58,326 bases of DNA from Lawsonibacter sp. (GTDB lineage Bacteria > Bacillota > Clostridia > Oscillospirales > Oscillospiraceae). Shown piece by piece: positions 1 through 58,326 of this stretch (position 1 is the stretch's first letter; each line of letters starts with the position of its first letter). The stretch covers positions 1 through 58,326 of the forward strand of contig JAAWHL010000004.1 in assembly GCA_022795855.1 (NCBI GenBank). The letters are read 5' to 3'. The position numbers and the translations under genes were made by a program. The notes below the pieces were generated by a model. The model was not told the DNA's origin, made no database searches, and was given only the letters and a program-made list of their open reading frames with translations.

Positions 1-4
1 GCAT
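1..4 (-). other. Possible start of a minus-strand gene running off the left edge
   Basis: On the minus strand an ATG lies at 4-2, preceded by a GAGAGGG Shine-Dalgarno-like run and, further up, by a TATAAT hexamer at 43-38. No good -35 is visible. Only the first codon is inside the window, so the product cannot be known. Confidence 0.35.
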
Positions 5-112
5 TCCCTCTCGTGTTTTGTGGTTGGTCGCGCTTCCATTATAACACTTTTGGGCTATGCCTTCCTTTTTCGTTATTTTTCAGATTTGCTCATTTATAGC
101 AAATATATAAAA

Positions 113-135
113 ATGAGCAGCTTTTAGCTGCTCAT
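113..135 (-). terminator. Hairpin with U-rich tail on the minus strand
   Basis: A perfect 9-bp inverted repeat (113-121 with 127-135, 5-nt loop) is followed on the minus strand by a T-rich run (ttttatatattt). It looks like an intrinsic terminator for minus-strand transcription, and may have belonged to the decayed recombinase module next to it. Confidence 0.55.
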
Positions 136-289
136 GAGCACACATGACTAAATTATCTAATAAATGATGAGTGCTATTTTACTCCATTGGTCATGCAGGA
201 TATCCTGGAAAAGTCTGAAAAATCAGCAAAATTGTAATCTAGTAAATTGCGTTAAAAACTTATATTTTTTCTACTTTTCACAACTTGTT

Positions 290-430
290 AGTAGGCAATT
301 TCGTCAACTTAACATTAAAGTCGCTGCCCATCTGATCGTCGCTGTCCACTCCGTCATTAACGGCGATAAAGCGAACGCCCAATTCTGGAAAGCGGATTTC
401 GACGCTTTCACCGACTTTCCGCAACCCGTC
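290..430 (-). pseudogene. Remnant of a large serine recombinase (TndX/TnpX-like)
   Basis: Read on the minus strand, about 423-317 encodes a stretch with FPELGVRFIAVNDGVDS followed by D-D-Q-M-G-S-D-F. This matches the conserved segment of the resolvase domain of large serine recombinases carried by clostridial transposons and prophages (established family signature). The frame reaches a stop near 290, similarity ends after the SDF residues, and no start, catalytic serine region or C-terminal domain is present. The surrounding 1-561 is visibly more AT-rich than the rest of the window, as expected for a decayed mobile element. The small plus-strand open frame over the same bases is an antisense shadow. 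Confidence 0.7.
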
Positions 431-561
431 ATTTTGCTACAAATGAACTGCTGCCGGTTCAAACGTCTCTTAACCTCCTCATATGACTATGCGAAAGCCG
501 GCACAGCTTAACGCCGCGCCGGCCCCCGCTCAATATTACTCCTGAAGTTTTTTCTGCCCCC

Positions 562-2064
<1,503 letters not shown>

Positions 2065-2122
2065 TCACCCCATCTGAACTGCGGGGCACTTTTGGTTGAA
2101 ACACGAGATGAATATTTCTTCT

Positions 2123-2151
2123 ATTTTACCCCGTTCTGCATTTCTTGTCAA
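2123..2151 (-). promoter_or_regulatory. Sigma-A type promoter of guaB
   Basis: On the minus strand TTGACA (2151-2146) and TAAAAT (2128-2123) are separated by exactly 17 nt and point at guaB, whose start lies about 85 nt downstream. Confidence 0.8.
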
Positions 2152-2192
2152 GAAAACACTGGGTGTAGGAGTACAACACTGGGCAGCCATTA

Positions 2193-2665
2193 TTATTCCT
2201 GCACCGCAGGGATCTCGTTGCTTTTTCCGTCCACGCTCTTGCTGGCCCAGGTAATTCCCAGTTCGCACAGTTGTGCGCTTATAATATGCAGTAGACTGTC
2301 ATAGCTGTCCATTTTCCCCGTCGAACGGACAGTTTTCCCGCCCAGTGACACAGTGACCTCTTGGCGGTTTTCTGGCAGCATTTCCTCTGCCACCTCATCA
2401 GGCACCGGCTCAGGGAATCGGGCTTTACCAACTTCAGCAGACACAAAAACCAGTAATAACACGGTATTCGCTCAATTTCTACCTCTTTTCGCGAAAATTC
2501 CCTTGTCCGCTCATTGGTCGCCCATTGATGCAGTTGATTGGGATTCTTCAACCCACACAGGCTCCCCAGAACTACGATACTGATAATATCTGCCGCCTGG
2601 TAATAATACCCATCATATACTTTTGTCGTTTCTACTTCCTCGAAGTACTCCTTTATGCTTTTCAT
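2193..2665 (-). pseudogene. ISAs1-family transposase remnant, frameshifted and truncated
   Basis: The reading starts at an ATG at 2665 behind a G-rich SD and encodes MKSIKEYFEEVETTKVYDGYY followed by a hydrophobic 'ADIISIVVLGSLCGL' segment. This is the transposase-associated N-terminal domain of ISAs1 elements. A frameshift around 2330-2460 moves the reading into a second frame, where 'SLGGKTVRSTGK' and 'LHIISAQL...KSNEIPAVQE' are the continuing DDE transposase signatures. It stops at 2193, so most of the DDE domain is gone. The copy is inactive. No terminal inverted repeats were identified. Confidence 0.8.
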
Positions 2666-2952
2666 GCCCCCCATTCTACCTCTTTTCCTCTTTAGGGGCA
2701 AAATTGATTTCCGTAGGGCACCCCCTATGATTTGATAAGATACTAGTTAAACTGCGGGAGTACAATCTATACCGGACAGCGGACCGCCGTGGAAGAAACC
2801 GCTCATAAGGATGAGCCCCCTCAGCCGGTCTTCTCCTCTCGCCTCCCCCGTCCACCCCGTTTTGCAATCCCCCGGCCGGCAAAGCTGCCGGAGCAATTTG
2901 CCTGCTGCACGAATCTGAAATAGGGACCGGCGGCGGCCTGACCGGATAAAAA

Positions 2953-2981
2953 TTGCATTTCCTGCCGGAACGTGGTACAAT
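2953..2981 (+). promoter_or_regulatory. Promoter of the nuclease gene
   Basis: TTGCAT (2953-2958), a 17-nt spacer and TACAAT (2976-2981) lie about 75 nt upstream of the nuclease start. Confidence 0.7.
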
Positions 2982-2996
2982 GGGGAAAATTAAGGG

Positions 2997-3045
2997 CCTG
3001 TATTCATCGCCGAACATGACGCCGGGGTGTGAATACAGGTTTTTA
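2997..3045 (+). promoter_or_regulatory. Terminator-like hairpin in the nuclease leader
   Basis: A perfect 10-bp inverted repeat (2997-3006 with 3030-3039) is followed at once by five Ts and then by the SD. It lies between the promoter and the start codon, so it could act as an attenuator or as an RNA structure controlling translation. No known riboswitch core was recognised in the 23-nt loop. Confidence 0.5.
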
Positions 3046-3058
3046 GGGAGGAACCCCC

Positions 3059-3973
3059 ATGAAAAAGAGAAAAAAATCCCTTGGGTCGGCTGTGCTGGCC
3101 CTGGTGCTGCTGGTGCTGCTGGCCGCCGGCCAGGCACTGATGGAGCGGGCGGCCCAGCCCGCACAGCTGTCCTTCCGTCTGGAGGACATCCCGCCCTTTT
3201 CCCAGGCGGCCTATGTGGAGCTGGAGGACAACCGCCCCTCGTTTCCGGAGGAGGACATACGTCCGGAATGCTTTGAGCGGTACAGCGAGCTGGACGCTCT
3301 GGGGCGCTGCGGTGCGGCCTACGCCTGCGTAGGGCTGGAGACCATGCCCACGGAGGGGCGGGAATCCATCGGACACGTCCGCCCCACCGGCTGGCACTCG
3401 GTGCGCTACAGCGGGGTGGACGGAGGCAGTCTCTACAACCGCTGCCATCTCATTGGATTTCAGCTTACCGCGGAGAATGCCAACGAGAAAAATCTGATTA
3501 CCGGCACCCGCTATTTGAATGTAACCGGAATGCTCCCCTTTGAAAACCAGGTGGCCGAGTACGTAAAAAGCACGGGCGGCCATGTGCTCTACCGGGTGAC
3601 GCCGGTATTCACGGGGGAGGAGCTGGTGGCCCGGGGGGTACGGATGGAGGGCTGGTCGGTGGAGGACCAAGGCGCGTCGGTGTGCTTTGATGTCTACGCC
3701 TACAACAACCAGCCCGGCATCACCATCGACTACGCCACCGGGGAGAGCCGGCAGGACAGCCAAAGCGCCGCGCCTGCCCAGGGCTCTTCCGGCCAGGGCT
3801 CTTCCAGCCAGGAGACGGCGCAGTACGTCATTAACCTGAAGTCTGGGAAATTTCATCTGCCGGACTGCTCCGGAGCGGCGTCCATCACCGAAGAAAACCG
3901 GCAGGACTACACCGGGACCCGTCAGTCCCTGCTGGACCAGGGGTATGAGCCCTGCGGCCAGTGCCGGCCGTAG
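3059..3973 (+). CDS. Secreted DNA/RNA non-specific endonuclease with C-terminal Cys-rich domain
   Basis: Likely a membrane-anchored or exported nuclease of the DNA/RNA non-specific endonuclease family (EndA/streptodornase-like). A basic N-terminus plus hydrophobic segment (about residues 8-25) gives an export signal or anchor. The core has the NRCHLIGFQL motif (catalytic His about 131, in place of the DRGH of NucA) and GTRYLN with the metal-binding Asn. After a Gln/Ser-rich linker, a C-terminal segment (about 255-304, Y-V-I-N...FHLPDCSGA...PCGQCRP) resembles the small Ada-type Cys-rich zinc domain often attached to such nucleases. The start has a strong GGGAGG SD. A role in nucleotide scavenging or DNA uptake is inference. 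Confidence 0.88.
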   Translation: MKKRKKSLGSAVLALVLLVLLAAGQALMERAAQPAQLSFRLEDIPPFSQAAYVELEDNRPSFPEEDIRPECFERYSELDALGRCGAAYACVGLETMPTEGRESIGHVRPTGWHSVRYSGVDGGSLYNRCHLIGFQLTAENANEKNLITGTRYLNVTGMLPFENQVAEYVKSTGGHVLYRVTPVFTGEELVARGVRMEGWSVEDQGASVCFDVYAYNNQPGITIDYATGESRQDSQSAAPAQGSSGQGSSSQETAQYVINLKSGKFHLPDCSGAASITEENRQDYTGTRQSLLDQGYEPCGQCRP

Positions 3974-4004
3974 GCAGAGAACCGGAGAGAAAGGAGCGAC
4001 GGCC

Positions 4005-4775
4005 ATGATACGTCTGGTGGCCAGCGACATTGACGGGACCCTGCTTCAAGGGGATGAGACGGAGATTCCCCGGGGAATTTTTGAGCAGATTGCCCGTCTG
4101 CGGAAAAAAAACATCCTCTTCTGTCCGGCCAGCGGCCGGCAGTATACCAGCCTGCGCCGGCTGTTTGCCCCGGTGGCCGGGGAGATTCCCTTTCTGTGTG
4201 AAAACGGGGCGGTGGTCTATGGCCCGGGCAGCCCTGGGCCGGTACTGGGCAGGACTGCCATGAACTGGGACGACGCTATGGAGCTGTGCCGGGAGATTAT
4301 GGAGCGCCCGGAGTGCGAGGTGCTGATTTCCGGCGCGGACACCAGCTATCTGTGCCCCAAGGGGGACGAGATTGAGAATATCATCCGCTATTCCGTGGGC
4401 AATCACACGGTGCTTGTCCCGTCGCCCGCTCAGGTGCCGGAGGAAATTGTAAAAATTGCCGCCTACTGCCCCCGCGGTTCGGCGGCGGCGGAGCCGGAGA
4501 TGGCGCCCCGATGGCGGGACCGGTTCAGCGTGGCGGTTGCGGGAGAGACCTGGCTGGATTTCACCCTGGCCAACAAGGGTACGGGGATGGAGCTGCTGTG
4601 CGCGGGGCTGGGGATTTCTCTGGAGGAGGTCATGGCCTTTGGAGATAACTTTAATGATTTGCCGATGCTGGAGCGGGTGGGCAGGCCCTATGTGGTGGAC
4701 AGTGCGGCGCCCGAGCTGCTCCGGCGCATTCCGAACCACTGCCGCCGGGTGGAGGAGGTACTTGCGGCGCTGTAG
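4005..4775 (+). CDS. Cof-type HAD-IIB phosphatase
   Basis: Predicted cytoplasmic phosphatase of sugar phosphates or nucleotide-like metabolites. The 256 residues carry HAD motif I DIDGT (nucleophile Asp 8, general acid Asp 10), motif II around FCPASGR, and the motif III/IV region ending in GDNFNDLPML near the C-terminus, the usual Cof/YidA arrangement with a C2 cap. The chosen ATG has an AAAGGAG site 8 nt upstream; the longer open frame begins inside the preceding gene and lacks an SD. It follows the nuclease gene by about 30 nt and may share its transcript. The substrate is unknown. Confidence 0.88.
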   Translation: MIRLVASDIDGTLLQGDETEIPRGIFEQIARLRKKNILFCPASGRQYTSLRRLFAPVAGEIPFLCENGAVVYGPGSPGPVLGRTAMNWDDAMELCREIMERPECEVLISGADTSYLCPKGDEIENIIRYSVGNHTVLVPSPAQVPEEIVKIAAYCPRGSAAAEPEMAPRWRDRFSVAVAGETWLDFTLANKGTGMELLCAGLGISLEEVMAFGDNFNDLPMLERVGRPYVVDSAAPELLRRIPNHCRRVEEVLAAL

Positions 4776-4802
4776 CAGCGGCGCAAGGGGAGAAAAATGA
4801 AA

Positions 4803-4824
4803 TTTTGACGGATTTCCGTCAAAA
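4803..4824. promoter_or_regulatory. Perfect palindrome upstream of the GntR-type gene
   Basis: The arms TTTTGACGGA and TCCGTCAAAA are perfect 10-bp inverted repeats with a 2-nt centre. They end five bases before the -35 of the promoter at 4830-4858. The position suits an operator for autoregulation. A terminator for the upstream HAD gene is the alternative, but no clear T-run follows beyond the arm itself. Confidence 0.55.
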
Positions 4825-4829
4825 TCTAC

Positions 4830-4858
4830 TTGACGCGGCAGGGAAAAAGGGAGATAAT
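4830..4858 (+). promoter_or_regulatory. Promoter of the GntR-type regulator gene
   Basis: TTGACG (4830-4835), a 17-nt spacer and GATAAT (4853-4858). The palindrome at 4803-4824 lies directly upstream. Confidence 0.7.
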
Positions 4859-5029
4859 AAGGGTAAAATATTTACAGCGCTTGCCGAAGATTGACTTCCG
4901 CGGGAGGCTGTCCGGCAGAGCCGGAGGGCCCCAGCATGGTAATCCATAATATGAGAGCTCGCCTGCTTTGCTGGATCGAGTGCGCCGAGGGCAGCCGTCT
5001 GATCATGATGGACCGTAAGGAGAATGGTT

Positions 5030-6130
5030 ATGGGCGCGTCGAACAAAAAATCAGAGCAGGTCTACCGCTGGGTCATCAGGTACATTGACGAGAATAAATT
5101 TTCCGGCAATCTGAAGCTGCCCTCTGAGAATACCCTGTGCCGCACCCTGGCGGTGAGCCGTGAGACGGTCCGCACCGCCCTGGAGCGGCTGATGCAGGAG
5201 GGGTACGTCTACAAGGTGAAGGGGAGCGGCACCTACATCAACAAAGAGGCTGTCCTGCCCCGCACGCTGAACGCCGGAAAGGCCCCCTGCAAGATTGGTC
5301 TGATTCTCCAGGGCCAGGATAAAAATGTCAATTCCGACCTGATTAAGGGGGTAAAAAGCACCCTGCCCGGCGGCCAGGTGGAGCTTTGCGTCTTTGTTAC
5401 GGACAACAAGTTCGCCAACGAGCGCCGGTGCCTTCAGACGGTGGTCAACCAGAATTTCCAGGGCTTTATTATCGACGGGGTGAAATCCAGCCTGCTCCAC
5501 CCCAACCTGGACTGCTACCACCAGATTTCCCGGCGGCGTATCCCCATCATTTTCTATAACTACTACAAGAACACCCGCTATCCCCGGGTGACAGTGAACG
5601 ATTTGAAATGCGCCAACCGGCTGGTCGATCTGCTGCTCCAGGCCGGACACCGGCATATCGCGGGTATTTTTTCCTATGACGACTACCAGAGCGTAGAAAA
5701 ATTCCACGGCATGGCCGCCGCGATGCAGCGGCGGGGCGTGGAGCTTCAGGACGACTATATCAGGTGGTGCGCCTCCGGCGAGATTTTCGGCCACGGGGAG
5801 TCCCGGTGTGTGGAGAAATTTCTGAAGGGGCTGCCCCGGTGTACTGCGGTGGTGTGCTGTAATAATGCCATTTACCGTACAGTGCGGAATGCGCTGAAGA
5901 AGATGGGCAAGCGCGTGCCGGAGGACTACTCCCTGGTGTGCTTTGACTACTCTGACGGGGATTGGGAGCAGGAGGGTATCACCTGTTCCATTTATCAGAG
6001 CTATCAGATGGGCCAGTGCGCGGCCAGCCGCCTGATGAAGATGATTCAGCAGCGGGAGTGCGAGGACCGGGAGTATTCCTATGTGCTGGAGCCGGAAATC
6101 TATGTCGGCCGCTCTGTGCGGCAGCTGTGA
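5030..6130 (+). CDS. GntR-family repressor with LacI-type sugar-binding domain (AraR-like)
   Basis: A transcription regulator of 366 residues. The N-terminal 70 residues form a GntR winged helix (YRWVIRYIDENKF...LPSENTLCRTLAVSRETVRTALERLMQEGYVYKVKGSGTYI has the classical pattern). The remainder, from about residue 90, is a periplasmic-binding-protein-like effector domain (IGLILQG..., GFIIDGVKSS, VTVNDLKCANRLVDLLLQAGHRHIAGIF), as in AraR-type arabinose repressors. ATG 5030 is 7 nt from an AGGAG; an ATG at 5024 lies too close to the SD. No sugar genes are adjacent, so the regulon is probably elsewhere, apart from possible autoregulation at 4803-4824. Confidence 0.9.
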   Translation: MGASNKKSEQVYRWVIRYIDENKFSGNLKLPSENTLCRTLAVSRETVRTALERLMQEGYVYKVKGSGTYINKEAVLPRTLNAGKAPCKIGLILQGQDKNVNSDLIKGVKSTLPGGQVELCVFVTDNKFANERRCLQTVVNQNFQGFIIDGVKSSLLHPNLDCYHQISRRRIPIIFYNYYKNTRYPRVTVNDLKCANRLVDLLLQAGHRHIAGIFSYDDYQSVEKFHGMAAAMQRRGVELQDDYIRWCASGEIFGHGESRCVEKFLKGLPRCTAVVCCNNAIYRTVRNALKKMGKRVPEDYSLVCFDYSDGDWEQEGITCSIYQSYQMGQCAASRLMKMIQQRECEDREYSYVLEPEIYVGRSVRQL

Positions 6131-6150
6131 CGAGCGTTTCAGAGAACCCA

Positions 6151-6187
6151 AAATCCGCCCTCTCCCGATGGGAGAGGGCGGATTTTT
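6151..6187 (+). terminator. Strong intrinsic terminator
   Basis: A 16-bp stem (6151-6166 with 6170-6185), 3-nt loop and T-run follow the GntR-type gene by about 20 nt. Confidence 0.9.
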
Positions 6188-6274
6188 CAGCGCCTGTTCG
6201 GCATTTTGAAAAACACAGGCTTGTTCAAACGGCTGAGCCTCTGCTGATTCATTTTTATTGACTGCGCCGGCCTC

Positions 6275-7021
6275 TTACTGCGCGCTGCCAAAAATCAGAC
6301 GGACTTCAAAGCGGGGCCGGCCCCCTTCGTCCCGCCCCTGAACATAGACCCCCTGCCCCTCCTGTCCGGCCAGCAGAACCAGCTCCTCCTTCACCCTGCA
6401 CTCGGCCAGGTATCCCAGCTGCATCTCCTGTACAAACCGCCCCTCCGAGAGGTCCTCCATTCCGATGGCGTCACAGGCAAAGTCGGCATAGCGGGTGTTG
6501 TTCACATGGCCGTTCATGTCTGTGTCGCTGTACCGCATCCGCCGCCGGCCCACGGGCTCCAGCTCCTCGGGCGCACGCAGCTTGAACAGCTTTTTCCCCT
6601 TGCGCCGCTCCCCTCCGTCCGTGCCCGCCAGGAGCGGGACGCTGTCCAGGCGCAGCAGCCTGTGGCTGTCCGCGTCGGCCAGCACCCAGAGTGAGACCGC
6701 CTCGCCCGCCGGGCGTCCGTCCGCCAAAAGGTCAAAATCCCGGTACATCGCCGCGCCCGCTCCGCCCCGATGCCAGGTCCGTACTGTCAGCTCCTCTCCC
6801 CACCTCAGGGGCCGCTCCAGACGGAACCACATCCGGGCCAGCATCCAGAAGGCCCGATATTCCTCCATCAGCCGCTCCCGGCCGAACCCGCCGTCCTGGG
6901 CGGCCAGGGTGGCCGCCTCCTGCAAATGCCCCAGCAGAGCGGACGGCCGGCAGCGCCCCTGTCCGTCCGCGTCCCGGCTGTCCACGCCGGTTTTGTATTC
7001 ATACCAGACGCTCACCCTCAC
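6275..7021 (-). CDS. Acyl-ACP thioesterase (FatA-like, double hotdog)
   Basis: Predicted to hydrolyse acyl-ACP, releasing free fatty acid. The 248 residues show the family's two hotdog halves. The second contains the diagnostic RYSDTDMNGHVNNTRYADFACD segment with the catalytic Asn/His; the first has W-F-R-L...WGEELTVRTWH. The reading overlaps the stop of the upstream zinc-ribbon gene by 4 nt (GTGA), which favours GTG 7021; a GTG at 7015 sits better relative to an AAAGGA site, so the start is uncertain by two codons. The longer open frame upstream is only read-through over the neighbouring gene. The coupling suggests a two-gene operon. Confidence 0.87.
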   Translation of the reverse strand: MRVSVWYEYKTGVDSRDADGQGRCRPSALLGHLQEAATLAAQDGGFGRERLMEEYRAFWMLARMWFRLERPLRWGEELTVRTWHRGGAGAAMYRDFDLLADGRPAGEAVSLWVLADADSHRLLRLDSVPLLAGTDGGERRKGKKLFKLRAPEELEPVGRRRMRYSDTDMNGHVNNTRYADFACDAIGMEDLSEGRFVQEMQLGYLAECRVKEELVLLAGQEGQGVYVQGRDEGGRPRFEVRLIFGSAQ

Positions 7022-7629
7022 ACGTCCTTTCCCCGAAGCAGAATGGTGTCCTTGCAGCAGATGTCGTCGATGTCGTCCGCTGTGGCGGCGGGAATGCGCA
7101 TCTGGGCTCCGCACCGGGCGCAGCTCAGGTCCACCGAGCTGTAATTCACCTTCATATTGTACCGGGTTGAGCCGCAGGCGCAGTGAATGCCGCCCCGCTT
7201 GGCAATATCCCGCAGCTCCGACAGCACCTCGTGCATGACAATCTCGTCCAGGAAGGCCCCCTTCCCCTCTTCCTCCTCCGTCAGCTTGTCCACCGCCTGC
7301 TCCAGCCGGGCGGTGGCGGCGTACACCGGCCCCTCCTCGCCCACATAGCAGCAGTCCAGGCCGGAGGCCGCGCAGGAGAAGGCCAGGGCCTTCTGGTGGA
7401 GAAAGGCGTTGGCGGAGCACCGCACGCCGTGCGTCCGTCCGCAGAACAGGCAGGGCACCTCCATGGACACGTGGGCGCCCATGAAGTCCACCCGCAGCTC
7501 CGACCCGCCGCAGGGGCACCGGATATGGGCGGGGGCGGCCGCCAGGGCAAACAGGTCCTTCTCCACAATCACCGACTGGCGGCAGCGGGGGCAGATATAA
7601 GATAAAAAGCGTTTCGTCTCCTGCAGCAT
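7018..7629 (-). CDS. CpXC-like zinc-ribbon protein
   Basis: A 203-residue cytoplasmic protein with four cysteine knuckles: ICPRC (about 12-16), CPCGG (about 38-42), CLFC (about 60-63) and a C-terminal CACG...CARCG pair (about 156-180). The middle region is Glu-rich and helical. This fits the CpXC family, conserved in Clostridia and of unknown function. It probably binds zinc; no catalytic motif is visible. A GGAAGGGAG site precedes the ATG. It is translationally coupled to the acyl-ACP thioesterase downstream. Confidence 0.75.
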   Translation of the reverse strand: MLQETKRFLSYICPRCRQSVIVEKDLFALAAAPAHIRCPCGGSELRVDFMGAHVSMEVPCLFCGRTHGVRCSANAFLHQKALAFSCAASGLDCCYVGEEGPVYAATARLEQAVDKLTEEEEGKGAFLDEIVMHEVLSELRDIAKRGGIHCACGSTRYNMKVNYSSVDLSCARCGAQMRIPAATADDIDDICCKDTILLRGKDV

Positions 7630-7730
7630 GAGAAGCGCTCCCTTCCTTTGAATTGGACTGGCTTATTATACTCCAAAGCTGTCCGTTTGACCAGCCCTAT
7701 CCAAATTTCCAGCTTTATTTTCCTCAGCGA

Positions 7731-7759
7731 TTGACTTTCCCTTCTCCAGCCTCTATAAT
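7731..7759 (+). promoter_or_regulatory. Promoter of the NhaC-type antiporter gene
   Basis: TTGACT (7731-7736), a 17-nt spacer and TATAAT (7754-7759), about 50 nt before the start codon. Confidence 0.82.
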
Positions 7760-7810
7760 AATGTTTACATTTTCGTCACAATTTTACATGATTGAAGGAG
7801 GCGCAATCCT

Positions 7811-9139
7811 ATGACCGAGCGACGCAGCTCCCAAAAGGGCAATCCCGCCGCCCTGCTCCCCATCGGCGTGTTTCTGCTGCTCTACCTGGGCTTCGGCCTG
7901 GTATTTGAGTACGTTATGAAAATCCCCATGGGCTTCTACAACGTCAGCGCCATCGTGGTATTTCTGGCCGCCCTGCTGGTGGCGGTGGTCCAGGCAGGCA
8001 GAATCCCGTTCAACGAAAAGATGAAAATCATGGCCAAGGGTGCCTCGGATGAGAATGTGCTGACCATGTGCCTCATTTTCCTGGTGGCCGGCGCTTTCTC
8101 CGGCGCGGTGGGGGCCGCCGGGGGCGTGGACAACACCGTCAGCCTGTTCCTCACCTTCCTGCCCGCCCGGTTCGCGGTGGCGGGGCTGTTCCTCATCGGC
8201 TGCTTTATCTCCCTGTCCATGGGCTCTTCCTGCGCCACCATCGCCGCCCTGGCCCCTATCGCCGTGGGCATCAGCGAGAAGACGGACTTCCCGCTGGCCC
8301 TGTGCCTGGGCGCCGTGGTCTGCGGGGCGATGTTCGGCGACAACCTGTCCATGATTTCCGACACCACCATCGCCGCTGTGCGCACCCAGGGCTGTGAGAT
8401 GCGGGACAAGTTCTTTATGAATTTCCTGATTGTGCTCCCCGCCGCCCTGATCACGCTGGTGCTGCTGGTGGCCGTCACTCCCGGCGGGAATCCCACGCTC
8501 AGCCTGGACTCCTTCAATTTCTGGAAGGTTCTGCCCTATCTGGTGGTCCTGGTGGGCGCACTGATTGGCTTCAACGTCTTTCTGGTGCTGCTGGCAGGCA
8601 TCGCCCTGTCTCTTGTGGTAGGCATCGCCACCGGTATGTTCCCCTGGACGGACCTGTTCAACGTCACCTTCGCCGGCATCTCCAACATGTATGACATCAC
8701 CGTGATTTCCATCATCGTGGCCTGCATCGGCGCTCTGGTGGAGCATGGCGGCGGAATCCAGGCGATTATTGACTTCATCCACGCCCGCATCAACAGCAAA
8801 AAGGGCGCTCAGCTGGGGATTGCCGCCTTGGTGGCCGGAGTGGATATCGCGACCGCCAACAACACCATCGCCATCGTGATGTCCGGCTCCATTGCCCGGG
8901 ACATCAGCCAGGAGTACGGCATTGACCCCCGGCGCGCCGCCTCCCTGCTGGATATCTTCGCCTCTGTCATTCAGGGCATTCTGCCCTACGGCGCGCAGCT
9001 GCTCTACGCCGTCAGCGGGGCCGCCGCCATGGGCTACACCCTCAGCAGCGTCAAGCTGCTCCCCTATCTCTACTACCCCTTCCTGATGGCCGCATGTGCC
9101 CTGATATTCATCCTCTTTGTACCGGAGAAGAAGAAATAA
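7811..9139 (+). CDS. NhaC-family Na+/H+ antiporter-like transporter
   Basis: A polytopic membrane protein of 442 residues with about 11-12 hydrophobic segments. Conserved antiporter-like stretches include SMGSSCATIAALAPIAVGI, CGAMFGDNLSMISDTTIAAVRTQG and VAGVDIATANNTIAIVMSG. These Gly/Ser/Asp-rich re-entrant motifs are typical of the NhaC/ion-transporter superfamily (COG1757-like). Likely role: exchange of Na+ or an organic anion for protons in the cytoplasmic membrane. ATG 7811 has a GAAGGAGG site 7 nt upstream. The gene is monocistronic between a promoter and a strong terminator. Substrate unproven; amino-acid or malate/lactate exchange is possible. Confidence 0.85.
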   Translation: MTERRSSQKGNPAALLPIGVFLLLYLGFGLVFEYVMKIPMGFYNVSAIVVFLAALLVAVVQAGRIPFNEKMKIMAKGASDENVLTMCLIFLVAGAFSGAVGAAGGVDNTVSLFLTFLPARFAVAGLFLIGCFISLSMGSSCATIAALAPIAVGISEKTDFPLALCLGAVVCGAMFGDNLSMISDTTIAAVRTQGCEMRDKFFMNFLIVLPAALITLVLLVAVTPGGNPTLSLDSFNFWKVLPYLVVLVGALIGFNVFLVLLAGIALSLVVGIATGMFPWTDLFNVTFAGISNMYDITVISIIVACIGALVEHGGGIQAIIDFIHARINSKKGAQLGIAALVAGVDIATANNTIAIVMSGSIARDISQEYGIDPRRAASLLDIFASVIQGILPYGAQLLYAVSGAAAMGYTLSSVKLLPYLYYPFLMAACALIFILFVPEKKK

Positions 9140-9147
9140 TACAGCGC

Positions 9148-9180
9148 AGATGCCCGCACAGCCGTGCGGGCATCTTTTTT
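9148..9180 (+). terminator. Intrinsic terminator after the antiporter gene
   Basis: A perfect 12-bp stem (9148-9159 with 9164-9175), 4-nt loop and a run of Ts. It sits between convergent genes and can also close the minus-strand kinase transcript. Confidence 0.92.
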
Positions 9181-9181
9181 A

Positions 9182-11383
9182 TCATTCCTTGATTCCAAAG
9201 TGCTTTTTGCCCGTAATTGCCTCAATGGTACGCAGCAGCAGCGCCAGGTCCATGGGCTTGAGCAGGTGGGCGTTGATCCCGCTCTCCTTTGATTTCTGCC
9301 GGTCGCTCTCCAGCATGTTGGCCGACAGGGCGATGATGGGGATCCGGGACAGCTCCGGATTCTCCATGGCCCGGATTGCCGCCGCGGCCTCCCAGCCGTT
9401 CATCACCGGCATCTGCAAATCCATCAGAATCAGGCTGTACTCCCCGGGGGCGGCCCGCTCCATCTTCTCCACGGCGATTTTCCCGTTTTCCGCCGGGTCA
9501 ATGGAAAATCCCATCTCCTCCAGCAGCTCGGTCTCGATCTCCCGGTTGATTTCGTTGTCCTCTACCAGAAGAATGCGCAGGTCAGAGCCCTCCGACTCCA
9601 GCCTCTGGGACATGCCGGACAGGGTCGGGACCCGAAAGTGGAAGTCGGCGGTGAAGGTGCTGCCCCGGTTTACCTCGCTTTGGATTTCCATGGTTCCGCC
9701 CATCATATCCACAATATTTTTGGCGATGGTCAGGCCCAGCCCGATGCCGTGGACGCCGCTGTGCGTGGAGTCTTTCTCCCGGCTGAAGGGCTCAAAAATT
9801 TTCTCCAAAAACTCCGCGCTGATTCCCACGCCGGTGTCCTCCACCGACAGGCGGAAGGCGGCATAGTGGTTGGGCATCTCTCCCCTTTCCGTGACGGACA
9901 CGGCCACCCGTCCGCCGGGGTTGGTGTAGGTGACGGCATTGTTCACCAGATAGAGCGTCAGCTGACGCAGCTTCTCCTTGTCCGTGTAGACGGTGTCGTG
10001 GCTCAGGTTGATATAGTCCACGGTAAAGTCGATGTTTTTCTCCTGGGCCTGGGGCCGCAGAAAATCGCACACGTCCCCCACCGTCTCCCGCAGGCCGCAC
10101 TCCACCTCCTCCAGGACGGCCGTTCCGGACATGGAGGACACCTCCAGCACCTTGCTTATCATGTCCAGCAGCTGGCGGCTGGCCGTCTCCACCCGCTCCA
10201 GACAGCCCATCACCTCCGCCTTGTCGTCAATATTCAGCTTGGCCAGGGCGGTGAATCCGAAAATGGCGTTGAGGGGGGTGCGCATATCGTGGGACATATT
10301 GGACAAAAAGGTGTTTTTGCTGGTAACGGCCAGATTTGCCTTGGCCAGCGCCTCGGCCAGCAGGGACTGCTGCTCCATCTGCTGCTGGAGCTCCTCGTCC
10401 ATCCGGCGGTAGCCCATCACCACCTGGAATCCGCCGCCGTGGTGCTTCACTCCCACCATCCGCAGCTGAAGGTACTGGAGCTCGCCCTCCACCAGCACCC
10501 GGTAATTGAGGTAACAGGTCGGGCTGCTGGTCAGCTTCTCCCGCATATACCCGGGGGAGGTGGCCAGCGCCACCATCTCCCGGTCCTCCGGGTGGACCCA
10601 CATGGCCACGTAGTCCGGCGCGTACCGGGAATACGGCAGGGGCCGGAGCCGGCCTCCGAAGAGCACACTGGTCCGCCTGCTCAGGCGGTAGGGCACAATC
10701 TGGTCTGCCTCCAAATCCACGTGGCAGATGGACTCATAATGTATGCTCAGGCCCTCGATGACCTCCAGCTGCTTCAGGTATTCCTGGTTAATCAGGCTGC
10801 GCTCCTTGTCATAGGCCTGGATCAGGTTCTGGAGCTTGCGCTCCTTCTCCTCGCCCTCCCGCACCAGACGGGCCCGCTCCCCCTGGAGCTGCTTCTGCTT
10901 CTCTGTGGCGTCCCGCAGGAACACGTAAAAAATATCCCCCACTGCGTCACTGTGGACAAAGTGTCCGTAGTCCTCAATCCAGCGTATCTCACCGTCCCTG
11001 CGGCGGATGCGGTACTCCACATAGTCCAAATCGTGCTGGCTGGCGGTAATCTGGGCCCAAATGCTCTTTTCCACGGCCTCCAGATCCTCCGGATGTACAA
11101 TGCCCCGGAAGGAATTCCCTGTCAGCTCCCGGAACTGCTCCATGGTATCACAGCGGAAGATGCGGAGAAGGCTTTGGTTGACGTAGATAATCTCCTCACC
11201 CTGGCCGGCACGGTAAATCAAAAAGCCGCCGGGCATCTCATCCATAAACTGAAAAAAAGCGTCGGCCGCCTCCAGCTCCTGGGGCGTCCCTGCGGGAGCG
11301 CCCGCCTGGCCGCCGGCCTGCCCGGCCGCCAGCAGCCGGAGAACCCGCTCTACCAGGCGGCGCTTCTGTTTTTCCTCTCCCAT
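9182..11383 (-). CDS. Hybrid sensor histidine kinase/response regulator with PAS domains
   Basis: A cytoplasmic phosphorelay protein of 733 residues without membrane segments. A PAS domain lies at about 40-160 (EIIYVNQSLLRIF...RRRDGEIRWIEDYG), and a second PAS-like region at about 215-330. The HisKA H-box FLSNMSHDMRTPLNAI puts the phospho-His at 365. The HATPase region has LVNNAV, VEDTGVGIS and GIGLGLTIAKNIV. A C-terminal receiver (about 607-728) has VEDNEINRE, phospho-acceptor Asp in ILMDLQMPVMNG (about 655) and a late Lys in HLLKP. There is no HPt domain and no adjacent regulator, so it is an orphan. Its signal is probably sensed inside the cell, through PAS. Confidence 0.93.
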   Translation of the reverse strand: MGEEKQKRRLVERVLRLLAAGQAGGQAGAPAGTPQELEAADAFFQFMDEMPGGFLIYRAGQGEEIIYVNQSLLRIFRCDTMEQFRELTGNSFRGIVHPEDLEAVEKSIWAQITASQHDLDYVEYRIRRRDGEIRWIEDYGHFVHSDAVGDIFYVFLRDATEKQKQLQGERARLVREGEEKERKLQNLIQAYDKERSLINQEYLKQLEVIEGLSIHYESICHVDLEADQIVPYRLSRRTSVLFGGRLRPLPYSRYAPDYVAMWVHPEDREMVALATSPGYMREKLTSSPTCYLNYRVLVEGELQYLQLRMVGVKHHGGGFQVVMGYRRMDEELQQQMEQQSLLAEALAKANLAVTSKNTFLSNMSHDMRTPLNAIFGFTALAKLNIDDKAEVMGCLERVETASRQLLDMISKVLEVSSMSGTAVLEEVECGLRETVGDVCDFLRPQAQEKNIDFTVDYINLSHDTVYTDKEKLRQLTLYLVNNAVTYTNPGGRVAVSVTERGEMPNHYAAFRLSVEDTGVGISAEFLEKIFEPFSREKDSTHSGVHGIGLGLTIAKNIVDMMGGTMEIQSEVNRGSTFTADFHFRVPTLSGMSQRLESEGSDLRILLVEDNEINREIETELLEEMGFSIDPAENGKIAVEKMERAAPGEYSLILMDLQMPVMNGWEAAAAIRAMENPELSRIPIIALSANMLESDRQKSKESGINAHLLKPMDLALLLRTIEAITGKKHFGIKE

Positions 11384-11510
11384 GACCCGGCCCCCTCTCT
11401 AACGTTAAGATTTTACCACAGAAAGGAAAGGTTGTCATTATCCTTTGCAAAGTTTTTCCCTGCACCCTGGGCCGAATCTGCACATAGGCAGGAAAAATTC
11501 GAGAACCCTA

Positions 11511-11539
11511 TTGCAAAACAGGAAAATCTGTGCTATGAT
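11511..11539 (+). promoter_or_regulatory. Promoter of the copper operon
   Basis: TTGCAA (11511-11516), a 17-nt spacer and TATGAT (11534-11539). Confidence 0.75.
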
Positions 11540-11542
11540 ACA

Positions 11543-11568
11543 GATACCCCACCCCAGGGGGGTGTTTC
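11543..11568. promoter_or_regulatory. Putative CsoR operator
   Basis: A GC-rich pseudo-palindrome, ATACCCC...GGGGGTGTT, starts four bases after the -10. CsoR operators in other bacteria are runs of C then G flanked by TA in this position (established). The CsoR gene is the last gene of this operon, so feedback repression relieved by Cu(I) is likely. Confidence 0.6.
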
Positions 11569-11612
11569 CCGGAAAGGTATCCGCTCATTTCAATAAAGTC
11601 AGGTGAAGCCTT

Positions 11613-14186
11613 ATGACAAAGCAGAAGTTCCTTATCACCGGCATGACCTGCTCGGCCTGCTCCGCCCACGTGGAGAAGGCGGTGAACAGGCTGTCCGGCG
11701 TCACATCCGCCGCAGTCAGCCTGATGACCAACAGCATGTCCGTGGAGTTTGACGAGGGCGCACTCTCGGCGGAGGACATCATCCAGGCGGTGATTGAGTC
11801 TGGCTACGGGGCCTCCCTGCCCGGGGCGGCCCAGGCTCAGGCCGCCCCATCCGGCCAGTCCGCCATGGAGGAGGAGCTGGCCTCCATGAAGCGCCAGCTG
11901 GTCTGGTCCTTCGTCTTCCTGCTCCCCCTGTTCTATATTTCCATGGGCCACATGCTGGGCGCCCCCCTGCCCGCCGCTTTGACGGGGCTGGAAAATGCGG
12001 TGTCCTTCGGGCTGACCCAGCTGCTGCTCACCCTGCCCATTTTATATATCAACGATAAGTATTATAAGGTCGGCTTCAAAACTCTTTGGAACCGTGCGCC
12101 CAACATGGATTCCCTCATCGCCGTGGGGTCCGCGGCTGCGGTGATTTACGGCGTGTTCGCCATCTATCAGATGGGCTACGGGCTGGGCCATGGGGACCTG
12201 GAGCGGACGGCTCACTATCACATGGACCTGTATTTCGAGTCCGCCGGCATGATTCTCACCCTCATCACCCTGGGTAAGTTTCTGGAGACCCGCTCCAAGG
12301 GCAAGACCTCCCAGGCCATTACCCGCCTGATGGACCTGGCGCCCAAGACCGCCCGGGTCCTCCGGGACGGCCGGGAGGTGGAGCTGCCTGTGGAGGAGGT
12401 CCGGGTGGGAGACCGGGTCGTGGTCCGGCCGGGCCAATCCATCCCCGTGGACGGAATCATTGTGGAGGGCCAGTCCGCCGTGGACGAGAGCGCCCTGACC
12501 GGAGAGAGCCTGCCGGTGGACAAGGCCCCGGGCGACCGGGTGGCTGCGGCCTCCATCAACAAATCCGGCTCCTTCCTATTTGAGGCCCTGCGGGTAGGAG
12601 AGGATACCACCCTGGCCCAGATGATTCGTCTGGTGGAGGAAGCCTCCGCCTCCAAGGCCCCCATCGCCAAGCTGGCCGACAAGGTGGCGGGCGTTTTCGT
12701 ACCGGTGGTAATGGCCATTGCCGCAGTCACCGCCCTGGTTTGGCTGGCGGCCAGCGGCGGTGACGTGACCCGGGCCCTGACCGCCGGTGTGGCGGTGCTG
12801 GTTATCTCCTGCCCCTGCGCGCTGGGCCTGGCCACCCCCGTGGCCATCATGGCGGGCACGGGGAAGGGCGCGGAAAACGGCATTTTAATCAAGTCCGCCG
12901 AGGCCCTGGAGACCCTGCACATGATTGACACGGTGGTGCTGGACAAGACGGGCACCCTGACCCAGGGCCGGCCGGTGGTCACCGACATACTGCCCGCCGC
13001 CGGGAGCACCGAGACCGGCCTGCTCACCCTGGCCGCCTGTCTGGAGGGGCCGTCGGAGCACCCGCTGGCGTCCGCCATTGTGGAGGAGGCCGGGAAGCGT
13101 GACCTGCCCGTGCAGGCGGCGGCCGGCTTTACCGCCGTCCACGGCCGGGGCGTGCGGGCCGGCGTGGGAGAGGAGCTCTTTCTGGGCGGAAACCGGGCCA
13201 TGCTGGAGGAGGCCGGCGTGGACTCCAGCCCTCTGAGCGCGCAGGCCGACCGGCTGGCCGCCCAGGGCAAGACCCCGCTGTACTTTGCCAACGAGACCAA
13301 AAAGGAACTTCTTGGGGTCATCGCCGTGGCCGACACGCCCAAGCCCAGCAGCCGGGACGCGGTGGCCGCCTTCCGCACCCTGGGGTTGGATGTGGTGATG
13401 CTCACCGGAGACAACCGGCGCACCGCCCAGGCCATCGGCGAGGAGCTGGGGGTGACCTCCGTCCTGGCCGAGGTCCTGCCCCAGGACAAGGAGCGCAAGG
13501 TGGCCCAGCTCCAGGAGGAGGGCAAACGGGTGGCTATGGTAGGAGACGGCATCAATGACGCGCCCGCCCTGGCCCGGGCCGACGTGGGGCTCGCCATTGG
13601 AGCGGGCACCGACGTGGCCATTGAGAGCGCCGACATTGTGCTGATGAAGTCCGACCTGCTGGACGCGGCGGCGGCGGTGGAGCTCAGCCGGGCCACCATC
13701 CGCAACATCCGGCAGAACCTGTTCTGGGCCTTCTTTTACAACTCCATCGGCATCCCCCTGGCGGCGGGCGTGTTTTACCCCGCCCTGGGCTGGCAGCTGA
13801 ACCCCATGTTTGCCGCCGCCGCCATGAGCTTGAGCTCGGTGTGCGTGGTGTCCAACGCCCTGCGACTGAGGCTGTTCAAAAGCAAATTCAGGCCGGATGC
13901 TCCGGCGGACGCCCCCTGTGCCGGGAGCTGCCCTTTGGAGCGTAAGGATAATACCAATCAAGGAGGAACCAAAATGAAGAACAAAACCATAATAATTGAG
14001 GGCATGATGTGCGCCCACTGCACCGGTCGGGTGGAAAAGGCCCTGGCCGCCATCGACGGCGTGTCCGCCGTGGCGATGAGCCTGGAGGGCAAATCCGCCG
14101 CCCTGACCCTGAGCCATGAGGTGGACGACAAGGTGCTCACCGATGCAGTGACCGAGGCGGGCTACGAGGTGGTGTCCATTCAGTGA
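11613..14186 (+). CDS. copA: Copper-exporting P1B-type ATPase with fused C-terminal CopZ domain
   Basis: Exports Cu(I) across the cytoplasmic membrane using ATP. The 857 residues start with a heavy-metal-associated domain (GMTCSAC, about 10-16), then membrane helices, the A-domain TGES, the channel motif CPC (about 399-401), phosphorylation motif DKTGTLTQG (Asp about 444), SEHPLA and [10 protein letters not shown] (about 643). After the last helices and a Cys-containing linker, a second complete metal domain (GMMCAHC) fills residues 788-857. That tail looks like a whole CopZ chaperone: it begins at an ATG with its own SD, in the same frame. Usual CopA lacks such a tail. The start has AGGTGA 6 nt upstream. 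Confidence 0.95.
13974..14186 (+). CDS. copZ: Internal in-frame CopZ-type copper chaperone reading
   Basis: ATG 13974 lies in frame inside copA and is preceded by a textbook AGGAGG (13961-13966) with 7-nt spacing. Initiation here would give a free 70-residue protein with GMMCAHC and the beta-alpha-beta-beta-alpha-beta pattern of CopZ, which carries Cu(I) to CopA. The SD is too good to be expected inside a coding region, so the segment probably descends from a separate copZ gene whose upstream stop was lost. It may still give both a fused and a free product. This is inference from sequence. Confidence 0.65.
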
Positions 14187-14446
14187 AGGCCGACCGCACC
14201 CAGGTGGAGCGCCTGCTGAAGACGGCCAGAGGCCAGATTGACGGCATCCTGAAGATGGTAGAGGAGGACCGCTACTGTCTGGACGTATCCAATCAGCTGA
14301 TGGCTACCCAGTCCATTCTGAAAAAAGCCAACCGCATGGTACTGCGGGCCCATATGGACTGCTGCGTGCGGGAGGCGGTGGACAGCCGGGACGCGGACGC
14401 GAAGCTGTCCGAGCTGGCGGCCCTGCTGGACAAACTGACCGATTAA
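14183..14446 (+). CDS. csoR: CsoR-family copper-sensing transcriptional repressor
   Basis: An 87-residue all-helical regulator of the CsoR/RcnR (DUF156) family. The Cu(I) ligand pattern Cys-His-Cys is present: Cys in RYCLDVSNQ (about 33), then His and Cys in RAHMDCCV (about 58-62). The GTG start overlaps the copA stop by 4 nt (GTGA), so translation is coupled. Copper binding should release it from the operator at 11543-11568. The gene order copA-copZ-csoR under one promoter is a usual Firmicutes arrangement. Confidence 0.92.
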
Positions 14447-14452
14447 AAATTT

Positions 14453-14486
14453 CCGGCGCCGGTTTTCGTAAGAAAACCGGCGCCGG
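14453..14486. terminator. Hairpin after csoR
   Basis: A perfect 14-bp stem (14453-14466 with 14473-14486) and 6-nt loop lie just after the csoR stop. The plus-strand tail has few Ts, while the minus-strand side ends in a T-run (aaattttta). It is probably the end of the copper operon. Confidence 0.65.
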
Positions 14487-14608
14487 ATTCAGACTTTCCA
14501 TCACATTCCCACTCAACGGCCCGGCGGATGATGCCCGCCGGCCCGGGCGCGCTTCAAAAGATGCCGGAGTACCAATCGCCAAAGCGTATAGATTGGCACC
14601 GCTTCTTA

Positions 14609-14768
14609 GAGCCTGTTTAATATCTCGAAATATGCCGAATGACAGGGAATTTTGCCGCCAGGCAAGGCAAATTTCCGCAGGAATCCTTGGGGGCTTCCAA
14701 GAAAATTTCACACAGCATGGCGGCAAATGGCCCGCCAGCCGGTGTGCTGTGTGATGTTAAACAGGCTC
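14609..14768. repeat. Dispersed palindromic repeat, copy A
   Basis: A 160-bp element bounded by perfect 12-bp terminal inverted repeats (gagcctgtttaa and ttaaacaggctc). Its reverse complement aligns along its length with the element at 30398-30561, sharing GGCGGGCC, TTTGCCGCCAT, a TTTTCTGGAA/CCAGGATTCCTGCG core and GCCT-TCTGGC-GCAAAAT. A second partial right end (14769-14784) follows directly. It holds no reading frame and fills the gap between csoR and the DUF4358 gene. Confidence 0.75.
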
Positions 14769-14809
14769 TTAAACAGGCCCTAAGCGTGGGCGAAGCCCAA
14801 GTCCCCGGC

Positions 14810-15276
14810 TATTTCAGCAGCTGGGCGGCGGCGTCCTGGTCTGCGGCCACCAGCAGCAGAAGGGTGCTGCCCCGCCGGTCGATTCTGGCGTTCTCCAGCT
14901 TGGGGATCTCATCCGGGCGGTAGCTCCGGTTGGCGTCAATCTGGGCGGCGGTGTAGTCCTTCAATGCGCCGGCGGCCAGCTCGGCCGCCTTCTCATCGGT
15001 GAAGGAGAGCACCGCGACCTCCTCGCAGGTGGCTCCGGCCGAGCGGAAGGCCCGGGCGCTGTCCAGCTGCTCCCGGCTCAGCCCCGCGTCCTCCAGCCGG
15101 TACAGCGGCCACAAAATATCCGCGTCCAGCTCCTCCAGCTCCTCGGAGAAGGCCCCGCTGTCCAGAAACGCCTGAAGGCTGTCCTCCGTCCAGGCGGCGC
15201 CGGTCTCCTTTCCGCCGCAGGCGGCCAGACTGAGCGCCAGCAGTGCGCTCAGGCAGAATATAATCCATTTTTTCAT
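14810..15276 (-). CDS. DUF4358-family lipoprotein
   Basis: A 155-residue secreted lipoprotein. The signal peptide ends in a lipobox (LSLAAC, Cys 20). The mature part has the DUF4358 pattern, with EEVAVLSF, a segment of DEKAAELAAGALKDY type and a C-terminal LLLLVAADQDAA strand. Function unknown. The start overlaps the stop of the SGNH-hydrolase gene by 4 nt (ATGA), so the two are coupled. In Clostridia such proteins often accompany surface O-acylation genes, but no MBOAT gene is in this window. Confidence 0.82.
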
Positions 15277-16154
15277 GATGCGGATTCCTCCTCCGGCTGA
15301 ATTTCCCCCTCGGGGCCATCCGGGTAGAGCGTCTCAAACTCCACGGTGTGGGTCTGGAGATACTCCAGCCACAGCTTGCAGTAGGCGCTCTTCAGGTGTA
15401 TCCCGTCCGAGCTGGCATCCTCGGGCAGGGCCCCATCCTCGTCGGCAAAATAGGGGTTCAGATTCAAAAACGCCACCTGCTTCTCCTGGGCCGCCTGCTT
15501 CATCAGGTCGTTGTAAATCAGAAGATGATCGTTTTTGAAATAGTCCTTTCCGCCGCTGGCCAAAACCTTTTCCTCGTTGATGGGAATCAGGCCCTGGATA
15601 TAGATGACCGCATTGGGCTGGGCCGCCCGGATGGCGTCAATGGCGTCGCAGTAGGCCTGGTAAAAGCCCTTGTCGTTGTAATAGCCCAGCTCGTTGATGC
15701 CCAGCGAGAGGTAAACCTTTCCGTACTGCTTCAGCGCCAGGGCCTCCAGCAGGGTATAAGACTGCCCGTCAATCTTCAGCACCTTCTTCTCCGCCAGCCG
15801 GAAGATGGACAGGCCGTTGGAGGTGAGATTCTCCCCGCAGCCGATGCCGCTGTAGAGGAGAAAACCGTCGGTGCGGGAATCGCCGATGAATGCGGCGTCC
15901 TCAAAATAGCTGTTTTCTACCGGGTCGTTCACCGGCACCGGCGCGGAAAAGTCGTACTTGGGCTCCTCCGGCGTTTCAGGCTCCTCCGGCTCCTGGACGG
16001 GGCTGCTCTCCGGCGGGGAGCGGTCCGGCTCTGCGGGCGAGGAGACCGCCGGCGGGACGGAGGCGCTGACCGGCGGCGGGCTCTGCGCGGGCGCGCAGGC
16101 GGCAAGAAGAAGCAGCAGGCACAGGGGCAGGCAGGCGCGGACAGTGCGGGACAT
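15273..16154 (-). CDS. SGNH/GDSL-family hydrolase-like lipoprotein
   Basis: A 293-residue extracytoplasmic protein. The signal peptide has lipobox LAAC, followed by a Pro/Ser/Glu-rich linker to about residue 75. The hydrolase fold shows block I as GDSRTDG (nucleophile Ser), block III as LGINELG (Asn) and block V as DGIHL (Asp/His), so the triad looks intact. It probably deacetylates or transesterifies a surface glycan. ATG 16154 has a GGAGG 7 nt upstream; an upstream ATG has none. Coupled to the DUF4358 lipoprotein gene. Confidence 0.85.
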   Translation of the reverse strand: MSRTVRACLPLCLLLLLAACAPAQSPPPVSASVPPAVSSPAEPDRSPPESSPVQEPEEPETPEEPKYDFSAPVPVNDPVENSYFEDAAFIGDSRTDGFLLYSGIGCGENLTSNGLSIFRLAEKKVLKIDGQSYTLLEALALKQYGKVYLSLGINELGYYNDKGFYQAYCDAIDAIRAAQPNAVIYIQGLIPINEEKVLASGGKDYFKNDHLLIYNDLMKQAAQEKQVAFLNLNPYFADEDGALPEDASSDGIHLKSAYCKLWLEYLQTHTVEFETLYPDGPEGEIQPEEESAS

Positions 16155-16192
16155 GGGATTACCTCCAATTTGTGACAATTTTCGCGCTCCGG

Positions 16193-16249
16193 GGTCTGTT
16201 TGACGGCGGCGGCCGGTGTGCTGAGCGCTGTTAAACAGGCGCTCAGACC
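16193..16249. repeat. Degenerate end fragment of the dispersed repeat, copy E
   Basis: Contains GCCGGTGTGCTG followed by TGTTAAACAGG and CTC, matching the right end of copy A at 14609-14768 with small changes, and an opposite GGTCTGTTTGAC end. The core is missing. It sits between the exporter gene and the hydrolase gene and can form a hairpin. Confidence 0.5.
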
Positions 16250-16254
16250 GGCTC

Positions 16255-16713
16255 TTATTTTTTGGTCAGCCCGGGCAGGCGGCGTGGAAAGCGGGGAAAG
16301 AGGGCGCGGAACAGCGAGGAGGACAGCATAGCCCCCACCGCCAGCGCCGCAGCCAGCCCGAAGGTCTGGAGCAGGGTGGTAAGAAACAGGTCCTTATACC
16401 CCGCGACGCAGTAGCTCATGGCGTAGTAGATGCCGCCCCCGGGCACCAGGGGCAGCAGGGCCACCAGCAGATAGCAGGTGGCGGGGCACCGGCGCGCCCG
16501 GGCCATCGACTCGGAATAAACGCCGATGGCCACCGCCGCGGCAAAGCCCGCAGTGATGCTCTTATCCCCCAGCAGGTAAATCAGCCAGCCCAGCGCGCCG
16601 CCCAGACAGCAAATCAGCTTGCCTACGCCGTGGATGTTGAACACAAAGGTAAAGCCCAGGCAGGCCAGAAAGGCGCTGGCACAGGGGAGCAGCAGCTCAG
16701 ACAGCAGACGCAT
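16255..16713 (-). CDS. Threonine/serine exporter family, small membrane subunit (YjjB/ThrE_2-like)
   Basis: A 152-residue protein with about four to five transmembrane segments and the motifs FTFVFNI and LLVALLPLVPGGGIYYAM, typical of the short half of split ThrE-type exporters (DUF3815). It works with the larger partner encoded 12 nt upstream. In enterobacteria the YjjP/YjjB pair has been linked to dicarboxylate (succinate) export and ThrE to threonine, so the substrate here is open. Confidence 0.85.
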   Translation of the reverse strand: MRLLSELLLPCASAFLACLGFTFVFNIHGVGKLICCLGGALGWLIYLLGDKSITAGFAAAVAIGVYSESMARARRCPATCYLLVALLPLVPGGGIYYAMSYCVAGYKDLFLTTLLQTFGLAAALAVGAMLSSSLFRALFPRFPRRLPGLTKK

Positions 16714-16725
16714 CTCTCGCCCCTC

Positions 16726-17487
16726 CTACAAAATCTGACCGATGCCCAGGCCCACCGCAGCGCCCAGCGCAATGGCCGCGCCGGTCAGAATGGCCTCCGA
16801 CATACGGCTCAGCCCGGAGACAACATCTCCGGCCATAATCTCCCGCATGGCGTTGGTCAGGGCCACGCCGGGCACCAGCACCATCAGCACGCTGATGGTT
16901 ATGGTGTCCACATCCAGCCCCAGCCCCAGGCGCACCGCCACCAGCGAGGCCAGCGAGGCCACGGCGCTGCAAATCACCGTGCGGAAAAAGGCGTTGGTCC
17001 CCGTCAGCCGGCCGCCGAACAGCAGCGCGGCGCCCACCAGCAGGCCGCACAGAAAGGCGCACAGCGCGTCCCGCAGTCCGCCGCCGAACAGGGGCGCGAA
17101 AAAGGCGGGAGCCAGACCGTAGCCCAGCAGCTGCTGGGCCGGCCGGTAAACCCGCTGATTTTGGGACAGCGCCGCCACCTCCCCCTGGGCCTGGTCCAGG
17201 GGCGGCGTCTGGGTGCACAGGCGGCGGCACAGGCTGTTGCACTGCTCCAGCAGCTCCAGGTCCGTGCCGTGGCCGGGGATGCGGAGCATCCGGGTAATGG
17301 GGTGCCCCTGAGGGGTCACCACGCTGACAATCAGGCAGTTGGGGATGGCGAAGACCTGGGGATCCTCCAGGCCGTAGGCCCGAATCAGGCGGAACACAGA
17401 TTCCTCCACCCGGTAGATCTCCGCTCCGCTCTTCATCAGCTGACAGCCCAGCTCCGCGGCCAGGCCCAGCAGCTTGTCGTAATCCAT
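16726..17487 (-). CDS. Threonine/serine exporter family, large subunit (YjjP/ThrE_1-like)
   Basis: A 253-residue DUF1212 protein. A cytoplasmic N-terminal half (about 1-115: ELGCQLMKSGAEIYRVEES, then an IPNCLIVSV region) is followed by about five transmembrane helices, with MVLVPGVALTNAMREIMAGD as the conserved membrane signature. ATG 17487 has GAGGAAG upstream; a longer start at 17535 lies inside the inferred promoter. It forms an operon with the small subunit and is likely controlled by the palindrome at 17535-17559. Confidence 0.87.
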   Translation of the reverse strand: MDYDKLLGLAAELGCQLMKSGAEIYRVEESVFRLIRAYGLEDPQVFAIPNCLIVSVVTPQGHPITRMLRIPGHGTDLELLEQCNSLCRRLCTQTPPLDQAQGEVAALSQNQRVYRPAQQLLGYGLAPAFFAPLFGGGLRDALCAFLCGLLVGAALLFGGRLTGTNAFFRTVICSAVASLASLVAVRLGLGLDVDTITISVLMVLVPGVALTNAMREIMAGDVVSGLSRMSEAILTGAAIALGAAVGLGIGQIL

Positions 17488-17506
17488 CGAACTCTTCCTC
17501 TCAAAC

Positions 17507-17559
17507 AGGATAGCAGATATCCCCGCTCCTGTCATTACAAAACAGTTAAAGTTTTGTAA
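17507..17559 (-). promoter_or_regulatory. Promoter and palindromic operator of the exporter operon
   Basis: On the minus strand ATGACA (17535-17530) and TATCCT (17512-17507) are 17 nt apart. Immediately upstream (17535-17559) is a perfect inverted repeat, TTACAAAAC-N7-GTTTTGTAA, touching the -35. The geometry suggests a dimeric regulator. There is no U-run, so it is not a good terminator for the MATE gene. Confidence 0.6.
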
Positions 17560-17577
17560 CGATGGGTTACAGCGCGG

Positions 17578-18999
17578 CTACTTCTCCGCCGGCTCCGGGT
17601 GGCGGCCGTCCACCGCCAGATAGGAAGGGCCGCCGCCCTGCATCTTGGCAAAGGCCTTTTTGCGGACCAGCAGGTACATGGTGATGTGAAACAGGGCGGT
17701 GACGGTCCAGGTGATGGGGTAGGAAACAAACAGCGTGGCAGGGGTGGGGTTCAGGGGAAAAACCGTATACACCCACACCAGCCGCAGGGCACAGGATCCC
17801 ACCAGGGAGGCGACCATCGGCACCACCGAGTAGCCCAGCCCCCGCAGAGACCCCACCATTGTGTCCATCACGCCGCACAGCGCGTACAGCCGGCTGATGT
17901 ACCGCATCCGAATCAGCCCCGCCTGGATGATGGCCTCCTGCTCCGGCCCGGCCTGGACATAGATGGACAGCAGCGGGTAGCCGAAGCTGTAGGCCAGGGT
18001 ACCCAGCACCAGCCCGGTCAGGACGGCGTAGCCCTGGCAGTAGAGGGTCACCCGGTCCACCCGGTCGCACCTGCCCGCGCCGTAGTTCTGTCCGGTGAAG
18101 GTCAGGGCGGCCTGATAGAAGGTGTTCATCGCCGCGTATACAAAGCTCTCCACGTTCTGGGCGGCCCCCGAGCCGCCCATCATGGTAGAGCCGAAGGAGT
18201 TGACGGTGGACTGGATGGCCACGTTGGACAGAGAGAACACCACGCCCTGAAAGCCGGCCGGCAGGCCCACCTGCATAATCCGCCGGACCACCACCGGGTC
18301 CAGGCGCAGCTGCCTGAAGTCCAGGTGCAGGGGGCCCTCCTCCCGGACCAGGCAGCGCAGCACCAGCCCGGCGGAGATGTATTGGGAGAGGGCGGTCGCC
18401 GCTCCCACTCCCGCCACCCCCATTCCCAGGGCAATGACAAAGAACAGGTTCATCAGGACGTTGGCCACTCCGGCAGTCAGCAGGTAGTACAAGGGCCGGC
18501 GGGTGTCCCCTTGGGCCCGCAGCACCGCGCTGCCGAAGTTGTAGGCCATGGTGGCCGGCATCCCCAGAAAATAGATGCGCAGGTACAGGGAGCTCAAGCC
18601 GATGACGTCCTCCGGAGACTGCATCCACCTCAGCAGCCGGGGCGCCAGCCCCACCCCCGCAATCATCAGAAACGCGCCGCTGAGCAGCGACAGGAGTACG
18701 GCGGTATGCACCCCCCGGCTGACTGCCTCCGGCTTGCCCGCCCCCATATCCCGGGCCAGGGTCACGTTGGCGCCCACCGACAGGCCGACGAACAGGGAGA
18801 TCAAAAGGTTGATCAGCGCCGTGTTGGAGCTGACCGCCGCCAGCGCCTCCTTTCCCACAAACTTGCCCACCACCACAATGTCCGCCGCGTTGAACAGCAG
18901 CTGCAAAAGGCTGGAGGCCATCAGCGGCAGCGCGAACAGCAGGATTTTTCCTCCCAGTCCGCCGCTGCACATGTCAATCTGATAACGCTGGGTTTTCAT
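17578..18999 (-). CDS. MATE-family multidrug efflux transporter
   Basis: A 473-residue membrane protein with 12 predicted helices and MATE signatures: LLFALPLMASSLLQLLFNAAD in the first helix, GKEALAAVSSN, AQNVESFVYA and GQNYGAG. It is expected to extrude cationic compounds with Na+ or H+. It lies 10 nt after trmO on the same strand, probably in the same transcript. The C-terminus is short and charged. The substrate cannot be told from sequence. Confidence 0.92.
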   Translation of the reverse strand: MKTQRYQIDMCSGGLGGKILLFALPLMASSLLQLLFNAADIVVVGKFVGKEALAAVSSNTALINLLISLFVGLSVGANVTLARDMGAGKPEAVSRGVHTAVLLSLLSGAFLMIAGVGLAPRLLRWMQSPEDVIGLSSLYLRIYFLGMPATMAYNFGSAVLRAQGDTRRPLYYLLTAGVANVLMNLFFVIALGMGVAGVGAATALSQYISAGLVLRCLVREEGPLHLDFRQLRLDPVVVRRIMQVGLPAGFQGVVFSLSNVAIQSTVNSFGSTMMGGSGAAQNVESFVYAAMNTFYQAALTFTGQNYGAGRCDRVDRVTLYCQGYAVLTGLVLGTLAYSFGYPLLSIYVQAGPEQEAIIQAGLIRMRYISRLYALCGVMDTMVGSLRGLGYSVVPMVASLVGSCALRLVWVYTVFPLNPTPATLFVSYPITWTVTALFHITMYLLVRKKAFAKMQGGGPSYLAVDGRHPEPAEK

Positions 19000-19009
19000 G
19001 TCGGGTTCC

Positions 19010-19690
19010 TCATTCCTTTTCGATTTGCTCCGCCTGGTTCCGGATTTCTACAACAGTCAGGACCCTCCCCTCCACCCGGAAGCGCACCTGAAAGCCGGCA
19101 AACGCCATGCCGTACACCCGCTCCGGGTCCCGGTGGTAGGAGGGGCGGGGGTCCTGCGCCAGCACCTGCCGCAGTGCCTGCCTTCTCTCCTCGGGCACCT
19201 GCCAAAGAAGCTCCTCGGAACATTCCACCGTCAATGTCTCCCGCTCCGTCCGGCCCGCAAAGCCTCCCGCAGCCTCCGGACGGCAGTCGGCATAAGGCAG
19301 ATAGGGCTTGATGTCCAGAATAGGGGTGCCGTCCATCAGGTCCGCCCCCAGCACATGGAGAACGGGCCCCCCCTCCAGCTCTATCCGCTCCAGGCGCACG
19401 CAGGACAGCCCGATGGGGCTGGGCCGGAAGGGAGAGCGGGTGGCAAACACCCCCATGCGCCGGTTTCCCCCCAGCCGGGGCGGACGCACCGTAGGGGACC
19501 ATCCGCGGCTCTCCGAGAACTGCCACAGCAGCCACAGGTGCGAGAACCCCTCCAGCCCCCGCACCGCCTCCGGATTCCGGTAGGCCGGCTCGAACACCAC
19601 CGCCGCACGCAGCTCCTCCACCAGGCCGCTCTGCCGGGGAATTCCGAATTTCTGGGGAAACTCACTGCGGATCCGGGCGATGATTTCCAT
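19010..19690 (-). CDS. trmO: tRNA (N6-threonylcarbamoyladenosine-N6) methyltransferase TrmO
   Basis: Methylates t6A37 of threonine tRNA using S-adenosylmethionine. The 226 residues contain the family signatures FPQKFGIPRQ, GLEGFSHLWLLWQF, RSPFRPSPIGLS (the PxRPNxIG-type motif) and DGTPILDIKPYLPYAD, and a C-terminal TrmO extension (YHRDPERVYGM). ATG 19690 has GGGAGGGA 5 nt upstream and matches the usual N-terminus (MEIIARIRS). An in-frame ATG at 19717 also has an SD-like run. Confidence 0.93.
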   Translation of the reverse strand: MEIIARIRSEFPQKFGIPRQSGLVEELRAAVVFEPAYRNPEAVRGLEGFSHLWLLWQFSESRGWSPTVRPPRLGGNRRMGVFATRSPFRPSPIGLSCVRLERIELEGGPVLHVLGADLMDGTPILDIKPYLPYADCRPEAAGGFAGRTERETLTVECSEELLWQVPEERRQALRQVLAQDPRPSYHRDPERVYGMAFAGFQVRFRVEGRVLTVVEIRNQAEQIEKE

Positions 19691-19849
19691 CCGGACTCCC
19701 TCCCGTTTTTCCTCCATCAGGCTCCCCCCTTTTCAGTCCTCTTAGCGTACCAGTCTTCCGGTAAAAAAGCAACGGCCAAAATACCGTTTTCCGCAGGTTC
19801 TTTTGCGGGAATTTTGACAGCTTTCCCCTCCGGCCCGGGAGACGCGAAA

Positions 19850-19884
19850 CACCCCGCTTGTCGGACAGGCCCACAAGCGGGGTG
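19850..19884 (-). terminator. Hairpin terminator of the membrane-protein gene
   Basis: A perfect 12-bp stem (19850-19861 with 19873-19884). On the minus strand the stem ends in GTTTC, just downstream of the stop at 19900. Confidence 0.65.
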
Positions 19885-19899
19885 CAGATATTGGCAGAA

Positions 19900-20682
19900 T
19901 CACATCATTTTTACCGTGTAGTACACCAGCAGGCCAAACAGCCAGGCCACCAGCACATACATCAGATAGTAGGCCGCAGTGGGGCCCATGGCCAGGGCCA
20001 GAACCGCCACCGCAGCGTTTACCGCCGCCGTCGCCAGGAGAACGGCATATCCCGCGTCCTTCGGCAGGATCCGCAGCTTCTGTCCCAAAAGGGAGAGCTC
20101 TCCCTCGTTCCGGCGCAGGCAGTTCATCAAAACCCCGCCGGCAACGAGAACCGCCGCCACCAGCACAAGAAACACATACAGGGTGACCGGACTGTCGTTC
20201 CGGTGGCGAACCAGCCACAGGGCCACCACACCCAGCCCGCAGACAAAGGCGGAGAAGAAAAATTCCCTCTGGTACAGGTAGTATACCAGCGCCAGCGCCG
20301 CCCAGCCGGGCACCAGCAGAAACAGCATCCGAAGCCCGGTGCTGTAGAAGGTGACAATGATATGGCAGCAGAAGCTGAGCACCCCGCAGGCCGTCAGAAA
20401 AATGAAGGGGACCGTGACGCTGCTCCTGCTCTTCAGGCTAAGCCAAATCCAGCCGCCGCACACAAAAACGCCCGCCAGACCGATAATCCGCACAGCCCGC
20501 ATCCCGGTGCGCAGGGCCATGGCCAGGTTGATGGATTGCGCGGTGGTGTAGAGGTCCACGTAGTATTTATTGATCAGCAGCAGCAGCAGCTCCAGTACAA
20601 TGGCCGCTCCCACCCAAATCAGGCCGCGATTGAGTGCCATGTCCTCCTGCCGGCGCCGCGCCTCTTTCTGACTTTTATCCAT
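19900..20682 (-). CDS. Conserved polytopic membrane protein, function unknown
   Basis: A 260-residue protein with a short charged cytoplasmic N-terminus (MDKSQKEARRRQ) and about seven to eight hydrophobic helices: near 20-37, 60-82, 90-112, 115-137, 140-160, 168-188, 210-232 and 235-258. I recognise no catalytic or transport motif. It is monocistronic, with its own promoter at 20874-20846 and terminator at 19884-19850. GGAGAG precedes the start. Confidence 0.75.
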   Translation of the reverse strand: MDKSQKEARRRQEDMALNRGLIWVGAAIVLELLLLLINKYYVDLYTTAQSINLAMALRTGMRAVRIIGLAGVFVCGGWIWLSLKSRSSVTVPFIFLTACGVLSFCCHIIVTFYSTGLRMLFLLVPGWAALALVYYLYQREFFFSAFVCGLGVVALWLVRHRNDSPVTLYVFLVLVAAVLVAGGVLMNCLRRNEGELSLLGQKLRILPKDAGYAVLLATAAVNAAVAVLALAMGPTAAYYLMYVLVAWLFGLLVYYTVKMM

Positions 20683-20845
20683 CCGACGATTCTCTCCTCA
20701 CTGTAACCGGGTTCGTTCTTTTCCGCAGGCCGCCCCAAAGCGGGCCTGCAAAAACCCGCTTCTTTTTGTATCTCCCGATCTGACGCGGCACAGACGTACC
20801 CCTCGTCCCCCAAATTTTGGGCGCCGCAAATCCAATCGTCTTAGT

Positions 20846-20874
20846 ATTTTACCAGAAAACTTCAAATAATGCAA
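20846..20874 (-). promoter_or_regulatory. Promoter of the membrane-protein gene
   Basis: On the minus strand TTGCAT (20874-20869) and TAAAAT (20851-20846) are 17 nt apart. This leaves a leader of about 160 nt, with no known riboswitch core recognised. Confidence 0.6.
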
Positions 20875-20930
20875 CCCAAAAAAGGAAACTGATTCTTCGG
20901 TTTTACAAAATCTTCATGATTTCGCCCTAA

Positions 20931-21070
20931 GAGCCTCGTCATAACCTCAAATGCGCGCCAGGGCGGGCCTTTTCCCCATTCTGCGTCCATTTTTCTGAAA
21001 ACTGCCAGGAATTTCGGCGAAATGCGCCTTGTCCGGCAGAAAAACCCCTCAGCCGGGCGTTATGCCTGAT
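20931..21070. repeat. Dispersed palindromic repeat, copy C (diverged)
   Basis: Shares with copy B (30398-30561) the ordered blocks GGCGGGCCTTTT, CATTTTTCTGAAAA, CCAGGAATT, GGCGAAAT and GCCTTGTCCGGCAGAAAAA. The ends (gagcctcgtcataac and gttatgcctga) are weak inverted repeats. It lies in the 559-nt gap between two minus-strand genes, which otherwise holds a promoter and a hairpin but no gene I can support. Confidence 0.6.
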
Positions 21071-21165
21071 TGGGAATGCAGGCTTTTATCCCGCGTCCTT
21101 CCGTCTCGCTTCCGGCCCGGCAGGGGGCCTCTTGGACGGGAAGGCCCTCCCACGGCCCGGCGTAC

Positions 21166-21206
21166 AGCCGCCCCCGCGGACCGGCCGGCGGTCTGCGGGG
21201 GCGGCT
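21166..21206 (-). terminator. Long GC-rich hairpin after the YfcC-type gene
   Basis: A 17-bp stem with one G-T wobble (21166-21182 with 21190-21206) and a 7-nt loop lie 36 nt past the stop at 21242. No T-run follows, so termination is likely but not certain. Confidence 0.55.
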
Positions 21207-21241
21207 TGTCAACGCAGGGGTACGTTCAAAATCGCACGCAA

Positions 21242-22675
21242 TCAAAGACCGGTCCAGCCGGCTGTCTGGAGAATTGTCAGCATTACCACAGCAAACACGG
21301 CCTGAATCATCAGGACCGGCAGATAGAACTTAGCCCACTTTTTCCAGGACACCCCTGCAATGCCCAGCATAGCCATCAGCACAGGCGCGGTAGGCACAAT
21401 GTCGTTGGTAAAGCCGTCTCCGAACTGATAGGCCTGGACGGCAACCTGACGGGTAATCCCGGCCAAATCCGCAATAGGAATCATAATGGGCATCACCGCA
21501 GCGGCCTGTCCGGAACCGGAGGGGATAAACAGGTTGATGACCAGATTGGCAAAATACATCACGCTGGCCCCCACCACAGCGCCAACCTTGGTAATGGGAA
21601 TGCTGAGATAGTACACGACGGTGTGGAGAATCTTACCGTTCTCCAGCACCACGCCCAGCGCCGTGGCAAAGCCGATGACAAAGGCGGCTCCTACCATCGT
21701 CCCGCAGCCCGCGATAAACATGCGGGTGGTGCCGTTGATGCCGTATCCGTTGTACAGGCCCAGGAAAATGGACAGCAGCAGGAATACGGCAGTAAACTCG
21801 GTGAAAGCCCACTTCAGCTTCAGCGCGCCAAAGATAATCAGTATAATAGCTCCCACCGCCGCCAGCAGATTCACAATGTCCTTCGCGGCAACCTCCCGGT
21901 TTTCCTCCTGCGCGCCTTCCCCACCCATGGCGCCCATTCCCATATACTGGGAAACCTCCATTCCGGGGGCATAGTTCAGGCTGCTGGTCGGATCCCTGCG
22001 AATCATCTTGAAATAGCGGCACACAAAGAGATAAATCAGGATAAAGTTGCAGGCATGAATAAACACGCGCACCGGCATTCCGGAAAAAATGGGGAGCTCC
22101 GCAATGGGGTGGGCCACCTGCAGTCCGGAGCTGGCCCAGCCTACATTGAACCCGGAGAAGCAGCCCAGATAGACCATGAATACGCCTGCGGCCCGGTCCA
22201 GGCCCATCCGGGTGCTTATCATAGCCCCCACAGGCAGCAGGGCGACAGCGGGGTTGGCAAACACTCCGGTGGCCCCTCCGATGGTCAGGAACAGCATCAC
22301 GCAGAAAATAATCACCGGGTCCTTCACACCCTTGCGGTTCACAAACCGGTTGAACACCACATCAATGGATTTGGTCTGCTGGAGGATGTAGATGGCCGCG
22401 CCGGCAAACAGGGTCATGAAAATCAGGGCATTGTTGTTCTGAAAGCCCTTGATTGTGGCGGTCAGAATGTCCCAGGGGGTTTGTCCATGCCGCTCAATCA
22501 CATGATACGTGCCGGGAACCACTACATTTCTGCCGTTCAGCTCCTGGAATTCAAATTCGCCCGCGGGAATGACCCAGGTCAGAGCTGCCACAATACAGGT
22601 CAGGATAAACAAAAGCGCACAGGTCTCCAGGAATTCTTTCTGTTTTTTCTTGGGTTCCGCTGCTTGATTTGACAT
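21242..22675 (-). CDS. YfcC/DcuC-type anion transporter
   Basis: A membrane protein of 477 residues with about 12 helices. The N-terminal segment (ALLFILTCIVAALTWVIPAGEF) and FIPSGSGQAAAVMPIMIPIADLAGI are signatures of the YfcC family (COG1288), related to C4-dicarboxylate and arginine/ornithine carriers. ATG 22675 has a GGAGAGAGGA site; a longer frame lacks one. It follows the M20 amidohydrolase on the same strand, and both have the same 18-bp upstream element. It therefore probably imports the substrate of that enzyme or exports its product, perhaps an N-acyl amino acid or peptide-like amide. Confidence 0.88.
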   Translation of the reverse strand: MSNQAAEPKKKQKEFLETCALLFILTCIVAALTWVIPAGEFEFQELNGRNVVVPGTYHVIERHGQTPWDILTATIKGFQNNNALIFMTLFAGAAIYILQQTKSIDVVFNRFVNRKGVKDPVIIFCVMLFLTIGGATGVFANPAVALLPVGAMISTRMGLDRAAGVFMVYLGCFSGFNVGWASSGLQVAHPIAELPIFSGMPVRVFIHACNFILIYLFVCRYFKMIRRDPTSSLNYAPGMEVSQYMGMGAMGGEGAQEENREVAAKDIVNLLAAVGAIILIIFGALKLKWAFTEFTAVFLLLSIFLGLYNGYGINGTTRMFIAGCGTMVGAAFVIGFATALGVVLENGKILHTVVYYLSIPITKVGAVVGASVMYFANLVINLFIPSGSGQAAAVMPIMIPIADLAGITRQVAVQAYQFGDGFTNDIVPTAPVLMAMLGIAGVSWKKWAKFYLPVLMIQAVFAVVMLTILQTAGWTGL

Positions 22676-22744
22676 GTTCCTCTCTCCTTTTTCTTGTAAT
22701 CGCATGTCCACAAAATGCTCGGGAAACACTTTGTGAAATATCCC

Positions 22745-22774
22745 GGCACGCCCGGAATGTCAGTCCGGCGTGCC
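22745..22774 (-). terminator. Hairpin between the amidohydrolase and transporter genes
   Basis: A stem of about 11 bp with one bulge (22745-22756 with 22764-22774). The minus-strand tail is gggatattt, only weakly U-rich. It may partly end the amidohydrolase transcript, or act in the transporter leader. Confidence 0.45.
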
Positions 22775-22794
22775 CGCTGCTTCTCCTCACCACC

Positions 22795-22814
22795 TTATAT
22801 GTAATATATTTCTT
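22795..22814 (-). promoter_or_regulatory. Shared 18-bp element upstream of the transporter gene
   Basis: The minus-strand sequence AAGAAATATATTACATAT is repeated exactly at 24291-24274 before the amidohydrolase gene. It is AT-rich and partly palindromic (ATAT...ATAT). It lies about 120 nt from the transporter start. Confidence 0.6.
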
Positions 22815-22875
22815 AAAAGCCGCCGCTCTGCTCTTTTCCGGAACCGCAGACGGCTTCTTCCCGCTCAGTTTGCAG

Positions 22876-24252
22876 TCAGTCCACCGCCGAAAGAAACTGA
22901 AACCCCTCTGTGCGTTTTTGAAATTCCTGCCGGGCCAGCTCCACCAGCTCCGGGCGCTCATACAGGTCCCGGGCAACCTGGGCCATGATTTTCGCGGCAT
23001 AATGCTGGGCCTTGAAGCCCACGCTGCTGCCGCTGGCGGCCGCGGCGCACCAGGTATGAGCCGCCGACCCCACCGGCCAGACCGCAACGGAAAAGTGGCA
23101 CACGGGCAGAGTCCAGCTCACGTCGCCAATGTCGTCTGAAGCGGTCACCACCGCCTTATCCGCCACATCAATTGGAATCAGCCCTCTATGAATTGTGGTG
23201 GACCGCTCCAGCTCAAATTTTGTCAGCTCTCCCGCAAGCTCCGCCTCGCCCACGGAACCTTGAAGTTTTGCCGCAAACGCCTCCTCCTCCGGGGTCAGCT
23301 CCGGATAGGCGGTCTTCTCCAAATTGGCGTAAGCAACATCCCGCAGGACCCTGTTGGGCAGGAGCTCGTAGCATCCGGATACCTTTTCCATTTCCACAGC
23401 CGTCTCCGTCATCATGGCGGCGCCTTCTGCAATCTTCTTGATGCGGCGGGCAATATCCTGCACATCACTGCGCAGAGGCGCCCGGACAAAATAGAGGCTT
23501 TCGGCATACTTCGGCACTATATTGGGCGCGGTGCCGCCGTGGGTAATGATGTAGTGAATACGGGCCTTTTCCACCACGTGCTCCCGAAGATAGTTCACCC
23601 CCACATTCATCAGCTCCACCGCGTCCAAAGCGCTTCTGCCCAAGTGGGGCGCAATCGCGGCGTGGGAGGTGACTCCGTGAAATCGGAAGCGGTAGGAATC
23701 CACCGCCAGATATGCCCGCTCATAGGCCAGATTGGTGGTAGTGGGGTGCCACTGTACCGCCACATCACAGCCCTCAAAGGCCCCGGCCTTAATCATGTAC
23801 GCCTTTCCGGCACAGATCTCCTCCGCAGGACAGGCGTAAAAACGCACGGTCCCCGACTGTCCCCGCTGCTGTAGGTAGTCCTTCACGGCCAAAACCGCTC
23901 CGATGGAGGATCCTGCAATCAAATTATGTCCGCACCCATGGCCGGGTCCGCCCTCAACAACGCTCTCCTGCACGGCAGATGCCTTTTGAGACAGGCCGGG
24001 CAGCGCGTCAAAATCCGCCAAAACCGCCACTACAGGGGCTCCATGCCCATATTCCGCCTGAAACGCATAGGGAATGTACTCCTCCGCCACATTTTTAACC
24101 GAAAACCCGTGTTCTGTCAGAATCTCCTTCATCAGCTGACAGCTCTTTTCCTCTTTTCCCGACAGCTCCGGGCAGTTCCAAAGGCTCTGTGCCACCTGCC
24201 GCGCAACCGGTTCATATTGCTCCACCAGCCGCAGAATATCGGCCTCTCCCAT
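22876..24252 (-). CDS. M20-family amidohydrolase (AbgB-like)
   Basis: A metallopeptidase-fold amidohydrolase of 458 residues, cytoplasmic. Metal-binding motifs are LADFDALPG (Asp), GPGHGCGHNL (His), ACPAEE (Glu pair), VQWHPTT (His) and a late His in AAHTWCAAAAS. The dimerisation domain begins near FRFHGVTSHAA. This matches the aminobenzoyl-glutamate utilisation protein B group, which splits N-acyl amino acids. ATG 24252 is preceded by GGAGGGGAG; an upstream ATG is itself part of that SD. It has its own promoter and a shared element with the downstream transporter gene. The actual amide substrate is unknown. Confidence 0.9.
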   Translation of the reverse strand: MGEADILRLVEQYEPVARQVAQSLWNCPELSGKEEKSCQLMKEILTEHGFSVKNVAEEYIPYAFQAEYGHGAPVVAVLADFDALPGLSQKASAVQESVVEGGPGHGCGHNLIAGSSIGAVLAVKDYLQQRGQSGTVRFYACPAEEICAGKAYMIKAGAFEGCDVAVQWHPTTTNLAYERAYLAVDSYRFRFHGVTSHAAIAPHLGRSALDAVELMNVGVNYLREHVVEKARIHYIITHGGTAPNIVPKYAESLYFVRAPLRSDVQDIARRIKKIAEGAAMMTETAVEMEKVSGCYELLPNRVLRDVAYANLEKTAYPELTPEEEAFAAKLQGSVGEAELAGELTKFELERSTTIHRGLIPIDVADKAVVTASDDIGDVSWTLPVCHFSVAVWPVGSAAHTWCAAAASGSSVGFKAQHYAAKIMAQVARDLYERPELVELARQEFQKRTEGFQFLSAVD

Positions 24253-24273
24253 GCTTATTCTCCCCTCCATAAT

Positions 24274-24291
24274 AATATGTAATATATTTCT
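24274..24291 (-). promoter_or_regulatory. Shared 18-bp element in the amidohydrolase leader
   Basis: Identical to the 18 bases at 22814-22797 before the transporter gene. It sits between the promoter (24355-24327) and the SD, where a bound repressor would act as a roadblock. Confidence 0.6.
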
Positions 24292-24326
24292 TCGCTCAAA
24301 ACAACCTGCTGTTACTTGATTTTTCT

Positions 24327-24355
24327 ATTATAGTGGATTCATATTTTTTTGTCAA
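24327..24355 (-). promoter_or_regulatory. Promoter of the amidohydrolase gene
   Basis: On the minus strand TTGACA (24355-24350) and TATAAT (24332-24327) are both perfect and 17 nt apart, one of the strongest promoters in the window. Confidence 0.85.
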
Positions 24356-24556
24356 TCACTATACTGATTTTTGTACGGTCCCCCTCCCCTCTTTCGGAGA
24401 ACCATAAATACCGGAGAGATTTGCTTCTGTTTTTACATTTGGTATATTGCTTTACGAGGAATGTATAGATCCCCCCTGTCAAGCCGGAAATACAGAGAAA
24501 AAGTGTGGAAAGATTTGTGGAAAATGTGGATAACCAGAAAAAATGTTCTATCCGTC

Positions 24557-24603
24557 TTGACAGAGCAGAACAAATGTTGTATATTCATATGGAACATTAG
24601 TTC
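24557..24603 (+). promoter_or_regulatory. Promoter with two LexA-like boxes
   Basis: TTGACA (24557-24562), 17 nt and TATATT (24580-24585). The spacer contains GAAC-AAAT-GTTG (24568-24579) and GAAC-ATTA-GTTC follows at 24592-24603. Firmicutes LexA boxes are of the form CGAAC-N4-GTTCG, so the second has both half-sites intact and the first differs by one base. Both would block transcription if occupied. Confidence 0.6.
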
Positions 24604-24692
24604 TCTTCCTGTTCCCCCCGCAGCGAAAATCCTGTTTTTTGGACTCCTCTTACCTTAGAATTATGATATCACACATATTGGAGGGATGACCC

Positions 24693-24917
24693 ATGCAGCC
24701 CCTGCCTGACCGCACCGCTCAATACTCCCGCGGAAACATCATCGATCTGTCGGAATACCGGCAGCGCGTTCTGGAGCTCCCGCCGCCGGCCGGTCTCCCG
24801 CCGCTGCCCCGGCGGACACGGCGCACCTCTCCCCTGCTGCTCCTCAGCGATGTGCTCAGCATCAGCGGGGCCGCAGCCGTGTTAGCTCTGACGGTGATGA
24901 TTCTGTCCGGGCTGTAG
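24693..24917 (+). CDS. Small single-pass membrane protein behind an SOS-type promoter
   Basis: A 74-residue protein starting at an ATG with a GGAGGG site. The N-terminal half is hydrophilic (GNIIDLSEYRQRV), the middle is Pro/Arg-rich, and residues about 50-73 form one hydrophobic helix, giving a C-terminal membrane anchor. I know no family for it. Its promoter has two LexA-like boxes, so it may be a DNA-damage-induced protein such as a division inhibitor. That is inference; it has no LysM domain and does not resemble YneA or SulA. Confidence 0.7.
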   Translation: MQPLPDRTAQYSRGNIIDLSEYRQRVLELPPPAGLPPLPRRTRRTSPLLLLSDVLSISGAAAVLALTVMILSGL

Positions 24918-24971
24918 CGGGCATCGCTTGGCGGAAGGGCCCCAGATACAGCCCTTCCGTCCATCCTGAAA

Positions 24972-24991
24972 AACAGGAGCCCCCTCCTGTT
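24972..24991 (-). terminator. Terminator of hpf
   Basis: An 8-bp stem (24972-24979 with 24984-24991) and 4-nt loop, followed on the minus strand by TTTTT. It lies 54 nt past the hpf stop. Confidence 0.7.
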
Positions 24992-25045
24992 CCGAGAAAC
25001 AGCGAGGGGGCCCCGCAGGCCTTGCGGCACAGCTCCTTTGGAATT

Positions 25046-25594
25046 TTACAGCTCGTCCTCAATCAGGCCGTAATCGCCGTCATTGCGGCGGTAGACCACG
25101 GCAAAGGCGCCGTCTGCTTCCTCATCCTTAAAGGCAAAGAAGCTGTGCTCCAGCAGATTCATCTGAAGGATGGCCTCCTCCCGGGTCATCGGCTTGATGG
25201 GGAACTTTTTGCTGCGGACCAGGTGATATTCGCTCTCCTCCGGCTCGTCCGGAGCGAAGGAGGCCACCTCCGCATCCACCGCACGCTCAAAGGCGCCCTG
25301 GCGCAGGCGCTTTTCCAGGCGGGTCTTGTTCTTGCGGATCTGCCGCTCCAGGGTGGCAACCGCGGCGTCGATAGAGGCGCGCATATCGGAGGTGCTCTCG
25401 GATACCCGGAAGATGGTGCCGCTGGACCGGATGGTGATTTCTACCGTATTTTTCCAGTCCTTCTCCGCGCTGAACGTAATTGCGGCGGTGGCGTCCTCCT
25501 TAAAGAAACGGTCCAGCTTACCTACCTTTTTCTCCGCATAGGCGTGGATCGCGTTGGGCAGGTTCACCTTTTTGTCCGTAAACACAAACTTCAT
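25046..25594 (-). CDS. hpf: Ribosome hibernation promoting factor, long form
   Basis: Binds the 30S subunit and dimerises 70S ribosomes into inactive 100S particles in stationary phase. The 182 residues have the long Firmicutes layout: an N-terminal HPF/YfiA fold (about 1-100: LPNAIHAYAEKKVGKLDRFF, then helix QIRKNKTRLEKRLR), an acidic linker and the C-terminal dimerisation domain (about 120-178: VRSKKFPIKPMTREEAILQMNLLEHSFFAF). The SD AAAGGAG precedes the ATG. An extended -10 (TGCTATAAT at 25674-25666) is the likely promoter. Confidence 0.95.
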   Translation of the reverse strand: MKFVFTDKKVNLPNAIHAYAEKKVGKLDRFFKEDATAAITFSAEKDWKNTVEITIRSSGTIFRVSESTSDMRASIDAAVATLERQIRKNKTRLEKRLRQGAFERAVDAEVASFAPDEPEESEYHLVRSKKFPIKPMTREEAILQMNLLEHSFFAFKDEEADGAFAVVYRRNDGDYGLIEDEL

Positions 25595-25665
25595 AAGTTT
25601 CCGCTCCTTTCGCCCCGAGGGGCCTGCATTGTGTGGGGGCGGTCGGCCCCGCCCTCCTTGTCCTA

Positions 25666-25674
25666 ATTATAGCA
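25666..25674 (-). promoter_or_regulatory. Extended -10 promoter of hpf
   Basis: TGC-TATAAT on the minus strand, about 70 nt before the hpf start. No clear -35 is present, which the extended -10 could offset. Confidence 0.5.
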
Positions 25675-25722
25675 TAGATTTCCAAAAAAGCCATAGGCTT
25701 TTGTGAAATTTTTATGAAATTA

Positions 25723-26883
25723 TCACTCTGTTATCCGTACCCCGTCGATCATGACGGCGGTAACCCGGCTGAGCCAATCCAGGGGATGGCCGCTGGTCAC
25801 CACTATGTCGGCGTCTTTTCCAGGTGTCAGGGTTCCAATCCGGCCGCCCAGCCCGGCAATCTCCGCCGGGATGCGGGTAATGGCGGCCAGAGCGTCTTCC
25901 GGGTCCATACCGCCCCGCACCGCCATGGCGGCACACAACGGCAGCAGCCGCACCGGAGTCTCCGGATGGTCGGAGCAGATAGCGACCTGCACACCGGCAG
26001 ACCGCAGCAGCGCGGGGGTTTCCAGCGCCATATTGACCAGCTCCGGCTTGGAGCGGTCCCCAAGGCTGGGACCGGTAATGACCGACGCGCCCTCCTGGGC
26101 CAGCAGGTCGGCAATGAGGTGGCCCTCCGTGCCATGGACTATGGCATAGTTTAGGGAGAATTCCCGGCAGATGCGGATGCCGGTGGCAATATCGTCCGCC
26201 CGGTGGGCGTGAATATGGACCGGCAGCTCTCCGCGGATAACGGGGAGCAGCGCCTCCAGCTTAGCGTCGTAGTCTGGCGCGTCCTGCTCCGGGTCCTCCT
26301 GGGCCCGGAGCAGCTTCTCGCCGTATTCCTGCGCCTTGCTCAGGTTTTCACGGATGATGGCGGCGGTGGCCATACGCGTGACCGGGGTCTCGTGGCGGTC
26401 ATTGTAGACGGATTTCGGGTTTTCCCCCAAGGCCAGCTTCATGGCGGCGGGGGCCTGAAGCACCATGCTGTCCACCCAGCGGCCCACGGTTTTCAGGGCG
26501 GCGAACTGGCCGCTGATGGGATTGGCGCTGCCCGGTCCGGTGAGCACCGTAGTCACGCCGCCCAGCCTGGCCTCCTGAAAGCAGCGGTCCAGAGGATTGA
26601 TGCCGTCAATGGCCCGGAGATGGGGCGTGCAGGGGTCGGTGGACTCGTTGCCGTCGTCCCCCTCAAAGCCCAGTCCGTCTCCGTACAGCCCCAGGTGGCA
26701 GTGGGCATCCACAAAACCGGGGAGGATATGTCCTCCGGCGGCATCAAGGACCGGTCCAGGCCATTCTCCGGGGCAGTGCTCCATAGGCCCAACCTGAGCA
26801 ATACGCTTTCCGCGAACGGCGGCAAAGCCCCGGGGAATGATGGGGCCATCCATAGTATGAACGATTCCATTGAGGATGAGCAT
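25723..26883 (-). CDS. Amidohydrolase-superfamily metallohydrolase
   Basis: A cytoplasmic enzyme of 386 residues, related to imidazolonepropionase-like and deaminase-like amidohydrolases. Metal ligands are in HILPGFVDAHCHLG (HxH, about 62-64), IHAHRADD (His), IVHGTEGH (His) and ICSDHPETP (Asp). The N- and C-terminal beta-sandwich halves are seen in MLILNGIVHTMDG and GRIGTLTPGKDADIVV. ATG 26883 has AAAGGAG upstream. Proteins of this type occur widely in Clostridia without a proven substrate. It diverges from the small RNA gene at 26958. Confidence 0.88.
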   Translation of the reverse strand: MLILNGIVHTMDGPIIPRGFAAVRGKRIAQVGPMEHCPGEWPGPVLDAAGGHILPGFVDAHCHLGLYGDGLGFEGDDGNESTDPCTPHLRAIDGINPLDRCFQEARLGGVTTVLTGPGSANPISGQFAALKTVGRWVDSMVLQAPAAMKLALGENPKSVYNDRHETPVTRMATAAIIRENLSKAQEYGEKLLRAQEDPEQDAPDYDAKLEALLPVIRGELPVHIHAHRADDIATGIRICREFSLNYAIVHGTEGHLIADLLAQEGASVITGPSLGDRSKPELVNMALETPALLRSAGVQVAICSDHPETPVRLLPLCAAMAVRGGMDPEDALAAITRIPAEIAGLGGRIGTLTPGKDADIVVTSGHPLDWLSRVTAVMIDGVRITE

Positions 26884-26922
26884 ATTTTTTCTCCTTTCGC
26901 GGGCCTTCGACAAAGATTGCCC

Positions 26923-26951
26923 TTGACGAAAATGGAAATAAATGGTATTTT
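26923..26951 (+). promoter_or_regulatory. Promoter of an unannotated small RNA
   Basis: TTGACG (26923-26928), a 17-nt spacer and TATTTT (26946-26951). It points away from the amidohydrolase gene, into a stretch with no plus-strand coding gene. Confidence 0.55.
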
Positions 26952-26957
26952 ATAGGT

Positions 26958-27104
26958 ACAGCTCACCGAGGGAGGGCTCCGGCAGGGCTGCCCCTCCGGC
27001 CCCTCCCGAGGGCTTTCTTCCGGAACCTGCCGGCAGAAACGCACAGCCGTTCCTCTTTCTCCTCACATCCGGCGTCTCCGCTTTGGGAGACGCTCTTTCT
27101 CTTT
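26958..27104 (+). ncRNA. Putative small RNA of unknown family, about 147 nt
   Basis: The stretch between a promoter and an intrinsic terminator has no supported reading frame but strong folding potential. CCGGCAGG pairs with CCTGCCGG as an outer stem, with inner CCGG/CCGG and CCTC/GAGG pairings, flanked by GAGG and CCTC runs that could close it. No plus-strand gene follows, since the S1-domain gene is convergent, so it is not a leader. I could not match it to SRP RNA, tmRNA or a riboswitch. A 6S-like RNA is possible but unproven. Confidence 0.5.
27072..27104 (+). terminator. Terminator of the small RNA
   Basis: A perfect 8-bp stem (27072-27079 with 27086-27093), 6-nt loop and the tail TCTTTCTCTTT. 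Confidence 0.8.
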
Positions 27105-27112
27105 GGACAAAA

Positions 27113-27147
27113 TCAGGGCGCGCCGCATGGTCCGCGGCGCGCCCTGA
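27113..27147 (-). terminator. Terminator of the S1/divIC/yab operon
   Basis: A perfect 14-bp stem (27113-27126 with 27134-27147), followed on the minus strand by ATTTTG. It lies about 40 nt past the S1-domain gene. Confidence 0.8.
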
Positions 27148-27184
27148 CCAATCAAAAGTCCCGCGCTCTCCCTGCCGGCAGAGG

Positions 27185-27625
27185 TCAGCGCCTTCCGCCG
27201 CTGCGGCGGCCGCCTCCTTTGCGCTCTATGTAGCGAAGCTCGGACAGCTTGCTGTCGGAGGACTGCATAAACTGCTTCAGCCGGTCCTCAAAATCAGCCG
27301 GTTCCTTCTGGGCGGAGGGGCGGGGCGCATAGCCGCCCTGCCGGGACGGACCTCCGCCTGAGCGTGCCCTGCCCGCCGGATGCGGAGGAGGCGGTTCAAC
27401 CTTCTTGATCGACAGGTTAATCCGGTTGTTGGGGTCAATGCCAATGACCTTGACCTTTACCGCCTGCCCCTCCTGCAGATGGTCAGACACCTCGCTGACA
27501 TAGGAATACGCGATTTCAGAGATGTGGACGAGGCCGGATCTCCCTTCCGGCAGCGCCACAAATGCGCCGAATTTTGTAATTCCGGTTACTTTCCCCTCTA
27601 AAATGGACCCAACACCAAACTCCAT
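27185..27625 (-). CDS. S1-domain RNA-binding protein (YabR-like)
   Basis: A 146-residue protein. Residues about 1-75 form one S1 domain (VGSILEGKVTGITKFGAFVAL...GLVHISEI...VKVKVIGIDPNNRINLSIK). A Pro/Gly/Arg/Ser-rich linker follows, then a short helix (DFEDRLKQFMQSSDSKL) and a basic Gly/Arg tail. This is the YabR/GSP13 type, whose gene usually follows divIC in spore-formers, as here. It probably binds RNA or the ribosome. The GGAGG upstream is unusually far (about 15 nt) from the ATG. Confidence 0.88.
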   Translation of the reverse strand: MEFGVGSILEGKVTGITKFGAFVALPEGRSGLVHISEIAYSYVSEVSDHLQEGQAVKVKVIGIDPNNRINLSIKKVEPPPPHPAGRARSGGGPSRQGGYAPRPSAQKEPADFEDRLKQFMQSSDSKLSELRYIERKGGGRRSGGRR

Positions 27626-27676
27626 AATTGACCGAAACAGCCTCCCTTGTAAATTTGCCCCTGAGGATTTGGACGC

Positions 27677-27952
27677 CTAATTGGCGATATCCACGTATAA
27701 GGTTTCCCCCGGCTTGACATAGCCCTTGTCCCGGGCCACAGACTCCAGCATGTCAGGGTCGTCGCTGTTCTCAATCGCCTCGGACAGCTGCTGGTTATCC
27801 ATCCTCTGTTTGTCCACCTGGGCGGACAGGAGGCTCCTTTGGTCCTGAACGCTCTGGATTTGTCCGTGGAGATTCAGCAGAGCGGAGGCCATGTACACCA
27901 TGAGAGCCAGCACGATGATTTTTGTAATCAGACCTGTTCTTTTGAAGCGCAT
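27677..27952 (-). CDS. divIC: Septum formation initiator DivIC/FtsB-like
   Basis: A 91-residue single-pass membrane protein. The helix is at about 9-26 (LITKIIVLALMVYMASALL), then a coiled coil (LHGQIQSVQDQRSLLSAQVDKQ...) and the conserved end DPDMLESVARDKGYVKPGETLYVDI. It forms the divisome subcomplex with FtsL and DivIB. The start has a GGGGAGG site inside the 3' end of yabQ, whose open frame overlaps it by 158 nt. Confidence 0.92.
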   Translation of the reverse strand: MRFKRTGLITKIIVLALMVYMASALLNLHGQIQSVQDQRSLLSAQVDKQRMDNQQLSEAIENSDDPDMLESVARDKGYVKPGETLYVDIAN

Positions 27953-28445
27953 TGGCCCTTCCTCCCCTCTCCCGGATCGTACGCCGGCGGCGCGCGGCCT
28001 CCAGCTCCTCAGTTATCTGATTTATTCTATACCATTTCAGCCCGGAATGAAAGATTTTTTTTGAAGTTTTTTTAACTTTTTTCCACAAATTTTTCAGCAG
28101 GGCCAGAGGGAATGTAACAATTTTCCAAAAAAGGTCCGCTAAATCGGCAAAAAAGTATCCGATTTTTAACATCCAGGGGCTGAACCCCCAAAAATAGAGC
28201 ACTCCGCCCGAGAACAAAAACAGGATGCCGTACAGCCGCACCCGGCCGCCCCAGGCTCCCTGGGACCAGAGGAAGAGGACCGCGGTCACCGCCAGCCAGA
28301 AGCTGAAGTCCAGAATGCCGCCCAGAAGCGGCAGCTTCAGCCGCACCCGCAGGATGCGGAACAAATCATACAGCAGGCCCAGCGCCAGCCCCAGACACAC
28401 CGCCTGGGACAGCGCCGCGCCCTGCTGGGCCACCGAGACTGTCAT
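27795..28445 (-). CDS. yabQ: Spore cortex protein YabQ, with an overlapping C-terminal extension
   Basis: A membrane protein needed for cortex formation in Bacillus. The N-terminal part has four hydrophobic helices (LGLALGLLYDLFRILR, LPLLGGILDFSFWLAVTAVLFLW and others), the YabQ pattern, then a basic tail (KKVKKTSKKIF). The start overlaps the yabP stop by 4 nt. The frame continues about 52 codons into divIC; that last part is read in another frame and looks non-native, so the family stop may have been lost by mutation. Confidence 0.85.
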   Translation of the reverse strand: MTVSVAQQGAALSQAVCLGLALGLLYDLFRILRVRLKLPLLGGILDFSFWLAVTAVLFLWSQGAWGGRVRLYGILFLFSGGVLYFWGFSPWMLKIGYFFADLADLFWKIVTFPLALLKNLWKKVKKTSKKIFHSGLKWYRINQITEELEAARRRRTIRERGGRANALQKNRSDYKNHRAGSHGVHGLRSAESPRTNPERSGPKEPPVRPGGQTEDG

Positions 28446-28732
28446 CCCCGCAGCAGACGGGCAAAAAAGCCGCCCCGGTCCCGGCCCCCGTCCTCATAGG
28501 TCAGCGACTCCACCATCCCCTCCACCCTCAAGTCTCCCCCGTCCAGAGACAGCTTTTCAATGTGCAGATCCTCTCCCCGCACCACAAGCGTCCCCTTGTT
28601 GGTCACCATCACAATGGTGTTTTCGTCAAAGCTCTCCACCTCTTCCACCCCGGAGACGGACAGGTCCTCCCTTCCCTCCAAAATAATGTGGTGCGCTCCT
28701 TCGGCGCGCACCCTGCCCTCGTCATAGGCCAT
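28442..28732 (-). CDS. yabP: Sporulation protein YabP
   Basis: A 96-residue protein of the YabP/YqfC family, which takes part in forespore coat and cortex assembly. Typical features are the N-terminal HHIILEGREDLSVSGVEEVESFDE, GTLVVRGEDLHIEKLSLDGGDLRVEG and a short basic end. ATG 28732 is 8 nt from an AAAGGA; the ATG at 28741 lies directly against that SD. It is coupled to yabQ by an ATGA overlap. Mother-cell (sigma-E) control is expected from the family, but I could not confirm such a promoter. Confidence 0.92.
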   Translation of the reverse strand: MAYDEGRVRAEGAHHIILEGREDLSVSGVEEVESFDENTIVMVTNKGTLVVRGEDLHIEKLSLDGGDLRVEGMVESLTYEDGGRDRGGFFARLLRG

Positions 28733-28816
28733 GCCGCTCATCCTTTCCGCTTCTGGGGACAGCCCCCGGTTTGTACCAGTATATGGGGGACGGCCGGGGA
28801 AAATGTTTCCTTTGTC

Positions 28817-28845
28817 TTGCGAAATACGGCGTTTTATGGTATGAT
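28817..28845 (+). promoter_or_regulatory. Promoter of pyrB
   Basis: TTGCGA (28817-28822), 17 nt, TATGAT (28840-28845); start codon 32 nt further on. The leader is too short for a PyrR attenuator. Confidence 0.7.
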
Positions 28846-28877
28846 GCTCCCAGCGTCAGCAACAGGAGGGCCATGCT

Positions 28878-29939
28878 ATGCGGCATCTGATTGATTTTGG
28901 AGATTTGAATCGGGAAGAGTGGGACGCGCTGTACGCCAGAGCAAGCCGGATGATGGACGCGCCGGAGCAGTTTATCGACGCCTGCCGGGGCAAGGTGGCC
29001 TGCAGCCTGTTCTACGAGCCCTCCACCCGGACCAATTTTTCCTTTCAGACCGCAATGCTCCGTCTGGGCGGCACGGTGTTCGGCTTTGCCGACCCCAGCT
29101 CTTCCTCGGTGGCCAAGGGCGAGACCCTGAAGGACACCGTCAAAATGGTGTCCGGCTATGCCGATGTGATTGTCATGCGCACCCCCTGGGAGGGCTCGGC
29201 CAAGGCCGCCTCTCTGTACTCCAGCGTGCCGGTTATCAACGCCGGAGACGGCGGCCACATGCACCCTACCCAGACCATGGCGGATTTGACCACCATAACC
29301 CGTCTGCGGGGCAGGGTGGACGGGCTGTGCCTGGGGCTGTGCGGTGATTTGAAAAACGGCCGTACAGTCCACTCCCTCATCAAGGCCATGGCCAAATTTC
29401 AGGACATCAAGTTTTTCCTGATCTCCCCCCGGGAGCTGGCGGTGCCCGACTATATGCGGGCCTTCCTGCGGGAGAACAGCATGTGGTTTACCGAGGTCAC
29501 CAGCCTGGAGTCGGTTATCCCTCAGCTGGATGTGCTGTACATGACCCGCATCCAGCGGGAGCGCTTTGTGGATCCCCTGGAGTATGAGCGCAACAAAGGG
29601 GTCTATGTTCTGACCCGCCGCAAGCTGGAGCGCGCCCGGTCCGATATGCTGGTCATGCACCCCCTGCCCCGGGTGGACGAAATTTCCATCGACGTGGACG
29701 ACGATCCCCGGGCGGTCTATTTCCAGCAGGCCCGCTACGGGATGTTTGCCCGCATGGCCCTTCTTGAGCACCTGGCGCTTCAGCCCAGGCAGGACAGCCT
29801 CCCGCCCGTGGAAATCGGGACCCGGCCGGTCTGTTCCAACCCCCGCTGCATTACTCATACCGAGCACTACCTCCCCCCTATCGTGCGCAGAACAGGCGGA
29901 GTGGAATGCTGCGCCTTCTGCGATGCCGCCCTGCGCTGA
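28878..29939 (+). CDS. pyrB: Aspartate carbamoyltransferase with fused PyrI-like zinc domain
   Basis: Joins carbamoyl phosphate and aspartate, the first committed step of pyrimidine synthesis. The catalytic chain (about 1-305) has YEPSTRTNFSF, the SSSVAKGET loop, a MHPTQTMAD segment and MHPLPRVDEI. The protein is 353 residues against about 310 usual. The extra tail carries Cys-x4-Cys (VCSNPRCITHTE) and Cys-x2-Cys (ECCAFCDA), the pattern of the zinc domain of the regulatory chain PyrI, without the PyrI nucleotide-binding domain. The start at 28878 has AGGAGG. No other pyr gene is near. Confidence 0.95.
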   Translation: MRHLIDFGDLNREEWDALYARASRMMDAPEQFIDACRGKVACSLFYEPSTRTNFSFQTAMLRLGGTVFGFADPSSSSVAKGETLKDTVKMVSGYADVIVMRTPWEGSAKAASLYSSVPVINAGDGGHMHPTQTMADLTTITRLRGRVDGLCLGLCGDLKNGRTVHSLIKAMAKFQDIKFFLISPRELAVPDYMRAFLRENSMWFTEVTSLESVIPQLDVLYMTRIQRERFVDPLEYERNKGVYVLTRRKLERARSDMLVMHPLPRVDEISIDVDDDPRAVYFQQARYGMFARMALLEHLALQPRQDSLPPVEIGTRPVCSNPRCITHTEHYLPPIVRRTGGVECCAFCDAALR

Positions 29940-29978
29940 GCGTCTCTAAGAAAAAATGAAAAAATTGAGAAAATACTG

Positions 29979-30007
29979 TTGACAAATGACCTCTGATTCG
30001 GTATACT
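29979..30007 (+). promoter_or_regulatory. Promoter of the tRNA operon
   Basis: TTGACA (29979-29984), 17 nt, TATACT (30002-30007), about 30 nt before the first tRNA. Confidence 0.85.
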
Positions 30008-30038
30008 AACCCTTGCCCGTTCCAGTTGGACAGGCTAT

Positions 30039-30115
30039 GGCGGCATAGCTCAGTTGGCTAGAGCACACGGTTCATACCCGTGGTGTCCCCGGTTCAAATC
30101 CAGGTGCCGCTACCA
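30039..30115 (+). tRNA. tRNA-Met (CAT), elongator type
   Basis: A 77-nt cloverleaf: acceptor GGCGGCA pairs with TGCCGCT (one G-T pair), D-arm AGCTCAG, anticodon loop with CAT, T-loop GGTTCAAATCC, encoded CCA. The acceptor pairing and body match clostridial elongator tRNA-Met rather than initiator. A lysidine-modified Ile tRNA cannot be fully excluded. Confidence 0.9.
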
Positions 30116-30153
30116 CACAAAGTCCGGACGCCCCGTCCGTTCCTTATAGATAC

Positions 30154-30228
30154 GGCCCGGTGGTCAAGCGGCTAAGACACCGCCCTTTCACGGCGGTAAC
30201 ACGGGTTCGATTCCCGTCCGGGTCACCA
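30154..30228 (+). tRNA. tRNA-Glu (TTC)
   Basis: A 75-nt cloverleaf: acceptor GGCCCGG with CCGGGTC, anticodon TTC in the loop of CCGCC/GGCGG, T-loop GGTTCGATTCC, encoded CCA. Confidence 0.95.
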
Positions 30229-30248
30229 CCTTTTTCAGCCGTCTATAT

Positions 30249-30324
30249 GGAGGCATAGCTCAGCCGGTAGAGCGCTCGCCTCACACGCGAGAGGTCACAG
30301 ATTCGAGTTCTGTTGTCTCCACCA
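30249..30324 (+). tRNA. tRNA-Val (CAC)
   Basis: A 76-nt cloverleaf: acceptor GGAGGCA with TGTCTCC, anticodon stem CTCGC/GCGAG with loop CTCACAC (anticodon CAC), encoded CCA. Confidence 0.93.
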
Positions 30325-30349
30325 ACTTGCATTGAAAAAGGATGCAGAC

Positions 30350-30379
30350 AAAAACTCCGCACTTCGGTGCGGGGTTTTT
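30350..30379 (+). terminator. Terminator of the tRNA operon
   Basis: A 13-bp stem (30350-30362 with 30367-30379) capped by a TTCG tetraloop, ending in a T-run. Confidence 0.92.
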
Positions 30380-30397
30380 GTTGTATATTCGCGTTTT

Positions 30398-30561
30398 AGG
30401 GCCTGTTTGAAAATTGTCAATACGCCCAACCGGCGGGCCTTTTGCCGCCATACTTCCCCGATTTTTCTGGAAAGACATCCAGGATTCCTGCGAAAAATCG
30501 GCCTCGTCTGGCAGCAAAATCCTCCGCATTTGGTCATATTTCTATTTTTCAAACAGGGCCT
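30398..30561. repeat. Dispersed palindromic repeat, copy B
   Basis: A 164-bp element with terminal inverted repeats of 16 bp with one mismatch (agggcctgtttgaaaa and its partner). The interior has GGCGGGCCTTTTGCCGCCAT, ATTTTTCTGGAAAG, CCAGGATTCCTGCGAAAAATCG and CTCGTCTGGCAGCAAAATCC. It is the best reference copy for the family also seen at 14609, 20931 and 47347. Confidence 0.78.
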
Positions 30562-30968
30562 AAGAAAAAAGAAGAATATTTTCGACTATTGCAAAAATTC
30601 AGCTCCGCAAAATAAAATAACGCACCGGAGATGCAGCAGATTTGAGAATTTTGGGAAACCATGGCGGCTCGAACCCTCCGGCATTCAAATATGAGGAAAA
30701 TCGCCGCCCGCGGTTTGCCGCTCACCCAGGCGGCCGCAGGCGGCTTTTTATTTTCTGATATGTTCGGTATGCTTTGTTGGCCCGTCGTTCCTTCCTTCTG
30801 CCGGATATCGCTACGGTGCAGGACATATTAAGCGGATGCTTTCCTTCTTGCAGTTTGTAATCAGCTTGCTGCACGCACAGGCCGGCGCCGATACATGCAC
30901 TACAGCCCTTGGCGTCTTGCTCGGAATTCCTATCCTGCGCCAATTTCACAATAAAAATTTTTTTATCC
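30562..30968. other. Non-coding stretch between repeat copy B and the sigma-factor promoter
   Basis: I see no supportable gene. It contains an A-rich segment, a possible GC-rich hairpin around 30702-30750 whose 3' arm ends in GGCGGCTTTTTATTTT (terminator-like), and short frames on both strands without SD or family similarity. Confidence 0.5.
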
Positions 30969-30997
30969 TGTAACACTTGGCGTTATCTTGCCGTCAT
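30969..30997 (+). promoter_or_regulatory. Candidate ECF-type promoter of the sigma-factor gene
   Basis: TGTAAC (30969-30974), 17 nt, CGTCAT (30992-30997). This resembles the TGAAAC-N16/17-CGTC class of ECF promoters and lacks a normal -10, as expected if the sigma factor drives its own gene. Confidence 0.5.
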
Positions 30998-31036
30998 ATC
31001 TCTATAGGCAGTGTGCGTTGTTCTAAAGGAGGTTCT

Positions 31037-31603
31037 ATGAGCAAAGACGAGAAAATTATAGAGTTGTTTTTTGCACGGGCGGAAGAGGCAATTGCACACG
31101 CACAGGAGGCGTATGGGGCGTTGTGTCAGTCTGTGGTCAGGCGAATCCTCCCCGACCAGCGGGATGTGGAGGAATGTGTCAACGATATGTACCTGCGCAT
31201 TTGGAACGCAATCCCGCCGGAGCGGCCCAGCTCTTTGTGCGCGTATATGGCCCGGGTCGCCCGGAATCTGGCCCTGGACCGGTACAGCTATAATTCAGCT
31301 TCCCAAAGGAATTCCGCCCTGACCGCGGCCTTTGAAGAGCTGGAGCCCTGGCTGCCGGCGCATGTGGGAGATCCGGATTCCACCGCAGAAAATCTGTATT
31401 TCCGGCACGTACTGAACGATTTCCTGCGTGCACAATCAAGTGAAGCAAGGCGCTTTTTTCTGCGCCGGTATTGGTACGGCGAGACTTGCCGCGAAATTGC
31501 AGAAAGCAGTCAGGTCAGCGAGGCCAAGGTCCGGACCTCGCTGTTCCGTATGCGGGAACGCCTCCGCAGCGCATTGGAAAAGGAGGGCTTTGACTATGAA
31601 TAA
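31037..31603 (+). CDS. ECF-type RNA polymerase sigma factor
   Basis: A 188-residue sigma-70-family protein. Region 2 is at about 20-85 (YGALCQSVVRRILPDQRDVEECVNDMYLRIWNAIP...ARVARNLALDRY), and region 4 at about 125-180 (RFFLRRYWYGETCREIAESSQVSEAKVRTSLFRMRERL, helix-turn-helix). ATG 31037 is preceded by AAAGGAGG. The stop overlaps the start of the membrane partner by 8 nt, the classical sigma/anti-sigma arrangement. Its own promoter looks ECF-like. It may control the envelope operon that follows; that is inference from position. Confidence 0.92.
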   Translation: MSKDEKIIELFFARAEEAIAHAQEAYGALCQSVVRRILPDQRDVEECVNDMYLRIWNAIPPERPSSLCAYMARVARNLALDRYSYNSASQRNSALTAAFEELEPWLPAHVGDPDSTAENLYFRHVLNDFLRAQSSEARRFFLRRYWYGETCREIAESSQVSEAKVRTSLFRMRERLRSALEKEGFDYE

Positions 31604-32579
31604 TTCGGCTTTTCTGTTTGTGATGAAATCTATAGACGATACTCTGCTGGAGGAAGCTCAGCGCCCGGCAATCAAAGTCCGGCCGCGGCTGCAGTTTCTG
31701 GGAATCGCAGGGCTTGCGGCGGCCTGTATCCTTGTGGTGCTCTCCCTGCGCGGTTGGCTTTACACTGGGGAAAAACTGTTTCCGTCCCAAAGTACGCCGG
31801 TGACAGACCCGGCCAGTGAGACGGCGTTTGCAGAAATCCAGCGGCTTGGCTACACCCTGCCGGTCCCCAGCGATGCACAGGACGTCTTCTATGCTCTGTT
31901 AGACAGTGATTTCGGCAGCACACCCATAGCGGAGGTCACCTATAAAAGCGGCGGCCGCTCCTACTCCTGCCGCGCCCTGAAGTCCCAGCAGCCGGAGAAT
32001 ATCTCCGGCCTGTACCAGGAGTGGACCCACAGCCTGGACTGGAAAGCCGGAAGGCTTCAGATGCAGCTGCGCCAGTCGGACACGGACGCCTGGGTCGGCT
32101 GGTACGCGCCGGACGCCGAGGTCCAGTGGTGTCTCTCCGGCGGGGAGGACGCCCTCTCCCTGCTCCATACGGCGCAGCAGCTTCTGGAGACGCTGGGCTA
32201 TGGCGTCACGGCCGCTCCGGAACAGGCGGAGGATATCCTCTATAACGCCTTCGCGCTGGACGACCTCACGGTTGGAGAAACGGAATTTATGCTGGACGGC
32301 GTCCACTACTCCTACCGCATGGCCCAAACCTGGGCAATTGACGAGGATTTTGCCGATATCTCCGGCATGGATGGGAGCTTTCAGCATGAGGCGGAGGTTG
32401 AAATCACCTGGTGCCCGGCCAGGCTGTACTACGATGAAGGCGGCGCCGGCAAGGTTGTCTGGTTTGATGTGGTGCCGGGACTTTTATACAGCCTGAGCAT
32501 GGATCAGGGCGCGTCGGAGGAGGCGCTGTTGGCGATGGCCAATCAACTGTTTGCACCGGCGCAGGGGGATGTAGGCTGA
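31596..32579 (+). CDS. Single-pass membrane protein, probable anti-sigma partner
   Basis: A 327-residue protein. A short cytoplasmic part (1-35: SIDDTLLEEAQRP) is followed by one membrane helix at about 38-55 (FLGIAGLAAACILVVLSL) and a long extracytoplasmic part rich in Trp/Tyr/Asp. That part seems to contain two related halves, each with DAQDVFYALLDSDF- or QAEDILYNAFALDD-like and YSCRAL/YSYRMA-like segments (internal duplication). AGGAGG is 9 nt before the ATG. No zinc anti-sigma motif is visible, so the anti-sigma role rests on gene order and topology. Confidence 0.72.
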   Translation: MNNSAFLFVMKSIDDTLLEEAQRPAIKVRPRLQFLGIAGLAAACILVVLSLRGWLYTGEKLFPSQSTPVTDPASETAFAEIQRLGYTLPVPSDAQDVFYALLDSDFGSTPIAEVTYKSGGRSYSCRALKSQQPENISGLYQEWTHSLDWKAGRLQMQLRQSDTDAWVGWYAPDAEVQWCLSGGEDALSLLHTAQQLLETLGYGVTAAPEQAEDILYNAFALDDLTVGETEFMLDGVHYSYRMAQTWAIDEDFADISGMDGSFQHEAEVEITWCPARLYYDEGGAGKVVWFDVVPGLLYSLSMDQGASEEALLAMANQLFAPAQGDVG

Positions 32580-32733
32580 ACGCAGGCTGTTTCCCGGCAT
32601 TTTTCAGGTTCCCTCCTCTGCCGAGAAGCCTATTGCGCTTAAACCGTGGATAAAAAGTCAAGTATAGCGATATTCCGGAAGGAAACGTGCACCAAAAGTG
32701 ACCGGGCAGCGCTACAACCGGGGGGTATCGAGC

Positions 32734-33429
32734 ATGAACGAGGTGCTCAGGCAGGAGAAAAAGTATTTGCTGACGGCGGCGGACGCCCAGCGCCTTGGCG
32801 CGTATTTGGGCGGCGTTATGCTCCAGGACGAGCACAACGGGCCTCAGGGCTACTCCATCCGGTCGCTGTACTTCGACACCCTCAACGACAAGGACTACTG
32901 GGACAAAATGGACGGCGTGGAGCTGCGGCGGAAAATCCGTCTGCGGGTTTACAGCCCGTCGGCCAGTTTTGGCATGTTGGAAATGAAGCAGAAAGAGGGG
33001 CCCTACCAAAAAAAGCGCTCTCTGCGCCTGGAGCGGGAGGACGCCTGGCAGCTGTGCCGCGGGAACTATGAACCGCTGCTGAACTATCGGGAGCCCTTCG
33101 CCGCCGAGTGTTACGGCCTGATGCACTGCCAATGCTACCGTCCCCGGGCGGTGGTGGAGTACCGGCGCAGGGCCTTCATTGCCAAGGAGAACCGCATCCG
33201 CATCACCCTGGACAGTCAGATTATTGCCACCGAGGCCGCCTGGGACGTATTCGACTCCAATCTGGCCCAATATCCGGTGCTGGACCCCTTTCACGTGGTA
33301 CTGGAGGTCAAGTTCAACGGTTTTCTGCTCAGCTATATCAAGGACCTGGCGGAAGCTGCCAACCGATCTGAGATCTCCCAAAGCAAATACTGCCTGGCCC
33401 GGAGCGCGGGTCTGCGCTTTCAAGCATAG
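32734..33429 (+). CDS. VTC-domain protein (polyphosphate polymerase-like)
   Basis: A 231-residue cytoplasmic tunnel-fold (CYTH/VTC) protein. The characteristic charged strands are present in order: RQEKKYLL (Glu/Lys), SIRSLYFDT, RRKIRLRVY, FGMLEMKQKEG, RAVVEYRRRAF, RIRITLDSQI and VLEVKFNGFL. In yeast Vtc4 the same residues line the tunnel that makes polyphosphate from ATP (established). Bacterial VTC proteins near DUF4956 and CotH genes have no proven product. The start at 32734 has only a G-rich SD. First gene of a tightly spaced operon ending at 41024. Confidence 0.88.
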   Translation: MNEVLRQEKKYLLTAADAQRLGAYLGGVMLQDEHNGPQGYSIRSLYFDTLNDKDYWDKMDGVELRRKIRLRVYSPSASFGMLEMKQKEGPYQKKRSLRLEREDAWQLCRGNYEPLLNYREPFAAECYGLMHCQCYRPRAVVEYRRRAFIAKENRIRITLDSQIIATEAAWDVFDSNLAQYPVLDPFHVVLEVKFNGFLLSYIKDLAEAANRSEISQSKYCLARSAGLRFQA

Positions 33430-33441
33430 GAGTGATATCTC

Positions 33442-34119
33442 ATGAAACAGCAGCTGTTTGAGATGTTCGGCTCATCCAGCGATCTGGCCCCGGAAGTGAT
33501 TGTCACCCGGCTGGCCGCCGCCTCGGTTATCGCCTGCTTTATCTTCCTGTCCTACAGGATTTCTCACCTGGGGAGCATCTACAGCAAAAAGTTCAACGTC
33601 TCTTTAGTGGTGCTGACCGTCATCACCACCACGGTTATGATCGTCATCGGCAACAACCTGGCCATGTCCCTTGGTATGGTGGGCGCGCTGTCCATCGTCC
33701 GGTTCCGCACGGCGATCAAGGATTCCCGGGATACCATGTATATCTTCTGGGCCATTGTGGTGGGTATCTGCTGCGGCGCGGGGGATTATTTCACCGCAGC
33801 GGCGGGCAGCTCCTCCGCGTTTCTCCTGCTGCTGCTGTTCGGCCGGGTGAAAAACGACAGCCGGGTCCTGCTGATTATCCGCACCGCCCGGATAAACGAG
33901 CCTCGGGTGGAGGCGGCCATCTTTCAGTACTTTGCCCGGAGGGCAAACCTTCGGGTAAAGAACACCACAGAGGCCAGCGTAGAATTTATCTATGAGCTGA
34001 ACAAAAAGCTGCTGGACAAAAAAAGAGGCGGTGAAAACAGCATTACCGATGAAATCTACAGCATCGGCAACATCGACTATTTCAATATTGTGGCCCAAAA
34101 CGACGACATCAGCAGCTGA
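33442..34119 (+). CDS. DUF4956 membrane protein
   Basis: A 225-residue protein. Helices lie at about 25-42, 52-75, 80-90 and 100-130 (VVLTVITTTVMIVIG, MSLGMVGALSIVRFRTAIKD, FWAIVVGICCGAGDY, SAFLLLLLFGR), followed by a cytoplasmic domain of about 90 residues with an alpha/beta look (VLLIIRTARINEP...VEFIYELNKKLL). The GALSIVRFRT motif is the DUF4956 signature. This family almost always neighbours a VTC gene, as here (12 nt apart), so the two likely form a complex at the membrane. Function unknown. Confidence 0.88.
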   Translation: MKQQLFEMFGSSSDLAPEVIVTRLAAASVIACFIFLSYRISHLGSIYSKKFNVSLVVLTVITTTVMIVIGNNLAMSLGMVGALSIVRFRTAIKDSRDTMYIFWAIVVGICCGAGDYFTAAAGSSSAFLLLLLFGRVKNDSRVLLIIRTARINEPRVEAAIFQYFARRANLRVKNTTEASVEFIYELNKKLLDKKRGGENSITDEIYSIGNIDYFNIVAQNDDISS

Positions 34120-34137
34120 TGCCCTGAGGACGAAACG

Positions 34138-35616
34138 ATGAAATACAAATTGATGGGGCTGGCCGGGACGGTGCTGATTCTGCTTGCCGCCGCCGCAGCC
34201 AGCGCCTTGGAACCCGCTGTGGAGCCAAGCACCCGGGTCCACCAGTACCTCTCCGCCCGGCAGGACGCCGGCTGTGACTGCGGCGGAGACGAGCTGTGCT
34301 CCCACCTGCCCCTCGTCATCATCGACACCGGAGGGCAGACCATCCCGGGCCAGCTGACCAATACCTTCGACCGTTTTGCCCAGCATATTTACACCATGGC
34401 GGAAGACGGCGGCCCTACCATCCAGGCAGAGGTCAAGGTAATTGACAATCGTGACCGGAACAATCACCCCGGCGACCAGCCGGCCATCACCACCGCCAGC
34501 GAGCTGCGGGTTCGGGGGCATTCCTCCCGCTTTTTTGAAAAGGCGCCCTATCTGCTGAAATTCCTGGACGAAAACGGAGTACATCAGGACCTCCCTGTTA
34601 TGGGGATGGGGGCTCATCACGAGTGGGCGCTCCACAGCCCCATGATTGACAAGACGCTGGTCCGCAATTATATGTGGTACAACATCTCCGGCGAAATTAT
34701 GGGCTATGCCCCAAACTGCCGGTTCTGCGAGGTGATTGTGGACGGGGATTACCGGGGCGTCTATCTGATGGTGGAGACCATCACGGATGGAGAGGACTGC
34801 CGGCTGAACCTGAGCCTGCGTGTCAAGGGTTCAGAGGGCACAGGGTATCTGCTCCGGCTGGACCGGCCCAGCGAGGCGGAAGCGGAGTCCATCCGGGATA
34901 TCTATTCCTACGCCGAGCGGGTGAACCGGGTGCTGCAGGATTTTGCCATCCGTTACCCGGGAAAATCCAAGCTGACGGAGGAAATCAAGCAGGATATCGA
35001 GCTGGACTACGCGGCCTTTGAAAAGTCCCTTTACTCCTATGACTATAACACCGGAGAGTACGGCTACTGGAACTGGATTGACGTGGACAGCTTTGTGGAT
35101 TTTTATCTCATTGAGGAGTTTACCCAGAACTATGACATGGGGGCCTACTCCACCTACATCTACAAGGAACCCGGAGCGCCCTACCGGCTGTGCGTATGGG
35201 ATTTTGACAACTGCCTGGGCAACTCCCGGCACACCGTTGATCTGCCGGATCGGTACCTGCTCAACGAGCGCTCCTGGTACGTGATGCTGTTTAAGAATGC
35301 GGCCTTCGTCCGGCGGGTTCTGGAGCGGTATGAGGCGCTGCGGGAGAGCTGGCTTGACGAGGCGTATCTGCTGGACTACATCGACCAGGCCCTGGAATAC
35401 CTGGGCCCTGCGGCGGAGCGGAACAACCGGCGCTGGGCGGACAAAATCGCCGGCTGGGAGGGCCTGGGCGAGGACAAGGAAAACCCCCGCAGTTTTGAGG
35501 AGGCGGTGGAGATGATGAAAACCCGCATCATCCAGCGGGGCCGCTGGATGGACGAGACCATCCACAGCCTTCAGCAGTACTGCCATCCCTCCCGGAATAA
35601 GAAGTATGACCACTGA
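34138..35616 (+). CDS. CotH-family kinase-like protein, exported
   Basis: A 492-residue protein with an N-terminal signal peptide or anchor (about 1-22). The CotH domain shows RVRGHSSRFFEKAPYLLKF (Lys region), MIDKTLVRNYMWYNI, YRGVYLMVE and the metal-binding WDFDNCLGN. CotH of Bacillus is an atypical kinase that phosphorylates spore-coat proteins (established); the exported position here suggests phosphorylation of a surface protein or polymer. Four Cys/His-containing residues near the N-terminus (CDCGGDELCSH) may bind metal or form disulfides. Eighteen bases after the DUF4956 gene. Confidence 0.88.
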   Translation: MKYKLMGLAGTVLILLAAAAASALEPAVEPSTRVHQYLSARQDAGCDCGGDELCSHLPLVIIDTGGQTIPGQLTNTFDRFAQHIYTMAEDGGPTIQAEVKVIDNRDRNNHPGDQPAITTASELRVRGHSSRFFEKAPYLLKFLDENGVHQDLPVMGMGAHHEWALHSPMIDKTLVRNYMWYNISGEIMGYAPNCRFCEVIVDGDYRGVYLMVETITDGEDCRLNLSLRVKGSEGTGYLLRLDRPSEAEAESIRDIYSYAERVNRVLQDFAIRYPGKSKLTEEIKQDIELDYAAFEKSLYSYDYNTGEYGYWNWIDVDSFVDFYLIEEFTQNYDMGAYSTYIYKEPGAPYRLCVWDFDNCLGNSRHTVDLPDRYLLNERSWYVMLFKNAAFVRRVLERYEALRESWLDEAYLLDYIDQALEYLGPAAERNNRRWADKIAGWEGLGEDKENPRSFEEAVEMMKTRIIQRGRWMDETIHSLQQYCHPSRNKKYDH

Positions 35617-35639
35617 GGAGGCCAGTTGGCTATCTGCCT

Positions 35640-37925
35640 ATGAAAACCTTTATTTTAACAGCCTGCGCCGCGGTTCTGCTGTTTTTCGCGGCCTATACGG
35701 CCTACTACCGCTTTGGCGTCTATTTTGACCTGCGTCCGGACGAGCCGGTGACCACATTTATGAAAACCGAGGGGAAGTCCATTCTCATGGAGCGGGACGG
35801 AGCATACCTCCCCTTTGAGATACGGGGCCTCAACATGGGCGTGGGCATCCCCGGAGAGTGGGCCACCAGCTACGCCATCGACAAAAAGACTTATCTGCGC
35901 TGGTTCCGGCAGATTCAGGAGCTGGGGGCAAACACCGTCCGCATATACACCATCCTCCAGGACGATTTTTACAACGCCTTTTACGAGTACAACCGGGAGC
36001 AGGAGGAAAACGGCCGGGAACCCCTCTGGCTAATCCACGGAGTCTGGGTCAACGACTATATGCAGAACTCCCACCGGGAGGCCTATGACGGCGATCTGCT
36101 GGAAACCCTCCTGCGGGACTGCAAAACGACGGTGGATATCCTCCACGGACAGAAGGTCCTGTCCCTGGGACGGGGTCTGGGCTCCGGGAGCTACCGGAAG
36201 GACGTCTCCCCCTGGGTGATTGGCTATATCATCGGTGTGGAGTGGGAAAACACCCTGGTGGTCTACACCAACCAGGCCGACGGAGCGCTGAACTCCTATG
36301 AGGGGGACTACCTCTGCACAACGGAGGACGCCACCCCTTTTGAGGCATTCCTGTGCCGGGCTGGGGACGGCATAATCGCCTACGAGAGCACCCGCTATAA
36401 GCAGCAGCGGCTGGTGGCCTTCTCCAACTGGCCGACCACCGACCCCTTCTCCTACCCTGTGGCCGTGGCCTACGGCCGGGAGAAATACGCCTGCGTCAAT
36501 GTGGAGCACATCACAAGCAAGGAGACCTTCCAGTCGGGGATGTTCGCCTCCTACCATGTCTACCCCTATTTCCCGGATTATCTGGAAATTCTGCGCCGGG
36601 GCGGGGAGCTGGGAGACGAGGAAATCACCCGCCGTCTGGGCGCCACCATCCGGGCTACCCTGGAGTACCGCCAGTCCAAGCTGAACGCCCCAAGCATCCT
36701 GGATTATCTGCGGGAGCCCGACTACCGCGACTATCAGAACCGGTACAACACCTATATCGCCTATCTGCGGGCCCTGAACCGATTCCACTCCCTGCCTGTG
36801 GTCATTTCGGAGTACGGCGTTTCTACCGGCAGGGGGATGGCCCAGGAGGACGCAAACACCGGGCGCAACCAGGGCCACATGACCGAGCAGGAGCAGGGCC
36901 AGGCCGCCATCGACTGCTACCGGGACATTATGGACGCCGGCTGTTCCGGCAGCTGCCTGTTCACCTGGCAGGACGAGTGGTTTAAGCGGACCTGGAACAC
37001 CATGCACGCCGTTGACCTGGACAAGACGCCCTACTGGAGCGACTACCAGACCAACGAGCAGTACTTCGGCCTGCTGTCCTTTGACCCGGGGGCGGAGGAG
37101 AGCGTATGCTGTGTGGACGGCAGCCTGTCCGAGTGGACCCGGGCGGACCGGGTAATTGAACACAACGGCATGGAGCTGTCCATGAAGTACGACGAAAAGT
37201 TCCTCTACTTTCTGGTGAAAAAGCCGGGGTTCGACCCGGCGGAGGATACCCTGTATCTCCCCATCGACACCACCCCCAAAACCGGCAGCACCCTCTGCCA
37301 AAATCCCGCTGCGGCCTTTGAGCGGGCCTGCGATTTTCTGGTAATCATCCAAGGGCGGGAAAACAGCCGGGTGCTGGTCCAGCAGCGGTACGAGGCCCTC
37401 CGCTCCACCTACGCCTATGACTATTACACCGAGGACCCCTACATCACTCCGCCTGCAAAGGACACCCCGGTCTTTACGGACATCTATCTTCCCCTAATCC
37501 AGCGGGATTTTCTGCGGGACCCGGACCAGGCGGAACCCAGCGGCACCAAGTTTAATACCGGCGCTCTGCGCTACGGCTGCGCCAACCCGGAGTCGCCGGA
37601 CTTCGACTCCCTGTCCGACTTCATCTTTTCCGGAGACTATGTGGAAATCCGGATCCCCTGGCAGCTTTTGAACTTCTCCAATCCCTCCGAGATGATGATC
37701 CACGACGACTACTACGAGTGCTACGGGGTGGAAAATCTCCATATCGACGCGCTGTATGCGGGCGTATGCTGGGACGGGGAGTCCCAATGCCGCATCCCCA
37801 TGGCGGCTGTGCCGCTGAGGGGCTGGGGAAAGAAACCCACCGCCCACGAGCGGCTGAAGCAGTCGTACTATATTTTACAGGACTATTGGAGACAGTTGGA
37901 CCAGGCTGAACAAATCGGGGGGTGA
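35640..37925 (+). CDS. Membrane-anchored glycoside hydrolase-like protein with C-terminal CBM-like domain
   Basis: A 761-residue protein anchored by a helix at about 3-22. Residues about 55-480 look like a TIM-barrel glycosidase of the GH2/GH5 clan: GANTVRIYTI, an acid/base candidate Glu in GYIIGVEWEN, and a nucleophile candidate Glu in VVISEYGVSTGRG, then FTWQDEWFKRTW. From about 490 on there is a beta-rich domain (VDGSLSEW..., KYDEKFLYFLVKK, YVEIRIPWQLLNFSNPS) resembling CBM9/DOMON carbohydrate binding. It probably trims or transfers the glycan made by the GT2 enzyme encoded downstream. The exact family is not certain. Confidence 0.8.
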   Translation: MKTFILTACAAVLLFFAAYTAYYRFGVYFDLRPDEPVTTFMKTEGKSILMERDGAYLPFEIRGLNMGVGIPGEWATSYAIDKKTYLRWFRQIQELGANTVRIYTILQDDFYNAFYEYNREQEENGREPLWLIHGVWVNDYMQNSHREAYDGDLLETLLRDCKTTVDILHGQKVLSLGRGLGSGSYRKDVSPWVIGYIIGVEWENTLVVYTNQADGALNSYEGDYLCTTEDATPFEAFLCRAGDGIIAYESTRYKQQRLVAFSNWPTTDPFSYPVAVAYGREKYACVNVEHITSKETFQSGMFASYHVYPYFPDYLEILRRGGELGDEEITRRLGATIRATLEYRQSKLNAPSILDYLREPDYRDYQNRYNTYIAYLRALNRFHSLPVVISEYGVSTGRGMAQEDANTGRNQGHMTEQEQGQAAIDCYRDIMDAGCSGSCLFTWQDEWFKRTWNTMHAVDLDKTPYWSDYQTNEQYFGLLSFDPGAEESVCCVDGSLSEWTRADRVIEHNGMELSMKYDEKFLYFLVKKPGFDPAEDTLYLPIDTTPKTGSTLCQNPAAAFERACDFLVIIQGRENSRVLVQQRYEALRSTYAYDYYTEDPYITPPAKDTPVFTDIYLPLIQRDFLRDPDQAEPSGTKFNTGALRYGCANPESPDFDSLSDFIFSGDYVEIRIPWQLLNFSNPSEMMIHDDYYECYGVENLHIDALYAGVCWDGESQCRIPMAAVPLRGWGKKPTAHERLKQSYYILQDYWRQLDQAEQIGG

Positions 37926-37931
37926 CCTGCC

Positions 37932-39044
37932 TTGGGAAGTGAGGCGCTCTTATACGGCTATACCGCAGTGTGCGTGAGTATGCTGATTTTTAATCTGCTC
38001 TGCTACCTCTCGCTCAACCGAAAGGGCCGCCGGATGGAGCGGGTGAGCAAACGACTCCAGTCCCAAGTAGACCGCCAGCTGGCACGGCTGCGGTGGGGCG
38101 GAACGGTGGAGCACCGTCATTTGCTCTACTTGGAGCGCAAGCTGTCCCGCGTGGCCAACCTGACCGCCTTTGACCGGATGCTGAGCAGGCGCCGGCAGTC
38201 CGATGGGGAAAACGCCCCGGAGCTGATGGAATACGAACAGAGTATCCGGCCGGTCATCCTCCATCTGGCCGTGGTCTACCGGGGGAAGGAGGACCTGCAA
38301 GCGGCCTACTTTGCCTGGTTCCTGGCCAAGCATCAGATGAACCGGCACATGGAGATGAACGCGGTACAGGACATTCTGGTGGACTATATGAATCAGGACA
38401 GCCTGTACTGCCGGGTCAACGCCTTCCAGGCATTGTGCAGGATGGGCAGTCCCCAGTGCGTGGCCGATGCAGTGTCCGTCCTGGACCGGAACCAGAATTT
38501 TTTCCACAGCAAGCTGCTCACCGACAGCCTGCTGTCCTTCACCGGCAGCAAGCGGGCCCTCACTGCCCTGCTGCTGGAGCGGTTCGACGGTTTTTTCACC
38601 CAGACCAGGCTGTCCATCCTCAACTACATCCGCTTCTACTCCGGGGACTACTGCGAATGGGTGCTGCCGCTGATGAACAATCCGGAAGAGGACAAGGAGC
38701 TGCGGCTGTCGGCCATCCGATATTTCGGGCGCTATGCCTATCCCCCCGCCAAACCGGCCCTGCTGGCCTTTGCCGCCGACGGCGACCCGCTATACTGGGA
38801 GTATGCAGCGGTCAGCGTCTCCGCATTGGCCGCCTATGACGGGACGGACACCGCAGATGTGCTGATAGGGGCGATTTGCAGCCCCAACTGGTATGTGCGC
38901 TCCAACGCGGCGGCCAGCCTGACCGCCCAGGGACTGAACGGCGGCAGTCTGGCGGCAGCGGCAGGAGGCGACCAATACGCGCAGGAGATGATACACTACC
39001 AGCTTCAGCTCCGGCAGGCCGGAGAGGAGGGCGCGGCGGTATGA
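37932..39044 (+). CDS. HEAT-repeat protein with N-terminal membrane anchor
   Basis: A 370-residue protein. One helix at about 8-28 (LLYGYTAVCVSMLIFNLLCYL) anchors a cytoplasmic, mostly helical part. From about 135 repeated helix pairs of HEAT type can be seen (SLYCRVNAFQALCRMG, KELRLSAIRYFGRYAYP, PLYWEYAAVSVSALAAYD, NWYVRSNAAASLTAQG). The start is TTG 37932, 7 nt from a GGGGGGTGA site. It may be a scaffold for the synthase encoded next, whose start overlaps its stop by 4 nt (ATGA). Confidence 0.8.
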   Translation: MGSEALLYGYTAVCVSMLIFNLLCYLSLNRKGRRMERVSKRLQSQVDRQLARLRWGGTVEHRHLLYLERKLSRVANLTAFDRMLSRRRQSDGENAPELMEYEQSIRPVILHLAVVYRGKEDLQAAYFAWFLAKHQMNRHMEMNAVQDILVDYMNQDSLYCRVNAFQALCRMGSPQCVADAVSVLDRNQNFFHSKLLTDSLLSFTGSKRALTALLLERFDGFFTQTRLSILNYIRFYSGDYCEWVLPLMNNPEEDKELRLSAIRYFGRYAYPPAKPALLAFAADGDPLYWEYAAVSVSALAAYDGTDTADVLIGAICSPNWYVRSNAAASLTAQGLNGGSLAAAAGGDQYAQEMIHYQLQLRQAGEEGAAV

Positions 39045-40462
39045 CGCAGGAGATCCTCCAGCCCTTTTTAAGCGCCGTAGGCCTCTTTTACGTCCTGTAT
39101 ATGATGGGCTACGCCACCTTCCTTTTCCTATCGGTGACTGTGGGCTCCGCCACTCTCTACGGCTCCAAGCGGCGCAGCCAGCTGAAAAACGAACTGGAGG
39201 GCGGGCACTATGTGCCGGTGACCGTCGTGGTGCCGGCTCACAACGAGAGTGTGACGATCGAGTCCTCCGTCCGCTCCCTGACTATGCTGGACTACCATTC
39301 CTATGAGATTATTGTGGTGGACGACGGCTCCTCTGACAGCACCAGCCAGATTCTGGTGGACGCCTTTCAGATGGTCCGTGTGGACCGGCCCATCCGGCTG
39401 CAGCTGCACTGCCAGCCGGCGGAGGCGGTCTATGAGGCCCGGAACAGCCGGGTACCCATCACCCTGATTCGGAAGCGCAACGGCGGCAAGTCGGACGCCC
39501 TGAACATGGGGATCAACGCCTCCCGCTATCCCTACTTCTTATGTATGGACGCCGACTCCGTCCTCCAGCGGGACTCGCTGGAGAAAATCGTCCGCCCGGT
39601 GCTGGAGGACGATCGTGTGGTGGCAGTAGGCGGCTCCGTCCGCCCCTGCAACGGCACGGAGATTCGGGACGGAGTAGTAATGAACTACCGGATGCCCGGA
39701 AAGCTGCTGCCCTGTATGCAGGTGCTGGAGTATGACCGCTCCTTCCTGGCTGCCCGCATCCTCTTTGAGCAGTTCAACGGCAACATCATTATCTCCGGGG
39801 CCTTCGGCCTGTTCAAAAAGAGCACTGTCATTGATGCCGGGGGATACGATGCCACCACCGTGGGAGAGGACATGGAGCTGGTCATGCGCCTGCATGTCTT
39901 CTGCCGGGAGCACGCCATCCCCTACCGGGTGCGCTACGCCACCGACGCCATCTGCTGGACCCAGGCCCCGGAGAAGCTGGGCGACCTGTGCAAGCAGCGG
40001 CGGCGCTGGCACATCGGGCTCTATCAGAGCATGATGCGGCACCGAAATATTCTGTTCGACCTGAAATACGGCATGGTGGGCTTTATTTCCTGCCTGTACT
40101 TTCTAATCTATGAACTGTTTTCCCCTTACATTGAGGTGTTCGGTGTGCTGGTGACCGCCCTGGCCTGGGCGATGGATTTTTTGAACGTCCCTTTTATGCT
40201 GCTGTACATAGGCGTCTACGTGCTGTACACCTCCATCCTGTCGCTGACCGCCTTCTTCGCCCGGATTCACACCATTGACCTGAAGCTGTCCCTGGGCGAT
40301 GTGTGCAAAGCCATCGGGCTGTGCATGGCAGAGGTGTCCTGCCTGCGGTTCGTCCTTGCCTGGGTACGGGTGACCGCCTTGGGCCGCGGGCGGGGTAAAA
40401 AGGCCGTATGGGGGCAGATTGAGCGCAAGCAGATCAATTTTAACCGGGAAACTCAACAATAA
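39041..40462 (+). CDS. Processive family 2 glycosyltransferase (polysaccharide synthase)
   Basis: A 473-residue integral membrane enzyme. One N-terminal helix (about 10-32), a cytoplasmic GT-A domain, then about four C-terminal helices. Catalytic motifs: VVPAHNE, DDGSSDS, FLCMDADSV (DxD), GEDMEL (base) and QRRRWHIG (the QxxRW motif of processive synthases such as BcsA, IcaA and NodC). It should build and export a sugar homopolymer or heteropolymer from UDP-sugars. No PilZ domain is seen. ATG 39041 overlaps the HEAT gene stop and has a GGAGAGGAGG site. Confidence 0.92.
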   Translation: MTQEILQPFLSAVGLFYVLYMMGYATFLFLSVTVGSATLYGSKRRSQLKNELEGGHYVPVTVVVPAHNESVTIESSVRSLTMLDYHSYEIIVVDDGSSDSTSQILVDAFQMVRVDRPIRLQLHCQPAEAVYEARNSRVPITLIRKRNGGKSDALNMGINASRYPYFLCMDADSVLQRDSLEKIVRPVLEDDRVVAVGGSVRPCNGTEIRDGVVMNYRMPGKLLPCMQVLEYDRSFLAARILFEQFNGNIIISGAFGLFKKSTVIDAGGYDATTVGEDMELVMRLHVFCREHAIPYRVRYATDAICWTQAPEKLGDLCKQRRRWHIGLYQSMMRHRNILFDLKYGMVGFISCLYFLIYELFSPYIEVFGVLVTALAWAMDFLNVPFMLLYIGVYVLYTSILSLTAFFARIHTIDLKLSLGDVCKAIGLCMAEVSCLRFVLAWVRVTALGRGRGKKAVWGQIERKQINFNRETQQ

Positions 40463-40481
40463 GAGAGAGGATGCGGATATT

Positions 40482-41024
40482 ATGCGGATGGACGAGCTGA
40501 AGCGGGGGCTTTGGGGCTATAAAAAGGACAGCGTTTACCACTACATTGTGTCCATAGAGGAGAAGGCTTCCGCCCGGCTGGCGGAGAAGGATGCCAAGCT
40601 GGAAAAGATGGGGGTGGAAACCAAGCGGCAGATCAGTGAACTGGAGGCGGCAATAAAAGCCCTGCGGGAGGAAAATGCCACTCTGCGGGAAAACCAGACT
40701 ACGGTGTTTTCCACCATGCTGGAGGCACAGAAATACGCCGAACAGCTCCGAGCGGACAGCGACCGCCAGATGCAGCAGTTCCAGCGCCAGCTTGCCGCCG
40801 CTGTCCAGCAAAAAAACCAGCAGCTGGCGAGCTACCAGGAACAAATCCGTCAGCTCCGGACCATGATCCGAGAGATTTTGAAAGACTTCGACGGCAGCCT
40901 GGAGGACGCAGGACGCACCTTGGCCAATCTCCCCGCGCAGGCCCCCATTACCGTGCTGGACCCGGACCTGAACGGGACGGCTCAGAGTGAGGGCAAAGCG
41001 TGGAAAAAGATATCGTTTACATAG
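40482..41024 (+). CDS. DivIVA-like coiled-coil protein
   Basis: A 180-residue protein. The N-terminus (MDELKRGLWGYKKDSVYHYI) resembles the membrane-binding DivIVA/GpsB start, and residues about 25-145 form an unbroken heptad-rich coiled coil; the C-terminus is Pro/Ala-rich. DivIVA proteins mark poles and septa, so this one may localise the synthase complex. It lies 19 nt after the GT2 gene with a GAGAGAGG site and is the last gene of the operon. Confidence 0.75.
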   Translation: MRMDELKRGLWGYKKDSVYHYIVSIEEKASARLAEKDAKLEKMGVETKRQISELEAAIKALREENATLRENQTTVFSTMLEAQKYAEQLRADSDRQMQQFQRQLAAAVQQKNQQLASYQEQIRQLRTMIREILKDFDGSLEDAGRTLANLPAQAPITVLDPDLNGTAQSEGKAWKKISFT

Positions 41025-41096
41025 CGGAAGGTCCTGGCTGTCAGCCAGTGATAATAGCAGCTGTCGGGGTATCACCTTGAAGGCCGCTTTCCCAGG

Positions 41097-41370
41097 ATGC
41101 GCTGGTTTTTGAGGCGTTCACAAGCCAAATCCCTTTCCCGGAACGGGATCAGCAAACAAGCAGCGGCGTACCAGGAAGCAATCCAGGATATCCCACCAGA
41201 ACAGATCGCCTATGCGGATGAAAGCGGTATAGATACATATCTATATCAGGGATACGGGTATGCACCGCAGGGCCGGCAGGTGTTTGGACAAATCCGCGGC
41301 CGAAAGTATCAGTCTCTGTACAGGCCGCTCCGGTTTACCTGCCGGGAGGGTGCTTTCGGGTTGAAATGCG
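41097..41370 (+). pseudogene. IS630-family transposase remnant
   Basis: The reading contains AAYQEAIQDIPPEQIAYADESGIDTYLY followed by GYAPQGRQVFGQIRGRKYQSL, the classic IS630 transposase segment around the second catalytic Asp (normally IDETGID). It lacks the N-terminal helix-turn-helix and everything after RGRKYQ..., where similarity stops. No terminal TA duplication was found. It marks the end of the envelope operon; the open frame continues only by chance into the kinase gene on the other strand. Confidence 0.8.
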
Positions 41371-41379
41371 TTCTGGATG

Positions 41380-42648
41380 TCATGCAATGTTCAGCAGCAC
41401 ATTCAGTGAGAAAACTTGTCCCGTTTTCTCGGTCAGCACCGCGCCGCGATACTTCTCCGCCGCCGATTTGATATTGGAAAGTCCGGTTCCCGCCGGGGGC
41501 AGGGGTTCGCCGGAGCAGGCATTCTCAAACGTCAGCAGATAGAAATCCCCCTGCCGCTTTCCGGCGATTCGGATAAACCGCGCCCCCGGAGCGGAGCGGC
41601 AGGCGGCAATGGCGTTGTCCAGGGCGTTCGCGAAAATCACGCACAGGTCAAAATCGTCGATTTCCCAGGACCTGGGCAGGCACAGGGAGACCTCCGCCGC
41701 AATTTCCCCGGCCAGCCCCAGCTTCTCCCCCAGCAGGATGTCCACCACAGGGTTGCCCGTCTGATAGGGAAAGGACAGCGCCTCCGAGGCCGCCTCCAGC
41801 TTCCGCAGGTACGCTCTGCACTGGTCCAGCTCCCCGCCGCCCAGCAGGCCGTCCAGTACGGACAGGTGATTTTTAATGTCGTGGCGAAAGGCCCGGGTCT
41901 GTTCATAGCGCGCCCGCGCCTCGGTGATGTATACCTTCTGGGCCCGGGCCGCCTGGGCCAGGGACGAAAGCTGCGCCTGGGCCTGAAACCCCTGGCAGAG
42001 ATGGCGGTAGGCGTACAGGGTACACAGCAGCGCGGCCAGCCCCATCCCCTGTAAAAGCAGCAGTGCGCTGTGCTTTCCGGCCTCCTCCAGCGACAGGGAG
42101 GGGGCGAAAAAGCTGTAGGCGCTGTGGAGAATATACAGCTCTGCGGCAAAGAAAAACAGCCCCGGAAGCAGCAGCAGGCCCAGATACGGCGTCCGGCGGT
42201 CCTCCGCCAGGGACAGGAGCTTCAGCACAGCGGCATAACAGCCGGCGCACAGCAGAAAAAACACCGCCATCGCCGCCGCAAGCAGCAGGTACAGCAGGGG
42301 ATTTCCGAGATAGCGCGGGAACACCGCCGCCTCCACCGAATTGATGACGCCGAAGGAGAGCTGTGAGATATAGAACGCCAGAACTGCGGCCAGCCAGGAC
42401 ACCGGCCGCCGGTTCCCCAGCGCAAGGCGGCACACGCCGTACAGCGCCAGAACGCCCAGGCCCACCGACAGTATCCCGTTCAGGGAAAGCCGGGCGGAGA
42501 GTGACGCGGCCGCGCCAAGGAGGCACAGGTACGCGGCAAAGCACCCTAGCGGGGGCTTTTTTCCGGTCAGGCGGCCCGCAAAGCCGATGTGCATCACGCT
42601 CTGTCCCACAAGGCAAAGCCCGTCCATACACAGGCTGAAGTAATCCAT
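41380..42648 (-). CDS. GHKL-domain sensor histidine kinase (AgrC-like)
   Basis: A 422-residue membrane kinase. Six to seven helices fill about residues 1-215, followed by a coiled-coil linker (QAQAQLSSLAQAARAQKVYITEARARYEQT). The H-box FRHDIKNHLSVLDGLL gives the phospho-His, and the HATPase part has CVIFANALDNAIAAC (N-box) and GTGLSNIKSAAEKY (G-box). This is the AgrC/ComD/VirS type, which often senses peptides. It starts 2 nt after the LytTR regulator gene. No agrB/agrD peptide genes are next to it, so the signal is unknown. Confidence 0.9.
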   Translation of the reverse strand: MDYFSLCMDGLCLVGQSVMHIGFAGRLTGKKPPLGCFAAYLCLLGAAASLSARLSLNGILSVGLGVLALYGVCRLALGNRRPVSWLAAVLAFYISQLSFGVINSVEAAVFPRYLGNPLLYLLLAAAMAVFFLLCAGCYAAVLKLLSLAEDRRTPYLGLLLLPGLFFFAAELYILHSAYSFFAPSLSLEEAGKHSALLLLQGMGLAALLCTLYAYRHLCQGFQAQAQLSSLAQAARAQKVYITEARARYEQTRAFRHDIKNHLSVLDGLLGGGELDQCRAYLRKLEAASEALSFPYQTGNPVVDILLGEKLGLAGEIAAEVSLCLPRSWEIDDFDLCVIFANALDNAIAACRSAPGARFIRIAGKRQGDFYLLTFENACSGEPLPPAGTGLSNIKSAAEKYRGAVLTEKTGQVFSLNVLLNIA

Positions 42649-42649
42649 A

Positions 42650-43366
42650 TCAAACCTCCCTCTCCTTCATGCAGCGCAGCAGGGCCTGAATCAGGTCCCG
42701 CTCCCGCAGCCGGGAAACGGGGACTGCGCCCCCCTGAGACAGCACGGCCTGGCCGTCCCGGCACCCCCGCACGCAGTCAAGATTAACCAGATAGCTCCTG
42801 TGGCATTTGAAAAAACGGCGGTCCAGGCGGCGCTCCAGGTCCTCCAGCCTGCCGTAATAGTCGATGACCGCTCCGTCGCTTTTATGGAGATAGATTTTCC
42901 GTCCCAGCACCTCGCAGTACACAATTTCAGACAGCGCAATGACCTCGCATGCGCCTCCCTGCTGCACCACAAGCGTCTTCGCGGTCCGCTCCTCCAGCCG
43001 TTTCAGCGTCCTGTCCATCGTCTGCCGGAACCGGACGCGGTCCAGCGGCTTGACCAGATAGTCGCAGGCCTCCACCTCAAAGGCGTCAAACACCCGCTCC
43101 TTCAGAACCGTCACAAAAATCAGCAGGCCGCGCTCCCCTCTCCGGCGCAGCAGCCTGGCGGTCTCCATTCCGTCCGGCGCCTCCATCTGGATGTCCAGAA
43201 AAATCACATCAAAGCCGCCGCTCTCCAGCAGAGCGCGTCCGCTGGAAAAGCGGCTGACACTGTACTGGCCGGGCCGGTTCTCCTCCATATAGCCTGACAG
43301 CTGCTCTGAAAGCTCTTGCACCATAAGCGGCTCGTCGTCACAGACTGCAAATTTTATCCTGCCCAT
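42650..43366 (-). CDS. LytTR-family response regulator
   Basis: A 238-residue regulator. The receiver domain (about 1-125) has acidic pocket CDDEP, phospho-acceptor Asp in VIFLDIQMEAPDG (about 58) and Lys in YLVKPLD. The LytTR DNA-binding domain (about 140-235) shows IVYCEVLGRKIYLH and FFKCHRSYLVNLDCVRG. It pairs with the GHKL kinase encoded 1-2 nt downstream. ATG 43366 has AAGGAGG 6 nt upstream. Targets are unknown; LytTR pairs often control peptides, bacteriocins or cell-wall functions. Confidence 0.93.
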   Translation of the reverse strand: MGRIKFAVCDDEPLMVQELSEQLSGYMEENRPGQYSVSRFSSGRALLESGGFDVIFLDIQMEAPDGMETARLLRRRGERGLLIFVTVLKERVFDAFEVEACDYLVKPLDRVRFRQTMDRTLKRLEERTAKTLVVQQGGACEVIALSEIVYCEVLGRKIYLHKSDGAVIDYYGRLEDLERRLDRRFFKCHRSYLVNLDCVRGCRDGQAVLSQGGAVPVSRLRERDLIQALLRCMKEREV

Positions 43367-43531
43367 CCCGCGCCTCCTTCTCACTGTACCGCCGGCAGAA
43401 AACCGGTTCCTCGGAATCCCTCCGGCGGGGAACAGTATACCGCAAAGCGCCCCGCCGCACAAGCCCATCCGGCAAAGTGCGCGGCGGCTCCCGCTGCGGA
43501 AAACGGCCGTCAGGAAAGCGGCACAGATTTT

Positions 43532-43561
43532 GAGCCCGCGGCTCCCCGGAGCTGCGGGCTC
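43532..43561 (-). terminator. Hairpin after the peptidoglycan-binding operon
   Basis: A 13-bp stem with one wobble (43532-43544 with 43549-43561) and 4-nt loop lie 15 nt past the stop at 43576. No U-run follows, so function is uncertain. Confidence 0.45.
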
Positions 43562-43575
43562 ATCGCCTTTCCCGC

Positions 43576-44148
43576 CTAGCCCCTCCCCAGGGCGGGCAGA
43601 TGGGCGCTTATCTCCTGGGGCTGGCGCACCACGAACATCTCATACAGGCGCACCAGGGTATTCCAGGTCTCCTTGTCCATGCTTCCGGTTTCGGGCAGGC
43701 CGGCCCGCTTTTGCAGCCACTTGGCGTTCTGAATCAGCTCGGCGCTGTTCACCCCGTCCATCCGGGAGGTCTCAAGGCCCTCCAGCAGACGGCCCAGGCT
43801 CTGGAACATGGACTGAACCAGCAGCAGGTGGGCGGCGCTGTCCCCCGCTTTGGCGTACTCCCCGGTCTCCGGCAGACCCCGCAGCGGCCTGGGCGGGGCC
43901 AGCTCCCGCTCCACGCTCAGCCACGCGTCCCGGATGACCGTCCAGGTCTGCTGGTCCACCACTCCCGTCACCGGCATCCCCATCCGTTTCTGAAAGCGCA
44001 TCACCGCCTCCAGGGTGCGCTCCCCAAACCGCCCGTCCGGAATCAGCTCGGGCAGCTCCTCATAGCGCTTGGACAGCCGGCGCAGCATAAATTGCAGGCT
44101 GCTTACCGGCTTTGCCAGCATCTCCGCCTCCAGCTGGTCGATATTCAT
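43576..44148 (-). CDS. Peptidoglycan-binding domain protein (two PGB modules)
   Basis: A 190-residue protein with two peptidoglycan-binding-like helical modules. The first has LQFMLRRLSKRYEELPELIPDGRFGERTLEAVMRFQKRMGMPVTGVVDQQTW in pattern; the second is degenerate (AELIQNAKWLQKRAGLPETGSMDKETWNTLVRLYE). There is no signal peptide. The start overlaps the stop of the SpoIID-domain gene by 4 nt (ATGA). Lack of export suggests action inside the developing spore or in the mother cell, like other cortex-associated proteins; that is inference. Confidence 0.8.
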   Translation of the reverse strand: MNIDQLEAEMLAKPVSSLQFMLRRLSKRYEELPELIPDGRFGERTLEAVMRFQKRMGMPVTGVVDQQTWTVIRDAWLSVERELAPPRPLRGLPETGEYAKAGDSAAHLLLVQSMFQSLGRLLEGLETSRMDGVNSAELIQNAKWLQKRAGLPETGSMDKETWNTLVRLYEMFVVRQPQEISAHLPALGRG

Positions 44149-45374
44149 ACCAACTTCTCCCCCTTCTGATCCGTACTGCCCAGCCCCATGGTAAAGCCGG
44201 GGAACTGCCCCAGCCGGGCCGAGGTGCCATAGCGCTCCCGGTCCGCCCGGCCCATGGCCTCCGCCACCGGGTCCCCGAAAAAGCGGACCCGGTCGTTCTG
44301 AAGATAGTTTCCAATCCCGATATAGTCCCGGTAGAGGCGGTTCCAGGTCTGCTCGCCCACTACGCCGTCCGGTGGCAGTCCCGCGTAGCTCTGGTATGCC
44401 CGCACCGCCCGCAGGGTTTTGCTGCCGAACTCTCCGTCTATAGGCAGTGTATCCAGCGCCCTGTTAAATTCGGCCAGAACGCCCAGCATATACTGCAAGG
44501 TGCGCACACTGGTGCCCGAGCTGCCCTCCCGGAGCACGCCGGGATACCGAAAGCCAATCTGCCGGTACCGCTGACCCTCGCTAATCAGCTCGCTGAGCCG
44601 GGTGATCCCCACGTAGAGATAGGCCAGCCGGTACCAGGTGGCCGGTCCCACCACTCCGTCCGGGGCCAGGTTGAAAATCTTCTGGAACTCCTGCACCGCC
44701 TGCTCCGTCTTCTCGTCGTAGATGCCGTTTACCGGCCAGATTTTGGGAATGGCCGGGTAGTTCTGGGCAATCCGGTTCAGGCTGACCTGGATGACAAAGA
44801 CCGGCTCGCCCACCATCCCCAGCCGCTGGGGCGTCCCGGGATAGGACTCCCCCAGCTCCTGCACCGGGGCGTTGACCACAATCTCAATGTCGTTTCCGTA
44901 GTAGTGGCGGAGGATTTCGATGGAATTCAGCCCCTGCTGGGCCAGATTCTGGCTCCCCCACTGGGACAGCCCTCTGCAGGTCGTGGTGGTTCCGTTGCAG
45001 AACTTTGCTGCCAGCGGCTCCACAAAGCCAATCCGGCGGATGTAGCTGTTGAAGGTGTCGTCCACAATCTCGCTGATATTCTCAAAGATGTTCCGGTCCC
45101 GGATGAATTTCTGGTCATACGCGGTGGTAGAGGTAATCTGAAAGTCATACCCCCGGCTGGGATAGTGGTCGGTGTAAACCCGGTTCAGGGCAAAGGAGAT
45201 AATCGCCAGCACGTTGGCCCGGATAGCCGACGGCTCCCAGGTGGGATAAATCTCGCTGGAGGTCACGTTCTTCACATACTCGGGAAAGGACACCGTCACA
45301 TTTTCCGCCCACTGGTCAGGCGGCCCCAGATGTACGGTGATGGTACGGGGAATATAAGGCAGGACAATGGGCAT
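44145..45374 (-). CDS. SpoIID-like lytic domain fused to two peptidoglycan-binding domains
   Basis: A 409-residue protein. The N-terminal part (about 25-165) matches the SpoIID/LytB fold: FPEYVKNVTSSEIYPTWEPSAIRANVLAII holds the catalytic Glu region, and CRGLSQWGSQNLAQQGLNSIEILRHYY is the SpoIID signature. Two PG-binding modules follow (WPVNGIYDEKTEQAVQEFQ...DGVVGPATW and LPIDGEFGSKTLRAVRAYQ...DGVVGEQTW). SpoIID cleaves denuded glycan strands during engulfment (established). This one lacks an export signal. Middle gene of a three-gene operon. Confidence 0.85.
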   Translation of the reverse strand: MPIVLPYIPRTITVHLGPPDQWAENVTVSFPEYVKNVTSSEIYPTWEPSAIRANVLAIISFALNRVYTDHYPSRGYDFQITSTTAYDQKFIRDRNIFENISEIVDDTFNSYIRRIGFVEPLAAKFCNGTTTTCRGLSQWGSQNLAQQGLNSIEILRHYYGNDIEIVVNAPVQELGESYPGTPQRLGMVGEPVFVIQVSLNRIAQNYPAIPKIWPVNGIYDEKTEQAVQEFQKIFNLAPDGVVGPATWYRLAYLYVGITRLSELISEGQRYRQIGFRYPGVLREGSSGTSVRTLQYMLGVLAEFNRALDTLPIDGEFGSKTLRAVRAYQSYAGLPPDGVVGEQTWNRLYRDYIGIGNYLQNDRVRFFGDPVAEAMGRADRERYGTSARLGQFPGFTMGLGSTDQKGEKLV

Positions 45375-45383
45375 ACTGTCACC

Positions 45384-45776
45384 TCACAAATTCTGGGGCG
45401 GGGTGTCCCGCACGCTGATTTCCACCAGACTGCTCTCCCCCTCGGACAGGGGGCTCAGCTCCATGGCCTGGTAGGTCTCCACTCCCGGGAAGATCTGGAC
45501 TCCCTCCACCACCAGCATGGCAAAGCCCGGATGCTCCGCCCACACGTCGCAGACGGAAAAGGGATGGGAGGTGTTCTGGGGCTGGGTGCTCTCCATGGGG
45601 ATGGGCGCGGGCAGCTCCACCGGCTGAATGCTGCCGCTGCTGTCGGTGGTCTGGATGCTGACCAGCTTTGTCCGGCCGCTCTCCCCTCGGCTGGTGACCA
45701 CCACGGTGGCCCCCATCACGGGGAGCTGAGCACGGGATGTATAAACTCTTACGCGCAGCTGTCCCACTGCTTCCAT
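45384..45776 (-). CDS. Conserved protein with a carboxypeptidase-regulatory-like beta domain
   Basis: A 130-residue protein, mostly beta: QLRVRVYTSRAQLPVMGATVVVTSR is like the start of a CarboxypepD_reg/Ig-type fold, with a later HPFSVCDVWAEHPGFAMLVVEGVQIFPGV. I do not recognise a named family. First gene of the operon with the SpoIID/PGB genes, 9 nt before them, behind a GGAGGAG site, so a spore-wall role is likely by context only. Confidence 0.65.
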   Translation of the reverse strand: MEAVGQLRVRVYTSRAQLPVMGATVVVTSRGESGRTKLVSIQTTDSSGSIQPVELPAPIPMESTQPQNTSHPFSVCDVWAEHPGFAMLVVEGVQIFPGVETYQAMELSPLSEGESSLVEISVRDTPPQNL

Positions 45777-45792
45777 ATTGCTCTCCTCCTTC

Positions 45793-45808
45793 GGCGGAAC
45801 GTTCCGCC
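45793..45808. promoter_or_regulatory. Perfect 16-bp palindrome upstream of the spore-type operon
   Basis: GGCGGAAC-GTTCCGCC without a spacer, ending about 17 nt before the start codon at 45776, next to the SD. Either an operator or an RNA hairpin close to the ribosome site. Confidence 0.45.
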
Positions 45809-45825
45809 CGGTTTCTCCATCCTAT

Positions 45826-45845
45826 GCGCGCCGGCGCCGGCGCGC
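45826..45845. repeat. Perfect 20-bp GC palindrome
   Basis: GCGCGCCGGC followed directly by its inverse complement GCCGGCGCGC. It lies 18 nt from the palindrome at 45793-45808, in the gap between ftsZ and the spore-type operon. Confidence 0.5.
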
Positions 45846-45941
45846 CCCTTCCCTGGGCTGTTTTCCCGGGGCGTCCCGCCGGGGCAAAAGGGCCTGAACA
45901 GGGCCGTCTGCCGTTCACGCCAGTATACAGAGCGTATAAAA

Positions 45942-45979
45942 GCGGCCCCCTGACAGGATTTCATCCTGCCGGGGGCCGC
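45942..45979 (-). terminator. Terminator of ftsZ
   Basis: A long stem (45942-45959 with 45963-45979, one small mismatch) followed on the minus strand by TTTTAT. It starts 12 nt past the ftsZ stop. Confidence 0.88.
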
Positions 45980-45990
45980 CTGCTTCTCTT

Positions 45991-47118
45991 TTACCGCTTC
46001 TTGCTGAAAATACGCTCCAGAATATCCCAGTCGTCGTCGGTCACAGCCGCCTTCTCCGGGAGCTCCTCCTGGGCGGGCTCGGGGGACTGGGCGGCCTCCC
46101 CGGCCTTCTGCTCCTCCACCTTGGCGCCCGCGGCGGTGAAGGGCTGGCTGGGCAGGCTCTCCGTCTCGTCAAAGCCGGTAGCGATGACCGTGACCCGCAA
46201 CTCGTCCTCCATGCTCTCGTCAAAGGACGCGCCGAAAATGATATTGGCGTCGGGGTAGGCGGCCTCCTGCACCAGGTTGGCGGCAGTCTCCACCTCCTCC
46301 AGGCCGATGTCCATGGATCCGGTCACGTTAATCAGCACGCCCTTGGCTCCGTTGATGGAGGTCTCCAGCAGCGGGCTGGAGATGGCCAGACGGGCGGCCT
46401 CCTCCGCCTTGTTCTTGCCGGCGGCGCGGCCCACGCCCATGTGGGCCCGGCCCGCGTCCTTCATGACGGCGGATACGTCGGCAAAGTCCTGGTTGATAAA
46501 ACCGGTGTTCTTAATCAGGTCGGAGATGGACTGCACCGCCTGCTGAAGCACGTCGTCGGCAATCTCAAAGGCGTTGAGCATGGTAATTTTCTGGTCGCTG
46601 GCCAGCTTCAGCCGCTCGTTGGGGATGATGACCAGGGAGTCCACCTTCCCCCGCAGCTCGGTAATGCCCTCCTCGGCCTGGCGCATCCGGCGGGGGCCCT
46701 CGAACTTGAAGGGCTTGGTCACCACGCCCACGGTCAGGATACCCTGCTCCTTGGCGATGTCGGCCACAATGGGAGCCGCGCCCGTGCCGGTGCCGCCGCC
46801 CATGCCCGCAGTGATGAACACCATATCGGTGCCCTCCAGCACCTCGGAAATCTGCTTCCGGTTCTCCTCGGCGGACTTTCTGCCGATTTCCGGGTTGGCC
46901 CCAGCTCCCTGGCCGTTGGTCAGCTTCTCGCCGATTTGAATCTTATAGGTAGCGCTGGACACCGTAAGCGCCTGCTTATCGGTGTTCACCGCGATGAAAT
47001 CCACGCCCTTTGTCCCGGTTTTTACCATGCGGTTGACCACGTTGTTCCCGCCGCCGCCAACGCCCACCACTTTGATGCTGACGACGCTGTCAGGACCCAT
47101 ATCCAATCCGAAGGCCAT
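45991..47118 (-). CDS. ftsZ: Cell division GTPase FtsZ
   Basis: The tubulin-like protein that forms the Z-ring. The 375 residues have [15 protein letters not shown], the GTP signature [10 protein letters not shown] (about 107-116), the T7 loop NQDFADV and a C-terminal tail ending in [13 protein letters not shown], which contains the conserved peptide for FtsA/ZipA/SepF-like partners. GGAGG precedes the ATG. It is last in the dcw order but separated from ftsQ by 363 nt with its own promoter. Confidence 0.98.
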
Positions 47119-47217
47119 TGATCGTTCCTCCTATGTATCCAAGCTGAGGCCGCGCAGGGGGACGTTCCGTCTTTTGCTCGCGAGCGCCTCTCATTTATCC
47201 ACACATTGTTGCATTAT

Positions 47218-47246
47218 ATTGTATCTCTCTTTCTCCGGCAGGTCAA
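47218..47246 (-). promoter_or_regulatory. Promoter of ftsZ
   Basis: On the minus strand TTGACC (47246-47241) and TACAAT (47223-47218) are 17 nt apart, about 100 nt before the ftsZ start. Confidence 0.75.
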
Positions 47247-47346
47247 GAGAAAATACTCATTTTGATGGCAACTTTCCTGAATCTCTTAAAATTCTGCCAA
47301 ATTCGTCCAACTTTTCCCGCAAATCCGATTCAGCGCCCGTATCCAT

Positions 47347-47475
47347 GGACTCAAACGCCTATCCGGGGGGAGCCTTTTCCGCCATCCCCCGCTCCGCCCG
47401 CCCAGGCACCGCCGGGGATTTTCGCGAAAACGCGCCCTGTCCGGCGGAAAAGCGCCTCCCCCAGGCGTCAAGTCC
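47347..47475. repeat. Dispersed palindromic repeat, copy D
   Basis: 129 bp bounded by imperfect inverted repeats (GGACTCAA-ACGCCT...GGGGGGAG and CTCCCCC-AGGCGTCAAGTCC). The core shares GCCTTTTCCGCCAT, GGGGATTTTCGCGAAAACGCG and CCCTGTCCGGCGGAAAAG with copies B and C. It lies between ftsQ and ftsZ, upstream of the ftsZ promoter. Confidence 0.6.
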
Positions 47476-47482
47476 GGCTGCG

Positions 47483-48316
47483 TCAATCCGGACTGAAGGT
47501 GATGGGAAAATCCTCCCTGGTCAAATCAAAGGTGCCGCTGTCATAATCCACCCAGTCCGGCATCACCGCCGCCAGGGCCCGCAGCTGATAGGCGTAGTCC
47601 CCGCCCTGGGGCAGCCTGACCCAAAAACGGTTGTCATAAAACATCCTGACCTGGGACGCGGCGGTAAGGTCAATCTCCGACACCAATCCGGTCTGTCCCT
47701 GCTCCTCCAGGGCGGCCAGCAGCTGAAGCAGAGCGTTCAGCCTGCCCTGCTGCTCCTGAGACACCGCCATGGCGGTCCCCGCCCGGGGGGACAGAATCCC
47801 CAGGCCCAGCACCCGGATGGCGGAGTCGTTCTCTCCCGCCGGCTCCAGCAGACGGCCCTTTACGCTGATGAGCCAGCTCTCTGCCGTCCGGCTGTCCCTG
47901 GCGCCCCCCTCCTCCGGCTGCTCCTCCCCGCCCCCCTCCGGGGCGGGCTCCGGGACGGACATGGGCTCCACCCGGGCCACCGCTTCCCACTCCTTCACCA
48001 CAATCAAAATCGTGCTGGGCCAGCGGCGCACAATGGACAGGTTTTCAATGTAGGGCAGCGCCTGCCGGATTTCCGCGTTGATTTGGTTTTTGTTCAGTCG
48101 GAACAGGTTGTCCCCCGGACGCAGGCCGGAGGCCGCCTCAATCTCCTGGGCGGTGTAGCGGCTGTTGCCCTCCACCTCCACCCGCTCCAGCTGAAAAAAA
48201 ACGGTTGCGCCCAGGGTCAGCGCCGCGGCGGCGGCGGCCAGGGTCAGCAGCTTGAACAAAAAGCTGAACCGCCCCCGGCTGCGCCGTCTTCTTCGTCTGT
48301 TTCTGGATGATGCCAT
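47483..48316 (-). CDS. ftsQ: Cell division protein FtsQ/DivIB
   Basis: A 277-residue bitopic protein. The basic cytoplasmic tail (RNRRRRRRSRGRF) is followed by one helix at about 20-40 and a POTRA domain (FFQLERVEVEGNSRYTAQEIEAASGLRPGDNLFRLN), then a FtsQ/DivIB beta domain with IRRALPYIENLSIVRRWPSTILI-like pattern. A Glu/Pro/Gly-rich insert (about 122-140) is unusual. It forms the FtsQLB-type complex with FtsL (57500) and DivIC (27677). Confidence 0.9.
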   Translation of the reverse strand: MASSRNRRRRRRSRGRFSFLFKLLTLAAAAAALTLGATVFFQLERVEVEGNSRYTAQEIEAASGLRPGDNLFRLNKNQINAEIRQALPYIENLSIVRRWPSTILIVVKEWEAVARVEPMSVPEPAPEGGGEEQPEEGGARDSRTAESWLISVKGRLLEPAGENDSAIRVLGLGILSPRAGTAMAVSQEQQGRLNALLQLLAALEEQGQTGLVSEIDLTAASQVRMFYDNRFWVRLPQGGDYAYQLRALAAVMPDWVDYDSGTFDLTREDFPITFSPD

Positions 48317-48390
48317 TCTTTAGACCTCTTGTCTTCTCGCTTCCGCCGGGACGCCGAGCCCTTCCGGACCGGCGTCCCCGGCGTTTTTCC

Positions 48391-49662
48391 TCAGTGCGTA
48401 CCGGCGGGGAGCTCCTTTTTTTCAATCTGCGCCCCCAAGGCGCGCAAATCGCCGTCCAGGCTCTGGTAGCCCCGCAGGATATGCCGTACTCCGGACACCT
48501 GGCTTTTCCCCTGGGCGCCCAGAGCGGCCACCACCAGCGCGGCGCTGCCCCGCAAGTCGGTCCCGCGGACCTGGGCGGCGTGGAGGGGCCGTCCGGTGAC
48601 CACCGCCACCCGTCCGTCTACCTGGATATCGGCCCCCATGCGGGCCAGCTCGCCCACGTGGCGGTAGCGGTTCAGGAACATATTCTCCACAAACATGGTG
48701 GTTCCCGTACCGCAGCTCATCGCCGCCATCAGCGGGGCCTGGGCGTCGGTAGGAAATCCCGGGTGGGGCGCAGTGCGCACCGTCCGCACGCCGCACAGCG
48801 GGGCGGCGCAGGCGATGGACAGGGTGTCTCCCTCCCCCTGCACGTCGGCCCCCGCCTCCTTCAGAACGGAGAGCACCGCCGTCAGGCACCCGCTCTCCAC
48901 CCCCTTCAGGCATACGCAGCCCCCCGCGGCCCCCACCGCGCACAGGTAAGTAGCCGCCGCCATCCGGTCGCCGATGACGGTATGCTCCGCCGGATGCAGC
49001 CGTTTTCCTCCCAGAACCCGGACAACTGAGGTGCCCGCCCCCTCCACCTGTCCGCCCATGGAGCGCAGGAAGGCCTGCAGGTCCTCAATCTCCGGCTCCC
49101 GGGCCGCGCCCACAATGGTGGTCAGGCCCGGACAGCCGCAGGCGGCCAGAATGGCGTTCTCCGTGGCGCCCACGCTGGGGATGGACAGGCACAGCTCCCT
49201 CCCCGCCATCCCCCGGCCGCTCCGGCAGAGGAGATGCCCGCCCTCCTCCCGCACCTCCGCGCCCAGGGCGCGCAGGGCGGTCAGATGCAGGTCGATGGGT
49301 CGGGGCCCCAGCTCACAGCCCCCGGGATAGGACAGCTCCGCCCCGCCGCAGCGGGCCAGCAGCGCCCCCAGAAACACCACGGACGAGCGCATCTCCCCCA
49401 TCAGCTGGTCGGGAATGCGGCTGTCCCCCAGCGTGGAGGCGTCGATTCGGACCGTATCCCCCTCCCGGGCCACCCGGCAGCCCAAAAGCCGCAGGATGTC
49501 CAGCGTGGCCGACACGTCGGACAGATTGGGGCAGTTGTGTATCACGCTCTCCCCATCCGCCAGCACCGCGGCGGCCAAAATCGGCAGCACGCTGTTTTTC
49601 GCCCCCTGAACCGTCAGCTGCCCCGCCAGGGGGCGGCCGCCGGTAATCTCGTACACACACAT
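48391..49662 (-). CDS. murA: UDP-N-acetylglucosamine 1-carboxyvinyltransferase
   Basis: Adds enolpyruvate to UDP-GlcNAc, the first committed step of peptidoglycan synthesis and the fosfomycin target. The 423 residues have normal length. QGAKNSVLPILAA carries the Lys of the substrate site. The fosfomycin-binding Cys is present in YPGGCELGPRPIDLHL (about 115). HPGFPTDAQAPLMA is the later conserved loop. ATG 49662 has GGGAGG 7 nt upstream. It sits between murG and ftsQ, where murC or murB lies in many genomes. Confidence 0.96.
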   Translation of the reverse strand: MCVYEITGGRPLAGQLTVQGAKNSVLPILAAAVLADGESVIHNCPNLSDVSATLDILRLLGCRVAREGDTVRIDASTLGDSRIPDQLMGEMRSSVVFLGALLARCGGAELSYPGGCELGPRPIDLHLTALRALGAEVREEGGHLLCRSGRGMAGRELCLSIPSVGATENAILAACGCPGLTTIVGAAREPEIEDLQAFLRSMGGQVEGAGTSVVRVLGGKRLHPAEHTVIGDRMAAATYLCAVGAAGGCVCLKGVESGCLTAVLSVLKEAGADVQGEGDTLSIACAAPLCGVRTVRTAPHPGFPTDAQAPLMAAMSCGTGTTMFVENMFLNRYRHVGELARMGADIQVDGRVAVVTGRPLHAAQVRGTDLRGSAALVVAALGAQGKSQVSGVRHILRGYQSLDGDLRALGAQIEKKELPAGTH

Positions 49663-49794
49663 GGATTGGCCTCCCATCCGATTGGATTTGGGCCATCCTA
49701 TGCGAAAAAAGGCAAATCGGTGCGATGGGGGGTGTGCATTCTTTTTTCTTTTGGAAAAGAAAAGCGGAAATCCGGTACGCTCCTGCGGCAGGTA

Positions 49795-50916
49795 TTACTG
49801 CTTCATCAGCGCCCGCAGGGTCCGGTAGATTTTCTCCCCCGCGTCGGGCACCGCCATGGCGCTGAGGGCCCGAATCATCTCCTCCCTCCGGCGGGGCGTG
49901 CGCAGCAGGTCTTCCGCCTGGGCGTACAGCTCCCGCTCGCCGCAGTTTTTCTCCAGCAGCAGCACCGCCGCCCCCTGCTCCGACAGTACCCGGGCGTTTT
50001 TCTCCTGGTGGTTGGCCGTCACGTTGGGCGAGGGCACCAGAATGGACGGCTTCGCGATGGCGGTCAGCTCCGAGATGGTGGACGCCCCCGCCCGGCACAG
50101 CACCACGTCGGCGGCCTCCATTACCAGGGGCATGTCGTAGATATACTCCCGCACCTCCACGCCGGTCCCCTCCAGATTCAGGCCCCGCCGTTCCAGCTCC
50201 TCCTTCATCCAGCCGTAGTCCCGGCCCGCGCCGTGAATGTGGTGGAAGGGGGTGCCGTCGTAGCATTCCTGCGCGATGAACCCGGCCATTTTCCGGTTCA
50301 TCACCTCCGCCCCCAGGGAGCCCCAGTAGGACAGCAGCAGCGGCCGGTCGTCCGTCAGCCCCAGCTGCGCCCGGGCCTCCTGCCGGGTACAGCGGAAAAA
50401 GTCCCCCCGCACCGGCGTCCCGGTGACCACCACCTTGTCCGGGTCGTGGTAGTGAGCCCGGCTCTCCTCAAACCCCACCATGACGCAGTCCACCACCTTG
50501 GACAGCGCCCTGGTGGTCAGCCCGGGGACGGCGTTGGACTCGTGAACAGCGGTGGGAATGCCCCGCTTGGCCGCCTGCCGGACCACCGGGAAGGAGGCGT
50601 ACCCCCCCGTGCCCACCACCAGGTCGGGCTGAAACTCGTCTAAAATGTCCCTGGCCTGCTTTTTTGACCGGTGCATATTCACCACCGTACCCAGGTTGTG
50701 GGCCACGTCCGACGGGGCGAAGGAGCGGTGAAAATTGGTGATGGTCACAGAGCGAATCTCATACCCCTCCTTGGGGACCAGGTGGTTTTCCATTCCCCCG
50801 TCCGCCCCCACAAACAGAACCCTGCAGCCGGGATGCCGCTCCTGGAAGATACGGGCCAGGGCTACCGCGGGATTCACGTGCCCCGCCGTACCCCCGCAGG
50901 TAAACAAAATGTTCAT
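49795..50916 (-). CDS. murG: UDP-N-acetylglucosamine--lipid I transferase MurG
   Basis: Makes lipid II from lipid I on the inner face of the membrane. The 373 residues show GGTAGHVNPAVALA (first G-loop), VGTGGYASFP (second) and HESNAVPG, and the UDP-binding end CRAGASTISELTAI with PSPNVTANHQEKNA. ATG 50916 has a GAGGTG site 5 nt upstream; the in-frame extension to 50976 has none. Part of the dcw operon after ftsW. Confidence 0.97.
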   Translation of the reverse strand: MNILFTCGGTAGHVNPAVALARIFQERHPGCRVLFVGADGGMENHLVPKEGYEIRSVTITNFHRSFAPSDVAHNLGTVVNMHRSKKQARDILDEFQPDLVVGTGGYASFPVVRQAAKRGIPTAVHESNAVPGLTTRALSKVVDCVMVGFEESRAHYHDPDKVVVTGTPVRGDFFRCTRQEARAQLGLTDDRPLLLSYWGSLGAEVMNRKMAGFIAQECYDGTPFHHIHGAGRDYGWMKEELERRGLNLEGTGVEVREYIYDMPLVMEAADVVLCRAGASTISELTAIAKPSILVPSPNVTANHQEKNARVLSEQGAAVLLLEKNCGERELYAQAEDLLRTPRRREEMIRALSAMAVPDAGEKIYRTLRALMKQ

Positions 50917-51032
50917 CGGAAACACCTCGCTTTGCGTTTCTCCTCCCGACGGAGGGGGAAACAGCTGTAATCGCACAAACTGCGGTCTCGCAAAAACACA
51001 CTCTCATCCGGCGGCCCTTGGAAGGATGCCGC

Positions 51033-52244
51033 TCAGTCGTTTTTCGGCGCCGGAATCTGCCGGGAGATGCTGAGCACCACTCCCATCTCCGCCAGCTGAA
51101 TCATCAGCGCCGTGCCTCCGTAGCTGAAAAAGGGCAGGGAGATGCCGGTGACGGGAATCAGGTTGGTCACCACGCTGACGTTGAGGAAGACCTGTACGGC
51201 CAGCAGCGTGATAATGCCCACAATGGTCAGCGCGCCGAATTTGTCCCGGGCGTGGAGGGCCAGCCAGTAGCCCCGCAGAATCAGCAGGGAGAAGAGGAGC
51301 AGCACAATGGCTCCGCCGATAAACCCCAGCTCCTCCACCACAATGGCGAACACGCAGTCGTTCTCCGGCTCGGGGATATAGAGGAATTTCTGCATACTCT
51401 TGCCCAGCCCGCGGCCGGTCAGGGCCCCGGAGCCCACGGCAATCAGGGACTGGATGGTCTGAAAGCCCTTGTTCTGGGGGTCGCTCCAGGGATCCCGCCA
51501 CAGCTGCACGCGGGAGGTCATATAGTCGGTTTCGTTGATGATAAACCACAGGGCCGCCCCCGCCAGGCCGCCCCCCAGGGCGAACCAGCGCAGGCTGATT
51601 CCCGCCGCAAAGAGCACCGCCGCGCCCCCCGCCAGCACCAGGATGGTGCCCGACATGTGGGGCTCCAGCAGCATCAGCCCCGCGATGACCAGCAGAACCG
51701 CCCCATAGGGCACCAGCTCCAGAAAGCCCACGTTGTCCAGCCGCTGAAGGGTCCGCCCGGTCAGGGTGCGCTTGCTCCACTTCCGCTTCTTCTCCGTGTC
51801 CCGTTTGGACAGGCGGGAGGCAAAGAACAGGATGACCGCCACCTTTGCAATCTCCGAGGGCTGAAAGCTGGGACCGCTCACAATAAACATATACATCCAC
51901 CGCTGGGCGCCCACCGTGCTGCGGCCGAACCCAAAGGGCAGCACCAGGACCAGCAGCGCAATCGCGCCCACCAGCATGGGAATCGCCAGCCACCGCAGGG
52001 TCTGGTAATTGACCTTTGACACGAAGTACATCGCCAGCACACCCGCCCCGGCAAACAGCGCCTGGCGCCTGATATATCCCAGCGGCGAGTCCTCCAGGTA
52101 GTACGCCGTGGCATAGGAGGCGGAAAACATCATCAGCAGACCGATGCCCAGCAGCATCATGGTCAGCATCAGAAAGGGCAGGTCCATCGGTCCCCGGGCC
52201 AGCTGTTCCTCCATGGTAAGATCTCGTTTTGCCTTGCGGGCCAA
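51033..52244 (-). CDS. ftsW: Peptidoglycan polymerase FtsW (SEDS family)
   Basis: Polymerises glycan strands from lipid II at the septum with the PBP encoded upstream. The 403 residues have about 10 helices. SEDS signatures: FSASYATAYY, QPSEIAKVAVILF, LEPHMSGTILVL, NDCVFAIVVEELGFIG and the C-terminal VTGISLPFFSYGGTALM. The cytoplasmic N-terminus is short. A spoVE function is possible since spore-formers often carry several SEDS copies. murD, which usually lies before it, is absent here. Confidence 0.95.
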   Translation of the reverse strand: MARKAKRDLTMEEQLARGPMDLPFLMLTMMLLGIGLLMMFSASYATAYYLEDSPLGYIRRQALFAGAGVLAMYFVSKVNYQTLRWLAIPMLVGAIALLVLVLPFGFGRSTVGAQRWMYMFIVSGPSFQPSEIAKVAVILFFASRLSKRDTEKKRKWSKRTLTGRTLQRLDNVGFLELVPYGAVLLVIAGLMLLEPHMSGTILVLAGGAAVLFAAGISLRWFALGGGLAGAALWFIINETDYMTSRVQLWRDPWSDPQNKGFQTIQSLIAVGSGALTGRGLGKSMQKFLYIPEPENDCVFAIVVEELGFIGGAIVLLLFSLLILRGYWLALHARDKFGALTIVGIITLLAVQVFLNVSVVTNLIPVTGISLPFFSYGGTALMIQLAEMGVVLSISRQIPAPKND

Positions 52245-52361
52245 TGGGGTCCCTCCTTTTCAGACTGCCGCGCCTCCCGGCCGTTCGCTCCGACCCGGGC
52301 CTTAGCCCGGCGGCTCGCGGCGGTTCCGCGCTCATTTCCTGCCACGCTGCGCGGTTCTTGG
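52245..52361. other. GC-rich spacer between mraY and ftsW
   Basis: A 117-nt gap in the place where murD is usual. It contains GGCCTTAGCCCGGCGGCTCG and a nearby GCCACGCTGCGC, which resemble pieces of the tandem repeat at 58079-58326. No gene is visible. Confidence 0.5.
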
Positions 52362-53351
52362 TTACATCGGATAGCGGTTCATTACCCCCAGGAAAGCCAG
52401 GGCGCACAAAATCAGGGTACCGCCGGAGAAGACGCAGAAGAGCTTTACCTCGCTCCAGCCGCCCATCTCCAGGTGATGGTGCAGGGGCGCCATCCGGAAA
52501 AAGCGCTTTCCGCCGGTCTTTTTGAAATAAACCACCTGGATGATGTCCGACAGCACCTCCAGCACATACACCAGCCCAATCACCGGAATCACCAGGGGGA
52601 TGTTCAGCGCAAAGGCCATGCCGCACACCGCCCCCCCCAGGAACAGGGAACCGGTGTCCCCCATGAACACCTTGGCCGGGTGAAAATTGTAGACCAGGAA
52701 CGCGGACAGCCCCCCCGCCAGGGCGGCGCTGGCAATGGTCAGGTCCGCCCGCCCGTACCAGGCGGACACCGCCAGGTAGAACAGCGCCACGGGGATGGTC
52801 ACTCCGGTGGCCAGTCCGTCGATGCCGTCGGTCAGGTTGACGGCGTTCACCGTAGCCACCATGACAAAGGAGGCAAAGACCATATAAGCCACCCACGGGA
52901 TGCCCACAATTTCAATATCCAGGAACGGAATGTAAAGATCAGGGGTAAGATACCCTGTCTGCCGCAGAATCACGGTAAAGGCCACGGAGGCCGCCAGCTG
53001 AAGCAGGAACTTCTGCGAAGCGGTCAGCCCCTCGTTGGCGTGGTGGCGCAGCTTCTGGAAGTCGTCAATAAAGCCGATGACTCCGAACACCAGGGCAAAG
53101 AGGAAAACCGCGATATGGTTATACTGTCCCTGCGCCGTCAAATCCCAACCCGCCACAAACACCGCCGTGCCCATCGCCAGAATGAACATCAGCCCGCCCA
53201 TAGTGGGGGTGCCCTGCTTGGACATGTGCCAGGTGGGCCCGTCGGCGCGGATGGACTGCCCGGCCTTCAGCCGGCGCAGCAGCGGAATCAGCACCTGGCC
53301 GGCAATCACCGCCACGCCGAAGGCAACAATGAAGCTGAGAATGTAGGTCAT
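52362..53351 (-). CDS. mraY: Phospho-N-acetylmuramoyl-pentapeptide transferase
   Basis: Transfers phospho-MurNAc-pentapeptide to undecaprenyl phosphate, forming lipid I. The 329 residues have about 10 helices. Conserved loops are HMSKQGTPTMGGLMFI, GFIDDFQKL (Mg-binding DD), NAVNLTDGIDGLATG and FMGDTGSLFLGG, followed by PLHHHLEMGGWSE. Directly after murE (46 nt), without the usual murF between them. Confidence 0.97.
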   Translation of the reverse strand: MTYILSFIVAFGVAVIAGQVLIPLLRRLKAGQSIRADGPTWHMSKQGTPTMGGLMFILAMGTAVFVAGWDLTAQGQYNHIAVFLFALVFGVIGFIDDFQKLRHHANEGLTASQKFLLQLAASVAFTVILRQTGYLTPDLYIPFLDIEIVGIPWVAYMVFASFVMVATVNAVNLTDGIDGLATGVTIPVALFYLAVSAWYGRADLTIASAALAGGLSAFLVYNFHPAKVFMGDTGSLFLGGAVCGMAFALNIPLVIPVIGLVYVLEVLSDIIQVVYFKKTGGKRFFRMAPLHHHLEMGGWSEVKLFCVFSGGTLILCALAFLGVMNRYPM

Positions 53352-53397
53352 ATCGGAAACCTCCAGGATTTCTTTCTCTCGGGTATGAGCCGGCGGA

Positions 53398-54903
53398 TTA
53401 TTGTATCACGCCGGCCAGGGGTTTTCCACCGTTTCTTGTCTTTTTTCCCAAATCCTGCTCCGCCCGCTCCCGGAAATATTCGGCCACCGCCTCCCGCTCG
53501 TCCAGGGGATACCGTATCCCTTGGATCTCCTGGTAGGTCTCGTGGCCCTTGCCCGCCAGGACAATCACGTCCCCCGGCCGGCCCAGGTCCAGACAGAAGC
53601 GGATGGCCTCCTTCCGGTCAGGCCGAACGAAAATTCGGGCCGTGCTCTCCTCCATCCCGGTCAGGATTCCGTCGATGATGGCCCGGGGATCCTCCGTTCT
53701 GGGGTTGTCGGAGGTGACCACCGCCACGTCAGCCAGGGCCCCGGCAACGGCCCCCATCAGGGGGCGCTTGCTCCGGTCCCGGTCCCCGCCGCAGCCGAAC
53801 AGGCAAATCAGCCGGCCCGGAGTGAAGTCCCGGGCGGTGGTCAGGATGTTCTCCAGCGCGTCCGGCGTGTGGGCGTAGTCAATCATCACGGTGTAGGCGG
53901 CAGGCACCGGCACCACCTCCACCCGCCCCTTCACCCCCCGGACGCTCCGCAGCGGGGCGGCCCCCTCCCTCAGGGGGATGTTCAGGCACAGGCCGCAGGC
54001 CAGGGCTGCTAGGGCGTTGTAGATGGTAAAGCCTCCGGGTATCGGCAGGTGGACCCGGGCAATCTGCCCTCTGGCCACCGCCTCAAACTCCACATGGGCG
54101 GCGCTCAGGCGGATGTTTTTCGCCGTCAGCCCGGCCTCGTCCCGGCTCTCCGAGTAGGTCAGCACCGGGCAGGAGACCGTCCGGGCGTAGTGCCGTCCCG
54201 CCTCGTCGTCCAGGTTCAGCACCGCCCGCGCCGACTGCTCAAACAGCTTCCCCTTGGCCGCCCGGTAGGCCTCCATGGTCCCATGGTAGTCCAGGTGGTC
54301 CTGGGTCAGGTTGGTAAACAGCCCCACGTCAAAGGCCAGCCCCTCCACCCGGTGCTGGACCAGGGCGTGGGAGGATACCTCCATCACCACGTGGGTACAT
54401 CCCCCGTCCGCCATCCGCCGCAGCAGCTGCTGCAGCTCGTAGGACTCCGGCGTGGTGCGGTGAGCGGGCAGCTCCAGGTCCCCCACCATGTTTTGGTTGG
54501 TGCCAATCAGGCCCACCCTGGCGCCCAGCGCCCCTTCCAGCAGGGCCTTTATCAGGCAGGTGGTGGTGGTCTTGCCGTTGGTCCCGGTCACGCCGACCAG
54601 GACCATCCCCTCCCCCGGATGCCCGAACCAGTTGGCGGACACCAGGGCCAGGGCTTTTCTGGGGTCGGGCGTGGACAGCCATGGGCCCGCCTCCGGCGCT
54701 TCCCGGCACAGCACGGCGGCCGCGCCCTTTTCCAGCGCGGAGGCGATATGTCTGTGCCCGTCGGTCTTCTCTCCCGGCAGCGCCACAAACAGCGCGCCCG
54801 GGGTCAGGGTCCGGCTGTCGTAGGATATGGAATTTATTTCCATATCCAGGTCGGCCGTCCCCCCCGTGAGGGGGACGCCGGCCAGCAGGCCGCGCAGTTT
54901 CAT
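53398..54903 (-). CDS. murE: UDP-MurNAc-tripeptide synthetase MurE (meso-diaminopimelate type)
   Basis: Adds the third stem amino acid to UDP-MurNAc-L-Ala-D-Glu. The 501 residues contain GVTGTNGKTTT (ATP loop), a HRTTPESYELQQLL region, VMEVSSHAL, DYAHTPDALEN and GCGGDRDRSKRPLMG. The motif TSDNPRTEDP (DNPR at about 400) marks enzymes adding meso-diaminopimelate rather than lysine (established). ATG 54903 has GAGGGGTGA upstream; a longer start does not. Second enzyme of the dcw operon after the PBP. Confidence 0.96.
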   Translation of the reverse strand: MKLRGLLAGVPLTGGTADLDMEINSISYDSRTLTPGALFVALPGEKTDGHRHIASALEKGAAAVLCREAPEAGPWLSTPDPRKALALVSANWFGHPGEGMVLVGVTGTNGKTTTTCLIKALLEGALGARVGLIGTNQNMVGDLELPAHRTTPESYELQQLLRRMADGGCTHVVMEVSSHALVQHRVEGLAFDVGLFTNLTQDHLDYHGTMEAYRAAKGKLFEQSARAVLNLDDEAGRHYARTVSCPVLTYSESRDEAGLTAKNIRLSAAHVEFEAVARGQIARVHLPIPGGFTIYNALAALACGLCLNIPLREGAAPLRSVRGVKGRVEVVPVPAAYTVMIDYAHTPDALENILTTARDFTPGRLICLFGCGGDRDRSKRPLMGAVAGALADVAVVTSDNPRTEDPRAIIDGILTGMEESTARIFVRPDRKEAIRFCLDLGRPGDVIVLAGKGHETYQEIQGIRYPLDEREAVAEYFRERAEQDLGKKTRNGGKPLAGVIQ

Positions 54904-54942
54904 AGTGTCACCCCTCACGGGTGCGGTTTCATTCTTTCTAAA

Positions 54943-57336
54943 CTATCCGGTATACAGATATCCGTCGTCTATCTGGGGCGTGGCGAACTCCACGTTGATA
55001 ATGGTGCCCGCGGCCACCGACTCTCCGCCGGCCACGCTCTGGCTCTGCACCTTGGAGCTGTTGCCGTAGTAGGTGCTGGACCCGGAGGCCCGCATAAACA
55101 GGCCTGCGTTCTCCAGCCGGGTCTTGGCCCCCTCATAGCTCAGTCCGCTGACGTCGGGAACCACCACTGTCTCCGCCGGTTCCTCTCCCAGGTAAAGAAT
55201 CACCGTGCTGCCGCCCGGGATGGCGGTGCCCGCGCTGGGGACCTGGGCGGTGACCGTGTCGCCGCCGCCCACGGTGCGGAAGCTCAGCTTCCGCTCGTCC
55301 AGGGCCTGCTTGGCCTCTGCCAGGCTCACCCCCGTCACTCTGGGCATGGACACGTCGGCCAGATCCGATTCGCTCTCGGTGTAGTGCTTCTCCACGCCGA
55401 TGTAGTCCAGAATTTGGGCCATCAGCGGGCCGATCTTTTGGGCGGGCATGTTGCCTCCACTGATATAGGTTCCGGTGGTCCCCGTACTGCTGCCGGGGGC
55501 GGAACGGGCCGGGGTATTATAGGCAAGCAGGACGATGACCTGCGGGTCGTCCGCCGGGGCAAAGCCCATGAAGGACACCACCACCTCGCCGGGCACGGTG
55601 GTCTCCGAGGTTCCCGTCTTGCCGCCGATGCGGTAGCCGGGCTGGTAGGCCTTCTTGCCCGTCCCCTCCACCGGGTCGGCCACCACGCTCTCCAGAATGG
55701 CGGTGGCCCGGGCGCTGGTCTCCTGGCTGACGACCTGCCGCACCACGGTGGGCTCGGTCTTCTGAACCACCGTCCCGTCCTCGGCGGTAACAGAGTCCAC
55801 AATATAGGGCTCCATCAGGTTTCCGCCGTTGATGACCGCAGAGAAGGCGGTTATCATCTGGAGGGGGGTCACGTTGAAGCGCTGGCCGAAGGAGGCCACC
55901 GCCAGGTCCACGTTGGACATCTGGGGCCAAATCTGGCTGCCCGCCTCGCCGGGCAGCTCCACGCCGGTGGGTTCGTTCAGGCCGAAGGCGTTGAAATACT
56001 CATAAAACTTTTCCGTGCCCAGACGGGCGCCGATTTCCATAAAGGCCGGGTTGCAGGAGTGCTGCACCGCCATCTGAAGGGTCTGGGCCCCGTGCCCGGT
56101 CAGCTTGGAGCAGTTGATGACCTTGTTCCAGCCGGCCACCCGGGCGCCGCCGGAGCAGAAAAAGCTGTCGCTGTCGGACACCAGCCCCTCCTCCAGCGCG
56201 GCGGCCAGGACCAGCGCCTTGAAGGTGGATCCCGGCTCGTAGGTGTCGTTCCAGGCCTGGCTGCGCCACTGCTTGTTCCGGGCGGCGGCCACCGCCGCGG
56301 CATACTGCTCCTCGGTGGTCTCCGGGCTGTTCTTCAGCTCCTCCAGCCGGGCCAGGAGCTTTTCGTCCCGGATGGTACTGTAATCGTTGGGGTCGTACTC
56401 CGGGGAACTGGCCGCCGCCAGAATCGCCCCCGTTTTGGGGTTCATGACGATACACCAGCCGCCGGCCAGCACATCGTAATCCTTGATGCCCTCCTCCAGG
56501 GTCCGCTCGGCATAGGCCTGGATGGTGGCGTCGATGGTCAGATTCAAATTGTAGCCGTTTACCGCGTCGATATACTCCGAGTAGCTGTTGTAAATCTCCG
56601 TGCTGTGGGCGGTCTGACTGGTAATCACCCTTCCGGCAGTGCCCTCCAGAGTGTCGTTGAACCAGGCCTCCAGGCCGTAGGCCCCGCCCTCGCTGTTGCA
56701 GAAGCCCAGCACCTGGGCCGCCAGACTGGAGTAGGGGTAGTAGCGCTTGGTGGCCGGGGTCAGATACAGGGAGTAGCCCAGCTTGTTTTCCGCGATAAAG
56801 GCCTGAAGCTGGTCGGCCTGCTCCCCCTCCACGTTGGTTTTCAGTACCTCATACTGGCTGTTGGTCCGGGTCATGCGCTCGGCCACCTTCTCACGGTCCA
56901 GCCCCAGCACCTGGCATACCTTGTCGGTAATCAGGTCCCGCCTGGCCTGGATGGCCGCGCTGTAGGCCCCCTGGTCGGTGGTTCCGTCCTCGTTTTTGAA
57001 CTTCGACTCGCTGATGCTGTTCACCAGGTCCCGGGGGGAGAGAATCACGTTGTACACCGTGGCCGACATGGCCAGCACGTTGCCCTTGGCATCGTAAATA
57101 TTCCCCCGGCTGGCCGACACGGGAACGTCCCGCGTCTGCTGTTCCACCGCCAGCCGCTGATAGTACTCGTGATTCACCACCGCGATGTTCCATATCTGGC
57201 GGAGCAGAGGCACAAACAGCACCACGCCAAACACCAGCATCAAGAGCACCGTCCGGCGGAACACCAGACGCTTTGAGCCCGTCTCCCGCTGGCGCTTCTC
57301 CTGCCGGCCGCCGAAATCCCTGATGTTTTCCCGCAT
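54943..57336 (-). CDS. Class B penicillin-binding protein with two PASTA domains (SpoVD/FtsI-like)
   Basis: A septal or spore-cortex transpeptidase of 797 residues. One N-terminal helix (about 25-45), a PBP dimerisation domain (from SASRGNIYDAKGNVLA), then the transpeptidase with YEPGSTFKALV (nucleophile Ser, SxxK, about 364-367), HSCNP (SxN) and IGGKTGTSE (KTG). Two PASTA modules end the protein (about 655-790: MPRVTGVSLAEAKQALDERKL and VPDVSGLSYEGAKTRLENAGL). Position after ftsL fits FtsI; PASTA modules fit SpoVD, and only one PBP gene is in this cluster. ATG 57336 has GGAGG 6 nt upstream. Confidence 0.93.
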   Translation of the reverse strand: MRENIRDFGGRQEKRQRETGSKRLVFRRTVLLMLVFGVVLFVPLLRQIWNIAVVNHEYYQRLAVEQQTRDVPVSASRGNIYDAKGNVLAMSATVYNVILSPRDLVNSISESKFKNEDGTTDQGAYSAAIQARRDLITDKVCQVLGLDREKVAERMTRTNSQYEVLKTNVEGEQADQLQAFIAENKLGYSLYLTPATKRYYPYSSLAAQVLGFCNSEGGAYGLEAWFNDTLEGTAGRVITSQTAHSTEIYNSYSEYIDAVNGYNLNLTIDATIQAYAERTLEEGIKDYDVLAGGWCIVMNPKTGAILAAASSPEYDPNDYSTIRDEKLLARLEELKNSPETTEEQYAAAVAAARNKQWRSQAWNDTYEPGSTFKALVLAAALEEGLVSDSDSFFCSGGARVAGWNKVINCSKLTGHGAQTLQMAVQHSCNPAFMEIGARLGTEKFYEYFNAFGLNEPTGVELPGEAGSQIWPQMSNVDLAVASFGQRFNVTPLQMITAFSAVINGGNLMEPYIVDSVTAEDGTVVQKTEPTVVRQVVSQETSARATAILESVVADPVEGTGKKAYQPGYRIGGKTGTSETTVPGEVVVSFMGFAPADDPQVIVLLAYNTPARSAPGSSTGTTGTYISGGNMPAQKIGPLMAQILDYIGVEKHYTESESDLADVSMPRVTGVSLAEAKQALDERKLSFRTVGGGDTVTAQVPSAGTAIPGGSTVILYLGEEPAETVVVPDVSGLSYEGAKTRLENAGLFMRASGSSTYYGNSSKVQSQSVAGGESVAAGTIINVEFATPQIDDGYLYTG

Positions 57337-57499
57337 CCCGCGCCTCCTTTTGTCCCCTTCCCGCTTTGCAGACAGAAGCGCAAGAAAAGCATCTCTTTCC
57401 TTGCGCCTCATGCTCTCTTTCGTTTTGCAGCGCCGCAGGTGCTCTCTCCTCCGGCGTCAGGCAAGGGGCCAGGTTCACACCCAGACTATATGCGCCGGT

Positions 57500-58048
57500 T
57501 CATCGGAAATATTCAATCACATCGGAAATTACCGCTCCAATTCCTCTCAGCCCGTCCAGAATCCCGCCGCCCGCGCCGGCAAACAGCTCTACGCTGTCCG
57601 GCTCGGACAGGTCGATGTACTCAATCTGACTGGCCGTGGGCCGCACCATGCTGCTCCCCACCGCCTGCTGGATGCGTTCCAAATCAAACACCTGCTCGTA
57701 TTTGGCCACCAGGGCCGCGTTTTCCGTCAGCAGGCCGTCCAGCTCCTGGCGCAGAGACACCACCTCGTCGGCCAGCACCGTATACTGGGTGTGGCTGAGC
57801 AGCAGCAGGGCGGCAAACGCGCCCACCAGCAGAAAGCCGACTACCGCGAACAGAGACACCCGGCCCGCCTCCCGCACCCGGACCTGCGTCCGGGTGAGAG
57901 GCCGCTCCTTGGGACGGACCCGCGGCCGGGGCCGCACGACCTCCTCCCGGCCGGGACTGCGCACCGTATTTTCCGTATACGCAGGTGCGTATGCTACACT
58001 GCCGTAGGTTCGGTAGGCCGATATTTGACTGCGCCGGCGGCTGGCCAT
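57500..58048 (-). CDS. ftsL: Cell division protein FtsL
   Basis: A 182-residue bitopic protein. A long Arg/Pro-rich cytoplasmic tail (to about 60) is followed by one helix at about 62-85 (VSLFAVVGFLLVGAFAALLLL), then a coiled coil (VLADEVVSLRQELDGLLTENAALVAKYEQVFDLERIQQ). The place before the PBP gene identifies it; sequence alone is weak, as is normal for FtsL. ATG 58048 has GGAG about 9 nt upstream; GTG 58057 is an alternative. rsmH is expected just beyond the window. Confidence 0.87.
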   Translation of the reverse strand: MASRRRSQISAYRTYGSVAYAPAYTENTVRSPGREEVVRPRPRVRPKERPLTRTQVRVREAGRVSLFAVVGFLLVGAFAALLLLSHTQYTVLADEVVSLRQELDGLLTENAALVAKYEQVFDLERIQQAVGSSMVRPTASQIEYIDLSEPDSVELFAGAGGGILDGLRGIGAVISDVIEYFR

Positions 58049-58078
58049 TGCGCTCACTCCAATTCTTTCGTATTTTTC

Positions 58079-58326
58079 GCTGTCGCGCTTTGCCTGTTCA
58101 CCGCGCGGCTCTAAGTCCTTCGCCTCCGGGAAGACCCATCCGGGGCCTCCGGCCCCTCCTTAGGCTCTTCCCTGCGCTTCGGCCTTAGCCCGCTGCTCAC
58201 GACGGCGCTGCGCTTCTTCTGCTGTCACGCTTTGCCTGTTCGCCGCGCGGCTCTAAGTCCTCCGCCTCCGGGAAGACCCATCCGGGGCCTCCGGCCCCTC
58301 CTTGGGCTCTTCCCTGCGCTCCGGCC
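58079..58326. repeat. Tandem GC-rich repeat upstream of ftsL
   Basis: The segment from 58079 recurs from 58221 (period 142 nt). Over the 106 nt visible in both, I count five differences, all transitions. The unit contains CCGCGCGGCTCTAAGTCC, GGGAAGACCCATCCGGGGCCTCC and GGCTCTTCCCTGCGC, and it can fold strongly. The second copy is cut by the window edge. No coding frame is supported. Confidence 0.8.

Follow-up and report, generated by a model that had tools for sequence, protein, structure and literature searches.

A conserved six-gene core in the order VTC-DUF4956-CotH-glycosidase-HEAT-GT2 is encoded in a 58,326-nt stretch of DNA from Lawsonibacter sp. (the window; contig JAAWHL010000004.1) and is best explained, with a probability of roughly 0.5, as an exopolysaccharide system of the synthase-dependent type to which a module for phosphate transfer is joined. 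The core is complete, in the same order and on one strand in 79 of 97 distinct loci (five duplicate contigs removed), a figure that describes the near family because the glycosidase probe selects close relatives; 14 of the 18 remaining loci are truncated by contig ends. The grouping is therefore not due to chance, which agrees with the conserved multi-gene surface-polymer system proposed in the first-pass annotation; a separate scatter of these genes among relatives, named there as a refuting finding, is not seen. What the sequence shows directly is the order of the genes, their folds, the preservation of catalytic-type residues, and the swapping of modules. From this material, we infer all chemical steps, the sugar, the phosphate acceptor, the direction of transport, and control by c-di-GMP.

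All nine reading frames of the region (31037-41024) are open and lie on the forward strand at the positions first noted. The region starts with an ECF sigma factor gene (31037-31603; Sigma70_r2 above the Pfam cut-off, sigma70-ECF 72 bits with a cut-off of 42.9), whose frame overlaps by 8 nt with that of a single-pass membrane partner (31596-32579). This pair lies just upstream of the core, as first described, and neither gene belongs to it. After a spacing of 154 nt, the genes for a VTC-domain protein (32734-33429), a DUF4956 membrane protein (33442-34119), a CotH kinase-fold protein (34138-35616), a glycosidase-like protein (35640-37925), a HEAT-repeat protein (37932-39044, TTG start), a GT2 synthase (39041-40462), and a DivIVA-like coiled coil (40482-41024) follow with intergenic distances of -4 to 23 nt, in agreement with the tight co-directional run described earlier. 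Two of the nine proteins, the sigma partner and the glycosidase-like one, match no Pfam family at an E-value of 0.01 or better.

The best reading of the core is that it consists of two modules, a polymer module (GT2, HEAT, glycosidase) and a phosphate module (VTC, DUF4956, CotH). The GT2 protein is a processive-type, PgaC-like synthase of 473 aa (Pfam Glycos_transf_2 92.6 bits, cut-off 23.3), in which the DxD (DAD at 170) and QRRRW (319) motifs claimed at first reading were both found together with a GED motif; DxD and QRRRW are marks of processive GT2 synthases. It matches many different synthases. Its best NCBIfam match, PgaC_IcaA (TIGR03937), reaches 146.9 bits and thus falls far under the cut-off of 422.3, so that this family model does not place it among the PgaC/IcaA poly-GlcNAc synthases. 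The HEAT protein (370 aa; HEAT_2 54.5 bits, cut-off 27.7) has one N-terminal transmembrane segment (residues 6-24) followed by basic residues, and its repeats are probably cytosolic. Its frame overlaps that of the GT2 gene by 4 nt, and the median across the loci is the same (-4 nt). The glycosidase-like protein (761 aa) is a membrane-anchored TIM-barrel protein with a beta-rich tail, for which GH157 LaGH157 (9g4n) is the nearest solved fold, with the nucleophile aligned. This Glu is kept in 89 of 97 loci and absent in eight, which makes trimming of a polymer by this protein plausible. Its tail had been called CBM-like, an assignment without a Pfam match when residues 481-761 were searched alone. 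Beta-1,3-glucan is not claimed as the polymer, the GH157 fold match being the sole hint of it.

In the phosphate module, the VTC protein (231 aa, without transmembrane segment; Pfam VTC 141.3 bits, cut-off 23) resembles polyphosphate polymerases, and its profile matches yeast Vtc4 (3g3q, E 3.1e-5). R6, K10, R69, R71, K85, R145, and R156 are invariant in 23 sequences and align opposite like residues of Vtc4. E191, K193, and K218 are likewise invariant and lie beyond the end of the Vtc4 alignment. Accordingly, a loss of ATP- and phosphate-binding residues, which had been named as a refuting finding, is not seen at the profile-aligned Vtc4 positions, the C-terminal third being unaligned. These charged residues are putative tunnel-lining positions. 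No PPK1 or PPK2 match was found in the window genome, leaving its two VTC genes as the only candidate polyphosphate polymerases found there. The DUF4956 protein (225 aa; Pfam DUF4956 52.5 bits, cut-off 30.6) appears to consist of an MgtC-like transmembrane part and an ACT-like C-terminal domain. Its sequence gave no credible match in the PDB; with the predicted model (mean pLDDT 74.6), the top Foldseek match is the MgtC C-terminal domain, weak at E 2.7e-3.

The CotH protein (492 aa; Pfam CotH 171.2 bits, cut-off 23.8) carries a hydrophobic, signal-like N-terminal segment (residues 5-23), and its profile matches CotH of B. cereus (5jd9, E 1.3e-6). The acidic core residues E213, D333, and D355 are kept in all four groups compared, for which 31 of 92 system CotH proteins were sampled. 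At position 357, N is carried by 29 of these 31 and by 31 of 42 other VTC-linked CotH proteins. Nine of 10 short CotH proteins (under 430 aa; presumably the spore-coat type) have D or E there, and ten long CotH proteins encoded away from VTC are evenly divided between D and N (five each). As the window protein itself has D at this position, no conclusion on a phosphate-donor signature is drawn, and position 357 was dropped as such.

Pairwise distances of the core genes are correlated (r 0.56-0.91, compared to a permutation maximum of 0.28), most strongly for HEAT and GT2 (r 0.91). Such correlations also increase through common descent and horizontal transfer. The six-gene order is found in 15 of 21 loci from the same family and also on a Planococcus plasmid, where the glycosidase has about 28% identity. 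Within the stretches fetched, a polymer module without the VTC-DUF4956-CotH trio is present at locus L047, on Deinococcus pRadio2, and on a Paenibacillus megaplasmid. Conversely, among the three of 76 trio contexts in which neighbors were scanned, the trio lies beside GT2, DHHW, and weak bactofilin matches in two (L187, L205) and beside MBOAT and AlgX-type genes in one (L197). Among 398 genomes, 64 have VTC and 55 CotH above the cut-offs, and 50 have both. At the gene level, a CotH gene is lacking within 4 kb of 35 of the 77 VTC genes, and a VTC gene is lacking near 31 of the 74 CotH genes (split fragments merged; the sub-cut-off hits G684 for VTC and G474 for CotH and the fragment G543:C23 dropped). 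Beside VTC-DUF4956 pairs lacking CotH by profile, 6 of 10 neighboring proteins scanned are Cthe_2159 carbohydrate-binding proteins; thus, the pair also occurs without a kinase neighbor.

Of the 79 full loci, 59 have a downstream gene for a sensor with an EAL domain of the c-di-GMP phosphodiesterase type, a count leaving out three weak, distant upstream matches. The window itself lacks the EAL gene, on which the proposed regulation partly relies. Positions 41000-41030 of the forward strand encode VEKDIVYIA.., where relatives have for example MEKIIIYIAGNP.., so that the window tentatively retains at most the first codons (about nine residues) of this gene; a similar remnant is carried by L054. 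Of the GGDEF or EAL genes that mark a c-di-GMP-linked operon, the window thus holds at most this remnant. An ORF at 41097-41471 resembles a piece of a transposase and has no Pfam match.

The gene list itself is already known, as it matches NELoc-2 of the chicken pathogen Clostridium perfringens (Lepp 2010; PMC2879425). NELoc-2 starts with a sigma factor and a cell-wall protein of 348 aa (Table 4 of PMC2879425), followed by VTC (232 aa), a membrane protein called tubulin/FtsZ (226 aa), a resolvase, a further VTC (230 aa) and membrane protein (222 aa), and ends with CotH (497 aa), a hypothetical protein (685 aa), HEAT (377 aa), and a glycosyltransferase (466 aa). In a comparison via this published table alone, the order is the same as in the window and the lengths are roughly similar; the tubulin/FtsZ-named protein would correspond to DUF4956. 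In contrast to the two VTC-membrane protein pairs around a resolvase in NELoc-2, the window has one pair and no resolvase. The NELoc-2 sigma factor is named SgiI, and the table contains no EAL or DivIVA gene. The authors' own proposals were chitin turnover and plasmid segregation (PMC2879425). VTC-DUF4956-CotH is furthermore a published accessory of Gram-positive Pel clusters (PMC7112168), in which, as in the window, genes for CotH, a polyphosphate polymerase, and DUF4956 are contiguous with a secreted-polysaccharide operon (PMC7112168; PMC12345266). The polymer genes differ, being pelDEADAFG in Pel clusters and GT2-HEAT-glycosidase in the window, and no Pel-named family is among the Pfam and NCBIfam matches of the nine window proteins. 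According to the 2025 paper (PMC12345266), the three-gene arrangement was not found outside Pel; it does occur outside Pel. The same paper reports for Streptococcus intermedius that the Pel locus also has an active glycoside hydrolase, that loss of the DUF4956-like or the CotH gene alters Pel level and aggregation, and that Pel can be made without the trio; in the section consulted, no effect is given for a lost VTC gene. In the literature searched, DUF4956 occurs in three papers, no single paper combines CotH kinase, glycosyltransferase, HEAT repeat, and operon, and titles and abstract beginnings yielded nothing pertinent on polyphosphate as a polysaccharide donor. The EAL partner, the NELoc-2 gene list, and the Pel link of the trio are absent from the first-pass annotation. 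New are the breadth of distribution, the two-module structure, the EAL partner, a glycosidase whose fold is nearest to GH157, and the occurrence of the trio next to further polysaccharide operons.

In the favored exopolysaccharide system, GT2 and its HEAT membrane partner would polymerize a cytosolic nucleotide sugar and extrude the chain, which the glycosidase, anchored outside, would cut or shape. VTC would turn ATP into polyphosphate on the cytosolic face, with DUF4956 as its partner in the membrane; outside, the secreted CotH kinase would transfer phosphate, most likely to the polymer or a polymer-bound protein. In most relatives, output would be set by the membrane sensor with the EAL domain, a gene that would have been lost in the lineage of the window. 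The system may make, phosphorylate, and trim a surface glycan, as first suggested. In favor of this reading are the kept gene order, the correlated distances, the exchange of modules, the co-occurrence of VTC and CotH, the missing PPK matches, and the Pel changes in S. intermedius. Against it stand the dispensability of the trio for Pel there, the VTC-DUF4956 pairs with no kinase neighbor, the VTC and CotH genes that lie apart, the eight glycosidases lacking the Glu, and the absence of the EAL gene from the window. A stronger version, in which VTC-DUF4956 exports polyphosphate or phosphate derived from it, CotH uses this instead of ATP on extracellular polysaccharide, and the trio serves as a plug-in for several unrelated synthases, is quite improbable.

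It is somewhat unlikely that such an exopolysaccharide system exists with a CotH that phosphorylates proteins, be it a carrier, the glycosidase, or a protein of the matrix, and with VTC-DUF4956 acting separately. This would fit the identity of E213, D333, and D355 in VTC-linked and short CotH proteins, gene distances tying CotH more closely to the glycosidase (r 0.82) than to VTC (r 0.59), and studied CotH, which phosphorylates spore-coat proteins with ATP according to passages of PMC7821199, where the ATP source is called an unanswered question for B. subtilis. However, VTC, DUF4956, and CotH remain adjacent beside differing polysaccharide genes, which fits a common task. That VTC-DUF4956 is a regulator, with an MgtC-like/ACT-like protein sensing phosphate, magnesium, or energy to gate synthesis and with VTC in phosphate homeostasis, is unlikely. 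It draws on the MgtC-like signals in DUF4956, on ORFs adjoining many VTC genes that, at roughly 225 and 410 aa, have the sizes of a response regulator and a sensor kinase (by size only), and on the raised Pel after loss of the DUF4956-like gene in S. intermedius (PMC12345266), but a purely internal regulator leaves the adjacency of CotH or Cthe_2159 unexplained.

The replacement of CotH by Cthe_2159-type proteins in those 6 of 10 cases would suit an export of polyphosphate as a part of the matrix, held by polysaccharide and cations and primed or anchored by CotH; as this leaves the conserved kinase residues of CotH without a clear job, it appears very improbable. A single nine-gene machine that answers to an ECF sigma factor of its own and is positioned by DivIVA is barely credible. 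The window genes are adjacent and co-directional, and a sigma gene and a cell-wall protein gene also open NELoc-2, but the ECF pair is present at only 2 of 79 full loci (the window and L054) and is spaced from VTC by the gap described above. The DivIVA-like gene (DivIVA 21.1 bits, cut-off 28) occurs in 30 of 79, always at most 300 nt from GT2, and is thus optional. Neither the ECF pair as system members nor DivIVA as a fixed component, both initially assumed, could be upheld.

For the exopolysaccharide reading, the portable VTC-DUF4956-CotH module offers a concrete idea for the phosphate source of CotH outside the cytosol. NELoc-2, so far a disease-associated marker with unrelated guesses as to its role, gains a likely function in surface polysaccharide. 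In the search of genome contigs, which covered the best 80 of 521 relatives, none is titled C. perfringens and no pathogen appears in the record titles; many gut bacteria share this set of genes, for example Blautia parvula (locus L108), which speaks against a virulence trait as such.

All nine genes that the first-pass annotation had assigned to the locus (31037..41024, forward strand) are present in the window sequence as described. From VTC through DivIVA, the intergenic gaps range from -4 to 23 nt, including a 4 nt overlap between the HEAT and GT2 genes. The ECF sigma gene shares 8 nt with the gene for its single-pass partner, and a gap of 154 nt separates this pair from VTC downstream. 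VTC, DUF4956, CotH, HEAT and GT2 all exceed the Pfam cut-offs and the DivIVA match lies below its cut-off, while neither the glycosidase-like protein nor the sigma partner matched any Pfam family at E 0.01. Directly 3' of the operon, a GHKL sensor kinase and a LytTR response regulator are encoded on the opposite strand (41380-43468).

With the glycosidase-like protein as probe for related loci, hits were obtained in 22 of 300 same-family genomes, the window's own included, and it was absent from the five other same-genus genomes listed. Conservation of gene order, as the annotation had proposed to check, was borne out for six of the genes: VTC-DUF4956-CotH-glycosidase-HEAT-GT2 are arranged in this order in 15 of the 21 other family loci, in one of which (L050) VTC is interrupted by a contig end. 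Contig ends truncate three of the 21, and three are exceptions, namely a decayed locus (L039), one without the VTC-DUF4956-CotH trio (L047) and one with the glycosidase only (L053). A wider scan of contigs confirmed at least 521 relatives, of which the best 80, many of them metagenome assemblies, were retained; without five duplicate contigs, the whole set came to 97 distinct loci including the window. All six genes are ordered on one strand in 79 of these 97, a figure that holds for the near family only because the 80 relatives are the closest of at least 521. Checked coordinates place contig ends in 14 of the 18 incomplete loci, and the true exceptions are L039, L047, L053 and L073, the last with a short CotH and neither VTC nor DUF4956 found upstream. 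An extra ORF of about 445-563 aa precedes CotH in seven loci (L087, L104, L114, L120, L121, L124, L129), in six of which, those with VTC and DUF4956 on the contig, it lies 3' of DUF4956. The nucleophile Glu is missing in eight glycosidases (L033, L045, L046, L048-L052), with Asp also at the E201 position in L049-L052; judged by these residues, the eight are possibly non-catalytic members.

By record title, hosts among the best 80 of at least 521 relatives include Oscillospiraceae, Lachnospiraceae, christensenella-type names, Holdemania, Paenibacillus and Eggerthellaceae, and a Planococcus maritimus plasmid (L234) bears the identical six-gene order, so horizontal spread of the operon is likely. 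On this plasmid, a Qat anti-phage gene (17332-18058) lies a few genes away. When pairwise distances are compared among the six proteins, correlations range from 0.56 to 0.91, against at most 0.28 in permutations. HEAT-GT2 is highest (0.91), and among the pairs that involve the two outside proteins CotH-glycosidase ranks first at 0.82; part of the correlation stems from shared descent.

A downstream gene, usually of about 600-640 aa, had been overlooked. It encodes an EAL-domain protein and lies 3' of GT2 or DivIVA, in the same orientation, in 59 of the 79 full loci, at no more than 300 nt in 55, at 343 nt in one and at 1.7-2.1 kb in three. Four of the 20 loci without it (L063, L072, L094, L132) stop at or just past GT2. 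Among eight ORFs scanned at this place, six have GGDEF and EAL domains, three of these with a weak SBP_bac_3-like N-terminus, and the other two encode a metallophosphatase (Holdemania L113, 14857-16722), replacing the EAL gene, and a GH2 protein (L085). By a simple pattern, a GGDEF-type motif occurs in 2 of 65 downstream proteins. The EAL core (EaLsRW, N, lDDfg, Kldk, aeGvE), which we take to be the catalytic residues, is kept, and each of the four proteins examined contains a single strong hydrophobic segment around residues 133-156. The gene has been lost from the window, where about nine codons at 41000 look like its start; the nearest relative, L054, has a similar putative remnant. No full locus other than these two EAL-less ones has the ECF pair, so they may have undergone an exchange of regulator. 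Elsewhere, the window's genome still has two GGDEF matches and a single weak EAL match. Both the window (41030-41471) and L054 (downstream of 15375) have a seemingly broken operon 3' end, where the window shows a transposase-looking piece without Pfam match and L054, by eye, a relaxase-looking frame.

The operon can be divided into the trio and a polymer module (glycosidase-HEAT-GT2). Within the fetched stretches, the polymer module occurs without the trio in L047, Deinococcus radiophilus pRadio2 and a Paenibacillus cellulosilyticus megaplasmid; the trio without the polymer module is far commoner. Across 398 phylum genomes, VTC was found in 64, CotH over the cut-off in 55 (56 at E 0.001) and both in 50. 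DUF4956 adjoins VTC in 71 of 76 contexts by the filter applied, and by eye also in L186 and L208. A same-strand VTC is found no further than 4 kb from 43 of 74 CotH genes, none of them among the 10 short CotH genes (under 430 aa). By profile matches, one of the 76 contexts, the window aside, holds the complete system. The window's genome carries a second VTC-DUF4956-CotH set (G000:C47:29792-32663; L208, L002) without polymer genes. Ten neighbours scanned in VTC contexts without a CotH profile match comprised six Cthe_2159 proteins, three CotH and one LRR/LTD protein. The carbohydrate-binding Cthe_2159 proteins, which replace CotH beside VTC-DUF4956 in L134, L137, L141, L145, L160 and L192, are a second kind of partner. 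Other neighbours of the trio, scanned in three of the 76 contexts (L187, L197, L205), include GT2 (L187, L205), DHHW, MBOAT and AlgX-type genes, with sub-cut-off matches for bactofilin (L187, L205), AlgX (L205) and MBOAT (L187), and look like polysaccharide synthesis and acylation genes.

According to the published gene table (Lepp 2010, Table 4; PMC2879425), NELoc-2 of C. perfringens has the same gene order as the window operon and similar gene lengths. The locus recurs in the consulted parts of a 2018 and a 2024 paper, and a 2016 RNA-seq paper reports that transcripts of the first VTC gene in the locus, and of the gene following it, decrease in vivo; the portions consulted of these reports contain no functional test. 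CotH, polyphosphate polymerase, DUF4956 and DUF4832 genes adjoin Pel genes in the relevant part of Whitfield 2020 (PMC7112168). In the sections consulted of a 2025 study, Pel production in S. intermedius persists after deletion of the CotH, polyphosphate polymerase and DUF4956-like genes, increasing without the DUF4956-like gene and decreasing without CotH, and each of these two deletions lowers aggregation by more than 50% in one medium (PMC12345266). That study states that it found these three genes arranged together nowhere but with Pel, whereas the loci described here show the arrangement in other settings.

Polyphosphate as phosphate donor is a bold candidate idea, based on gene adjacency and the lack of a known extracellular ATP source, and phosphate transfer onto the polymer is a plausible, though still putative, step. 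Good associative evidence supports the operon as an exopolysaccharide system.
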